Positions 1 to 40,571 of a DNA stretch of 40,571 nucleotides are shown here, one piece after another. Source of the DNA: an uncultured Desulfobulbaceae bacterium (GTDB lineage Bacteria > Desulfobacterota > Desulfobulbia > Desulfobulbales > Desulfocapsaceae); assembly GCA_903887485.1 (NCBI GenBank), contig CAISPV010000010.1:1-40571 (forward strand), in the 5' to 3' direction. Each line of letters opens with the position of its first letter. Position 1 is the stretch's first letter. Position numbers and translations under genes: made by a program. The notes beneath the pieces are model-generated. The model did not search any database and was not told the origin of the DNA. It worked only from the letters and a program-made list of their open reading frames with translations.

Positions 1-1649
1 TCCTTGGGGCTGCCTTTGACCATATCCAGAACCTGACCAAACCAGTCAGGATCCTCCCGATGTTTAGGAAGGTTGAGCCCCAGGGTCTTGGCAAAGCCGG
101 TAAACTCCTGCACCTTTATGGGATCAGGCCGCTCATGGATCCGGTAAAGCGCATTCACCGAGTGCTCGGTAAAGGTCTCGGCCACCGCCTCATTGGCCGA
201 AAGCATGAACTGCTCAATGATCTGATGGGCAAAGTTCCGTTCGGCCCTGCCGATGGTGCTTATTCTGCCGGTATCGTCAAGACCGATATCCGGTTCCGGC
301 AGGGTAAATCCGATGGCCCCCCGATCTTTACGGAGCTGCTGGAGGATTATCGCCAGCTCACCTGCCCACTTGAGAGGCGTGAGGAAGGGTTTGTGCTCAC
401 GGCGCACCTCCTGGTTGTTATCGATGAGGATCTGCCGAACCGTGGTATAGGTAAAGCGTTTGTGGCTACGGATAATGGACTTGATAAAGCGCTTCTTGGC
501 GGTGTTTCCCTGCCGGTCGAAATCAAGAATGGCGGTAAAGGCCAGTCGATCCTGATCGGGAATCAGACTGCACAGATTGTTGGAGATCTTCTCCGGCAGC
601 ATGGGGATAACCCTGCCGGGGAAATAAATGGAGGTGCCCCGCTCATAGGCATCCTTATCAAGGGCGGTTCCTGGTCGCACGAAGTGGCTGACATCGGCAA
701 TGGAGACATAGAGCCGGAACCCCTTTTTCGTCTTTAAAACGGCCACAGCATCGTCAAAGTCTTTGGCTGTTTCTCCGTCTATGGTGACATGCAGAATCTC
801 CCGTAGATCTTCCCGGCCTTTCGTCTCGGAAATCTCTTCCGGCAGTTGCGCCGCCTCCTGCCTGGCCTGTTCGCTAAAGCTATGGGGTAGTTTAAATTTC
901 TCAATCACCAACCGCATCTGGACATCAATCGAATCCGGGTCGCCAAGGACTTCGATGATCTTGCCCCGGAGATTGCCACTATCTTCAGTAGCGTCAGCAC
1001 CATCCGCAAGCTCAACGATAACAGCATCTCCCGCCTTTACATCCTCAGGGACAGTGCCATCAATAACAACGGAAAAAGGAAAACGGGGATCTTCAGGGAT
1101 TACCCGGACCTTATTCTGCTCAAAAGAGATAAATCCGGCCAGACGATTGGAACCTCGCACCAGGATGCTGATCACTTCCGCCTCAGGACGGCCATCTTGA
1201 CGGACCTTGTTGACTCGGATAAGGACCGTATCACCATGACGGGCAGAACCCATACGAAAGGCCTCAACCGCAGGATCCCGGGTATAAACGACACCACCAG
1301 CCCTGACAGAAAGCCCGGTGACAAAACCAAAACCGCGCGGGTTTTGCTCAAGAACTCCTGTGGCCAGGTTGTTTTGCTTGCCGAGCGAAAAACGATCCTT
1401 ACTGGTATGATTCAGGATTTTTTGTTCAACCAGCGCTGCAAGGAGTACGGCCAATTCCTTCTGCGCACCTTTTTCAAGCTCGAGCTCCGCAACGATATCA
1501 GCTTGCGAAACAGCATGTTCACTACGATACACACACGCCAGAACGTCGCGCTCCAGTGAATTATCTTGTCGTGGTGATTCCCGGTCAGATTGAGTACCAT
1601 GCCGCCTGTCTGCCGGCTTTCTCGGAAAATGTTTTCTTTTTTTTCTCAT
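1..1649 (-). CDS. rnr: Ribonuclease R (VacB/RNase II family), 3' end outside window
   Basis: The minus strand is open from an ATG at 1649 to the left edge, about 549 codons without a stop. RNase R is a processive 3'-5' exoribonuclease acting on structured RNA. The N-terminus is basic (MRKKRKHFPRK), then a winged-helix-like segment, a cold-shock domain (NPRGFGFVTG) and the RNB catalytic domain with TIDGETAKDFDDAVAV, whose Asp residues match the metal-binding set of the family. Further on are SIADVSHFV, YERGTSIYFPGRVIPMLPE and ALYRIHERPD, all typical of RNase R. The rest of RNB and the S1 domain would lie left of base 1. Family members are usually 700-800 aa. The gene is divergent from the Rel/SpoT-like gene. 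I see the motifs directly; the name follows from family knowledge. Confidence 0.96.
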   Translation of the reverse strand, partial: MRKKRKHFPRKPADRRHGTQSDRESPRQDNSLERDVLACVYRSEHAVSQADIVAELELEKGAQKELAVLLAALVEQKILNHTSKDRFSLGKQNNLATGVLEQNPRGFGFVTGLSVRAGGVVYTRDPAVEAFRMGSARHGDTVLIRVNKVRQDGRPEAEVISILVRGSNRLAGFISFEQNKVRVIPEDPRFPFSVVIDGTVPEDVKAGDAVIVELADGADATEDSGNLRGKIIEVLGDPDSIDVQMRLVIEKFKLPHSFSEQARQEAAQLPEEISETKGREDLREILHVTIDGETAKDFDDAVAVLKTKKGFRLYVSIADVSHFVRPGTALDKDAYERGTSIYFPGRVIPMLPEKISNNLCSLIPDQDRLAFTAILDFDRQGNTAKKRFIKSIIRSHKRFTYTTVRQILIDNNQEVRREHKPFLTPLKWAGELAIILQQLRKDRGAIGFTLPEPDIGLDDTGRISTIGRAERNFAHQIIEQFMLSANEAVAETFTEHSVNALYRIHERPDPIKVQEFTGFAKTLGLNLPKHREDPDWFGQVLDMVKGSPK

Positions 1650-1871
1650 AACTGATATTTATTTTTCCCCTGACCGTTATTTTTTGGTAAGCTTATTTAA
1701 TATTTCTCTTTTTAAAATTCGCTTCCATCCATAGCCTTCAACCTGACAACCAGAGCAATCAGGTATTTTTTATAATAGCACAGTCCTGACAGCGGGCAAA
1801 GGAATTAACAATCGTCTTCCCTTGCAGGTCACATCCGTTCTCAACAAATCAACTATAATAGACTGGGCCAT

Positions 1872-3977
1872 ATGCAATACAATATACCTTTTGATCTGGA
1901 AATATATCGCACCCAGATGCGGCAATTGCTCGGTGATGACCCGGCTGATGTCTTCTGGCGGGCCCTGGATTTTGCCATTGAGGCCCATAACGATCAATGG
2001 CGCCGCTCCGGCGATGCATACATTATGCATCCCTGCTCTGTCGCCAGAATTCTGGCTGACGAGATGGACATCACCCACCCGGAGATCCTGGCGGCCGCCC
2101 TGCTCCACGATACCGTGGAGGATGTCGAAGAAATCACCATTGGCTTTATCGGAGAAAAATTCGGCCATTATGTCGAGGCCATCGTCGAAGGCTGCACCAA
2201 GATCACCCAATTTACCGGGGACAAACAGACACATTCCAAGATGATCCATCGCAAGATCTTCTCCGGGGCCGCCTTACGCCCCGAGGTCATGCTGGTCAAA
2301 CTGGCCGACAGGCTCCATAACCTGCGGACCCTCAGCGCCCTGCCCCAGCACAAAAGGCAGAAGATTGCCGACGAAACCATTGATATCTATGCCCCACTTG
2401 CCACCGTGCTTGGCTTGTTCAGCCTGAAACGTGAGATGTTCAATCTGGCTCTTTCCTATAAATTCCCCAAACAAAGCGCCAAACTTATCGGCCAGATCAA
2501 ACAGATCGAACAAGAGCCGGTAGTATTCGACATTGTTCAACAACTCAGAAAGAAGGCCGAAGATGTCTGGTTCACCTGCAAGGTCACCGTCCGCCCCAAA
2601 GGACTCTGGGCCTATTATGATGCCACTAATCATATCTTGCGCAAACAGATAGATAATCCCGTTGAAATTCTTATTGTGGTTGAGAACGCTCCCGCCTGTT
2701 ACCAGGCCCTGGGAATCCTGAATCAGATTTTTCCACCCATCCCCCGAACGATCCGCGACTTTATCGCCAGCCCCAAGGACACAGGCTATCAGTCCCTGCA
2801 TGCCAAAGCCAATATCAAAGGAAGAAAATTTCTCTTCAAGATTCGCACCGAGGATATGACTCGTAGGGCGCAACGTGGCCTATTTAAAGGCTGGAGTTCA
2901 CAAAGCTCTAACCAGCGCCGATTTATCCGTGAGATCCAGGAGTTGTTTGACATTCTGGCCTCAAATGATTCCGTCTCCTACCGTGAGGTTATTGCGGCCA
3001 GCGGCAAAAAGGAGATCTCCACCTTTACCCCCCAAGGTGACTTAAAACATCTTCCTGTCAACTCCACCGTCCTTGATTTTGCCTTCCACGTCCACACCGA
3101 TATCGGACACAGTTGCCTTGGCGCCATGATTGGCAGTAAACGGGGGGCGATTGATACTGTTTTAGAGGACGGGGACACGGTACGTATTATCCGGGCTGAC
3201 CACCCAATCTACTTTGACCTGAAAATGCTTGAGCTCTGCCAGACACCCCGGGCCCGCTCCGAACTGTCAAAAACATTTAAGATTAGAAGTCAGCAGGTTG
3301 CCCAGGAGATTGGACTTTCAGTGGTCAGCCAGGAGATGCCACGTTATGGCCTACCGGTTGATCTCCTGGACCGGCCGGATTTCAAGCAGATACTTGAACA
3401 TTTCTCTCTGAAAAGCCTTGGGGAACTCTATGTTCAAATTGGTGAGGGCAGATTGCGATTACCCACATTTATCGAACGTATCAAAACCGTGTTCTACGCC
3501 GGAAACTCTCCCCTTGTCCGGCCAACCGGGGCCTTTAATACCATAGAGCTCACTACTCTTGATCCGGCATTTGTCAAGATATCAGCCTGCTGCAAACCAA
3601 GCCCTACTGACGCCCGGCTCTATGGCCTGCTCAGCGAGCGAGGATTATCCGTACACAGCATGAATTGCCCGAAACTGCAAACAATTGAGTTCCAGCGAGA
3701 GGATATCGTCTATGTACGGTGGAAGCAAAAAGAGACCTTTGTCGCCCAAAAACAGACCCTGGTCATCATGGCCGCCACCCGTCAGAAGATGATGATGTAC
3801 GCCGGCGTAGCCCCGGCAGAAATGAAAATCCTTGACCTGATAGCACTCTCTAAATCCCCTACCCCAACTCCTGCCTGGGAGCTGATTTTCGAAGTCCCCA
3901 GCCTCTATGACCTGCGGCAGATATTAAAACATTTTGACAAATCAGGCCTGCCCTATGAGTTTGCCCTTGAATTTTAA
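1872..3977 (+). CDS. Rel/SpoT-family (p)ppGpp hydrolase with degenerate synthetase domain
   Basis: 701 aa with the long RSH layout: HD hydrolase (about 25-180), synthetase-like (about 225-345), TGS (about 385-450) and a conserved-Cys/ACT C-terminus (CCKPSPTDARLYG near 575). Hydrolase residues look intact: H53 in MHPCSVARIL, H79-D80 in LLHDTVED, and D146 in VKLADRLHNLRTL. The synthetase half keeps YQSLHAK, but the position of the catalytic Glu in the usual ExQIRT motif reads LFKIRT (321-326), and the following G-[IV]-A-x-H-W element reads GLFKGW. I infer a mainly hydrolytic, SpoT-like enzyme. A TATAAT box at 1854-1859 is only 12 nt from the ATG, so the mRNA leader may be very short; no clear -35 was found. 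It is divergent from rnr. Confidence 0.9.
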   Translation: MQYNIPFDLEIYRTQMRQLLGDDPADVFWRALDFAIEAHNDQWRRSGDAYIMHPCSVARILADEMDITHPEILAAALLHDTVEDVEEITIGFIGEKFGHYVEAIVEGCTKITQFTGDKQTHSKMIHRKIFSGAALRPEVMLVKLADRLHNLRTLSALPQHKRQKIADETIDIYAPLATVLGLFSLKREMFNLALSYKFPKQSAKLIGQIKQIEQEPVVFDIVQQLRKKAEDVWFTCKVTVRPKGLWAYYDATNHILRKQIDNPVEILIVVENAPACYQALGILNQIFPPIPRTIRDFIASPKDTGYQSLHAKANIKGRKFLFKIRTEDMTRRAQRGLFKGWSSQSSNQRRFIREIQELFDILASNDSVSYREVIAASGKKEISTFTPQGDLKHLPVNSTVLDFAFHVHTDIGHSCLGAMIGSKRGAIDTVLEDGDTVRIIRADHPIYFDLKMLELCQTPRARSELSKTFKIRSQQVAQEIGLSVVSQEMPRYGLPVDLLDRPDFKQILEHFSLKSLGELYVQIGEGRLRLPTFIERIKTVFYAGNSPLVRPTGAFNTIELTTLDPAFVKISACCKPSPTDARLYGLLSERGLSVHSMNCPKLQTIEFQREDIVYVRWKQKETFVAQKQTLVIMAATRQKMMMYAGVAPAEMKILDLIALSKSPTPTPAWELIFEVPSLYDLRQILKHFDKSGLPYEFALEF

Positions 3978-4061
3978 CAACTGCTCAATTTCAAGCAAAA
4001 TCTCTGTTTTTTGGACACATATAAGAACTGACAAGAACAGGCAGAACTTGACATTTCCTTA

Positions 4062-4090
4062 TTGAAACACAAGGACAAGCAAACTATATT
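4062..4090 (+). promoter_or_regulatory. Sigma-70-type promoter of tRNA-Pro
   Basis: TTGAAA at 4062-4067 and TATATT at 4085-4090 are 17 bp apart, about 35 bp ahead of the mature tRNA 5' end. Spacing and position fit a housekeeping promoter. Confidence 0.55.
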
Positions 4091-4124
4091 CGTTTACTGA
4101 TTATTGTACTCTTAACAACACATT

Positions 4125-4201
4125 CGGGGAGTGGCTCAGTCTGGTAGAGCGCGGCGTTCGGGACGCCGAGGTCGGAGGTTCGAATCCTCTCTTCCCGACC
4201 A
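4125..4201 (+). tRNA. tRNA-Pro (anticodon CGG), CCA encoded
   Basis: A 77-nt cloverleaf: acceptor CGGGGAG pairs with CTTCCCG (one G-T), the anticodon stem CGGCG/CGCCG encloses loop TTCGGGA with anticodon CGG, and the T arm contains GGTTCGAATCC. Discriminator A and CCA are encoded. Its 3' end is the apparent integration site of the island that follows. Confidence 0.97.
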
Positions 4202-4203
4202 CT
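4181..4203 (+). repeat. attL-like core repeat (tRNA-Pro 3' end)
   Basis: 23 bp covering the 3' part of the T arm, the acceptor, CCA and two following bases. It matches 26084-26106 at 22 of 23 positions. Confidence 0.7.
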
Positions 4204-4264
4204 CGCAATGTTAGTATCTGAAATTACCAATAGTTTTTTTATTTCAACAACCTTTTTCTTCGAA

Positions 4265-4286
4265 CGGTACAAACCAACGGTACAAA
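4265..4286 (+). repeat. Paired GGTACAAA direct repeats inside the left island end
   Basis: CGGTACAAA occurs at 4265-4273 and 4278-4286, 13 bp apart. Related copies lie inside the right end at 25975-26007. Short, evenly phased direct repeats beside a tRNA att core are what arm-type integrase binding sites look like. Confidence 0.5.
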
Positions 4287-4469
4287 GAAGACAGAGGTTT
4301 TTTTCTCACCACAGCCAACATCAACGATGACATTTCCGGTGACATACCGGAAAAAAACTTCATCACGATAATCCCAATAGCGTACGCCGATGCCTCCTTT
4401 AAGCATACTGCTCTCGCTGACAAATCATCCCATCCTTGTCAAGTCAATTGTCAAATACCTCCGTGGTGA

Positions 4470-6242
4470 TCAGTTTTTGCTTTTATTGCTGTACTCTCTT
4501 TGTCTGTATAAAAGGTTCAGATTCTCTTTTGCCTGCTGGTATCCCGGTTCCAACCTGAGGGTCTCTGTAAAAAGCCTCTCAGCTTCGGTGAAATTTCCTT
4601 TCATGGCAAAAATAGCACCCAGGTTATTCATGGTTATATAATTAAGGCGGTCTGTTTTATCCAGTTCAAGTGCTTTCGTAAAACATGTTCCCGCCTCATC
4701 CAGCCTGTTTTGTGACATCAGCATCTTGCCCTTGTTTATAAGCAATTTTGCCATGTTTTGTGGTTCGTCTTCTTTATCAAGAATGGTATCCAGATACTCA
4801 AGGGCAGCATCAATTCCCTTGGTATACTGCAGGGCTGTCACCATGTTGACAGCAACGCCCTTGTCGGCCTTAAAAGAGAGTTTGTCTTTGTCTTGAAGCT
4901 TGAGGGAATGATCAAGTACAGTGTAGGCTTCCTGGTATTTTTGCTCGATAAGCAGATGCTTGCCAAGCTCTCCCAGTGCCCGATAATTGTTGGGATCATT
5001 CTTCACACAATCTGTCCAGAACCCCATCGGAGTTCTCCATACATTGTTTCGTTGCCAGGTTGTCACGCCAAGGGTCAGAAAAAGCATCGCTGCAATGGCG
5101 ATCGAGATTTTTATGTTCAGGTACTTGGGTACAATAACGGTCAGAATCCATGCCACCAGCAAACAGAGACCGAAGTCAGGCAGATAGGCGCGGTGTTCAA
5201 AGAAGAGATCCCTGATAGGGATAAAGCCTGATTCTACCAGGTGGGTGATATAGTAAAAGATGATAGCAAAGGCAAGAATCGGCAGACGCCTGAAAAACGC
5301 GACAGCAAATGCAATAACCAAACCATGGGCAGCCATGGCAACCATGATGAGAGGGGTGATACTCTGGTAAAGTGGAGACCAGTAGTCCAGATGCAGCCCT
5401 TTGGGCCAGAAAAAGAGAGCGATATATTGCCAGAGCAGAGGTATCTGGCTGATGAAATAATCCCCCCTTGATATCTGTTCTGTCTCCTTGGTCAGCCGGT
5501 CAAGAGCTGCAAGAGAAAACGGATCATAGCCGAGCAGCTGAGAGCAGAACAGCCAGAAGCCCAATAAGATGCCGGCAGTGATCAACATGGATGTTATAAG
5601 TTTCCCGGCTTTCGTCTGGAAGAGTATTGCTTCCATAGCCAGGATGGCGAGAGGGAGAGTGATGGTGTTTTGTTTGGTAAAAAAGGCCATAAGGCCGAAT
5701 ATTCCACAAGCAACCAGCAGTCGAGCTTTTAGAGAATGGTTCGAACTGAGCCGGGCCCAGACATACGAGGCAAGAGAAGCCAGGTAAAATGCTGCGGCCA
5801 GAGAGGTCAATCGCTGGACGATATACGTTACTGCCTGGGTTTGTAGAGGGTGAAGCAGAAAAATAAGGGCAGCAACAAAGGGTAGCCTGGAGATGTATTG
5901 TCCTACCTGTTGACGTTGCAGGGCTGGAGTCTTAATGATGCCCCGGCAAAAAATAAAAACAGCAAGTCCCGCCAGGAGATGGATTAAAATGTTTGTGATG
6001 TGATAACCGGCTGGCTGCAGTTGATGAAAAGAGTAATCGATGGCAAAGGAAAGAGTGCCTAAAATTCTGAGTGGAGCGTATTGCCACATCGCTTGGATGT
6101 CAAAGTTTCTGATGGCCGGATTGTCAATTACAGAGGAGTAGTCATCGAGATAAAAGGGGACATCCAGGGTGTGGCCGTAAAATAGTATGGTACTAAAGGC
6201 CAGGATAGTGAGTTGCAACCATGTTTTGTTAAGTGCATTCAT
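4470..6242 (-). CDS. TMTC-like polytopic membrane protein with C-terminal TPRs (GT-C type)
   Basis: 590 aa. The N-terminal two thirds are a series of hydrophobic segments with an early acidic loop (FYLDDYSSVIDNPAIR) typical of GT-C glycosyltransferases that use polyprenyl-phosphate sugars. HPLQTQAVTYIVQRLTSL and FFEHRAYLPDFGL match motifs of the TMTC/TPR O-mannosyltransferase-like group. From about residue 410 the chain becomes helical TPR repeats (NNYRALGELGKHLLIEQKYQ; NLGAIFAMKGNFTEAERLF). Its start overlaps the stop of the DUF2304 gene by 4 nt (ATGA), so they are translationally coupled and last in the left operon. I infer glycan transfer at the periplasmic face of the inner membrane; the sugar and acceptor are unknown. 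Confidence 0.75.
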   Translation of the reverse strand: MNALNKTWLQLTILAFSTILFYGHTLDVPFYLDDYSSVIDNPAIRNFDIQAMWQYAPLRILGTLSFAIDYSFHQLQPAGYHITNILIHLLAGLAVFIFCRGIIKTPALQRQQVGQYISRLPFVAALIFLLHPLQTQAVTYIVQRLTSLAAAFYLASLASYVWARLSSNHSLKARLLVACGIFGLMAFFTKQNTITLPLAILAMEAILFQTKAGKLITSMLITAGILLGFWLFCSQLLGYDPFSLAALDRLTKETEQISRGDYFISQIPLLWQYIALFFWPKGLHLDYWSPLYQSITPLIMVAMAAHGLVIAFAVAFFRRLPILAFAIIFYYITHLVESGFIPIRDLFFEHRAYLPDFGLCLLVAWILTVIVPKYLNIKISIAIAAMLFLTLGVTTWQRNNVWRTPMGFWTDCVKNDPNNYRALGELGKHLLIEQKYQEAYTVLDHSLKLQDKDKLSFKADKGVAVNMVTALQYTKGIDAALEYLDTILDKEDEPQNMAKLLINKGKMLMSQNRLDEAGTCFTKALELDKTDRLNYITMNNLGAIFAMKGNFTEAERLFTETLRLEPGYQQAKENLNLLYRQREYSNKSKN

Positions 6243-6613
6243 GTTCTCTGCCGGAGTTTAGAGTTTTGTGATCCTTTAACGGTGTTGATTTCTTCTTCAA
6301 GAATGGCTAGTCGTTGCACCAGCCGGCGGATTTTTTGTTCCTGGCTGGAGCGGTCAAAATCCATATTGAGCATCTTTATCAGTATCAGCCCCACGCCGGA
6401 GACAATGACCAGAATAGGAGGGTAGCTGACGCCCAGTAATCCGGCCACCACATCAATATATTTAGGGAAAATTCCTGCAATCATAACCAGGGCTGCCACG
6501 ACAAACCACCAGAGGGCATAACGGGTATGGAGGATATCTCTGCGGATAAGAAAGAGAATATTAAAGGCAATGATTATTGCTATAATGGTTGATGTATAAT
6601 GATATGAAATCAC
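6239..6613 (-). CDS. DUF2304 small membrane protein
   Basis: 124 aa with an N-terminal hydrophobic helix ending in LFLIRRDILHTRYALWW, two further membrane segments, and a charged coiled-coil tail (LVQRLAILEEEINTVKG). The RR-x10-WW element and size are typical of DUF2304. These proteins are often encoded beside a DPM1-like GT2 and are thought to anchor or assist it; the GT2 at 7894-8718 is in the same operon. It overlaps the next gene by 4 nt. The precise role is unknown. Confidence 0.8.
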   Translation of the reverse strand: MISYHYTSTIIAIIIAFNILFLIRRDILHTRYALWWFVVAALVMIAGIFPKYIDVVAGLLGVSYPPILVIVSGVGLILIKMLNMDFDRSSQEQKIRRLVQRLAILEEEINTVKGSQNSKLRQRT

Positions 6614-6704
6614 GGTTTTCTCCCTGGTAAGAAATATGCACTTAAACCAACAGGTTCATCTGTAAGATTTTAGCAACAAAGTAGGCGATGAGTTTACGAC
6701 GCCA

Positions 6705-7901
6705 TCAATGTATCAGGTTACGGTACAGTACTGCTGTTTTTTCGGCTACGCTGTCTATATGAAAACGCTGTTTAAAGCTTAAACTGCCGGCTGCTCCCAT
6801 TGTAGCACGAAGTTCGGGGTTATCCCGCAACTTAGTTAAACTCGCAGCTAGTTCCTGCACACTTCCGGGAGTAACGAGGAGCCCTGTTTTCCCATTTTCA
6901 ACTACCCAGCCTACACCTGAACCGGGAATGTCGGAGGCCAGCAGCGGCGTGCCAAAACGCATGGCCTCTGGTAAAACCAGACCAAAGGCTTCAGTGCGTT
7001 CTACCGATGGAAGACAGAAACAGTCACAGCTTGCCAGTAGCGCGTGTAGTTTTATGTCCGGTAGTTTTCCTGCCAGTGAAATTTTATCACCTGCTCCCAG
7101 TGAGGCAATCAGGGCAGCCAGCTTATCGTGCTGATCTCCCTCACCCAGAATCAAGGCTCTACTGCCTTCCAACTTTTCCATGGCCCGGATCAGAATTTCA
7201 TGCCCTTTATAATATGTCAGCCTGCCCACAGATAGTATTCTGAATTTGCTTGTTCCCCATAAATTTTCTGCCCAGACGCGCGTTTCTTTATCCGGGAGGG
7301 GTAGACGTTCCGGATCAATGCCTAGAGGAATCACATGGGCTTTATTTTTCCAGGGTTGCAGTGGTTTACTGCTGTTAAGGTACGGTGTGGAGGTTGCTAT
7401 AATTGCCTTTGAGTTGGCCAGAAGTTTCTGTTCAAAAGGCCGATAAAAATTGTATGCAATCAGCATCCTTTTATCAATGCGTGAAGGAACAACGTCGGCG
7501 TGCCAGTGGATGATCCAGGGGATTTTCCGTGCCGCCGAAACAGCCAAGGCCCAGAAGGGTGAAACATTGGGCAGATGGATATGGAGAATTTGGGGACGAA
7601 ATTCTTTGATTTTCCTGGATAACCATAAAGGAAAAGTAGGACTGACCGGTGTATAAAGAAGACTGCCCAGACAGGGAACCCGCCAGATTCTTTCGGCAGT
7701 ATCAGCGGCGATACTTTCCTGTGTTGTCCCGCTGTTTCTGGATTTATGGGCATGAACCAGAGCCCCTGTCCGTACTCCGGATCTTTCTAGAGCCGGGAGA
7801 AGATCTCCGAGGAAATTCTCTATACCTCCGGCATAGGGTGGATAAAATTTACCGAGATGAAGAACCCGAAGCTGTTGGGTTTCCCCACAAAGATTACTCA
7901 T
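6705..7901 (-). CDS. Glycosyltransferase family 4 (GT-B, GT1/GT4 type)
   Basis: 398 aa with the two Rossmann-like halves of GT-B enzymes. The N-terminus has VLHLGKFYPPYAGGIENFL, the usual beta-1/glycine loop of GT4 acceptor domains. The C-terminal half has ILSVGRLTYYKGHEILIRA and the nucleotide-sugar E-x7-E motif in TEAFGLVLPEAMRFG. There is no signal peptide, so it should act at the cytoplasmic membrane face. It overlaps the upstream GT2 gene by 8 nt and precedes the DUF2304 gene. The donor sugar cannot be read from sequence; the likely job is adding a sugar to a lipid-linked intermediate. Confidence 0.9.
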   Translation of the reverse strand: MSNLCGETQQLRVLHLGKFYPPYAGGIENFLGDLLPALERSGVRTGALVHAHKSRNSGTTQESIAADTAERIWRVPCLGSLLYTPVSPTFPLWLSRKIKEFRPQILHIHLPNVSPFWALAVSAARKIPWIIHWHADVVPSRIDKRMLIAYNFYRPFEQKLLANSKAIIATSTPYLNSSKPLQPWKNKAHVIPLGIDPERLPLPDKETRVWAENLWGTSKFRILSVGRLTYYKGHEILIRAMEKLEGSRALILGEGDQHDKLAALIASLGAGDKISLAGKLPDIKLHALLASCDCFCLPSVERTEAFGLVLPEAMRFGTPLLASDIPGSGVGWVVENGKTGLLVTPGSVQELAASLTKLRDNPELRATMGAAGSLSFKQRFHIDSVAEKTAVLYRNLIH

Positions 7902-8718
7902 GGCATTTCAGGTTGCTTCTCCGCTTTGTCTTGGCCAGACAGAGAATAATGGATTGGAACATATATTTTCCCACCATGAGCCAGGAATTGAAGATTCTCG
8001 ATTTGTCATTTTCCCGGCATTCCATAATAACCGGCACTTCAACAATTCTTAGACCGGATGAACGCAACAGCAGTAATACGCCCAGATCCTGATAATCCAG
8101 CAGGGTAGCTTCTTTGGAGGCCAGCAGCTTTATGGCTTTATGGTTATAGATTCGCAGGCCGGAGGTAAGATCCTGATAGTTGAGACCGGTCAGCATACGG
8201 AAGAAGGCCCAGGCAATTTTTCTGCCTCTGCTGCCGCGCTCGGGACATGCGCCTATGACGACATCTGCCTCACCCTTAATAATTGGTTGCAGCATGGCGG
8301 GAACGGATTCCGGAAGATGCTGACCATCAGAATCCAGGGTGAGAATGCAGCGGTAGCCATTTTTCAGACCGTAGCGAATACCAGTCTGCATGGCCCCCCA
8401 GGAATTCAGATGGTAGGGCAAAGGCAGAATCCGTGCTCCAGCTTTCCTGGCACTCTTGATGGTCTGATCCGAGCTGCAATCATCCACCACGACAATATCT
8501 GAAGTTAGTATTTTCCTGGTTGCAGTAACAACTTTATCCACCGTATTTTCTTCATTCCAGGCAGGAATAACCACCAGTAACGGGCCGCATCCGGCGGCGG
8601 TCATGGTTGTGAAAATGTTTTCTGGCACGGTGTTGTTCATTAGTTGTCTTTTTTCAGATGCTTGCCTGTCATGAGCCTTGATGATTTCGCAACAATCTGA
8701 TTTGTCAGATGGATTCAT
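7894..8718 (-). CDS. Glycosyltransferase family 2, DPM1/polyprenyl-phosphate type
   Basis: 274 aa. The GT-A core begins near residue 48: VVIPAWNEENTVDKVV, then DIVVVDDCSSDQT, then the DxD-type LTLDSDGQHLPE. This order is typical of dolichyl/undecaprenyl-phosphate sugar synthases, which load a sugar onto polyprenyl phosphate in the cytosol. There are no C-terminal membrane helices, fitting the variant in which DUF2304 supplies the membrane part. It is first in the left operon (7894-8718, 6705-7901, 6239-6613, 4470-6242) and could feed the GT-C enzyme at its end. An alternative start is the internal ATG at 8640; neither start has a strong SD. Confidence 0.88.
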   Translation of the reverse strand: MNPSDKSDCCEIIKAHDRQASEKRQLMNNTVPENIFTTMTAAGCGPLLVVIPAWNEENTVDKVVTATRKILTSDIVVVDDCSSDQTIKSARKAGARILPLPYHLNSWGAMQTGIRYGLKNGYRCILTLDSDGQHLPESVPAMLQPIIKGEADVVIGACPERGSRGRKIAWAFFRMLTGLNYQDLTSGLRIYNHKAIKLLASKEATLLDYQDLGVLLLLRSSGLRIVEVPVIMECRENDKSRIFNSWLMVGKYMFQSIILCLAKTKRRSNLKCHE

Positions 8719-9231
8719 AGATAAGCGTAGACTTCAAAAAAACTTCATCTATTTTATTAATCGGGTATTCTAAGGTGAACCCTAAGTGCAAGGTACGCTA
8801 TCTATTGAAATTTGTCTTTTTTTTTTTGTGGTAACTCCTTTTATTCACAACATATTCATACGTTCAAAACTCAGCATGGTGTCAGAATTTATTGGATTAT
8901 TTTGAAAAAGAGTATGTTTTTTCAGGGGTTAATCACGTTATCGTGTGGGTGATATCGCCCATGCGGGGATAGGCCGGAGCCAGAAGTCTGCTCTTGCCAC
9001 CGCCAATCCTCTCAAGCAAAGACCCTCGGTAAGTCCAATAAACGTCTCTTGCCAACAGTTTTGGGAACTTGTCTTGTTCGTGGTTTGACAGAGGCATGTC
9101 CATCATTGAAACGGCATTGAAATTGCATAAATTTATTCATTGTGTTTAGTTGAAATATTTGAAATCAATAGTGAAGATAGAGAAAAGGAAATGATGAAGA
9201 ATCGGGATTATCTGTTATAGATAAAGAGTAG
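8719..9231. other. 513-bp divergent intergenic region between the two glycan operons
   Basis: It separates the minus-strand left operon from the plus-strand right operon, so it should hold both promoters, but I could not assign convincing -35/-10 pairs. The outer parts are AT-rich, with a T-run near 8817-8829. The middle (about 8930-9110) is clearly more GC-rich and holds an unexplained 57-codon minus-strand frame. This looks like patchwork DNA rather than a simple promoter region. Confidence 0.5.
8933..9106 (-). CDS. Small ORF, 57 aa, possible gene remnant
   Basis: An ATG at 9106 (a second ATG follows) reads to TGA at 8933. The peptide contains RDVYWTYRGSLLERIGGGKS and LLAPAYPRMGDITHT. Composition is protein-like and differs from the AT-rich flanks, but I recognise no family and see no good SD. 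It may be the tail of a lost gene or transposase. Confidence 0.25.
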   Translation of the reverse strand: MMDMPLSNHEQDKFPKLLARDVYWTYRGSLLERIGGGKSRLLAPAYPRMGDITHTIT

Positions 9232-10227
9232 ATGAGGAATAGTATAGGACAAAAACGTTTATCATTTTGGGAACATACTTTTGCTTTTATAGGGAGGAAA
9301 ACCAGATTCCTGCAGCCCTCTTTTGTCCAGTTCGGGGCCCAATATCCGCCCAGGGAATGGAATCTTGCAAAAAACAGAACGCGTTCTGCGTTGCCAAATG
9401 ATACTCCGAGAATTTCAATCGTTATCCCTTCATATAAGCAAGCCGCTTATCTTGAAAAAACGATTACAAGCCTGTTAAGTCAGGACTACCCGGCGTTGGA
9501 GCTTATCGTTGTTGACGGTGGCTCTGATGACGGTTCAAAAGAGATAATTGAAAAATACTCTGCGCACATAAAATGGTGGTGCAGTGAGCAGGATTCAGGA
9601 CAAACAAATGCTCTCAACAGAGGCTTTGCGCAAAGCTCCGGTGAAATAATGGCCTGGTTGAATTCCGACGACATGCTTATGCCAGAAACGCTTAACCGTG
9701 TTGCAGCCTATTTTGCTCACTACCAAAATGTTGATGCTGTATATGGCCACCGGATTCTTATTGATGAGGAAGATAGAGACATCGGTCGTTGGATAGTGCC
9801 AAAGCATGACGATAAGGTCATGACATGGGCAGATTTCATCCCCCAGGAGACACTTTTCTGGAGAAGGTCGCTGTGGCAAAAAGCTGGCAAAAAACTTGAT
9901 GAGTCTTTTAAGTTTGCCATGGACTGGGATCTTCTGCTGCGATTCCGGGATGCTGGTGCACGTTTTGTCAGGCTGCCTTACTTTCTTGGACTTTTTCGTG
10001 TCCATGCTGGGCAGAAGACATCTGCCCAGATCAATGATGTTGGTTTTGCTGAGATGCAAAGGTTGCGAAAAAGGTGCCTGGGCTATACTCCACATCTAGG
10101 CAGAAAAAGATTCGGTGAAGATAATTATTTAAAACAATATAGAGTGGCTTTGGGAACTGCTTTTTATTTGTTGAAAGCTCGAGTCTGTGAACTTTTATGG
10201 AAGGCGGGACTAATCAAATATGACTGA
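9232..10227 (+). CDS. Glycosyltransferase family 2
   Basis: 331 aa. An N-terminal extension of about 55 residues precedes the GT-A domain: ISIVIPSYKQAAYLEKTITS, LIVVDGGSDDGSKEII, DSGQTNALNRGF, and the DxD-type WLNSDDMLMPETL. The DGGSxDGS / SDxGQxxAxNxG / NSDD series is typical of GT2 enzymes from O-antigen, capsule and exopolysaccharide clusters. It is first of the right operon and overlaps the next GT2 by 8 nt. A GAGTAG stretch just ahead of the ATG is a weak SD. Cytoplasmic; sugar specificity unknown. Confidence 0.9.
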   Translation: MRNSIGQKRLSFWEHTFAFIGRKTRFLQPSFVQFGAQYPPREWNLAKNRTRSALPNDTPRISIVIPSYKQAAYLEKTITSLLSQDYPALELIVVDGGSDDGSKEIIEKYSAHIKWWCSEQDSGQTNALNRGFAQSSGEIMAWLNSDDMLMPETLNRVAAYFAHYQNVDAVYGHRILIDEEDRDIGRWIVPKHDDKVMTWADFIPQETLFWRRSLWQKAGKKLDESFKFAMDWDLLLRFRDAGARFVRLPYFLGLFRVHAGQKTSAQINDVGFAEMQRLRKRCLGYTPHLGRKRFGEDNYLKQYRVALGTAFYLLKARVCELLWKAGLIKYD

Positions 10228-10975
10228 ACCGTTGATTACCATAGCCGTTCCCTCTTTTAACCAGGGTCAGTTCCTCAATAAGGCATTGGAATCCATATTC
10301 TCTCAGGATATTCCTGTGGAGGTGTTTGTCCTTGATGGTGGTTCAAGAGATAATTCTGTGGAGATCATCAAAAAATGGGAATCGAAAATAACCTGGTGGC
10401 GGAGTGAACCGGATGATGGGCAGTCGGCTGCAATCAATGAAGGTATCGCAAAAGGCAAGGCTCCTTATGTCTGCTGGCTCAATTCAGATGATTATTTTTT
10501 GCCTGGTGGTTTGGGCATCCTCTGTAATACTTTGGAAGAGGCTCCACAAAGCCCAGCCGCATACGGTAAATGCCTGACCGCAAGACCGGATGGCAGCACT
10601 TTTGCCCACTATCTGACAGCTCCTTTCTGGCCGTGGCTGCTAGCGAATTATTGTTTCATCTGTCAGCCCGGAACCCTCATGCGAAGGAACGTATGGGAAA
10701 AAGTCAGCGGACTTGATGAAAACCTGCACATGGCCCTTGATTATGATTTATGGTGGCGAATTTATAAAGCGTATGGGAATTTCAGATATGTGAGGCAAGA
10801 TGTTGCGGCAACCATTATGCATGGAGAGACAAAAACCGCATCACAGCGTAAGGCCCATTACACGGAAGCAATGGCGGTTGTCAAGAAACATACAGGACAT
10901 ATCCCGCTTAAGTGGTATTTAGCTTGGCCTTTTATGGTTAATTTGCGGCAGTTTTTACAGCAGCAAAAAAGATGA
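10220..10975 (+). CDS. Glycosyltransferase family 2
   Basis: 251 aa. GT-A signature elements in order: ITIAVPSFNQGQFLNKALES, VFVLDGGSRDNSVEII, DDGQSAAINEGIAKG, WLNSDDYFLPGGL, then HMALDYDLWWRIYKAYG, matching the downstream acidic catalytic region of the neighbouring GT2. Its ATG lies inside the end of the upstream gene (8-nt overlap), implying translational coupling. It resembles the upstream enzyme closely enough that the two may be paralogues adding successive residues. Confidence 0.9.
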   Translation: MTEPLITIAVPSFNQGQFLNKALESIFSQDIPVEVFVLDGGSRDNSVEIIKKWESKITWWRSEPDDGQSAAINEGIAKGKAPYVCWLNSDDYFLPGGLGILCNTLEEAPQSPAAYGKCLTARPDGSTFAHYLTAPFWPWLLANYCFICQPGTLMRRNVWEKVSGLDENLHMALDYDLWWRIYKAYGNFRYVRQDVAATIMHGETKTASQRKAHYTEAMAVVKKHTGHIPLKWYLAWPFMVNLRQFLQQQKR

Positions 10976-11101
10976 CCTATGCTTTAAGACTTAATTTATA
11001 AGTAAAGTAGAATGTTGCTTAGAGGCGTGTAATGACCGTGAAGATCAAATCGTCACGTTTATTGTTGTTGTGTTTTTGAAAATAATTTTTTGAGAGAAAA
11101 A

Positions 11102-13534
11102 ATGATTGTCTGGCTTGCTTCATATCCTAGATCCGGAAACACATTCATGCGGATTGCACTTCACTCTTTTTTGAAATGCGACACATACTCAATATACAAT
11201 GACATGAAGGATATTGGTGCAAACAAGCAACTTTCCTCAGTCGTAGGGCATCATATTCTTAAGGAAGGGGACCTGGAAAGAATGGCTGCAGAGGATGAAT
11301 ATTATTTTGTAAAAACGCATCACCTCCCAGAAGATCTCCTTGCCAATTCAAAAATAATTTACCTCGTTCGTGATGGACGTGAGGCATCGTTGTCTCTTTC
11401 ACGTTTTTCATCAAAATTTGAAAATGACCCATTGAGTTTTTCAGATGTGGTTGCAGGTAAACACGAATTTGGTGCTTGGCATGAACACATTGACAGATGG
11501 GCATCTGTAGGTTCTGAACGACCAGAGAATTTTTTTACAGTTAAATTTGAAGATCTCATTGGGTCTCCAGTTGAGCATGTGAACAAAGTTTTCTCTTTTT
11601 TGGGACTTGAAGCAAAAGAAGGTGTAATCCCGAATTTCAAACAATTGACATCGGTGAGCAGCAAGTTCTTTGCCAGTGGTAAGACGGACTCTTGGAGGAG
11701 TTCTATAACACGTAGTGAGCACTGCTTCTTTTGGTCTCGCAGTCATAAGCAAATGATAAAACTAGGCTATTTGAATGACATGCCGGAAGTTTTTGAAAAC
11801 AGTTCTTTCGTGGAAGTCATCGAGTTGATAGATGATATGTACAATAGCTCAAAAGAGAGTTTTGAAACTACCCATGAGATCCGAAAAAGAGTTAGTGTTT
11901 TGGAGTTGGGTATCTCTACGGTGGAGAAACGAGCTGAGTGCCTAGGGATTGAGTTGGCTGCGGAGAGGAAAAGATCGGAGGGCCTAGAGAGTGAGTTGGC
12001 TGCGGAGAAGAAAAGATCGGAGGGCCTTGAGAGTGAGTTGGCTACGGTGGAGAAACGAGCCGAAGGTCTTGATGGAGACCTTGCAGCCGCCCAGAAACGA
12101 GCCGAGGTTCTTGATGAAGACCTTGCAGCCGCCGAGAAACGAGCCGAGGGTCTTGATGAAGACCTTGCAGCCGCCCAGAAACGAGCCGAGGTTCTTGATG
12201 AAGACCTTGCAGCCGCCGAGAAACGAGCCGAGGGTCTTGATGGAGACCTTGCGGCCGCCCAGAAACGAGCCGAGGGTCTTGATGAAGACCTTGCAACCAC
12301 TCAGAAGCGAGCAAAGGGGCTTGATGATGAGCTGGCAGAAACGAGAAAGACAAATGACAAAGTGACAAGAAAGTTAAACGAGCAGCAACGTGTTAATGAA
12401 ATTATCAGATATACGCTGGAGGAAGAAAGATCCGTTCCGCCACTTTTGCGAACCCTAAGACAACTTTTAAGCCTTCGACCCCTTACTAAAACATCTGTTT
12501 GTCCGCCTAAAGAAGAACAAGGGCCTCTGCCCTCTCTAAAAGAGGAGAAAAATAAACCAGAAGTTCTTCCTCGTGGCCAAGTTTCTATTGGTGATGGTGA
12601 CACTATTGGTCCAAATCAACCACATATTATGTCGGGGTCTAACTGGGAACATTTGTCTTCAGCAATCCGTGAGGAAGTGGAGGCTGTAGGGGTTGAATTT
12701 GTTCCTGAACTAGAGTCAGCCGTTCTAGCCGGGAATAAACCACCTGTTGGGCAATGGACTGCAATAGCCCATGTGCCGTCAAGATTTCCAAAATGGATGA
12801 TCAATACCGAAGTATATAAACCATTCACCAAAAATCTTTTTGCATCCACGGCTTGGAAAAGGGCAGGGAAGCGTTGCAAAGTAATTTTCACATACTCCGA
12901 AGATTATGCAGAATCTCTTGCTAGCCAGACAGAGATAAAAATCATCGCCCTGAAACATCCCTTGCCCAAGATAGCAAACAAATGGTCATGGGAAGCTTTT
13001 GAGGCCAATAAGAACAAGCAAATAATCCAGTCAGGCTGGTGGCTTGGTCGGATGCATGCCATTCATCTTTTACCGGAGTCGGATTACAGCAAATTGTGGA
13101 TTCGTAATCCTGGACAGGGGATGGATACTGTTTTTGCTGCTGAGCGGGATCATCTGAAAGAGCGCATGATGTTTTTCGACCATATGGATAAATCTGTTAC
13201 CGTTTCAGATGAATTGCCCCCGAGGGAGTATGAAAAACATCTTTGTGCAAATATTGCTTTTGTTCACTACTATGATGTCAGCTCTCCGGATCTCCTTTTG
13301 CACTGCATCGCCAGCCACACGCCTATCCTGATAAATGCACTTCCTGCTGTCAGGGAATATCTGGGCGATGACTATCCGCTTTATTATTACTTTTACAAGG
13401 ATGCAGTGGATAAGGCTTCTGATTTTACCCTGGTGCGAAAAGCACATGAGTATTTAAACAAATTATCCCAGGAAATGAATGTAAATCCTGATGCTATCGC
13501 AAAGCAGGTCCGAAAGGCACTGGAGAATAAGTAA
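11102..13534 (+). CDS. Sulfotransferase - coiled coil - glycosyltransferase-like fusion
   Basis: 810 aa from the ATG at 11102; an in-frame TTG at 11090 is a less likely start. Residues 1 to about 255 look like a PAPS-dependent sulfotransferase: 5'-phosphosulfate loop WLASYPRSGNTFMR (near 7-14) and 3'-phosphate motif IIYLVRDGREASLSLSRF (near 87-96). Residues about 270-430 are a long coiled coil made of a 14-residue repeat (KRAEGLDEDLAAAQ type). Residues about 500-810 resemble a GT-B half-domain (KLWIRNPGQGMDTVF; LLLHCIASHTPILINALPAV) but I cannot name the family. It ends directly against the next ATG. I infer coupled sulfation and glycosyl transfer on a surface glycan; the coiled coil may oligomerise it. 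Confidence 0.72.
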   Translation: MIVWLASYPRSGNTFMRIALHSFLKCDTYSIYNDMKDIGANKQLSSVVGHHILKEGDLERMAAEDEYYFVKTHHLPEDLLANSKIIYLVRDGREASLSLSRFSSKFENDPLSFSDVVAGKHEFGAWHEHIDRWASVGSERPENFFTVKFEDLIGSPVEHVNKVFSFLGLEAKEGVIPNFKQLTSVSSKFFASGKTDSWRSSITRSEHCFFWSRSHKQMIKLGYLNDMPEVFENSSFVEVIELIDDMYNSSKESFETTHEIRKRVSVLELGISTVEKRAECLGIELAAERKRSEGLESELAAEKKRSEGLESELATVEKRAEGLDGDLAAAQKRAEVLDEDLAAAEKRAEGLDEDLAAAQKRAEVLDEDLAAAEKRAEGLDGDLAAAQKRAEGLDEDLATTQKRAKGLDDELAETRKTNDKVTRKLNEQQRVNEIIRYTLEEERSVPPLLRTLRQLLSLRPLTKTSVCPPKEEQGPLPSLKEEKNKPEVLPRGQVSIGDGDTIGPNQPHIMSGSNWEHLSSAIREEVEAVGVEFVPELESAVLAGNKPPVGQWTAIAHVPSRFPKWMINTEVYKPFTKNLFASTAWKRAGKRCKVIFTYSEDYAESLASQTEIKIIALKHPLPKIANKWSWEAFEANKNKQIIQSGWWLGRMHAIHLLPESDYSKLWIRNPGQGMDTVFAAERDHLKERMMFFDHMDKSVTVSDELPPREYEKHLCANIAFVHYYDVSSPDLLLHCIASHTPILINALPAVREYLGDDYPLYYYFYKDAVDKASDFTLVRKAHEYLNKLSQEMNVNPDAIAKQVRKALENK
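11923..12342 (+). repeat. In-frame 42-bp tandem repeats encoding a coiled coil
   Basis: About ten 42-bp (14-codon, two-heptad) units lie end to end. Units from about 12043 to 12306 are nearly identical, alternating as 84-bp pairs (GAGGGTCTTGAT / GAGGTTCTTGAT), while outer units are diverged. The length is a multiple of 3, so copy changes keep the frame. The open minus-strand and +2 frames across it are by-products of the repeat. Confidence 0.9.
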
Positions 13535-15940
13535 ATGAAAATTTCCATCATAACCCCATCCTATAACAGCGCTGACACACTCGAGCAGGCCATCGAAAGC
13601 GTTCTGGAGCAGAAATGCAAAGACTTTGAGCACATAGTCGCGGACGGTGGCTCCACTGATGGGACTGTGGATATTCTCAAGAAATATCCCCATCTGAAGT
13701 GGATCAGCGAACCGGACAATGGCCAGGTAGATGCCATGCACAAGGCATTTGCCATGTCTAACGGTGTTATCATCGGCAATCTCAATGCCGATGATTATTA
13801 TCTCCCTGGCGCGTTTAAAGCTGTCCTGCCGCATTTTAAGGCAGGCGAAAATTTTGTAATGGGAAAAGTGGAAGTGGTCGCTGAGCATAACCAGACCACA
13901 TGGATCAACGACCCGGAGTTCGAGCTTGAAAAGATGCTCAAGCACTGGGCACCCAATGCCTTCTGTGTCAACCCGATTGGCTATTTCTACCGGCGCGAGG
14001 TACAGGAGTCCGTGCCCTTCAGCCTGGAGAATGATGACAAGCATGATCTTGAATTCCTGCTGGAGGCAGCCGCCAGGTATTCGATAAAAAAGATCAACAC
14101 CGTGCTTGGTGTTTTCTCGCACGTCATGAAAGCTAAAACCTTTACCGAACAGATTCGGCCGAGCTACTGGTGCAGGGAAAACTTCGCTTTTTTAGATCAT
14201 CTGGTTGCACAGATGCCTGCGGATTATCAAAAAAGTTTTCGTTTCGAACAGGAGCGTGGCTACCAACTGCGGCGAAAATGGACCATACAGGATGCCATTA
14301 GGCTTGGCCATGCCGAGGATTTGCTACATAGGGGCGAACTTTTTTTTCTTCCCGAAGATGAAAACGAATCCTGGTCCAGTCGTTGTGCATTTGTTGAGTT
14401 TGACAGGCCGGCGGCCAAGGGAGACTGGGTCATACCTGTGCTCACCATGGGCAAAGTGGCCAGCAGGGCTATCTGTAAGGCCTTGAAAGATCTTCCCGCA
14501 GAAATTCTTCCAGCTCAAGTCTACCATGCTCACCAAATCAACGAAGTTCTTATTGAAAAGTTTGCCCTTCCCTACGAAGTGCCGCACTCTCAGGCAGCAA
14601 TAGGACTTGCATTAAATAAGGTTTTTTTCAACCATGGGGATACATTGCAATGGAAATTTATTGCCGGAGTGCGTGAGCTAATCGGAGGTGGGCTTTCTGG
14701 AGTTTTCGAAATTCATCAAGGTGAAGTAGAAGAAATGGAATCTGCAGTCTTGAATGTGGCGAATTATTACATTAGCCATTTTGACTTCCATTATAGAGAT
14801 TCACTCGGAGTTGATGTGTTCAAATATGATTTCGACACTAAAAAAGGGTACACGATCATCAAACAAGGCAATGTAGAGGTCCTTGTTTACCGCTTTGAGG
14901 ACTTACCGCGAATTTTCCCAATGGCAATAGAAGATTTCCTGGGTATTCCTGATGTAAAGCTTCCCAGTACGAACATCGCTTCTCAAAAGGATTACGCTGA
15001 AGCCTACCATCAAGCTAAAAAAGAAATTCGATTTGAAAAAAAAGTGTTAGACGAAATTTATTCAAGCAAGATGGTAAGGCATTTTTATACTGAGGAAGAA
15101 ATTGATGGATTTTACCAAAAGTGGTGTAAGCAGAGTTCTGCAGATCCATCAATTAAAGCGGCTAGGGAAAAAAAATTATATAAAGTGCCAACATCAATTT
15201 CTATCTCTGAAAATTCGACATTGACCATTGCTGGCATTCCGATAGCTTCTTTTTCATACGCAAAAAAAACACACTTTAACCGTTTAAAAATTAAATACGG
15301 TGAGATTTTCCCCCAGTCTACTGAAGAGCTAAAATATTATCAGGATCTTGTTATATTAGCTTTTATCTCTGAAAATATTCCCCAAGGCTCAAGGTTGTTA
15401 GAGATTGGAGGCGGGCATTCGCGTATTCTAAACTTTTTCAAGAATAACTACGAATGTTGGAATCTCGATAAATATGAAGGGATAGGTAATGGGCCTAGAG
15501 ACAAACCTGAATCAGACCATTTAGGCTATACTTGGGTAGATGGATATATTGGAGAGTTTCATAAGGATCTTCAGGACAACTATTTTGATTTCGTTTTTTC
15601 CATATCAGTCCTTGAACATGTACCATGGGATGACGAAAAAATATTTAATGATATCATTGCAGATTGTAACAGAGTTCTTCGACCAGGTGCGTATTCAATG
15701 CATCTCATTGACATGGTTATGCCTGGTTGGAGGCATCCCATAATCGAACATATCTTTAATATTCAACCGATGCTCACAGAGTTAATTGCTTTTTCTGAAA
15801 TTATCGCGGATAAGGATTTATATTTTATGTCTAAAAAAGAGTACGAAAGGACGTGGGTGCATACAACAAACAAGTCTTATGAAGAATTTGGACAGCCTAG
15901 CAGCTATAACCTTATTTGGCGAAAAAACAGGAAAGTTTAA
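13535..15940 (+). CDS. Three-domain fusion: GT2 - sulfotransferase-like - SAM methyltransferase
   Basis: 801 aa. Residues 1 to about 270 are a GT2 domain (ISIITPSYNSADTLEQAIES, VADGGSTDGTVDIL, DNGQVDAMHKAF, NADDYYLPGAF). Near residue 297 begins WVIPVLTMGKVASRAICKAL, like the MGKVGS motif of the putative capsular-polysaccharide/sulfotransferase-related family (PF10364-like); this assignment is tentative. From about residue 610, LLEIGGGHSRILNFF, FDFVFSISVLEHVPWDD and NRVLRPGAYSMHLI give a class I SAM-dependent methyltransferase. The gene abuts the upstream stop (TAA then ATG) and lies in the right operon. Codons after about 14650 look more AT-rich than the GT2 part, so the fusion may be recent. 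Confidence 0.78.
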   Translation: MKISIITPSYNSADTLEQAIESVLEQKCKDFEHIVADGGSTDGTVDILKKYPHLKWISEPDNGQVDAMHKAFAMSNGVIIGNLNADDYYLPGAFKAVLPHFKAGENFVMGKVEVVAEHNQTTWINDPEFELEKMLKHWAPNAFCVNPIGYFYRREVQESVPFSLENDDKHDLEFLLEAAARYSIKKINTVLGVFSHVMKAKTFTEQIRPSYWCRENFAFLDHLVAQMPADYQKSFRFEQERGYQLRRKWTIQDAIRLGHAEDLLHRGELFFLPEDENESWSSRCAFVEFDRPAAKGDWVIPVLTMGKVASRAICKALKDLPAEILPAQVYHAHQINEVLIEKFALPYEVPHSQAAIGLALNKVFFNHGDTLQWKFIAGVRELIGGGLSGVFEIHQGEVEEMESAVLNVANYYISHFDFHYRDSLGVDVFKYDFDTKKGYTIIKQGNVEVLVYRFEDLPRIFPMAIEDFLGIPDVKLPSTNIASQKDYAEAYHQAKKEIRFEKKVLDEIYSSKMVRHFYTEEEIDGFYQKWCKQSSADPSIKAAREKKLYKVPTSISISENSTLTIAGIPIASFSYAKKTHFNRLKIKYGEIFPQSTEELKYYQDLVILAFISENIPQGSRLLEIGGGHSRILNFFKNNYECWNLDKYEGIGNGPRDKPESDHLGYTWVDGYIGEFHKDLQDNYFDFVFSISVLEHVPWDDEKIFNDIIADCNRVLRPGAYSMHLIDMVMPGWRHPIIEHIFNIQPMLTELIAFSEIIADKDLYFMSKKEYERTWVHTTNKSYEEFGQPSSYNLIWRKNRKV

Positions 15941-15941
15941 A

Positions 15942-18536
15942 ATGATTATCAATAAAGAGTGCTTTATTTCTGTTGCAGTTTGTACTTATCGCCGTTTTGA
16001 TTGGTTGAAGAAATGTTTGGAGAACATAAAAAATCAGACATTGCCTCAAAGTCAATTCAAAATCATTGTCATTGACAACTCCCTTCAACCTGATCAATCA
16101 CGAGCTTTTTGCGATTCGCTCGTGGGCTTTGACAATCTAGAATATATTATTACCGATCGTTGTGGTATAGGCTATGCCAGAACAGTGGCTATGGATAAAT
16201 GTAGCACTGAATTTCTGGCATTCACCGACGACGATTGCCTGGTTCCTCCAGACTGGGCTGAAAACATACTTAAAGCCTTTGATCGACATGGAGAAGGAGT
16301 TGGCGTTATTGGAGGACGAGTTGAACCCAACTGGGAAACACAAAGACCGGCCTGGTTGGACGACGACCTCCTTCCTCCCCTTGGCCTCATAAACTGGGGG
16401 GGTGATAAGGATATATTTATTGATCATAATGCTTCGCAGTGGCTTTTGACTGCCAATGCAGCTTACCGTACCACGGCTTTGCGAGCAGCCGGAGGATTTC
16501 CTCCCCACCTGGGGCGTAAACGTAAACTTCCCTTGGCGCAGGAGGAATTTGCCGCAAATGATGCAATGAAAGCCTTGGGCTACGATCTTGTTTACTCGCC
16601 TGCGCTGACGGTTCGGCATTTTATTCCGACTGCACGGGCAAAACAAAAAATGCTTTGTCGGGACGCATTTTGGGATGGCGTTTCGCAAGTACTTTTTAGA
16701 AGTCACGATGTGGCCATGGATGACGTCGATCATCTTTCCGACATACTTGTCCCTTTACAGGAAAAACTTATAACTGGTTTCGTTGAGTTTTCTTTGACCA
16801 AAGATCTCAAAGAAAAGATCCAGAAAATGCGTGAAGCAGGATGGAAAGCAGCTCGAAAATCTTTGGGGGGTAAAGTATTTGACGGTGATATTGGCGAGCG
16901 GCAATTGCCGGTTATTTATATAGTCACGCCTTGCATGAATGCTGCAGGCACCATCGATCAGACAATTATAAGCGTTTTAAGTCAGGCAGGTGGATTCTGT
17001 ATACGCTATCACATTCAGGATGGTGGTTCTACGGACGGCACACTGGAGAAACTTGCACAATGGAAGGAACGATTGGCAAAAGATTCTTTCCCCCTGTGTT
17101 GCAGAAACGTTGTGTTCACTTTTGCAAGTGAACAAGACCAGGGCATGTATGATGCTTTACAAAAAGGTTTCGCAACCATGTCAATTCCGGTCACTGCATT
17201 CATGGCCTGGATAAATGCAGATGATATCTTCCTGCCGTTCGCGTTCGACAATATCGCGCATATTCTAAAATTCCATTTTAAAGAAGTATGGTGGGTGGGG
17301 GGAAAAGTCGCAGTATTTGATGAGGATCGGAAAACATGGCAAATGCCTGAAAGAATCATACCCAGTGAGATTGTCAAGCACGGGTTGTGTGATGGCCTGC
17401 ACTGGGATTTTGTCCAGCAGGAAGGGACCTTTTTCCGAAAAGCGGTTTGGGATAAAGCCATCGAGGAAGGAGTATTTGATGGTTTTAAGTTGGCGGGCGA
17501 TTGGAACCTCTGGCGTGTTTTTGCCCAACAAACCCAATATTTCCAACTCCCCTGGCCGCTTGGGACTTTTCGGAAACACGAAGGACAACTTTCTCAAAAA
17601 CGGTGGGAGGAGTATAAAGCGGAGATCGATGCCACGGTTAGTCCATCTGAACGCCGGGAATTATTCATGAAACTTTTAAATCAAAAAAATCTTTGTTCTG
17701 CCGGGTTGAAGGAAGATCCTCAATCGGGGAGGCTTGTCATTGCGTATGAAAATGCAGACGCTTTAGCCGAATATTATAGAAACAGATTAGGCATTGCCGC
17801 CAACATCCTCTCAAAATTATCTAGGAAACAGCCTACTTCCCTAACTGAAGAGCAAAAGCCTCAAGAGTCTATACCTGTGCAGGCAAGTAAACGACCTTCT
17901 TTGCCTCCGGACCCAACTAAAATAGTTCTCGGCCCTGGGTGGCAGGCCGTAAAAGAGGATTTTTCTGACTGGCAGCGTTGGTCCTCACAATCTGGTATTC
18001 TGCATCTTAAGACAGGCAAAAGCGGAAGGGGAGAAATTTCCTTTTCTATCATGTCAATGCTCGAGGATAACCATGTCAACCTGAGCCTGAACGGGCAATT
18101 GATCAGCACGGTCCAGGCAGGTCGGAACGAGAGTAGGGTAGATCCTGTTGCGCTTAGCATGCGGCGAGGCACAAATATTCTTGAATTTTCCTCGGACAGG
18201 AAAGATGAACTTGTAGATGGAGAACCGGTGCAGCGCAACTTTATGGTGAAGGATCTAGATCTTGCACCACCACGGGGTGTAAGTTTCAGTCTTGCTTTTT
18301 ATGTCAATCTGCGAAGGCTTATTCGGTCAGGGATGTTTTTTGCTGGCTATTACAAAAATCAGGTCCCTGAAACAGACTCGCCGGCTGAACACTATTTGCT
18401 TTATGGGGCTTGGGAGGGTAAAAACCCAAATCCGCTTTTCGATTCGGCTTTTTATCTTGATACTTATCGTGAAGTTTATCGTGCAGGCATGAACCCTTTG
18501 CTGCATTACATTATGTTTGGCTGGATGGGCAGGTAA
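15942..18536 (+). CDS. Dual GT2 glycosyltransferase with C-terminal repeat domain (truncated by frameshift)
   Basis: 864 aa from the ATG at 15942, 1 nt after the previous stop; an in-frame upstream start at 15786 would lie inside the preceding gene and is rejected. The first GT-A domain spans about 5-250 (ISVAVCTYRRFDWLKKCLEN, DRCGIGYARTVAM, FTDDDCLVPPDW). The second starts near 323 (VIYIVTPCMNAAGTIDQTII, IQDGGSTDGTLEKL, WINADDIFLPFAF). Residues about 655-765 look like a beta-sandwich. The end has repeats of the form HYLLYGAWEGKNPNPLFD ... AGMNPLLHYIMFGW, common at the ends of large glycosyltransferases. The next repeat is cut by TAA at 18534-18536 but continues in another frame. Probably assembles part of the exported glycan. 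Confidence 0.8.
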   Translation: MIINKECFISVAVCTYRRFDWLKKCLENIKNQTLPQSQFKIIVIDNSLQPDQSRAFCDSLVGFDNLEYIITDRCGIGYARTVAMDKCSTEFLAFTDDDCLVPPDWAENILKAFDRHGEGVGVIGGRVEPNWETQRPAWLDDDLLPPLGLINWGGDKDIFIDHNASQWLLTANAAYRTTALRAAGGFPPHLGRKRKLPLAQEEFAANDAMKALGYDLVYSPALTVRHFIPTARAKQKMLCRDAFWDGVSQVLFRSHDVAMDDVDHLSDILVPLQEKLITGFVEFSLTKDLKEKIQKMREAGWKAARKSLGGKVFDGDIGERQLPVIYIVTPCMNAAGTIDQTIISVLSQAGGFCIRYHIQDGGSTDGTLEKLAQWKERLAKDSFPLCCRNVVFTFASEQDQGMYDALQKGFATMSIPVTAFMAWINADDIFLPFAFDNIAHILKFHFKEVWWVGGKVAVFDEDRKTWQMPERIIPSEIVKHGLCDGLHWDFVQQEGTFFRKAVWDKAIEEGVFDGFKLAGDWNLWRVFAQQTQYFQLPWPLGTFRKHEGQLSQKRWEEYKAEIDATVSPSERRELFMKLLNQKNLCSAGLKEDPQSGRLVIAYENADALAEYYRNRLGIAANILSKLSRKQPTSLTEEQKPQESIPVQASKRPSLPPDPTKIVLGPGWQAVKEDFSDWQRWSSQSGILHLKTGKSGRGEISFSIMSMLEDNHVNLSLNGQLISTVQAGRNESRVDPVALSMRRGTNILEFSSDRKDELVDGEPVQRNFMVKDLDLAPPRGVSFSLAFYVNLRRLIRSGMFFAGYYKNQVPETDSPAEHYLLYGAWEGKNPNPLFDSAFYLDTYREVYRAGMNPLLHYIMFGWMGR

Positions 18537-18669
18537 GGATCCGCATCCTGAATTCAGTACCAGGCGTTATTTGGAGGCCTATCCGGCGGTAGAGAAGGCA
18601 GGCATGAACCCCCTTTTCCATTATCTGAAATACGGAGTGTTGGATGGGAGAAAAATTATCTTTTGTTAA
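18537..18669 (+). pseudogene. Out-of-frame continuation of the preceding glycosyltransferase
   Basis: Reading codons from 18532 gives GKDPHPEFSTRRYLEAYPAV and AGMNPLFHYLKYGVLDGRK, then TAA at 18667. This is one more copy of the C-terminal repeat of the upstream protein, one frame off. One extra base near 18520-18533 would explain the break; a sequencing error or a real frameshift are both possible. Confidence 0.75.
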
Positions 18670-18748
18670 GAAACAAACCTGTATAGCTTTAGCTATAAGC
18701 CATTACCCTAACTGCTACATTTTGATTGTTGAACTTATTTAGAAAGAT

Positions 18749-19528
18749 ATGAAAAAGAAACAAAGTCTTAAACATTATATTCAACTTATCCAGTTAAAGG
18801 TTGCTGCCAATCTTCGAGCTGAGGCAGCGCGGAATTACCTCAGCTATCTCTGGTGGATTTTTGAGCCGATTCTTCATATGCTGGTGTACTATTTTGTCTT
18901 TGGTATGTTGTTGGCGCGTGGTACGGAGAATTTTTCTATTTTTTTATTGACAGGGCTTATCCCGTGGCTCTGGTTTGTTAAGACCATTACAAATTCCATG
19001 GGGAGTATAAGCCAGAACAAGGGATTGATGATGCAGGTGCATATTCCCAAGATTGTTTTGCCGACTATTGTTATATGTCAGGATGCCGTGAAACAGACTG
19101 TGGTTGTTGCCTTGCTTCTTCTGTTTTTAGTTCTTGCTGGTATTGAGCCTTCCTGGTCTTGGAGTGCTTTACCCTTACTCCTTATTACCCAAATTCTTTT
19201 AATTGCTGCTTGTGCATATCTGGTTGCTGCTGTCGTCCCTTTTCTTCCTGACTTGAGTTTTTTGATAAGTATGGGGTTGCAGATGCTTTTCTTCTGTTCC
19301 GGGATATTTTTTAAGGTAGAGGATGTGATTTTGGATAAGCATCTAAACCTCTTCTACATGAATCCCATGGCGAATCTGCTGAAAAATTATAGGAATATTC
19401 TTCTTTATAATCAGTGGCCTGACTGGCAGGCGCTTATAATTATAGTTGTATTATCTCTGGTGTTTATCTTTGTCATGTCACTGGTGATACGAAAGTTTGA
19501 TCACGTCTATCCAAGGGTTGTGCTATGA
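18749..19528 (+). CDS. wzm: ABC-2 type polysaccharide exporter, permease (Wzm/KpsM-like)
   Basis: 259 aa with an amphipathic N-terminus (LIQLKVAANLRAEAARNYLS) followed by LWWIFEPILHMLVYYFVFGM and about six hydrophobic segments, the layout of ABC2_membrane transport proteins for O-antigen, capsule or teichoic-type polymers. It contains TNSMGSISQNKGLMMQVHIP and the late PMANLLKNYRNILLYNQWPD, usual for the family. It overlaps the ATPase start by 4 nt (ATGA). It should form the inner-membrane channel exporting the lipid-linked glycan made by the upstream enzymes. Confidence 0.92.
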   Translation: MKKKQSLKHYIQLIQLKVAANLRAEAARNYLSYLWWIFEPILHMLVYYFVFGMLLARGTENFSIFLLTGLIPWLWFVKTITNSMGSISQNKGLMMQVHIPKIVLPTIVICQDAVKQTVVVALLLLFLVLAGIEPSWSWSALPLLLITQILLIAACAYLVAAVVPFLPDLSFLISMGLQMLFFCSGIFFKVEDVILDKHLNLFYMNPMANLLKNYRNILLYNQWPDWQALIIIVVLSLVFIFVMSLVIRKFDHVYPRVVL

Positions 19529-20244
19529 GTGGTAAGGATATTCTTATTTCAGTCCGGAATGTCGGCGTGCGATTCATGAGCCGCAGATCTCTCTTTAATC
19601 GCGACTATGTTGAAGCGCTTAAAGATGTCTCCTTTGATTTCCACCATGGTGACTCCCTTGGGGTCATCGGTAGGAATGGGGCTGGCAAGACAACTCTGCT
19701 ACGTCTTTTGGGTGGAATTATTCATCCAGATACAGGGGAAATTATTAACAATGATGCCAGCACTGCCCTGTTGTCTCTGCAGGTCGGGTTTGACCCGGAA
19801 CTGTCCGGTCGAATCAATGTGGTGTTGAGTGGCATGATGCTCGGATTCGACAGGAATTATGTAGAAGAAAACCTCGACAAGATCATCGCTTTTTCAGAAT
19901 TAGGAGAAGTTATAGACAGGCCGGTAAAGTCATATTCTACTGGAATGAGCGCGCGGTTAGGCTTTTCCGTAGCCTTGGAATTGAATCCTGATGTGCTGCT
20001 GATCGACGAGGTGATGGGAGTTGGAGATGTTGAGTTTCGCGAAAAATCTACTGCAGTAATGAAGGAGAAACTTCTGTCAGATCAAAGTATTATTCTTGTC
20101 TCGCACAGTGCGGGCACAGTGAAAAATCTCTGCAATCGAGCGGTTTGGATCGAGGACGGGGTTACGCAGATGGAAGGTGATTCCGCTGAGGTTGTAGAAG
20201 CATACGAAAGATACATTTGTGATAATGGGAAGGGAAAAAAGTAA
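19525..20244 (+). CDS. wzt: ABC-type polysaccharide exporter, ATPase (Wzt/KpsT-like, short form)
   Basis: 239 aa nucleotide-binding subunit. Walker A is GRNGAGKTT (49-57), the signature is YSTGMSARLG, Walker B is VLLIDEVMGVGD and the switch His is in ILVSHSAG. Together these are typical of Wzt/KpsT/TagH. The chain stops after the ATPase domain, so it lacks the C-terminal carbohydrate-binding domain of the longer Wzt proteins that recognise a capped O-antigen terminus. It is coupled to the permease gene and is the last clear member of the exporter unit. Confidence 0.92.
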   Translation: MSGKDILISVRNVGVRFMSRRSLFNRDYVEALKDVSFDFHHGDSLGVIGRNGAGKTTLLRLLGGIIHPDTGEIINNDASTALLSLQVGFDPELSGRINVVLSGMMLGFDRNYVEENLDKIIAFSELGEVIDRPVKSYSTGMSARLGFSVALELNPDVLLIDEVMGVGDVEFREKSTAVMKEKLLSDQSIILVSHSAGTVKNLCNRAVWIEDGVTQMEGDSAEVVEAYERYICDNGKGKK

Positions 20245-20562
20245 TTACGAACTGTAAATGGCGTCGTCAAGTACTTTGATCTACTTCGAGGCAGTGTGTT
20301 TTCAAAGATCCGTGACATTTAAAAACTGGCTGTCACCTCTCTTCTGTCACAGTTCTGTGGGTAAACAAAAAGTTGACAGGGTATGTTGATTTCGATGCTT
20401 TTTTCATACAGTTACCGATGTTTGTCGAATCTCAACTATTTTACGAATGACCCATAAAAAGTCGGTTGTGAATTGGCAGTTTACTAGAGATAAGGCCAGA
20501 ATCAAACTGGCACGCCTCTATCCGTCAATTGCCACTTGACATGACACTAGGGAGTTGAATCA
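20245..20562. other. 318-bp gap with insertion-sequence debris
   Basis: No intact gene. The right part codes for a transposase C-terminal tail (separate entry). The left part contains direct CTGTCAC copies (about 20324-20350) and fragments I cannot place. The gap suggests FkbM was joined to the operon through a former IS. Confidence 0.5.
20447..20539 (+). pseudogene. C-terminal remnant of an IS630-type transposase
   Basis: The frame ending at TGA 20537-20539 reads KKSVVNWQFTRDKARIKLAR and then LYPSIAT. VNWQFT-x3-ARIKL-x-RLYP is, from memory of the family, the usual tail of IS630-type DDE transposases. The catalytic domain is missing. Confidence 0.55.
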
Positions 20563-21279
20563 GTGGAAATGCTAGAAATTGTTGAAAAGTTAGTAAGCCT
20601 TTTGCCCAGTTCTGATGGTGGGGGGTGGATCATTGATGGAGGATGTCATTTTGGCGAGTTTGCCAGTTGTGCGATCAACAAATTTCCGACATCAAATATA
20701 TTATCGTTTGAGCCTGATTCAGATTCATGGGAGTGTGCTCAAAAAAACATTGGCTTTCACGATCAGATTGAAATTGTGAAGGCGGCACTTGGTGCCAAAA
20801 AAGGTCAGGCTGAATTCTTTAGGGGCCCGTGCTCAGCCACAAACTCATTGCTGCCTAGACCCGTGGAAGAATTGAGGCCCTATTACCCCAAACAGGCTTT
20901 CCTCAAGGGCGGAACTATTGTTGATGTCTTTACGATCGATGAGGAGTGTGAAAAGAGGGGAATCAAAGAGGTAGACGTTTTAAAACTTGATCTTCAGGGC
21001 GGTGAATTGGCGGCACTTGGTGACGCTCAGGCCTTACTTGAATCGGGATTGGCCAAAGTAATTATTATTGAGGCTGTTTTTATTAAAAAATACCAGAACC
21101 AACCTCTACTTTGGGAAATCTGGCGCTACCTGGAGGCATATGGGTACACTTTGTACTCATTAGAAGAAATAAAGATTGGCTTGTATCATACCGAGAAGAT
21201 CAGTCTGAGACATGGTCAATGGAACCAGTGTGATGCTATTTTTATAGCCAGATCGATTCGCAGGGTCCTAGACAAGTAA
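20563..21279 (+). CDS. FkbM family SAM-dependent methyltransferase
   Basis: 238 aa from a GTG at 20563 with GGAG eight bases upstream; an ATG at 20569 is an alternative. The domain begins WIIDGGCHFGEFASCAINKF (glycine-rich SAM loop, as in FkbM enzymes), then ILSFEPDSDSWECAQKN (acidic residue for SAM ribose) and VDVLKLDLQGGELAALGDA, the FkbM LKxDxQGxE signature. FkbM proteins O-methylate sugars or polyketides. At the end of a glycan cluster it probably methylates a sugar of the exported polymer. It is separated from the exporter by IS debris and may have its own promoter. Confidence 0.9.
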   Translation: MEMLEIVEKLVSLLPSSDGGGWIIDGGCHFGEFASCAINKFPTSNILSFEPDSDSWECAQKNIGFHDQIEIVKAALGAKKGQAEFFRGPCSATNSLLPRPVEELRPYYPKQAFLKGGTIVDVFTIDEECEKRGIKEVDVLKLDLQGGELAALGDAQALLESGLAKVIIIEAVFIKKYQNQPLLWEIWRYLEAYGYTLYSLEEIKIGLYHTEKISLRHGQWNQCDAIFIARSIRRVLDK

Positions 21280-21442
21280 ATAGGGTTAGCTTTTGATTCA
21301 GTAACGAAAACAACTCCTTGTGGGGCCGTTTGAATTTGTTTGAATTGCCCTGTTGGCTGTAGTAATCGTTTGATTTCTTTAGGGGTGACCCCCCCGGCTT
21401 TGCCGGTCGACAACAAAAGTTTGACGATTTCGGCAAATCAAA

Positions 21443-21490
21443 GAAGCCTCCGAGTTCGTGGTCCGATGAAAGTCACGAGAAGGAGGCTTC
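21443..21490. repeat. Interrupted inverted repeat ending in a Shine-Dalgarno
   Basis: GAAGCCTCC (21443-21451) pairs with GGAGGCTTC (21482-21490), with an inner TCGTG/CACGA stem. The right arm contains GGAGG just ahead of an ATG at 21491, so the hairpin would hide the ribosome binding site. Confidence 0.6.
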
Positions 21491-21547
21491 ATGAACAACG
21501 TACAAACCCCTAAGCCACTCGAAGTGGGAATGCAAGCCTTTTTCTGA
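21491..21547 (+). CDS. 18-codon ORF behind a strong SD (leader peptide or truncated gene start)
   Basis: ATG at 21491 to TGA at 21545-21547 encodes MNNVQTPKPLEVGMQAFF. The AGGAGG at 21481-21486 sits well for this ATG. Most likely the first codons of a lost mobile-element gene; a real leader peptide is possible but no downstream plus-strand gene follows. Confidence 0.3.
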   Translation: MNNVQTPKPLEVGMQAFF

Positions 21548-21662
21548 GATCTAGCCTGAATGATTACATGTTATATCGCAAAAACGAGCTTTTGTTTAAT
21601 AAAAATGAAGTGTTGTGGCTTTTTAAGTGCAATGTGCATAATGGGGTTGGTTAAATTAATAC

Positions 21663-21694
21663 AGGCACATCTGCCTCTGTTGGCAGATGTGCCT
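21663..21694 (-). terminator. Hairpin terminator downstream of the collagen-like gene
   Basis: AGGCACATCTGCC (21663-21675) and GGCAGATGTGCCT (21682-21694) form a perfect 13-bp stem with a 6-nt loop. No long U-tract follows on either strand, so efficiency is uncertain. It lies 48 bp past the minus-strand stop. Confidence 0.6.
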
Positions 21695-21741
21695 TCGCCG
21701 TAAGAATGCTTCACTCTTTGTAGTCTTATGCCTTTGAACGG

Positions 21742-23682
21742 TTACTTTCCGTTCCATCCATTTTGAGTACAAATCCAAAGTGTGCCGTTGGCAGTGGGGT
21801 CAATTTTCATTCGCCCATACTCCACGGCTTCATCGCAATCTGTTGAAGGAGGGATGCCACTGACGGTGTCCAATTGAAAATAACCTTTTACTTGGAGTCT
21901 GCTGTTAGGTACGGTCGTGCCGATACCAACATTGCCAACTGGGAATGATACAGTTTGATTTCCGACGATACTGAACATCTCTTTGAAAATTGGGCCTGGT
22001 GAAATATGTCGTATACTGAATTTAGCATCTGGCAAATTAAAAAGAGATGAACCGTAATCAAACATTGCCCAACCGTTATATAGACCCTGATAATCATTTG
22101 GCCCAATAAATGCGATACGAGGGGCATAATCCGCTGGATCACTCGCCATAACAGTCATTCGGCTATTGGTCAGCCCGGTAGTGATTTGGGCGTGAGAGGA
22201 GCCCCCTGTGTGTCCCATGACCTGCATCTTATAATCATTTCCGGTGCCAGTCTCTACGCTGAAGACCTTGCCACCAGTCGCATTCTGCACGTCAAGGCTG
22301 TGTCCTGGAGTTGCTGTTCCGATTCCAACATTCTGAGCGGTTGTCACCTTGCCGCTAGCATCGGTCCATGAAGAGGTCCCGGACGGGCCAGTCGCGCCGG
22401 ACGGGCCCGTATCGCCCTTAAGACCAGGAGCGCCATCATTACCCGGTACACCCTGAGGACCAATAGCACCCTGGGATCCGGTAGCACCCTGAAGACCGTT
22501 AGTGCCATCCTTACCCGCTACACCCTGAGGACCAATAGCACCCTGGGATCCAGTATCACCCTTAAGACCAGGAGCGCCATCATTACCCGCTACACCCTGG
22601 GGTCCGGTAGCGCCCTGGGATCCGGTAGCACCCTGGGGTCCAGCAGCACCCTGGGATCCGGCAGCACCCTGCGGGCCAGAAAACATGGCACTAAATGCTA
22701 CCCCGCCGGCGAGATTTTCTATTCCAACAATGCCTCCCGTGGCGACCTTAAAGGCAGTTGCATCAGCGGCTGATCTGAAGAAACCCCTATGATAACAATC
22801 TGCATCATGTTGGTAGAAAGCGGAAACGTATGCAAAATCTTTAACCTGGTAGCAAACATCCTTAGCGCATGTAAGCGGTGTACCGCTCGGTGTTGCATCC
22901 GTATATTCGAGAGGAGACGCGGCTGCGGCCGGCAGGCCTCCGGCATAATTCCCGGACTCTACATACATTCCCGATTTGCCAAAGCCGCTCTCGCCGAAAT
23001 GGTTATCTCCAGTGACTATCACATTCAAAGGAGTAGGTATAGGAAACGACTTTCCAAAGACGGCAATACCAAGGCCGCCCCATTGGTTATCTTCCGTGTA
23101 GATATTTTTCACAGTGACATTTTGCGAATCCATCATGTAAACACCGGCGCCACCATTCTGCACGGACGTGATGTTGACAAGCGAAACGTGATCAGCCCCG
23201 TTCAGGTTGACGCCGGACTTTCCGAAGCCGGTAACCGTGACATCCTGAATCGAAATATTGGTGGTGCCCGACATGTTGACGCCATAGAACGGCTTGTGGT
23301 CTGTGCCTGAGTTCGCCGGCCAGCTCAAGTACTGAGACATGTTGCCGTCAATGGTTACGTCCTTGATGATCAAGCCGGTTGCGCCTGCTGGAATATCCAT
23401 GAATATTGGATTGGCTGTAGAGGCCATGCCATTCAGTATTTTCGTCACGTGGGCGCCCGCACCCTTAATGGTGAGGTTGGGTGTATTTATGGAAAGTGGT
23501 GACGTAATCGAATACGTTCCTGCGGCGAGATTGATGGTATCGCCGCCGGTTGCGCCTGAGATGGCGGCCGCCAGGTCAGCACCATTTGTCAGATTGGTGG
23601 TGATAGCCCATGCCGGAGCCGCCATACAGACCCCCAGCGTTACTGCTGCCAAAATAAACCTGGATTTTCTTAAACCCATCAT
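21742..23682 (-). CDS. Secreted parallel beta-helix / collagen-like surface protein
   Basis: 646 aa. A signal peptide (basic MMGLRKSRF, hydrophobic stretch, cleavage after APAWA) is followed by a right-handed beta-helix region (about 28-260; ITSPLSINTPNLTIKGAGAH, NISIQDVTVTGFGKSGVNL) like pectate-lyase-fold surface proteins. Residues about 336-437 are 34 unbroken Gly-X-Y triplets (GPQ, GAT, GND, GAP, GLK, GDT), a collagen-like stalk. The C-terminus has repeats like VGIGTATPGHSLDVQNATG and VGIGTTVPNSRLQVKGYFQL, seen in phage-tail-fibre-like and surface proteins, and ends CTQNGWNGK. AGGAGGGG lies 5 nt before the ATG at 23682; a second ATG at 23679 is also usable. The leader carries a c-di-GMP riboswitch. 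I infer a trimeric adhesin or matrix protein. Confidence 0.82.
   Translation of the reverse strand: MMGLRKSRFILAAVTLGVCMAAPAWAITTNLTNGADLAAAISGATGGDTINLAAGTYSITSPLSINTPNLTIKGAGAHVTKILNGMASTANPIFMDIPAGATGLIIKDVTIDGNMSQYLSWPANSGTDHKPFYGVNMSGTTNISIQDVTVTGFGKSGVNLNGADHVSLVNITSVQNGGAGVYMMDSQNVTVKNIYTEDNQWGGLGIAVFGKSFPIPTPLNVIVTGDNHFGESGFGKSGMYVESGNYAGGLPAAAASPLEYTDATPSGTPLTCAKDVCYQVKDFAYVSAFYQHDADCYHRGFFRSAADATAFKVATGGIVGIENLAGGVAFSAMFSGPQGAAGSQGAAGPQGATGSQGATGPQGVAGNDGAPGLKGDTGSQGAIGPQGVAGKDGTNGLQGATGSQGAIGPQGVPGNDGAPGLKGDTGPSGATGPSGTSSWTDASGKVTTAQNVGIGTATPGHSLDVQNATGGKVFSVETGTGNDYKMQVMGHTGGSSHAQITTGLTNSRMTVMASDPADYAPRIAFIGPNDYQGLYNGWAMFDYGSSLFNLPDAKFSIRHISPGPIFKEMFSIVGNQTVSFPVGNVGIGTTVPNSRLQVKGYFQLDTVSGIPPSTDCDEAVEYGRMKIDPTANGTLWICTQNGWNGK
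22372..22677 (-). repeat. Collagen-like Gly-X-Y coding repeats
   Basis: 306 bp encode 34 consecutive G-X-Y triplets. Larger blocks are duplicated: the segment with CCCTTAAGACCAGGAGCGCC (plus strand) occurs near 22416 and 22559, and ACCCTGAGGACCAATAGC near 22450 and 22522. Length variation by recombination is expected and stays in frame. Confidence 0.9.
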
Positions 23683-23847
23683 AAACCCCTCCTATAAAAT
23701 TGTTAAAGATTTGCTCATAAAACGAGCATATTGCAGAAAAATGCTTGCACACTCATGCCTCGTTGCCTCGAAACTACCCCGAACTCGGTTATCTGGTCGC
23801 TTTTCTTGACACGACCCTCTAACTTGATAAAAGAATCAGCGAGTCAT

Positions 23848-23883
23848 CGAAAGAGAACTACCCCTCAGTTAGATTCTCTTTCG
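23848..23883 (-). promoter_or_regulatory. 10-bp hairpin in the 5' leader of the collagen-like gene
   Basis: CGAAAGAGAA (23848-23857) and TTCTCTTTCG (23874-23883) are perfect inverted repeats around a 16-nt loop, between the riboswitch terminator and the start codon. It could be an extra leader structure; no U-tract follows. Confidence 0.45.
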
Positions 23884-23924
23884 ATTGATATGAAATAGAG
23901 CTTTCCGATATTTAAAATTTTGGC

Positions 23925-23964
23925 AAAAAAAAGCCGGGTTACCTGATATTCAGGTAACCCGGCT
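23925..23964 (-). terminator. Intrinsic terminator of the c-di-GMP riboswitch
   Basis: On the minus strand AGCCGGGTTACCTGA, a short loop, TCAGGTAACCCGGCT, then eight T. A perfect 15-bp stem and U-tract make a strong terminator about 240 nt ahead of the start codon. Its left arm repeats the 3' strand of the aptamer. Confidence 0.88.
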
Positions 23965-24022
23965 ATCCACATGCGCTTGCAGGCTACCCGATATCAGGTA
24001 ACCCGGCTATCCACTTGCGCTT
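23946..24022 (-). repeat. Tandem duplication of the riboswitch 3' half
   Basis: Two copies of about 32-33 nt containing GCGCAWGTGGATAGCCGGG (minus strand) lie at 23991-24022 and 23946-23978, with one substitution and one indel. The first copy completes the aptamer; the second copy forms the 5' arm of the terminator. Confidence 0.85.
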
Positions 24023-24080
24023 GTGATGGACCCGTGGCTTTCCGTCCCTGCCTTACGACAGGTTTGGCATTTTCATGGAT
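23980..24080 (-). promoter_or_regulatory. Cyclic di-GMP-I (GEMM-I) riboswitch aptamer
   Basis: The minus strand reads TGCCAAACC, a small stem (TGTCGTAAGGCA), GGGACGGAAAGCCACGGGTC, a variable arm, then GGATAGCCGGGTTACC. This is the order of conserved elements of GEMM-I aptamers (GGCAAACC ... GGGACGCAAAGCC ... GGTAGCGGGGTTACC in the Vibrio Vc2 RNA). It lies between a sigma-54-type promoter and an intrinsic terminator upstream of the collagen-like gene, so c-di-GMP probably controls transcription read-through. Whether the ligand turns the gene on or off cannot be decided by eye. The ends are approximate. Confidence 0.85.
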
Positions 24081-24100
24081 TTATATTTGAATTATTTGCT

Positions 24101-24117
24101 AGCAATTTTTGTGCCAA
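24101..24117 (-). promoter_or_regulatory. Sigma-54 (RpoN) type promoter ahead of the riboswitch
   Basis: The minus strand reads TTGGCACAAAAATTGCT, matching TGGCAC-N5-TTGCW with the -24 GG and -12 GC separated by 10 bp as required. Predicted transcription start is near 24091, about 15 nt ahead of the aptamer. Confidence 0.7.
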
Positions 24118-24212
24118 TAAAATGACAGGAATTCTCAATTAGACGTGATGCACTTATGTGTCATAGGATATTTTTTTTAAAAAAGTGAATTGGCCAACTG
24201 ATGAACGATGGC

Positions 24213-24377
24213 AAACCCAATATTATTGGGTTTAATGACCCAATGTTACATAAAAAAAGTGTCACAGGTGGGGGTTTTGCACAAAAAAATGTCACATACA
24301 TACAAAAAAGTGTCACAAAAAAGTACATAGTGCTTGAACGAGAACTTGTACACAGGTGGGGGTCACACAGGTGGGGG
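24213..24377. repeat. Short repeats and hairpin flanking a RAYT remnant
   Basis: CACAGGTGGGGG occurs three times (24263-24274, 24351-24362, 24366-24377) and AAAAAARTGTCACA three times (about 24252, 24283, 24304). AAACCCAAT-ATT-ATTGGGTTT (24213-24233) is a perfect hairpin. Such repeats ahead of a REP-associated transposase gene suggest its substrate or end sequences. Confidence 0.6.
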
Positions 24378-24421
24378 ACAGGTTTTGCATTCCAGTGCAA
24401 TTGATCCGTTATAATAAATTC

Positions 24422-24550
24422 ATGGCAAGACCTTTGAGAATAGAACTGGCGGGTGGCTTCTACCATGTGACCTCACGCGGAGATCATCGCGAGGATATTT
24501 TCCTCTGCGAGATGGACCGGTATGTTTCGGCGTTCATTATGCGACTGTAA
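24422..24550 (+). pseudogene. Truncated REP-associated tyrosine transposase (RAYT, Y1_Tnp)
   Basis: ATG at 24422 encodes MARPLRIELAGGFYHVTSRG and DHREDIFLCEMDRY, the classic N-terminus of RAYT transposases (xRxxRI-x5-YHVTxRG). The frame ends at TAA 24548-24550 after 42 codons, while full-length proteins are about 200-300 aa and need the later catalytic Tyr. The next 100 bp carries only scraps (TGCAAGACCTGACCTCAAT), so most of the gene is deleted. Confidence 0.8.
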
Positions 24551-24651
24551 TCTTGACTGTGAGACAAAAGTGAAAGAGGCCGATGCTTGATTGCAAGACC
24601 TGCAAGACCTGACCTCAATCCTTTTGAAGTTCGGCCGATCATTTAAGTTAC

Positions 24652-25893
24652 TTAGCTGGCAAGACAATATGCAAAAGGGATCCCAAGCAGATTTTCATCA
24701 TACAATCGCACGCATTCATCGTTGTTGATGACAATTCCATACGGGCATTTATATTCCTTGATAAAATCCCTGATTCCACGCAACTCTCGCCCCACAACCT
24801 TCTGGCCATATTTGATTTCAATGGGCAACAGGCCGAATTCTCCTTCAAGGATCAAATCAACTTCGGCACCACCACTGGTTCGATAGTGGTAATATTCATA
24901 CGAGACGCCCAGGGCATTCAACCCACGCAATATTTCTTCTATCACCATAGCCTCCCAGGATTGTCCCATTCCAGGGTGAGCCAGAAGATCGTTGATTCCC
25001 TGCAAGTGGAGAAGAAAATGTAACAGTCCTGTATCACGCAGATATCCTTTTGGGTGCTTGACGATACGCTTGGAGACGTTTTTGTCGTATGGTGGAATAT
25101 GACGCCAGATAAATGTACCATGCGCGATAAGGATGTATTCTCGGGCTGTGGGTTGGGACACACCAAGGGCCCTGGCAATGTTTGAGTAATTGATGATGGT
25201 TCCAGATAGACTGCTTAACATCTGCAGGAAAAGCATAAATTTTTGTCGATTTAATCCTGGAAAAAGTCGCTGAATATCACGATTAAGATAGGTTTGCACA
25301 TAATTTTGCATCCACAGTTTTGTGAATCGGGGATTATTCTTCATCCACGGCTCCGGGTATCCTCCCCTGAACCAGTAATCATACTGATTCTGAATGATAT
25401 TTTTTGGGATCTGCAAGGCTTGAAAGTCCTGAAGAGATGCTTGACCCGCGATCAGCCTCGCTATTCCCGGTGTTATACTCTGCTGTGTCTCGGCAAATGT
25501 AAAGGGGGCCAACTCCATGATGGCTATTCGTCCAGCAAGACTTTCGGAAATAGAACTGATAAGCTCAGGAGAACTGGAACCCGTGACAATAAATCTTCCG
25601 GGTTTGTCTCGGTCGGCATCGATGGCAACTCGAAGACTTGCAAACAGTTCAGGCAAGAGTTGAGCCTCATCAATAGCAACATGAGAAGGGTTGAGGCGTA
25701 AGAAAAGATCTGCATCCCTGGATATGATTTCAAAATCACTTCCCTTTTCCAGATCAAAGAGTTGCCATGGGGCGGGAAGTTGCTGCAAGAGAGTTGTTTT
25801 GCCACATTGACGCACTCCCACCACAGCCACACAGGGAAATAAGGTCAAAAGATCCGCCAGCAATTTTTGATAAATTCTTTCCATACCTTGCAT
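24652..25893 (-). CDS. AAA+ ATPase with C-terminal DUF4143
   Basis: 413 aa from the ATG at 25893; a TTG at 25920 or ATG at 25884 are alternatives. The N-terminal AAA_14 ATPase has Walker A GVRQCGKTTLL and Walker B HVAIDEAQLLPE, plus sensor-like FIVTGSSSPELI. The middle is a winged-helix-like segment (NIARALGVSQPTAREYI). The C-terminal DUF4143 has YYHYRTSGGAEVDLILEGE and LLPIEIK, a PD-(D/E)xK-like nuclease pattern. These widespread proteins travel horizontally and have no firm function. It is the last gene inside the island, convergent with the RAYT remnant, and its start lies within a perfect 21-bp inverted repeat. Confidence 0.85.
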   Translation of the reverse strand: MQGMERIYQKLLADLLTLFPCVAVVGVRQCGKTTLLQQLPAPWQLFDLEKGSDFEIISRDADLFLRLNPSHVAIDEAQLLPELFASLRVAIDADRDKPGRFIVTGSSSPELISSISESLAGRIAIMELAPFTFAETQQSITPGIARLIAGQASLQDFQALQIPKNIIQNQYDYWFRGGYPEPWMKNNPRFTKLWMQNYVQTYLNRDIQRLFPGLNRQKFMLFLQMLSSLSGTIINYSNIARALGVSQPTAREYILIAHGTFIWRHIPPYDKNVSKRIVKHPKGYLRDTGLLHFLLHLQGINDLLAHPGMGQSWEAMVIEEILRGLNALGVSYEYYHYRTSGGAEVDLILEGEFGLLPIEIKYGQKVVGRELRGIRDFIKEYKCPYGIVINNDECVRLYDENLLGIPFAYCLAS

Positions 25894-25934
25894 TATAAAA
25901 GCGCCTATTTGAAAATGCAAGGTATGGAAAGAAT
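25874..25934. repeat. Perfect 21-bp inverted repeat over the ATPase start codon
   Basis: Arms 25874-25894 and 25914-25934 are exact reverse complements (CTTTCCATACCTTGCATT core) around a 19-nt spacer. The left arm encodes the first residues (MQGMERI); the right arm is in the leader. An mRNA hairpin would sequester the start codon; as DNA it could be an operator. Confidence 0.85.
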
Positions 25935-25974
25935 ATTTAGCGCCCCCAAAGATTGATTATTTCTTGGTTAAAAT

Positions 25975-26007
25975 GGTACAAATATCGGCACAATGGACTG
26001 GCACAAA
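25975..26007 (+). repeat. GGYACAAW direct repeats inside the right island end
   Basis: GGTACAAA at 25975, GGCACAAT at 25987 and GGCACAAA at 26000: three copies at 12-13 bp spacing, in the same orientation as the pair at the left end. Candidate integrase arm sites. Confidence 0.5.
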
Positions 26008-26083
26008 GTTGCACTAAATAAAAATCTTTCGAAGAAAGAATGCTGTAATTTCAACATAATACAAGTGGGAATTTCGTGTAAGC

Positions 26084-26106
26084 CGAATCCTCTCTTCCTG
26101 ACCACT
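26084..26106 (+). repeat. attR-like partial copy of the tRNA-Pro 3' end
   Basis: 23 bp identical to 4181-4203 except one C-to-T change, standing alone without the rest of a tRNA. This marks the right edge of the putative island. Confidence 0.7.
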
Positions 26107-26188
26107 TATGATGATCGATTCTATCTGCTTTTCTCTCTACGTTACCAAACTGCTCAGTTTTCACGACACACCGTGCATCTTTTCCCCA

Positions 26189-27139
26189 TTACTTGCCTGC
26201 CCCCTGAAGTGCCAGTTCAATCAGACGCTCCAAAAGTGCTGGAAAGTCGAGCCCATAAACAGCTGCCGCCTGAGGGAGAAGGCTGGTGGGGGTCATACCG
26301 GGGATCGTATTGGTCTCCAATATATAAAGGCCACCTTCTTCGGTGAGGATCATATCGGTGCGGGAATAGCCGCGCAGTTGCAGAGCCCTATGGGCGGACA
26401 GAGCCAACTGCTGCGCTTTTTCGCGCAGCTCCTCGCTGATAGGGGCAGGACACAACTCCCTTGAGGCCCCCGGCTGATACTTGGCCGTATAGTCAAAAAA
26501 AAGGAACTCTTTATTGGGAATAATCTCCACCAGCGGCAAGGCAGTCAGTTCCTCATTACCAAGAACGCCGCCGGTAATCTCCCGACCTTTGACAAACTGC
26601 TCTACCATGACCTGAGAATCATGCTCATAGGCAGCCTTGATCCCTGTTGCCAGCTCCTCCACGGTCATAGCAATGGACATCCCCATGCTCGACCCGGCCC
26701 GTACCGGCTTGATCACCAGGGGCAGATGCAGCCGCTCCAGCAATCGCTCCGGCGACTGTACATCTTCCGGGCGCGCCATTTCCCACTCGGCCACCGGCAG
26801 TCCATGCAGCCGATACATGATCTTGGCCACATTCTTATCCATGGCCATGGCGCTGCCCAGCACCCCGGATCCTTGGTACGGCACACCGAGCAGATCGAGG
26901 AAGCCCTGCACTGTCCCGTCCTCACCATACAAGCCATGCAGAAGGATAAAGGCGACATCAATGGACGACGCATCCTGGGCAAGAAGGGCCAGATCCGTTG
27001 CCGGATCGTAGCGCGTGACCTTAAATTTCCGGGGATCCAAGGCCTTTTCAACCCCAAGCGCACCCTTCAATGACACCTCCCGCTCACTTGAACGGCCACC
27101 CGCCAGCAATGCCACCCGTATTCTCTGTTCTTCGCTCAC
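26189..27139 (-). CDS. ddl: D-alanine--D-alanine ligase
   Basis: 316 aa, ATP-grasp enzyme joining two D-Ala for peptidoglycan precursors in the cytoplasm. Visible motifs: VALLAGGRSSEREVSLKGA at the N-terminus, LLHGLYGEDGTVQGFLDLLG, PLVIKPVRAGSSMGMS, a central EITGGVLGN, and the C-terminal metal/ADP site LYILETNTIPGMTPTSLLPQ. Length matches the family. It is the first core gene right of the putative attR and is not visibly linked to mur genes in this window. There is a weak SD in the leader. Confidence 0.96.
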   Translation of the reverse strand: MSEEQRIRVALLAGGRSSEREVSLKGALGVEKALDPRKFKVTRYDPATDLALLAQDASSIDVAFILLHGLYGEDGTVQGFLDLLGVPYQGSGVLGSAMAMDKNVAKIMYRLHGLPVAEWEMARPEDVQSPERLLERLHLPLVIKPVRAGSSMGMSIAMTVEELATGIKAAYEHDSQVMVEQFVKGREITGGVLGNEELTALPLVEIIPNKEFLFFDYTAKYQPGASRELCPAPISEELREKAQQLALSAHRALQLRGYSRTDMILTEEGGLYILETNTIPGMTPTSLLPQAAAVYGLDFPALLERLIELALQGAGK

Positions 27140-27257
27140 AGCTATTCTCCTTTTTCACCCATCACTCGTCGCCTATAAAACAAGACAAGATTATACCCTT
27201 GAGCCAATCCGCCTGCAATCAGGCTTTCATTTTTTCAAGACTCGGCTATTATATACT

Positions 27258-27420
27258 GAGCCTCTTGCAAAACTCTTCCAAATATGTCCCCCTCCCTTGA
27301 CGGGAGGGGGTTAGGGGGAGGGTGAAGCATGCAACATGATGATTTCATGGCTACTCCCCCCCACCCTACCCCTCCCCCTCCAGGGGGGAGGGAATTTAAT
27401 GGTACTTTTGCAAGAACCTC
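27258..27420. mobile_element. MITE-like element of about 163 bp
   Basis: Terminal inverted repeats GAGCCTCTTGCAAAA (27258-27272) and, reversed, GAGGTTCTTGCAAAA (27406-27420) match at 13 of 15 positions. The interior has G/C-rich inverted blocks (CCCCCTCCCTTGACGGGAGG; CCCTACCCCTCCCCCTCCAG). Structure and lack of coding capacity fit a non-autonomous miniature transposon. Its right end lies 8 bp before the glcD-like start codon. Confidence 0.65.
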
Positions 27421-27428
27421 TACCGTAT

Positions 27429-28835
27429 ATGAATAAAGATATTATCAAAAAAATTGCCAATATTGTTGGCCGGAAGAACTGTACCACCAGCCTTGAGGAT
27501 CTGCATTGTTATTCCTACGACGGCACCGGAAAGACCTTCCTCCCTGAGGTCGTGGCCTTTCCTGAGTCCACGGCCCAGGTTGCCGCGCTGATGCGTCTGG
27601 CCAGCGCCCATGACTTTCCGGTGGTGGCCAGAGGCGCCGGCAGCGGCATGACCGGCGGTTCCCTGCCGGTACAGGGCGGGCTGGTATTGGCATGCTCCCG
27701 CCTGAACCACATCCTGGAGATCGACCGGAACAACCAGATTGGTATCGTCGAGCCTGGTGTCATTACCGGGGATTTTCAGGAAGAGGTGAAAAAGCTTGGC
27801 TTATTTTACCCACCCGACCCGGCCAGTCTCAAGTTCTGCACCATGGGCGGCAATGCGGCCGAATGCGCCGGCGGCCCTTCGGCCGTGAAATATGGAGTGA
27901 CCAAGGATTTTATCATTGGCCTGGAAGTGGTGCTGGCGAGCGGCGAGATCCTGACCACCGGAACCCGCACTGAAAAAGGGGTGGTCGGTTACGATCTGAC
28001 CCGGCTGTTCATTGGCTCGGAGGGGACCTTAGGCGTCATCACCAAGATCATCACCCGCCTCATCCCCTTGCCGGAACACAAGGAGACCTTTCTGATCAGC
28101 TCCCGTTCCCTGCCCGAGGCAACTGCGCTGGTGGCCGAGATCCTGAACCACAATATCCATCCCTGCACCCTGGAATATATGGACAGGACCGCGCTGATCC
28201 TGGTCGCAAAACTGCTGCCGGAGCCACCGGCTCCCGATATTCAGGCCATGCTCCTGCTCGAGGTTGACGGCAGCAGAAGCGCGGTTCTGGAACAGACAGA
28301 ACGCCTGCACAAGCTCCTGAACACAACCCCCCAATGTACCATCAGACAGGCAAGCACCGAAACAGAGCGCCAGGAACTGTGGCAGGCCCGAAGATCCATC
28401 TCGCCCGCCACCTTTCAACTGAGCCCCCACAAGATCAGCGAGGATGTAGTCGTCCCCCGCACCCGGATCCCTGATCTGGTCAATTTTACCGAAAATCTGG
28501 CCCAGGAGCTGGAGCTTACCATCCTCACCTTTGGCCACGCGGGAGATGGCAATATCCATGTCAATATCATGCTGGATCGCGACCAGGAAGAGCAACGGCG
28601 CAAAGGCGAGATTGCCAGAGAGCGCCTTTTCCGGCAGGTCATCGAGCTGGCCGGCACCCTGTCCGGCGAACATGGCATCGGCATCACCAAATCTTCCTTT
28701 CTCCCCCTGGAGCTGGACGACACCACCCTGAAGGTCATGAAACAACTGACAAATCTCTTTGACCCGCAAGGCATCCTCAATCCCGGGAAGATCTTTCCGC
28801 AGGAGGTCCCCGCCTCAACCGCTGTAAATAAATAA
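27429..28835 (+). CDS. FAD-linked oxidase, glycolate oxidase GlcD / D-lactate dehydrogenase type
   Basis: 468 aa from the ATG at 27429; an in-frame start at 27336 would begin inside the MITE-like element and is rejected. The FAD-binding domain has VVARGAGSGMTGGSLPVQGG, MGGNAAECAGGPSAVKYG and LFIGSEGTLGVITKI. The FAD-oxidase C domain has LTILTFGHAGDGNIHVNIM and LSGEHGIGITKSSFLPLELD, as in GlcD. It oxidises a 2-hydroxy acid (glycolate or D-lactate), usually with an Fe-S partner; no partner gene is adjacent. Because the MITE sits against the start codon, the element or sequences beyond it must supply the promoter and leader. Confidence 0.92.
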   Translation: MNKDIIKKIANIVGRKNCTTSLEDLHCYSYDGTGKTFLPEVVAFPESTAQVAALMRLASAHDFPVVARGAGSGMTGGSLPVQGGLVLACSRLNHILEIDRNNQIGIVEPGVITGDFQEEVKKLGLFYPPDPASLKFCTMGGNAAECAGGPSAVKYGVTKDFIIGLEVVLASGEILTTGTRTEKGVVGYDLTRLFIGSEGTLGVITKIITRLIPLPEHKETFLISSRSLPEATALVAEILNHNIHPCTLEYMDRTALILVAKLLPEPPAPDIQAMLLLEVDGSRSAVLEQTERLHKLLNTTPQCTIRQASTETERQELWQARRSISPATFQLSPHKISEDVVVPRTRIPDLVNFTENLAQELELTILTFGHAGDGNIHVNIMLDRDQEEQRRKGEIARERLFRQVIELAGTLSGEHGIGITKSSFLPLELDDTTLKVMKQLTNLFDPQGILNPGKIFPQEVPASTAVNK

Positions 28836-28862
28836 GATGGCCACCTGAATGGCCAGAACGGC

Positions 28863-28882
28863 ATAAGGAGCTGTAACGAAAG
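28863..28882 (+). repeat. Dispersed intergenic motif, copy 1
   Basis: ATAAGGAGCTGTAACGAAAG. Similar 18-22-nt motifs lie at 33653-33673 (minus), 37756-37775 (plus), 38389-38410 (plus) and, more weakly, 36044-36061 (minus). Confidence 0.5.
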
Positions 28883-28946
28883 AGGTATCAAGTAACAAGT
28901 CCTTTACTGACGGCTCCTAATTCTCTTGCTGTTTTGGAAAAATCCA

Positions 28947-28975
28947 TTGACAGAAGGCAAAGTTCTTTTTATAGA
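28947..28975 (+). promoter_or_regulatory. Sigma-70-type promoter of rpsU
   Basis: TTGACA (28947-28952), 17-bp spacer, TATAGA (28970-28975), leaving a leader of about 90 nt before the rpsU ATG. Confidence 0.65.
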
Positions 28976-29074
28976 TGCAGATTCTTTTCAGAAATGAGCC
29001 ACTTGAAAATATCGGGGAAATGCCACCAGCCAGCCTCTTCCTCGAACCTAAATACCTAAACACTGGAGCCCTAA

Positions 29075-29266
29075 ATGATAGAAGTTGAAGTTCGTGGAGA
29101 CATTGAATACGCCATCAGACAACTGAAGAAAAAGCTGCAGATCGATGGCATCAAAAGAGAGTTGAAACGTCGTGAATGCTATGAGAAACCCAGCATCATG
29201 AAACGACGGAAACAAGCCGAGGCCCGCAGAAAGCTTCGGAAATTCAACCGCACACGAAGGGCGTAG
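29075..29266 (+). CDS. rpsU: 30S ribosomal protein S21
   Basis: 63 aa, strongly basic. MIEVEVRGDIEYAIRQLKKK resembles the S21 N-terminus, followed by ELKRRECYEKPSIMKRRKQA and an Arg/Lys-rich tail, the hallmark of bacterial S21. It is part of the small subunit near the mRNA anti-SD helix. It has its own promoter and a CTGGAG ribosome site; a Xer recombinase gene follows about 90 bp downstream. Confidence 0.97.
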   Translation: MIEVEVRGDIEYAIRQLKKKLQIDGIKRELKRRECYEKPSIMKRRKQAEARRKLRKFNRTRRA

Positions 29267-29353
29267 GCTCACCACAGAGATCAGTGACGCCTGGAGCAGA
29301 TATCTGCCCAGGCGTTTAATCCTCTCTTGACGTAAGAGCCTCCAGCACATCAC

Positions 29354-30274
29354 CTGACCCTCTCCCGAAAATCCATCCCCCCGCAGTTTGTATCCGCAAG
29401 ATCGCTCTTCATCCGCTATCTGATCACTGAAAAACGCCTTGCCGACAACACCGTTCAGGCCTACCAAGCTGATATCAACCTTTTTTTTATCTTTCTTGGA
29501 CAGCAGAGAATTGCAACGCTGGACGAGATCCAAAATGCTACCCTTCACACCTTTCTGGAACAGTGCAGCACGCGACACCTCTCGAATCGCAGTAACGCCA
29601 GGAGGGTTTCAGCCCTCAAGAGCTTCTTTGGTTTTTTACAGGCCAACAGCATAACCACGCACAACCCCTTTGCCGCCATTGATCTTCCACGGATTGGCAG
29701 CCAACTCCCCAAAGCCCTCGCCCTCAGCGAAGTGATCAGGCTCCTGACCCCGCCGGCCACGCTCACCCCGCAGATCCAGAGGAACTACACCATGCTGCAC
29801 CTCCTCTACTCCACCGGGATGAGGGTCTCCGAGCTGGTCTCTATTCCTCTTGCCGCTTGCAATCTCTCCTCCTGCTTTGTCAGGGTGATCGGCAAGGGCA
29901 ACAAGGAAAGACTCATCCCCTTTGGTACCCCGGCCCGGGAAGTCATCGAGCAGTACCTCAAGACGGCACGACCGTTGATCCTCAAGGGGCGCCGCAGCAA
30001 TTCCCTTTTTGTCAGCAACCGGGGCAGCGCCATGAGCCGTCTCCGTTTCTGGCAGATCATCAAGGAAGCGGCGCGGGCGGCCGGGATCAGCAAATCCATC
30101 TCCCCGCACATGCTGCGTCACTCCTTTGCCACCCACCTCCTGACTCATGGCGCGGACCTGCGCTCCGTGCAACTCATGCTTGGCCATTCCGACATCGCCA
30201 CCACCCAGATCTACACCCATATCGACCAGGACAGACTGAAAGAACTCCATAAAAAATTTCACCCCCGTGGATGA
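29354..30274 (+). CDS. Tyrosine recombinase XerC/XerD-like, no standard start codon
   Basis: The frame is open from 29336 to TGA at 30272-30274. It encodes a full core-binding domain (SLFIRYLITEKRLADNTVQA; NARRVSALKSFFGFLQ) and catalytic domain with Arg in YSTGMRVSELVSI, Lys in GKGNKERLIP, HMLRHSFATHLL, LGHSDIATTQ and the nucleophile in IYTH, so all active residues are present. No ATG, GTG or TTG occurs in frame before 29732, which would remove the whole N-terminal domain. I place the start at CTG 29354 as the most likely position; an upstream base error is also possible. Xer enzymes resolve chromosome dimers at dif. It lies outside the putative island and need not be its integrase. Confidence 0.8.
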   Translation: MTLSRKSIPPQFVSARSLFIRYLITEKRLADNTVQAYQADINLFFIFLGQQRIATLDEIQNATLHTFLEQCSTRHLSNRSNARRVSALKSFFGFLQANSITTHNPFAAIDLPRIGSQLPKALALSEVIRLLTPPATLTPQIQRNYTMLHLLYSTGMRVSELVSIPLAACNLSSCFVRVIGKGNKERLIPFGTPAREVIEQYLKTARPLILKGRRSNSLFVSNRGSAMSRLRFWQIIKEAARAAGISKSISPHMLRHSFATHLLTHGADLRSVQLMLGHSDIATTQIYTHIDQDRLKELHKKFHPRG

Positions 30275-30373
30275 AAGCTTGCTGGATGAACCTGATTACT
30301 CGTATAGTGAGAGAAGTATACGGTGATAAAAGGAGATCTTTTTATTGAATAACGCATCGGAGGAAAACTACAC

Positions 30374-30865
30374 ATGCACATTGCAACAATCATCTATCAC
30401 CTTGCCATTGCCTGTTGGCTGGGCGGGGCGTCCCTGTTTACCTTTGTCCTGACCCCCATCATCTTCAAGGCCTATTCCCGCGATATAGCCGGTGGCATTG
30501 TTGGCGTCCTCTTCCCCGGATATTTCCGTTGGGGACTGGCCTGCGGCGTGGTCGCGCTCATCTGCCTGCTGCTTACCAAAGGCCGCCGCGCCATTGTTTC
30601 CGGAATTATTCTTATTGTCATGCTGACCATCGCCGCAACCCAGGTCTTTATCATCGAACCGAAAGCCGCCGCGCTGAAAAAGGAGATCCCCTCTTTTACG
30701 ACGACTCCTCCTGATCATCCCCTGCGTGTCCAGTTCCGGAAGCTGCATGGGATCTCAGCCGTAGCCAACCTTGCGGTCATTGGCGCCGGAGCCTGCCTGG
30801 TGATCCTCTCTTCGCTTCCCGCACGCAAGAAAGAAGATGCTCCTGAAGAAGCCGCTACGAAATAA
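30374..30865 (+). CDS. DUF4149 membrane protein
   Basis: 163 aa with four hydrophobic segments: IIYHLAIACWLGGASLFTFV, LACGVVALICLLLT, the next after RRAIVSG, and a late one at VANLAVIGAGACLVILSS. The W-x-G-G near the start, F-x-W-G and the late FRKLHGIS match DUF4149 (TMEM205-like). Function unknown. GGAGG precedes the ATG by 10 nt, and it lies 33 bp ahead of the CCA fusion gene, so they probably share a transcript. Confidence 0.75.
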   Translation: MHIATIIYHLAIACWLGGASLFTFVLTPIIFKAYSRDIAGGIVGVLFPGYFRWGLACGVVALICLLLTKGRRAIVSGIILIVMLTIAATQVFIIEPKAAALKKEIPSFTTTPPDHPLRVQFRKLHGISAVANLAVIGAGACLVILSSLPARKKEDAPEEAATK

Positions 30866-30898
30866 CTTCTGTTGTCCATTGACCATGAACCTGGGGCC

Positions 30899-33598
30899 AT
30901 GCAGATAATCACCACCCACATCAATGCCGACTTTGACGGTCTGGCCTCCATGATTGCCGCCCAGAAACTCTACCCGGACGCGACCATGGTCTTTCCCGGA
31001 TCACAGGAGAAGAATCTGCGGGATTTTATCAATGCGACCCTGCCCAATCGCTATGACTTTGCCAAATTAAAACATATTGATCTCAAGGCGATAACCAGGC
31101 TCATCGTCGTCGACACCCGAAATGCCAAACGCATCGGCGCCTTTGCCGCCTGCCTCGACAATCCAGGCCTCTCGCTCCACCTCTTCGACCATCACCCCGA
31201 CAGCCAGGAAGATATGAAGGGGGATCTGGAACTGGTTAAAGATGTAGGTTCCACCACTACCCTCTTCACCCAGATCTTTCAGGAACGACAGATCCCGATC
31301 TCAGTCTCCGAAGCCACCATCCTTGGCCTTGGCATCTACGAAGACACCGGTTCACTGACGCACCTGACCACCAGGCCTGCCGACCTGCAAGCAGCGGCCT
31401 GGCTCCTCGAACAAGGGGCCCAGCTGGAGATTATCTCCCAGTTCATCACCTACGACCTCACTGCCCGCCAGGTTGAACTGTTGCACGATCTGATGGAGAC
31501 GGCAAGCAGCTACACTATCCAGGGGATCGAGGTCGTGGTGGTCGCTCTGACCCTCCCTGAATATGTCGATGACTTTGCCCTGATCGTCCGCCGCTTCATG
31601 ATTATGGAGGACCTCGACACCCTCTTTGCCCTCGTCTCCATGGATGGACGCCTCTATCTGATTGGCAGAAGCCGCATCCCGGAAGTCAATACCGGAACAG
31701 TGGCACGGGATTTTGGCGGCGGCGGTCATGCCACCGCCGCCGCCGCCACCATCCATGACATGACCCTGATCGAGGCCCAGGACAAGTTGATCCGCATTCT
31801 GCACCGGCACATCCGCCCTCAGGCCATCGCCCGCGAGATGCTGTCCCAACCCGTCATCAGCGTGCCGGCCGAAACCAGTATCAACCAGGCCCACATCCTG
31901 CTCACCAGATACAACATCACGACACTGCCGGTGGTGATAACCGACCAGACCCAACTCCCGCAACCAACCACAATGGTTGTCGGCATCATCACGCGGCGGG
32001 TTATAGAAAAGGCCATTCACCATGCACTCGGCCACCTGCCGGTGAGCGAATACATGACCGGCGACATTGAAATTCTTCCCCTGAGCGCAACACTCTCTGA
32101 CATTGAAGAGCTGATCATCGAACGCAGACAACGCCTGGTTCCCATCATTCAGGACCAACAGCTCGTCGGGGTTATCACCCAAACCGATTTGCTGAACATG
32201 TTGGTCAACGATCCAGCCCATCTGCCCAAAAATCTGATGCACGAGGCCGAACCGCAATCTCAGGGACGAACCAAAGACCTGAACCCGCTGATCACTGAAA
32301 GCCTGGGCCAAGAAGCTATCACCCTCCTGCGAACCATTGGTGAGGTGGCCGAAGCACTTGGCTTCAAGGCCTTTGCCGTCGGCGGTTTTGTCCGTGACCT
32401 GCTCCTGCAGAACAAAAACCTTGATCTTGATATTGTGGTGGAAGGGGATGGTATTATCTTTGCAAGAAAGCTGGCGCAACGACTTAACGGCCAGGTCAAG
32501 GTCCATGAGCGATTTATCACCGCCATGATCCGGTTGCCTGATTGGAGTTTAAATGGCCTCAGGATCGATGTGGCCACAGCCAGACTTGAATACTACGACT
32601 ACCCGGCGGCCCTGCCCACGGTTGAACTCTCTTCCATCAAGCTTGACCTGTACCGCCGCGATTTCACCATCAACGCCATGGCCATCCAGCTCAACCCGTC
32701 ACGCTTTGGCACCCTGATCGATTTTTTCAACTGCCAGGGCGACCTGAAAGAGAAGGCCATAAAGGTCCTGCACAATCTCAGTTTTGTCGAAGATCCGACC
32801 CGTATCTTCCGGGCCATTCGTTTTGAAAAACGGATGGATTTCAGAATCGATGCCCACACCAGCCGCCTGATCCAGAGCGCCGTCAAGATGAAGCTCTTTG
32901 ACAAGGCCCATGACCCACGATTTTTCACGGAACTGAAGCTGATCTTTTCCGAAGAAAACCCGCTGCCCGCCATCAACCGCCTGGCAGAATTCAAGCTCTT
33001 CCAGTTTTTATGGCCAGACCTGAAACCCCACCTGAAGATTGATCGCCGGTTCAACCACATCCTGACCCAGGCCGGGCAGGCCCTCTCCTGGTTTCACCTG
33101 CTCTATCTTGACACACCATGTCCAGCCTGGCAGGTTTATCTGCTGGCCATCATGGGCCGCTCCAAGACCGCCGAACTCTCGGCCTTTTGTCAACGCTTTG
33201 GACTCCCAGCCAAGATAAGCGAGTTTCTTATCCAGCAGAAGCTCAACGCCGACAAGATCTCCCATGTTCTCTACCGACGATCAAATCCAGGCCGCTCCGA
33301 GCTCTATTGGCTTCTGAAAGAACTCGCAAACGTTGGGCTTCTCTACCTTATGGCCATCGCCAGAAAAAACGAGATCAAGCAAGGTGTTTCCCTTTATGTG
33401 ACCGACCTGCGTAAGACCAGACCGCAGACAACTGGCGCCGACCTCAAGGCCATGGGCTATCCGCCGGGGCCGCAATTCAAGGCTATTCTCAACGAACTGC
33501 TGACCGCCCGTCTTGACGGGGTAGTCCAGACCAGGCAAGAGGAAGCGGCCTTTATCCAACGCCGTTTCCCGCAGCCGGAAACACCTGCGACCTCCTAA
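30899..33598 (+). CDS. tRNA nucleotidyltransferase (CCA-adding type) fused to DHH phosphoesterase and CBS pair
   Basis: 899 aa from the ATG at 30899; a TTG at 30872 is an alternative start. The N-terminal DHH/DHHA1 phosphoesterase (about 1-310) has THINADFDGLASM, VVDTRN, LFDHHPD and FGGGGHATAAAATI. Two CBS domains follow (about 315-445; MLSQPVISVPAETSINQAHI, YMTGDIEILPLSATLSDIEE). The polymerase head (about 480-700) has FAVGGFVRDLLLQNKNLDLD with the catalytic Asp pair, RRDFTINAMAI and DPTRIFRAIRFEKRM. A helical C-terminus completes it. This composite is known in deltaproteobacteria and Aquificales, where CC- and A-adding activities can be split. CBS may sense adenine nucleotides. Confidence 0.9.
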   Translation: MQIITTHINADFDGLASMIAAQKLYPDATMVFPGSQEKNLRDFINATLPNRYDFAKLKHIDLKAITRLIVVDTRNAKRIGAFAACLDNPGLSLHLFDHHPDSQEDMKGDLELVKDVGSTTTLFTQIFQERQIPISVSEATILGLGIYEDTGSLTHLTTRPADLQAAAWLLEQGAQLEIISQFITYDLTARQVELLHDLMETASSYTIQGIEVVVVALTLPEYVDDFALIVRRFMIMEDLDTLFALVSMDGRLYLIGRSRIPEVNTGTVARDFGGGGHATAAAATIHDMTLIEAQDKLIRILHRHIRPQAIAREMLSQPVISVPAETSINQAHILLTRYNITTLPVVITDQTQLPQPTTMVVGIITRRVIEKAIHHALGHLPVSEYMTGDIEILPLSATLSDIEELIIERRQRLVPIIQDQQLVGVITQTDLLNMLVNDPAHLPKNLMHEAEPQSQGRTKDLNPLITESLGQEAITLLRTIGEVAEALGFKAFAVGGFVRDLLLQNKNLDLDIVVEGDGIIFARKLAQRLNGQVKVHERFITAMIRLPDWSLNGLRIDVATARLEYYDYPAALPTVELSSIKLDLYRRDFTINAMAIQLNPSRFGTLIDFFNCQGDLKEKAIKVLHNLSFVEDPTRIFRAIRFEKRMDFRIDAHTSRLIQSAVKMKLFDKAHDPRFFTELKLIFSEENPLPAINRLAEFKLFQFLWPDLKPHLKIDRRFNHILTQAGQALSWFHLLYLDTPCPAWQVYLLAIMGRSKTAELSAFCQRFGLPAKISEFLIQQKLNADKISHVLYRRSNPGRSELYWLLKELANVGLLYLMAIARKNEIKQGVSLYVTDLRKTRPQTTGADLKAMGYPPGPQFKAILNELLTARLDGVVQTRQEEAAFIQRRFPQPETPATS

Positions 33599-33601
33599 CC
33601 A

Positions 33602-33655
33602 AAACGACCTTGCCTTCTTGATGGCAGGAATGCTATCAAGAAGGCAAGGTCGTTT
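33602..33655. terminator. 21-bp perfect hairpin between convergent genes
   Basis: Arms 33602-33622 and 33635-33655 are exact reverse complements with a 12-nt loop. A-rich and T-rich ends on each side make it usable in both directions, for the CCA fusion gene and for wrbA. Confidence 0.85.
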
Positions 33656-33673
33656 CGTAACTGCTCCTTGTAT
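33653..33673 (-). repeat. Dispersed intergenic motif, copy 2
   Basis: The minus strand reads ATACAAGGAGCAGTTACGAA; it partly overlaps the terminator hairpin. Confidence 0.5.
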
Positions 33674-33674
33674 A

Positions 33675-34289
33675 TTATCTGCCAGACAACTTCCTGGCAA
33701 TTCTGGCAACATGCTCACCCTGAAAACGGGCTCCTGCCAGCTCATTGGCACTGGGTGAGCGGCTGCCATCAGCACCGGCAATAGTCGAGGCGCCATACGG
33801 CGAACAACCGCTGATCTCACTGGTGTTCATCTGACCCTGAAACGAATACGGCAGTCCGACAATCACCATCCCCTGATGGAGCAGGGTTATATGAAAGCTC
33901 AGAATCGTAGCTTCCTGGCCGCCATGCTGGGTGTTGGAACTGGCAATGACACTGCCTGCCTTTCCCACCAACGTCCCTTTCATCCACAACTGCCCGGTGC
34001 TGTCAAGGAACTGACGCATCTGCCCGCACATGTTGCCAAACCGGGTGGGGGTGCCGAAGATAATGGCATCCGCGGTCCCCAGTTCTTCCACAGTACAGAC
34101 CGGGACCTGCGCCTGCAAATCCAGGGTTGCAACAGCGCCCATCTTCTCCAACACATCTTGGGAAAGCGTCTCCGGTACCCGCCGCAGCACGACCTCAGCG
34201 CCTTCCACTGCCCGCACTCCTTCTGCCGCCGCCTCTGCCATTTTGTAAATGTGTCCATACATGGAATAATAAACGATCAGTACTTTCAT
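33675..34289 (-). CDS. wrbA: NAD(P)H:quinone oxidoreductase WrbA
   Basis: 204 aa flavodoxin-like protein. FMN loop near the N-terminus [20 protein letters not shown], then [20 protein letters not shown] with the TRFGNM motif of Wrb[30 protein letters not shown] and [10 protein letters not shown]. WrbA reduces quinones by two electrons with FMN, avoiding semiquinone formation under oxidative stress. Length is typical (about 200). The stop lies just behind the bidirectional terminator. Confidence 0.96.
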
Positions 34290-34400
34290 AATTGGCCGCC
34301 CTTATAGTCTGAATTGAATCTCAACTGCCTGGCCTCTACAAATATGACATTGCTCAACTACTTTCCCGGAATGACTCAACATGCCCGTCAAAAAATCGAT

Positions 34401-34598
34401 CTAAGAACCACACTTCTTACCTGTGTCAACAAAACCTGTGCCCATACACATCGCACATTGCTGTTCAGGGGAACACTGGCACTCTTCCCAGTCATCACCC
34501 TTCTGAGTGCCGCGCCACTCCGCATTGCACTCACATGTACCTGCAACTACTTTTTTCCCCTGACATACGGGACAAATTTTCTTGTTCTCTTGGGTCAT
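34401..34598 (-). CDS. Small Cys-rich protein with DnaJ-like CxxCxGxG motifs
   Basis: 65 aa from the ATG at 34598, preceded by AAGGAGG at good spacing; a GTG at 34604 is less likely. It contains CPVCQGKKVVAGTCEC and CQCSPEQQCAMCMGTGFVD, two zinc-knuckle-like halves resembling the DnaJ Cys-rich fold. Likely binds zinc. The codon pattern and SD argue it is real rather than a shadow of the opposite-strand frame. No known function. Confidence 0.65.
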   Translation of the reverse strand: MTQENKKICPVCQGKKVVAGTCECNAEWRGTQKGDDWEECQCSPEQQCAMCMGTGFVDTGKKCGS

Positions 34599-34706
34599 GA
34601 TCACTCCTCCTTAAGAAATTTTGTATTATCCTGCAAAAGTGCGAGACAATCCCAGTAAATCATACTGCTACAATTCAAATCAGTAGTTAATATTTATTAC
34701 AACGGC

Positions 34707-35924
34707 TTAAAAAGTAGGCATGGGCATTTTCCCCCATTTATGTTTTTCCGAGGTCCAAAGCACGGCCATTACCTCATGCGTTGTGGCATCCAGATCAATC
34801 AATAACACCGGCGTTCGTTGAAGGCCCATTTCAAATACCTCTTGAGATGGCACCAAGCGGTTTTGAGCATCCGTGACCCTTACAAAGATAAGACGTTCAA
34901 CGTCGTAGTTAGTATGAACTGATCCCAACGAGCTGACAAAGTTATAAAAAATTTTGAAAAACCTACCCAGCCCTCCATTAAATTTATGCTGATGCCATTC
35001 AATAATCTCCGGGAAGCGTTCAAGCATATCGTCAGAGAATCGTCGGTCTTCATCCGTTACCAGGGCATTTAGAAAAAAATCTCCAGGCATAACATAGACC
35101 AGATTCGCTCCTTTCTGAATGGCAACAAGCGCATCCACTTCTTTAACAATACGCGCTTTACGATACAGGTCCCTTATCTCCTCTGGTGGCCGGGGAAAGA
35201 CGGACACCAAGGCAAGCCCTTCCTGATAAACAGGATGAATATGGCTGATCGTGTACATCCTGATCCCCATGGCCAACAGCATCGCCCCGGCAAGGGTCAC
35301 AAAATACACAGTCAAAAGGCCAACCCATCTGGGGGTAATCCAACCGAAAAATAGGCGGTATGCCGCCCCTCCGGGCTCACCTGGAAGGAACATGGGAGTT
35401 TGAGCCATATAGGATTCATAAAGCGCTGGTTGTTCGATCTGCATACGCCACTCTTCGTTTCTGGCCAGAAAATAATAGACAAACAACATCGTAATATACA
35501 TGAAAACAATGATGAACCGAGGCCAATAGAGCATGAGTCCGAAGCCTGATATAGCCAGAAACAGATATTGAGGATGTCTGATCTTTGAATAAAAACTGAA
35601 CTGTACAACACCTTTTTTGGTAAATCTTCCCCAATAAAGAGGAATCGCCGCACTCAAAAAAAGCACCAGGCCGATTACCAGAAAAACCTGCAGATACGAG
35701 ATAAAGAGAATAAGAGAATTATCAAGGAAGACCATATGGGGGAGAAAGAACTCGGTAGTCCACCTGGTCAGTTGGAACGATGCAAGGAAATTAAGAATTG
35801 GCCCATATACGGCATAAAAGTAAAGGGCAAACGGAGAAATCATAATAATGATTTCAATACCAATCAGAAGATATGCAATACTGGTTGCTGCCAAAAGCCA
35901 TTGAGGACTCCTTGTACGCACCAT
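34707..35924 (-). CDS. PEMT/ICMT-type membrane methyltransferase with extra C-terminal domain
   Basis: 405 aa from the ATG at 35924 with AAGGAGA upstream; a longer in-frame start at 36041 lacks support. Several membrane helices occupy the N-terminal half. The region FSFYSKIRHPQYLFLAISGF and LARNEEWRMQIEQPALYESY is the phospholipid/isoprenylcysteine methyltransferase signature (RHPxY and a late NEE that binds SAM). About 170 residues after the last helices form a soluble domain (REARIVKEVDAL-like helices, DDMLERFPEIIEWHQHKFNG) that I do not recognise. Substrate unknown. Confidence 0.65.
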   Translation of the reverse strand: MVRTRSPQWLLAATSIAYLLIGIEIIIMISPFALYFYAVYGPILNFLASFQLTRWTTEFFLPHMVFLDNSLILFISYLQVFLVIGLVLFLSAAIPLYWGRFTKKGVVQFSFYSKIRHPQYLFLAISGFGLMLYWPRFIIVFMYITMLFVYYFLARNEEWRMQIEQPALYESYMAQTPMFLPGEPGGAAYRLFFGWITPRWVGLLTVYFVTLAGAMLLAMGIRMYTISHIHPVYQEGLALVSVFPRPPEEIRDLYRKARIVKEVDALVAIQKGANLVYVMPGDFFLNALVTDEDRRFSDDMLERFPEIIEWHQHKFNGGLGRFFKIFYNFVSSLGSVHTNYDVERLIFVRVTDAQNRLVPSQEVFEMGLQRTPVLLIDLDATTHEVMAVLWTSEKHKWGKMPMPTF

Positions 35925-36043
35925 ACAGTTCTCCTTGAGAGACAAAATAGGCGACCTCACTCCACTCTGGCAGTCGCAGCATAGATAACAGCAAGAAACA
36001 ACTAACCTAACTTCATTCTCATAGGAATGAGAACGAAGCAACT

Positions 36044-36061
36044 ATTGCGTAACAACTCCAA
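36044..36061 (-). repeat. Dispersed intergenic motif, weak copy
   Basis: The minus strand reads TTGGAGTTGTTACGCAAT, matching the other copies mainly at GGAG and GTTACG. Confidence 0.35.
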
Positions 36062-36130
36062 TACCGTTTTTGACAGTTATGAATGAAAAGCGACTGCCAT
36101 CCAGATGACGACATTATTTTGTGACAATGG

Positions 36131-36907
36131 CTACTCTGCCAACTTTTTCTCAATGAGTTGCAGATCTTCCCAAGTCTTCAGCTTCATCTCTTCAGCCTGA
36201 AGCAGATACGAGGGATGATAGGTCGGCATAAGCGGGATCTGGCTCCCATCAAGCGCTGTGTACAGATGAAAACGTCCTCGTGATTGAGACAGGGAGTGCG
36301 GCAGACCAAGAAGGGCTCTGGTCGCGATAATACCCATGGTGCAGATCGCCTTGGGCGCAATCACGGCTATCTGACGCTTCAGATAGGCAAGACAGCAATG
36401 GATATTGGCAGCAACCGGCTGACTGGACTCGGGCAGACCACACTTGAGAATGTTGGTGATGAAGACATCACCGGGCGCAAGATGGATCGCCGCAAGCATC
36501 CGTGCCAACATCTTATCTTCCTCCTGACCAAATATCATATCCAGAGGCAGCTTTTCCTGTTCAGCCCTGGTCAGCCACCCGCCAACAATAAGAAGCCTGG
36601 CCTGTGATGTTCCCCTGCCAGGAACCGGAACCTCTCGCCTGACATGCAGCTCACAGCTACAACAGCCATCAATTTCTACCGCAATACCCTCAAGCGTTTC
36701 CGCAACAGCAGATGCAACGACAGGCGTAAGAGGAGGAACAACTTTTTTCTGTTGCGGCAAGACTTGCCTCCCAACGGCAGTCTCGGCCGTTCTCTCCAGA
36801 AAATGCACAATTGCGGCATCCCGGGGATAGTCTTCCATCCCCAAGGCCTGATGATAAGCCAGCAATGACCGCATATCATTTATAATTTCAAATCCTTGCA
36901 CATTCAC
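36131..36907 (-). CDS. Uracil-DNA glycosylase family 4-like, divergent motif 1
   Basis: 258 aa. An N-terminal extension precedes a family-4-like core with Fe-S cysteines (CCSC near 82-85, KC and C in TNILKCGLPESSQPVAANIH followed by CC). ICTMGIIATRALLG and the active-site His loop PTYHPSYLLQ are conserved. The usual first motif GEAPG-x-x-ED-x-x-G is replaced by VGGWLTRAEQEKLPLDMIFG, so the water-activating and uracil-contact residues differ. It may be a divergent glycosylase or have altered specificity. Confidence 0.75.
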   Translation of the reverse strand: MNVQGFEIINDMRSLLAYHQALGMEDYPRDAAIVHFLERTAETAVGRQVLPQQKKVVPPLTPVVASAVAETLEGIAVEIDGCCSCELHVRREVPVPGRGTSQARLLIVGGWLTRAEQEKLPLDMIFGQEEDKMLARMLAAIHLAPGDVFITNILKCGLPESSQPVAANIHCCLAYLKRQIAVIAPKAICTMGIIATRALLGLPHSLSQSRGRFHLYTALDGSQIPLMPTYHPSYLLQAEEMKLKTWEDLQLIEKKLAE

Positions 36908-36946
36908 ACCTTTATTGTCGGCACGTTCTTTTCAAACAAGGACACC

Positions 36947-36976
36947 TTGACAAAATCCGGAAAAGACAAATTATAC
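36947..36976 (+). promoter_or_regulatory. Candidate promoter for the FmdB-type gene
   Basis: TTGACA (36947-36952), 18-bp spacer, TTATAC (36971-36976), about 90 bp ahead of the ATG at 37067. Confidence 0.45.
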
Positions 36977-37066
36977 CTTGCAGCAAACCAGAAGAGAACT
37001 TCTTGAGAACACGTCAATCCTCTTCTGACTTTATTATGTTGTTTAAAAATTACCGAGGGAACAAAA

Positions 37067-37279
37067 ATGCCTATCTACGAATTCAAATGTGATGACTGTA
37101 ACCAGACATTTGAAAGCCTGGTACTTATTGCCTCTGCCATTGACAGCATCCGCTGTAAACACTGTGACAGCGCAAACATCAAAAAAATCCTCTCGGCCAC
37201 CAGCAGCCAACCGGCCAAAGGGACAACCATTCCGGCAGGCGCCCTGTCCGGTTGTTCTTCCCGTTCAGGTTTTTCCTGA
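37067..37279 (+). CDS. FmdB-type zinc ribbon protein
   Basis: 70 aa. MPIYEFKCDDCNQTFESLV and CKHCDSANIKKILSA give the paired CxxC knuckles and the start of the FmdB/CxxC_CxxC_SSSS regulatory-protein family. The Ser/Gly-rich tail is typical. Proposed regulators of amidase/formamidase genes, but function is not established. GAGGGA lies upstream of the ATG. Confidence 0.88.
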   Translation: MPIYEFKCDDCNQTFESLVLIASAIDSIRCKHCDSANIKKILSATSSQPAKGTTIPAGALSGCSSRSGFS

Positions 37280-37357
37280 GCATAGGGCGCCAGGGATCCG
37301 TGTGATCTCTCTACAGGCCACAGATAAATCACCAAACGGAAGAAGCGGGAACCGCAA

Positions 37358-37690
37358 TTACCGCTTCTTCCGTTCCTTAGGTGAAAAATCGAAGACCATC
37401 TCATCCTTTTTGAGCAAACCATGTTGTTCTCTGGCCACTTCCTCAAGATAGTGCACATCGGTTGTCACGCGCTTGATTTCTTCACGCAAGGCATTATTCT
37501 TTTTCTCCAGTTGCTGTTTTTCCGCATTCAAGGCAGCAACCTGCATTTTCTGCTTTCTCAGAAAGAAGAGGCCCTTACCCGGAGTAAAAAAGAGAGCCAG
37601 AAGAAAGATACCAACAAGCAGAAGGGAGATCCGATAGAACTTCTTCTGCTGCAGTGGCGACATGGATATTTTATATGATTTCTTCATCAA
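37358..37690 (-). CDS. Septum formation initiator FtsB/DivIC-like
   Basis: 110 aa. A short basic N-terminus, one membrane helix (RISLLLVGIFLLALFF), then a coiled coil (MQVAALNAEKQQLEKKNNAL) and the C-terminal LEEVAREQHGLLKKDEMVFD, the conserved end of FtsB/DivIC proteins. It should bridge FtsQ and FtsL in the divisome. No other division gene is adjacent. Confidence 0.88.
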   Translation of the reverse strand: MMKKSYKISMSPLQQKKFYRISLLLVGIFLLALFFTPGKGLFFLRKQKMQVAALNAEKQQLEKKNNALREEIKRVTTDVHYLEEVAREQHGLLKKDEMVFDFSPKERKKR

Positions 37691-37755
37691 GATCTTCCCA
37701 ATAAATCTAAGCCGCCGGGCAATAATAACCCTAACATTGACATGCCATGGCCGAC

Positions 37756-37775
37756 ATAAGGAGGCGTAACGAAAG
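37756..37775 (+). repeat. Dispersed intergenic motif, copy 3
   Basis: ATAAGGAGGCGTAACGAAAG; differs from copy 1 at two positions. Confidence 0.5.
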
Positions 37776-37844
37776 AGTCAGAAAGGCAATGATATTTCGT
37801 AATACCTTTTGAACAACAGAGCACGCAACCATTATCTCCCCATT

Positions 37845-38258
37845 ATGCCTCCAACATCCATTTATCTGGTCAGCGCCTGTCTTGTCGGCCTGTGCAGTCG
37901 TTATGACGGACAAACCCGGCCCAACCAGGAATGCCGACAATCCCTGCAGAACGGGATATGGATTCCCTTCTGTCCGGAACAGATGGGAGGCCTCCCCACC
38001 CCAAGAACTGCGGCAGACCTCATCGACGGCGATGGCAATGAGGTCCTTTCGGGAAAGGCAAGGGTTATAACCCGGAACGGCATAGATGTGAGCCCGCAAT
38101 TTATCAAGGGGGCAGAGCAAACCCTCCTGTTGGCACAGAGCCAGCAGGTAACTTCCATTTTCTTAAAGGCCGGCAGCCCCTCCTGTGGAATCTCAGGAAA
38201 GACAGGGGTTACAGCCGCACTTCTCCAACAACATGGTTTTCATCTGATAGAATTTTAG
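37845..38258 (+). CDS. DUF523 protein
   Basis: 137 aa from the ATG at 37845; a TTG at 37809 is a weaker start. YLVSACLVGLCSRYDGQTRP, PFCPEQMGGLPTPRTAAD and FLKAGSPSCGISGKTGVTAA are the conserved Cys/Gly motifs of DUF523, in which the cysteines may bind metal. Function unknown. It is followed at once by a 23-bp terminator hairpin that starts inside the stop codon. Confidence 0.88.
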   Translation: MPPTSIYLVSACLVGLCSRYDGQTRPNQECRQSLQNGIWIPFCPEQMGGLPTPRTAADLIDGDGNEVLSGKARVITRNGIDVSPQFIKGAEQTLLLAQSQQVTSIFLKAGSPSCGISGKTGVTAALLQQHGFHLIEF

Positions 38259-38310
38259 AGGCCGTTATAAAAAGAGCAAAGCTTTTCTTGCTCTTTTTAT
38301 AACGGCCTCT
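38257..38310. terminator. 23-bp perfect hairpin overlapping the DUF523 stop codon
   Basis: Arms 38257-38279 and 38288-38310 are exact reverse complements with an 8-nt loop; internal A-runs and T-runs suit a bidirectional terminator. Confidence 0.85.
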
Positions 38311-38320
38311 TATGCCGCAT

Positions 38321-38354
38321 CCAAGAAACAGCAATCTTTAATGCTGTTTCTTGG
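38321..38354. terminator. 13-bp hairpin, second of three in the gap
   Basis: CCAAGAAACAGCA (38321-38333) and TGCTGTTTCTTGG (38342-38354), 8-nt loop; GCCGCA/TGTGGC outside may extend it. Likely ends transcription between the convergent DUF523 and tatC genes. Confidence 0.65.
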
Positions 38355-38388
38355 TGTGGCGTCTAGCAAATTACATCTGCCGGAGATC

Positions 38389-38410
38389 ATACAAGGTGCC
38401 GTTATGAAAT
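38389..38410 (+). repeat. Dispersed intergenic motif, copy 4
   Basis: ATACAAGGTGCCGTTATGAA; aligned with copies 1-3 at most positions. Confidence 0.45.
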
Positions 38411-38411
38411 A

Positions 38412-38459
38412 AACAACGTTTTTTAAACTATTTTACGTTGTTGCCATTACGATGGCAAC
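38412..38459. repeat. Two overlapping alternative hairpins
   Basis: AACAACGT (38412-38419) pairs with ACGTTGTT (38435-38442), while GTTGCCAT (38440-38447) pairs with ATGGCAAC (38452-38459) through loop TACG. They share bases 38440-38442, so only one can form fully at a time. It lies just downstream of tatC. Confidence 0.45.
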
Positions 38460-38505
38460 ATTATTTTCCTACAACGCCCTCATCCATGCCGTACCCCACT
38501 TCCTC

Positions 38506-39201
38506 TTATTTTACTCGCATCAGTAACAAAATCACAATACCGGACTCATAAAGAAGATAAAGGGGAACACCCATGAGCGCCATATTCACAACATCAGGTG
38601 TCGGGGTCAACACCGCAGCAATAATCGCAATAATCAACACGGTATAACGCCTGTTTCTTTCAAAAAAACTGCGGGAACAGACCCCTACCCTGACCAGAAA
38701 AACCATAAAGACGGGAAGCTCAAAGATGGTGCCAAATCCAAGGAGAAACAGGGTGACAAAATTTACGAAATGACTGATAGAGATAACCGGTCGAAGCTGT
38801 TCAGATCCATATCCAATGAGAAACTTGATACCAAAAGGCAGGGTCAAAAAATAGCAGAACAGCGTCCCCGCATAAAAAAGCAGGGAGGTAAAGAGAATAA
38901 AAAAGAATAACTGGGCCCCTTCAACCCCAAAGGGCTTGCCGATAGCCCGCCAGAAAACGGCCATCACCCACGGCATCAGGCCATAAATGGCGGCAAAAGC
39001 TGCCAGTTTCACATGGGCCAGAAACGGGTCAGACACAGTAAAAAAGTAGAGCTTTTCTGCCAGATGGTTTTGGACAACTCGCAGCAGATCAGGGCTGAGA
39101 AAAAAGATTACGACCGTTACGGCAACAATCCCCACTCCCAACGTCCGCAACGATTTGCGCAGCTCACCAACAAAAATCACTGCCTTAGTATGCAGTTCCA
39201 T
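38506..39201 (-). CDS. tatC: Twin-arginine translocase subunit TatC
   Basis: 231 aa from the ATG at 39201 (MELHTKAVIF); a longer frame starting at 39288 would run back into rng and is rejected. Early VGELRKSLRTLGVGIVAV, DPFLAHVKLAAFAAIYGLMP (matching the TatC periplasmic loop), then VISISHFVNFVTLFLLGFGT and FELPVFMVFLVRVGV, and late LTPTPDVVNMALMGVPLYLLYESG, are the family's signatures across six membrane helices. TatC recognises twin-arginine signal peptides with TatB. It follows rng by 34 nt and is probably cotranscribed. Confidence 0.93.
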   Translation of the reverse strand: MELHTKAVIFVGELRKSLRTLGVGIVAVTVVIFFLSPDLLRVVQNHLAEKLYFFTVSDPFLAHVKLAAFAAIYGLMPWVMAVFWRAIGKPFGVEGAQLFFFILFTSLLFYAGTLFCYFLTLPFGIKFLIGYGSEQLRPVISISHFVNFVTLFLLGFGTIFELPVFMVFLVRVGVCSRSFFERNRRYTVLIIAIIAAVLTPTPDVVNMALMGVPLYLLYESGIVILLLMRVK

Positions 39202-39235
39202 AAAAAAAAACGTTAGTAAAGGATAAAGGATCGTT

Positions 39236-40571
39236 CTATTGCTCTTTAATCGGCTGCTCTTTTTCTTCCTTATGGAACAGGATCTCATGATCCGCCGGTT
39301 TCAAGGTAGGATCAGCGATAATATCCACCGAAATTTTGTGCCTGTTTTCGAGATCAATCAGCTCATGACGTTTATTATTCAGGAGATAGTGGGCCACATC
39401 AAGGGGGAAATGACACTCCACCCGGCCGACCGTCTTCCGGCTGGCACCGGTCTGGATCCGGCGCAGATAAAAGAGGGCCAGGGTTTCTACCGAGCGCACC
39501 ACGCCACGCCCCAGGCAATGCGGGCAGATCTGATAATTAAGGGCCTCAATGGGGGCGCCAAGCTTCTGCCGGGAGATCTGCATCAATCCGAATTTGGAGA
39601 TCCGGCTGATATCCACCTTGGCCTTATCCCGTTTCATGGCCACCTTGACCTGTCTTTCCACCTCACGAATATTCTTCTGACTCCGCATATCGATGAAATC
39701 AACCACAATCAGACCACCAAGATCCCGCAACCGGAGTTGCCGGGCCAGCTCTGCTGCCGCCTCCATATTGGCTTTGAAGATAGAATCCTCAAAATTCTGA
39801 CCCTTGCCGGTGGAGCCTGAATTCACATCAATGGCCACAAGGGCCTCGGTGGGATCAATGACGATGGAGCCGCCGGATGGCAGAAACACCTGGGGTTGAT
39901 AGATCGATTCGATCTGGTCTTCCACGTTGTACTGATTGAAAATCGGCCGGGCGCCCTTATGCAACCTGACCTTGGTGTTTTTCTGTTTGTCCGGCAACAG
40001 ATCAATAAAATCCTTGACCTTTTCCATAGCCGCCAGGTCATCCACCAGGATCTCTTTGATCTCGGGATCAAAATGCTCCCGGAGAAACCGCAGCACACAG
40101 TCATGATCCTGATAGACCAGACCAACCCCGTCCATGCCCTGCCCCTTCCCTTTGATCTCACCCCAGAGCTTTAATAGATACTTAACATCCTTGGCCAAAG
40201 AGGTTTCAGTCAGGTCAACACTGGCGGTGCGAACGATCCAGCCGATGCCTTCAGGGATCTCCAGACTGTCCATAATCTCGCGCAACTGTGAACGTCGCTC
40301 TTCACCAGAGATCTTCTTGGAGATCCCGGCAGAATCAGAGCCGGGCATGAGCACCACACAGCGCCCAGGCAGCGAGAGATAGGTGGTCATGTTAGCCCCT
40401 TTACTCCCCACCTCTTCTTTCACGATCTGGACCAGCATCTCCTGGCCTCTTTCCAGCACCTCATTAATATTCAGATTTTTCCACTGGTGCTGTTCAATCA
40501 GACGCATGGTCTTTTCACTGACATCATGCCGATAATACTCAGGATGGATCTCGCTAAAAGGAAGAAAACCA
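39236..40571 (-). CDS. rng: Ribonuclease G/E family, 5' end outside window
   Basis: The minus-strand frame is open through the right edge: the first visible codons read GFLPFSEIHPEYYRHDVSEK, which is the start of the RNase E/G S1 region, so the ATG at 40507 is internal. Later motifs: GSKGANMTTYLSLPGRCVVL, the catalytic core VAIDVNSGSTGKGQNFED with metal Asp, LGGLIVVDFIDM, and the Zn-link region NYQICPHCLGRGVVRS. The C-terminus is short and lacks an RNase E scaffold, pointing to RNase G or a short E/G form. It processes rRNA and starts mRNA decay. tatC lies downstream. Confidence 0.94.
   Translation of the reverse strand, partial: GFLPFSEIHPEYYRHDVSEKTMRLIEQHQWKNLNINEVLERGQEMLVQIVKEEVGSKGANMTTYLSLPGRCVVLMPGSDSAGISKKISGEERRSQLREIMDSLEIPEGIGWIVRTASVDLTETSLAKDVKYLLKLWGEIKGKGQGMDGVGLVYQDHDCVLRFLREHFDPEIKEILVDDLAAMEKVKDFIDLLPDKQKNTKVRLHKGARPIFNQYNVEDQIESIYQPQVFLPSGGSIVIDPTEALVAIDVNSGSTGKGQNFEDSIFKANMEAAAELARQLRLRDLGGLIVVDFIDMRSQKNIREVERQVKVAMKRDKAKVDISRISKFGLMQISRQKLGAPIEALNYQICPHCLGRGVVRSVETLALFYLRRIQTGASRKTVGRVECHFPLDVAHYLLNNKRHELIDLENRHKISVDIIADPTLKPADHEILFHKEEKEQPIKEQ

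Follow-up and report, generated by a model that had tools for sequence, protein, structure and literature searches.

A bacterial chain linking a sulfotransferase to a probable pseudo-glycosyltransferase through a repeat-built coiled coil

Within 40,571 nucleotides of contig CAISPV010000010.1 from an uncultured Desulfobulbaceae bacterium, a stretch that was analysed whole and is called the window here, one gene on the + strand (11102-13534) encodes a sulfotransferase, a coiled coil and a domain of predicted GT-B fold as a single protein. We tentatively read this protein as a sulfotransferase tethered within an ABC-transporter-dependent assembly line for a surface polysaccharide, in which a non-catalytic GT-B domain would act as a dock and the rod would set a distance. 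This is the likeliest account, at a little under even confidence, and a ruler or cap role is treated as a sub-hypothesis of it.

Results

A single open frame encodes the three-part chain

The 810-residue protein is read from an ATG at 11102 to a TAA at 13532-13534; the enclosing frame (11090-13534) contains no internal stop and has its first ATG at 11102. These limits agree exactly with the coordinates given in an earlier note on this DNA, and the fusion of a sulfotransferase, a coiled coil and a GT-B-like domain that the note had claimed is confirmed by the open frame, Pfam, sequence periodicity and a fold model. From the N terminus onwards, all on the + strand, the chain comprises a PAPS-dependent sulfotransferase domain (PF00685, 11108-11716), a coiled coil some 182 residues long (11888-12433), a linker with several Pro, Lys and Glu residues (12434-12604) and a C-terminal GT-B-fold domain, probably a pseudo-glycosyltransferase (12605-13531).

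Among 395 sampled genomes of the phylum, the complete chain was found in this genome only, the copy in genome G089 (locus L004) ending inside its coil. As both L004 and a second relative, L003, stop at contig ends within coil-type regions, the full three-part chain is known only here. This rarity, together with a patchy base composition (39.9% GC in the sulfotransferase part, 52.5% in the coil and 44.0% in the GT-B part), could point to a functionless relic or assembly artefact, created by a chance in-frame join or a mis-assembled repeat. We consider this very improbable: 810 codons are open and the next ATG follows the stop codon at 13535 with zero gap, the sulfotransferase core is conserved, and the combination of a coil-type region, the C-terminal domain and a GT2 gene recurs in L003 and L004.

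The N-terminal domain carries the motifs of PAPS-dependent sulfotransferases

The N-terminal domain matches Sulfotransfer_1 (PF00685) with an E-value of 5.7e-21 and a score of 75.5 bits (cut-off 22), and searches of the PDB returned 40 distinct related sequences at E ≤0.01, including Teg12, Teg14, StaL and cytosolic SULTs. Its recognizable motifs are a PSB loop (SYPRSGNT, aa 7-14), K71-T-H73, R90...S98 and W198. We aligned the window sequence with the best 40 of 83 viral-contig open reading frames and four genome sequences, and in these 45 rows K71, H73 and R90 are retained throughout and S98 in 44. The PSB-loop residues S7, P9, S11 and G12 are likewise present in 45 of 45 rows, a count that is partly true by construction as the 40 viral rows were fetched with a pattern of that loop; independently of the pattern, the loop also aligns with that of Teg12 and of six genome sulfotransferases. 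Judged from the alignment, the PAPS motifs thus appear in the order and position seen in Teg12 and other sulfotransferases, as the earlier proposal of a PAPS-type enzyme implied. The RKG-type loop near the end of the domain is altered, reading FASG in the window (A-S-G where R-x-G is common); this position is variable across the set, with R in 25 of the 45 rows.

Matches to this sulfotransferase are present in 23 of the 395 genomes, own genome included, and number 25 in total; G089 is not among these 23. Closest to it within the phylum sample is L025 (E 5.4e-21, 33%), a free sulfotransferase. By eye, it ends in a short heptad-like tail, and the gene after it encodes an FkbM methyltransferase (PF05050, 49.5 bits) with a similar-looking tail. 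Besides the window, two of the 25 matches sit in long frames, namely a TPR–GT41–methyltransferase–sulfotransferase chain in genome G346 (L051:5592-9188) and a frame combining TPRs with a sulfotransferase in G385 (L046).

The genome encodes two full-length APS kinases (216 and 212 bits), both on one other contig that also carries a second sulfotransferase, and a third, partial match elsewhere lies barely above the cut-off (21.7 versus 21.1 bits). On this basis the organism can probably synthesize PAPS.

The middle of the chain is a repeat-built coiled coil

Between aa 263 and 446, hydrophobicity oscillates with a peak period of 3.50 residues. Heptad signal is strong in 56-residue windows starting at aa 239 and from aa 295 to 421, where 0 to 8 of 300 shuffles score as high, and weak in three windows spanning aa 253-336 (50 to 75 of 300). 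If fully helical, the coil would measure about 27 nm. Much of it is built from tandem repeats of 42 bp, that is, 14 codons or two heptads (11925-12338), which TRF reported as two arrays (11925-12055 and 12051-12338). Ten 14-residue units can be delineated from aa 277 to 416, and those at aa 333 and aa 361 are identical in DNA; the gain or loss of one 42-bp unit preserves both the reading frame and the heptad register. Pfam and NCBIfam matches of the coil to tropomyosin, CENP-F, SMC, Rad50 and similar proteins fell under the cut-offs and were discarded as cross-matches between coiled coils.

We also looked for an amphipathic membrane helix conserved beyond the coil, with a weak, short candidate at the start of the linker. 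Such a helix is unsupported by the window, whose best 18-mer was equalled by 61 of 2,000 shuffles, and by L004 (271 of 2,000), while three segments of L003 score higher (0, 3 and 10 of 2,000 shuffles as high).

The C-terminal domain is predicted to adopt a GT-B fold

An AlphaFold2 model of the C-terminal domain, built from 54 rows (the window, L003 and 52 viral rows), reached a pLDDT of 90.8 and a pTM of 0.90, and replaces an earlier three-row model of poor quality (pLDDT 43.6). The model has the two-Rossmann architecture of GT-B enzymes. Its best solved match by VIA-align is SenB (Z 19.5, rmsd 3.7 over 269 residues, 10% identity); 719 of the 998 chains compared scored at Z of at least 8, and all 50 entries listed are glycosyltransferases. 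Among viral models, the best match is a glycosyltransferase of Pyramimonas orientalis virus (TM 0.74). The glycosyltransferase fold that had been proposed for this end of the chain is hence borne out at the level of prediction.

In sequence, the domain has no significant match in Pfam and none in PHROGs at E 0.01, and phmmer returned chance-level PDB hits only (E 0.24 and worse). IL-6 receptor chains at E 0.24 were rejected as chance, as was a profile hit to pyrrolysine-tRNA ligase at E 0.035. The single NCBIfam match, to SenB (TIGR04348, E 0.021), is weak and lies far under its cut-off. When compared by hhalign with the GT4 encoded in the window itself (6705-7901), the family profile gave no match; a GT4 of G339 gave a probability of 95, but this GT4 had been chosen by a profile of the family.

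The domain represents an uncharacterized family that recurs in many viral contigs and is present in few sampled bacteria. With the window sequence as the query, it was detected in four of the 395 phylum genomes, own included, and with a five-row profile in six, two of them at weak E-values; a single-sequence query found it in none of 57 other genomes of the genus, family and order. Among 257 genomes sampled at class level there was one more distant case (G538); two of 85 genomes in G089's class carry the domain, both already known. It further occurs in one Desulfobacteraceae MAG and on one Crinalium plasmid, the only plasmid match. Viral contigs contributed 68 matches in 69 loci, which reduce to 52 distinct rows as some contigs were fetched twice; INPHARED phages gave no match.

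The domain is found in diverse contexts. It stands alone in L005 and, judged by frame length, in L204, lies downstream of TPRs in L006 and L010, and comes after a GT2 in one viral frame, that of L049. Ten longer viral frames were scanned, and a GT1/GT4 domain above the cut-off was seen in two; the others gave weak matches or nothing. In L004, it follows a coiled coil with a strong heptad signal (0 of 1,000 shuffles as periodic). In L003, it is preceded by a coil-type region and a GT4; the N-terminal repeats there look coil-like by eye (charged and Pro-free), but the heptad signal is weak (52 of 1,000 shuffles, best period 5.9).

Signature residues are lost in the window and its closest relatives

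We next compared the domain column by column with its viral homologues. Forty-four columns are conserved in at least 80% of the 52 viral rows, and the window deviates at 15 of them. Eight signature positions (H511, R512, G514, R649, A728, N729, N730 and E734) were picked from the 44 after a small alignment had been seen, so the counts that follow are descriptive rather than blind. None of the eight residues is retained in the window, one in L003 (where three N-terminal positions fall in a gap and were scored as losses) and one in L004. The other bacterial copies keep eight (L005, L006 and L010) or six (L204), while among the viral rows 35 have eight, five have seven, five have six, six have five and one has two. 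This last row, L055, indicates that signature decay is not limited to coil fusions.

Losses at the E734 and R649 positions are common to the window, L003 and L004. At E734 the window has His where 43 of 52 viral rows have Glu, and at R649 it has Gly where 51 of 52 have Arg. By profile alignment, the E734 column falls on a Glu of SenB, albeit at a weak E-value (0.17-0.28), and the two families have a short motif around TPxL...LG-DY in common. In GT4 motifs, the Glu of the C-terminal motif and the Arg after the first strand of the C-domain are presumably donor-site residues; from this and the SenB alignment, we infer that the E734 and R649 positions contact the donor.

In the tree, the window groups with L003 and L004 in a single clade (support 100/100, branch length 1.46), whose probable sister is L005 (89/84), an intact copy that stands alone. 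Residue loss and coil-type linkage hence coincide once and count as one event, not three.

As nearly all eight signature positions are replaced in the window, L003 and L004, the C-terminus is more likely a pseudo-glycosyltransferase serving as a dock than an enzyme, as far as sequence can tell. The glycosyl transfer that the earlier note had assigned to it is not supported, for the same reason. An alternative is the bifunctional enzyme proposed earlier: the C-terminus would be an active glycosyltransferase whose active site is unusual, and one chain would carry out both sulfation and glycosyl transfer. The well-formed fold favours it, as does the set of many invariant residues that the three decayed copies keep among themselves, a feature that would also suit altered chemistry; fusions of glycosyltransferases and sulfotransferases exist elsewhere, for example in L051:5592-9188. 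With seven to eight of the eight signature residues gone in all three copies, R649 and E734 among them, and with SenB keeping the Glu that aligns with position 734, we nevertheless regard this alternative as unlikely. The weak heptad signal of L003 and the missing sulfotransferase match in G089 slightly raise its standing, and slightly lower our confidence in the favoured account of a tethered sulfotransferase and a non-catalytic dock.

The gene lies in a polysaccharide-export locus

The neighbouring genes on the + strand encode a glycan-building and export machinery. Upstream, two GT2 glycosyltransferases were identified by Pfam (9232-10227 and 10220-10975). Immediately downstream lies a chain of GT2 (aa 4-155), NKWYS (aa 409-519) and methyltransferase (aa 622-720) domains (13535-15940, Pfam), a probable partner of the three-part protein. 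It is followed by tandem GT2 glycosyltransferases with two PF00535 stretches and a further C-terminal part (15942-18536), a Wzm/KpsM-type ABC-2 polysaccharide exporter permease (PF01061, 18749-19528), which KpsM and galactan permease models match below their cut-offs, a Wzt-type ATPase of 239 aa (ABC_tran, 19525-20244), whose best NCBIfam match is galactan Wzt/RfbE at 178 bits against a cut-off of 400, and an FkbM methyltransferase (PF05050, 20563-21279). The block from 9232 to 21279 has a GC content of 43.9%, compared with 50.6 and 51.8% in its flanks, which is consistent with a foreign origin.

A GT2 gene follows the gene of the C-terminal domain within about 20 bases in the window and in L003, L004, L005 and L006. 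The next gene of L004 encodes GT2–NKWYS (scanned as L021), that of L005 GT2–methyltransferase without an NKWYS match (scanned as L022), that of L003 a GT2 interrupted by the contig end and that of L006 a short GT2; on the Crinalium plasmid, a gene annotated SMP-30 comes first and then a glycosyltransferase. Since a GT2 also adjoins intact copies that have no coil (L005 and L006), adjacency alone is no argument for docking.

The NKWYS domain of the neighbour is possibly a second sulfotransferase-like domain. Its profile aligned with that of the sulfotransferase at E 2.4e-4 and a probability of 44 in hhalign, with controls at E 0.037 and 0.46; the single-sequence comparison gave a probability of 2.5, a stand-alone NKWYS member matched Sulfotransfer_2 under the cut-off (E 0.053), and a search of the PDB with the domain returned no relevant matches.

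The Pfam matches of the 239-aa Wzt are confined to ABC_tran and, more weakly, P-loop ATPase models, with no carbohydrate-binding module among them. An exporter ATPase devoid of the module that would read a terminal cap fits a simpler arrangement, in which sulfate would be added to internal residues over the whole length of the chain, the coil merely keeping the sulfotransferase near the complex. In line with this, the accessible parts of two papers report sulfated bacterial capsular polysaccharides alongside the term sulfotransferase (PMC11641403, PMC11766843). Vibrio, Cobetia, Pontiella and cyanobacteria are named for sulfated capsules or exopolymers in the literature as far as it was accessible, so the earlier remark that such polymers are uncommon outside a few groups appears fair. 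A rigid repeat coil that keeps its register would, by our reasoning, exceed the needs of a simple tether, and decoration without a ruler therefore strikes us as doubtful.

Discussion

We picture the working of the favoured arrangement, in which the sulfotransferase is tethered and the dock is non-catalytic, as follows. The N-terminal domain, whose homology and motifs, along with the APS kinases of the genome, suggest activity, would transfer sulfate from PAPS onto a growing or finished glycan, presumably that of the locus. The coiled coil, predicted from its periodicity, would keep the sulfotransferase some 27 nm away from the C-terminus. The C-terminal domain, by its modelled fold and residue loss a likely descendant of a working glycosyltransferase that has shed the residues holding the nucleotide sugar, would most likely dock to the adjoining GT2–NKWYS–methyltransferase (13535-15940) or bind glycan. 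The rod would then set the distance between the polymerizing site and sulfation, which would become a terminal or late modification, as with the rulers WbdD and WbbB. We infer the oligomeric state, as we do the ruler or cap role.

By analogy, the protein could plausibly act as a WbdD-like ruler, with sulfation as a terminal or late step, given the WbdD/WbbB module order and the repeats that keep the heptad register. A stricter version is in our judgement unlikely: sulfation would be the terminating step of the ruler, a dead glycosyltransferase of a family common in viral contigs would recruit the polymerase, and an ABC-exported polysaccharide would have sulfate as its stop signal. The methyltransferase or the sulfotransferase-like domain of the neighbour could be the terminator instead.

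Coiled-coil rulers are an established means of fixing polysaccharide length, and a sulfotransferase at the end of one would bring this principle to sulfated glycans, with the number of heptads as a simple genetic handle on sulfate placement. The C-terminal GT-B family, which lacks a Pfam match and occurs in many viral contigs, moreover includes a clade that has apparently turned from enzyme to scaffold. No sulfate-capping or sulfotransferase ruler was found in the open literature, a coverage that leaves most subscription journals outside.

Comparison with known systems

The sulfotransferase domain has the same PAPS-binding and catalytic motifs as Teg12, Teg14, StaL and the cytosolic SULTs (PF00685), but these were solved as single-domain enzymes, whereas here the domain is fused to a coil and its RKG loop is altered. 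SenB, the closest solved fold of the C-terminal domain, is a selenosugar synthase (TIGR04348, GT-B) whose active-site Glu is replaced here. VldE catalyses a coupling. This type of pseudo-glycosyltransferase, likened here by fold alone, is of GT-B fold and is found in the match list of the model as 4f9f, a structure with GDP bound according to its entry title.

Published rulers provide the closest parallels at the level of the whole chain. In the accessible parts of PMC11231755, Klebsiella O-antigen systems are described as carrying the terminating enzyme on the far end of a coiled coil, away from the polymerizing modules, and the polymerase or its recruitment site occupies the coil end opposite the terminator. 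The end-enzymes of the Klebsiella and E. coli rulers described there add methyl, methyl-phosphate or Kdo (PMC11231755). For E. coli group 3 capsule clusters, the available text of PMC13171606 reports variation in coil length in putative methyltransferases.

WbdD of E. coli O9a and K. pneumoniae O3 is a kinase-methyltransferase with a coiled-coil ruler and, as far as the accessible description goes, resembles our protein in its N-terminal modifying enzyme, long coiled coil and ABC-transporter locus (PMC11231755). It differs in chemistry, a sulfotransferase taking the place of the kinase and methyltransferase, and in its C-terminal region: that of WbdD is a recruitment site with an amphipathic helix, described in the same parts of PMC11231755 as meeting the polymerase, whereas here a folded GT-B domain, probably a pseudo-enzyme, is found and GT2 adjacency alone is seen. 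In Klebsiella terminator systems, a carbohydrate-binding module of Wzt reads the capped end, according to the portions available; this module, expected of WbdD-type terminators (PMC11231755), is missing here. WbbB of K. pneumoniae O12 and O7 ORF6 come closest in layout, with a terminator, a coil and a glycosyltransferase-type module in one chain (PMC11231755, accessible parts). Their C-terminal glycosyltransferases are active polymerases, however, whereas the single GT-B domain described here is probably inactive and, unlike in the single-chain WbbB and O7 ORF6, the GT2 polymerase candidates are encoded by neighbouring genes.

Possible sulfotransferase-like features of the abutting gene and a second region with APS kinase genes

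The NKWYS domain (PF10364) encoded by the abutting GT2–NKWYS–methyltransferase gene (window 13535-15940, aa 409-519) may, judging from sequence, be a sulfotransferase-like domain. Profile comparison of NKWYS with sulfotransferase gave an E value of 2.4e-4, compared with 0.037 and 0.46 for the controls, and inspection by eye of stand-alone NKWYS members (L206, L207) revealed a loop of the GRVAS or GGVGS type as well as the motifs R-[ED]-P...S and R-[FL]-EDL. Elsewhere in the same genome, a second region carries two APS kinase genes approximately 25 kb apart together with a sulfotransferase gene (L019:8466-9083 (-); L020:13943-14572 and 10141-10962 (-)), surrounded, by eye, by apparent polysaccharide genes.

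Surroundings of the polysaccharide block

A tRNA-Pro (cgg) gene (window 4125-4201), a possible integration site, lies close to where the lower-GC stretch begins. Adjoining the polysaccharide block, a gene whose product has both collagen-like repeats and a beta-helix (window 21742-23682, (-)) is located just downstream of a c-di-GMP-I-GGC riboswitch (window 23993-24077, (-); 69.9 bits).

Related chains and viral relatives

The GT-B family of the focal C-terminal domain yielded 68 matches in viral contigs (L053-L121), 52 of them distinct, with frames often of about 325 aa; none of the members scanned matched Pfam or PHROGs. Giant-virus relatives of this family in BFVD are named WcaK-like pyruvyl transferase. 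In a relative's locus, a single chain (L003:1-3366) runs from coil-type repeats through three similar segments, 'SxRWxxGN'-like by eye, to a GT4 domain and a decayed GT-B domain; these three segments are possible helices for binding a membrane or a partner. Finally, a 1199-aa protein of genome G346 (L051:5592-9188) unites TPR, GT41, methyltransferase and sulfotransferase parts, and would, from its predicted domains, represent another chain combining glycosyl transfer with sulfation.
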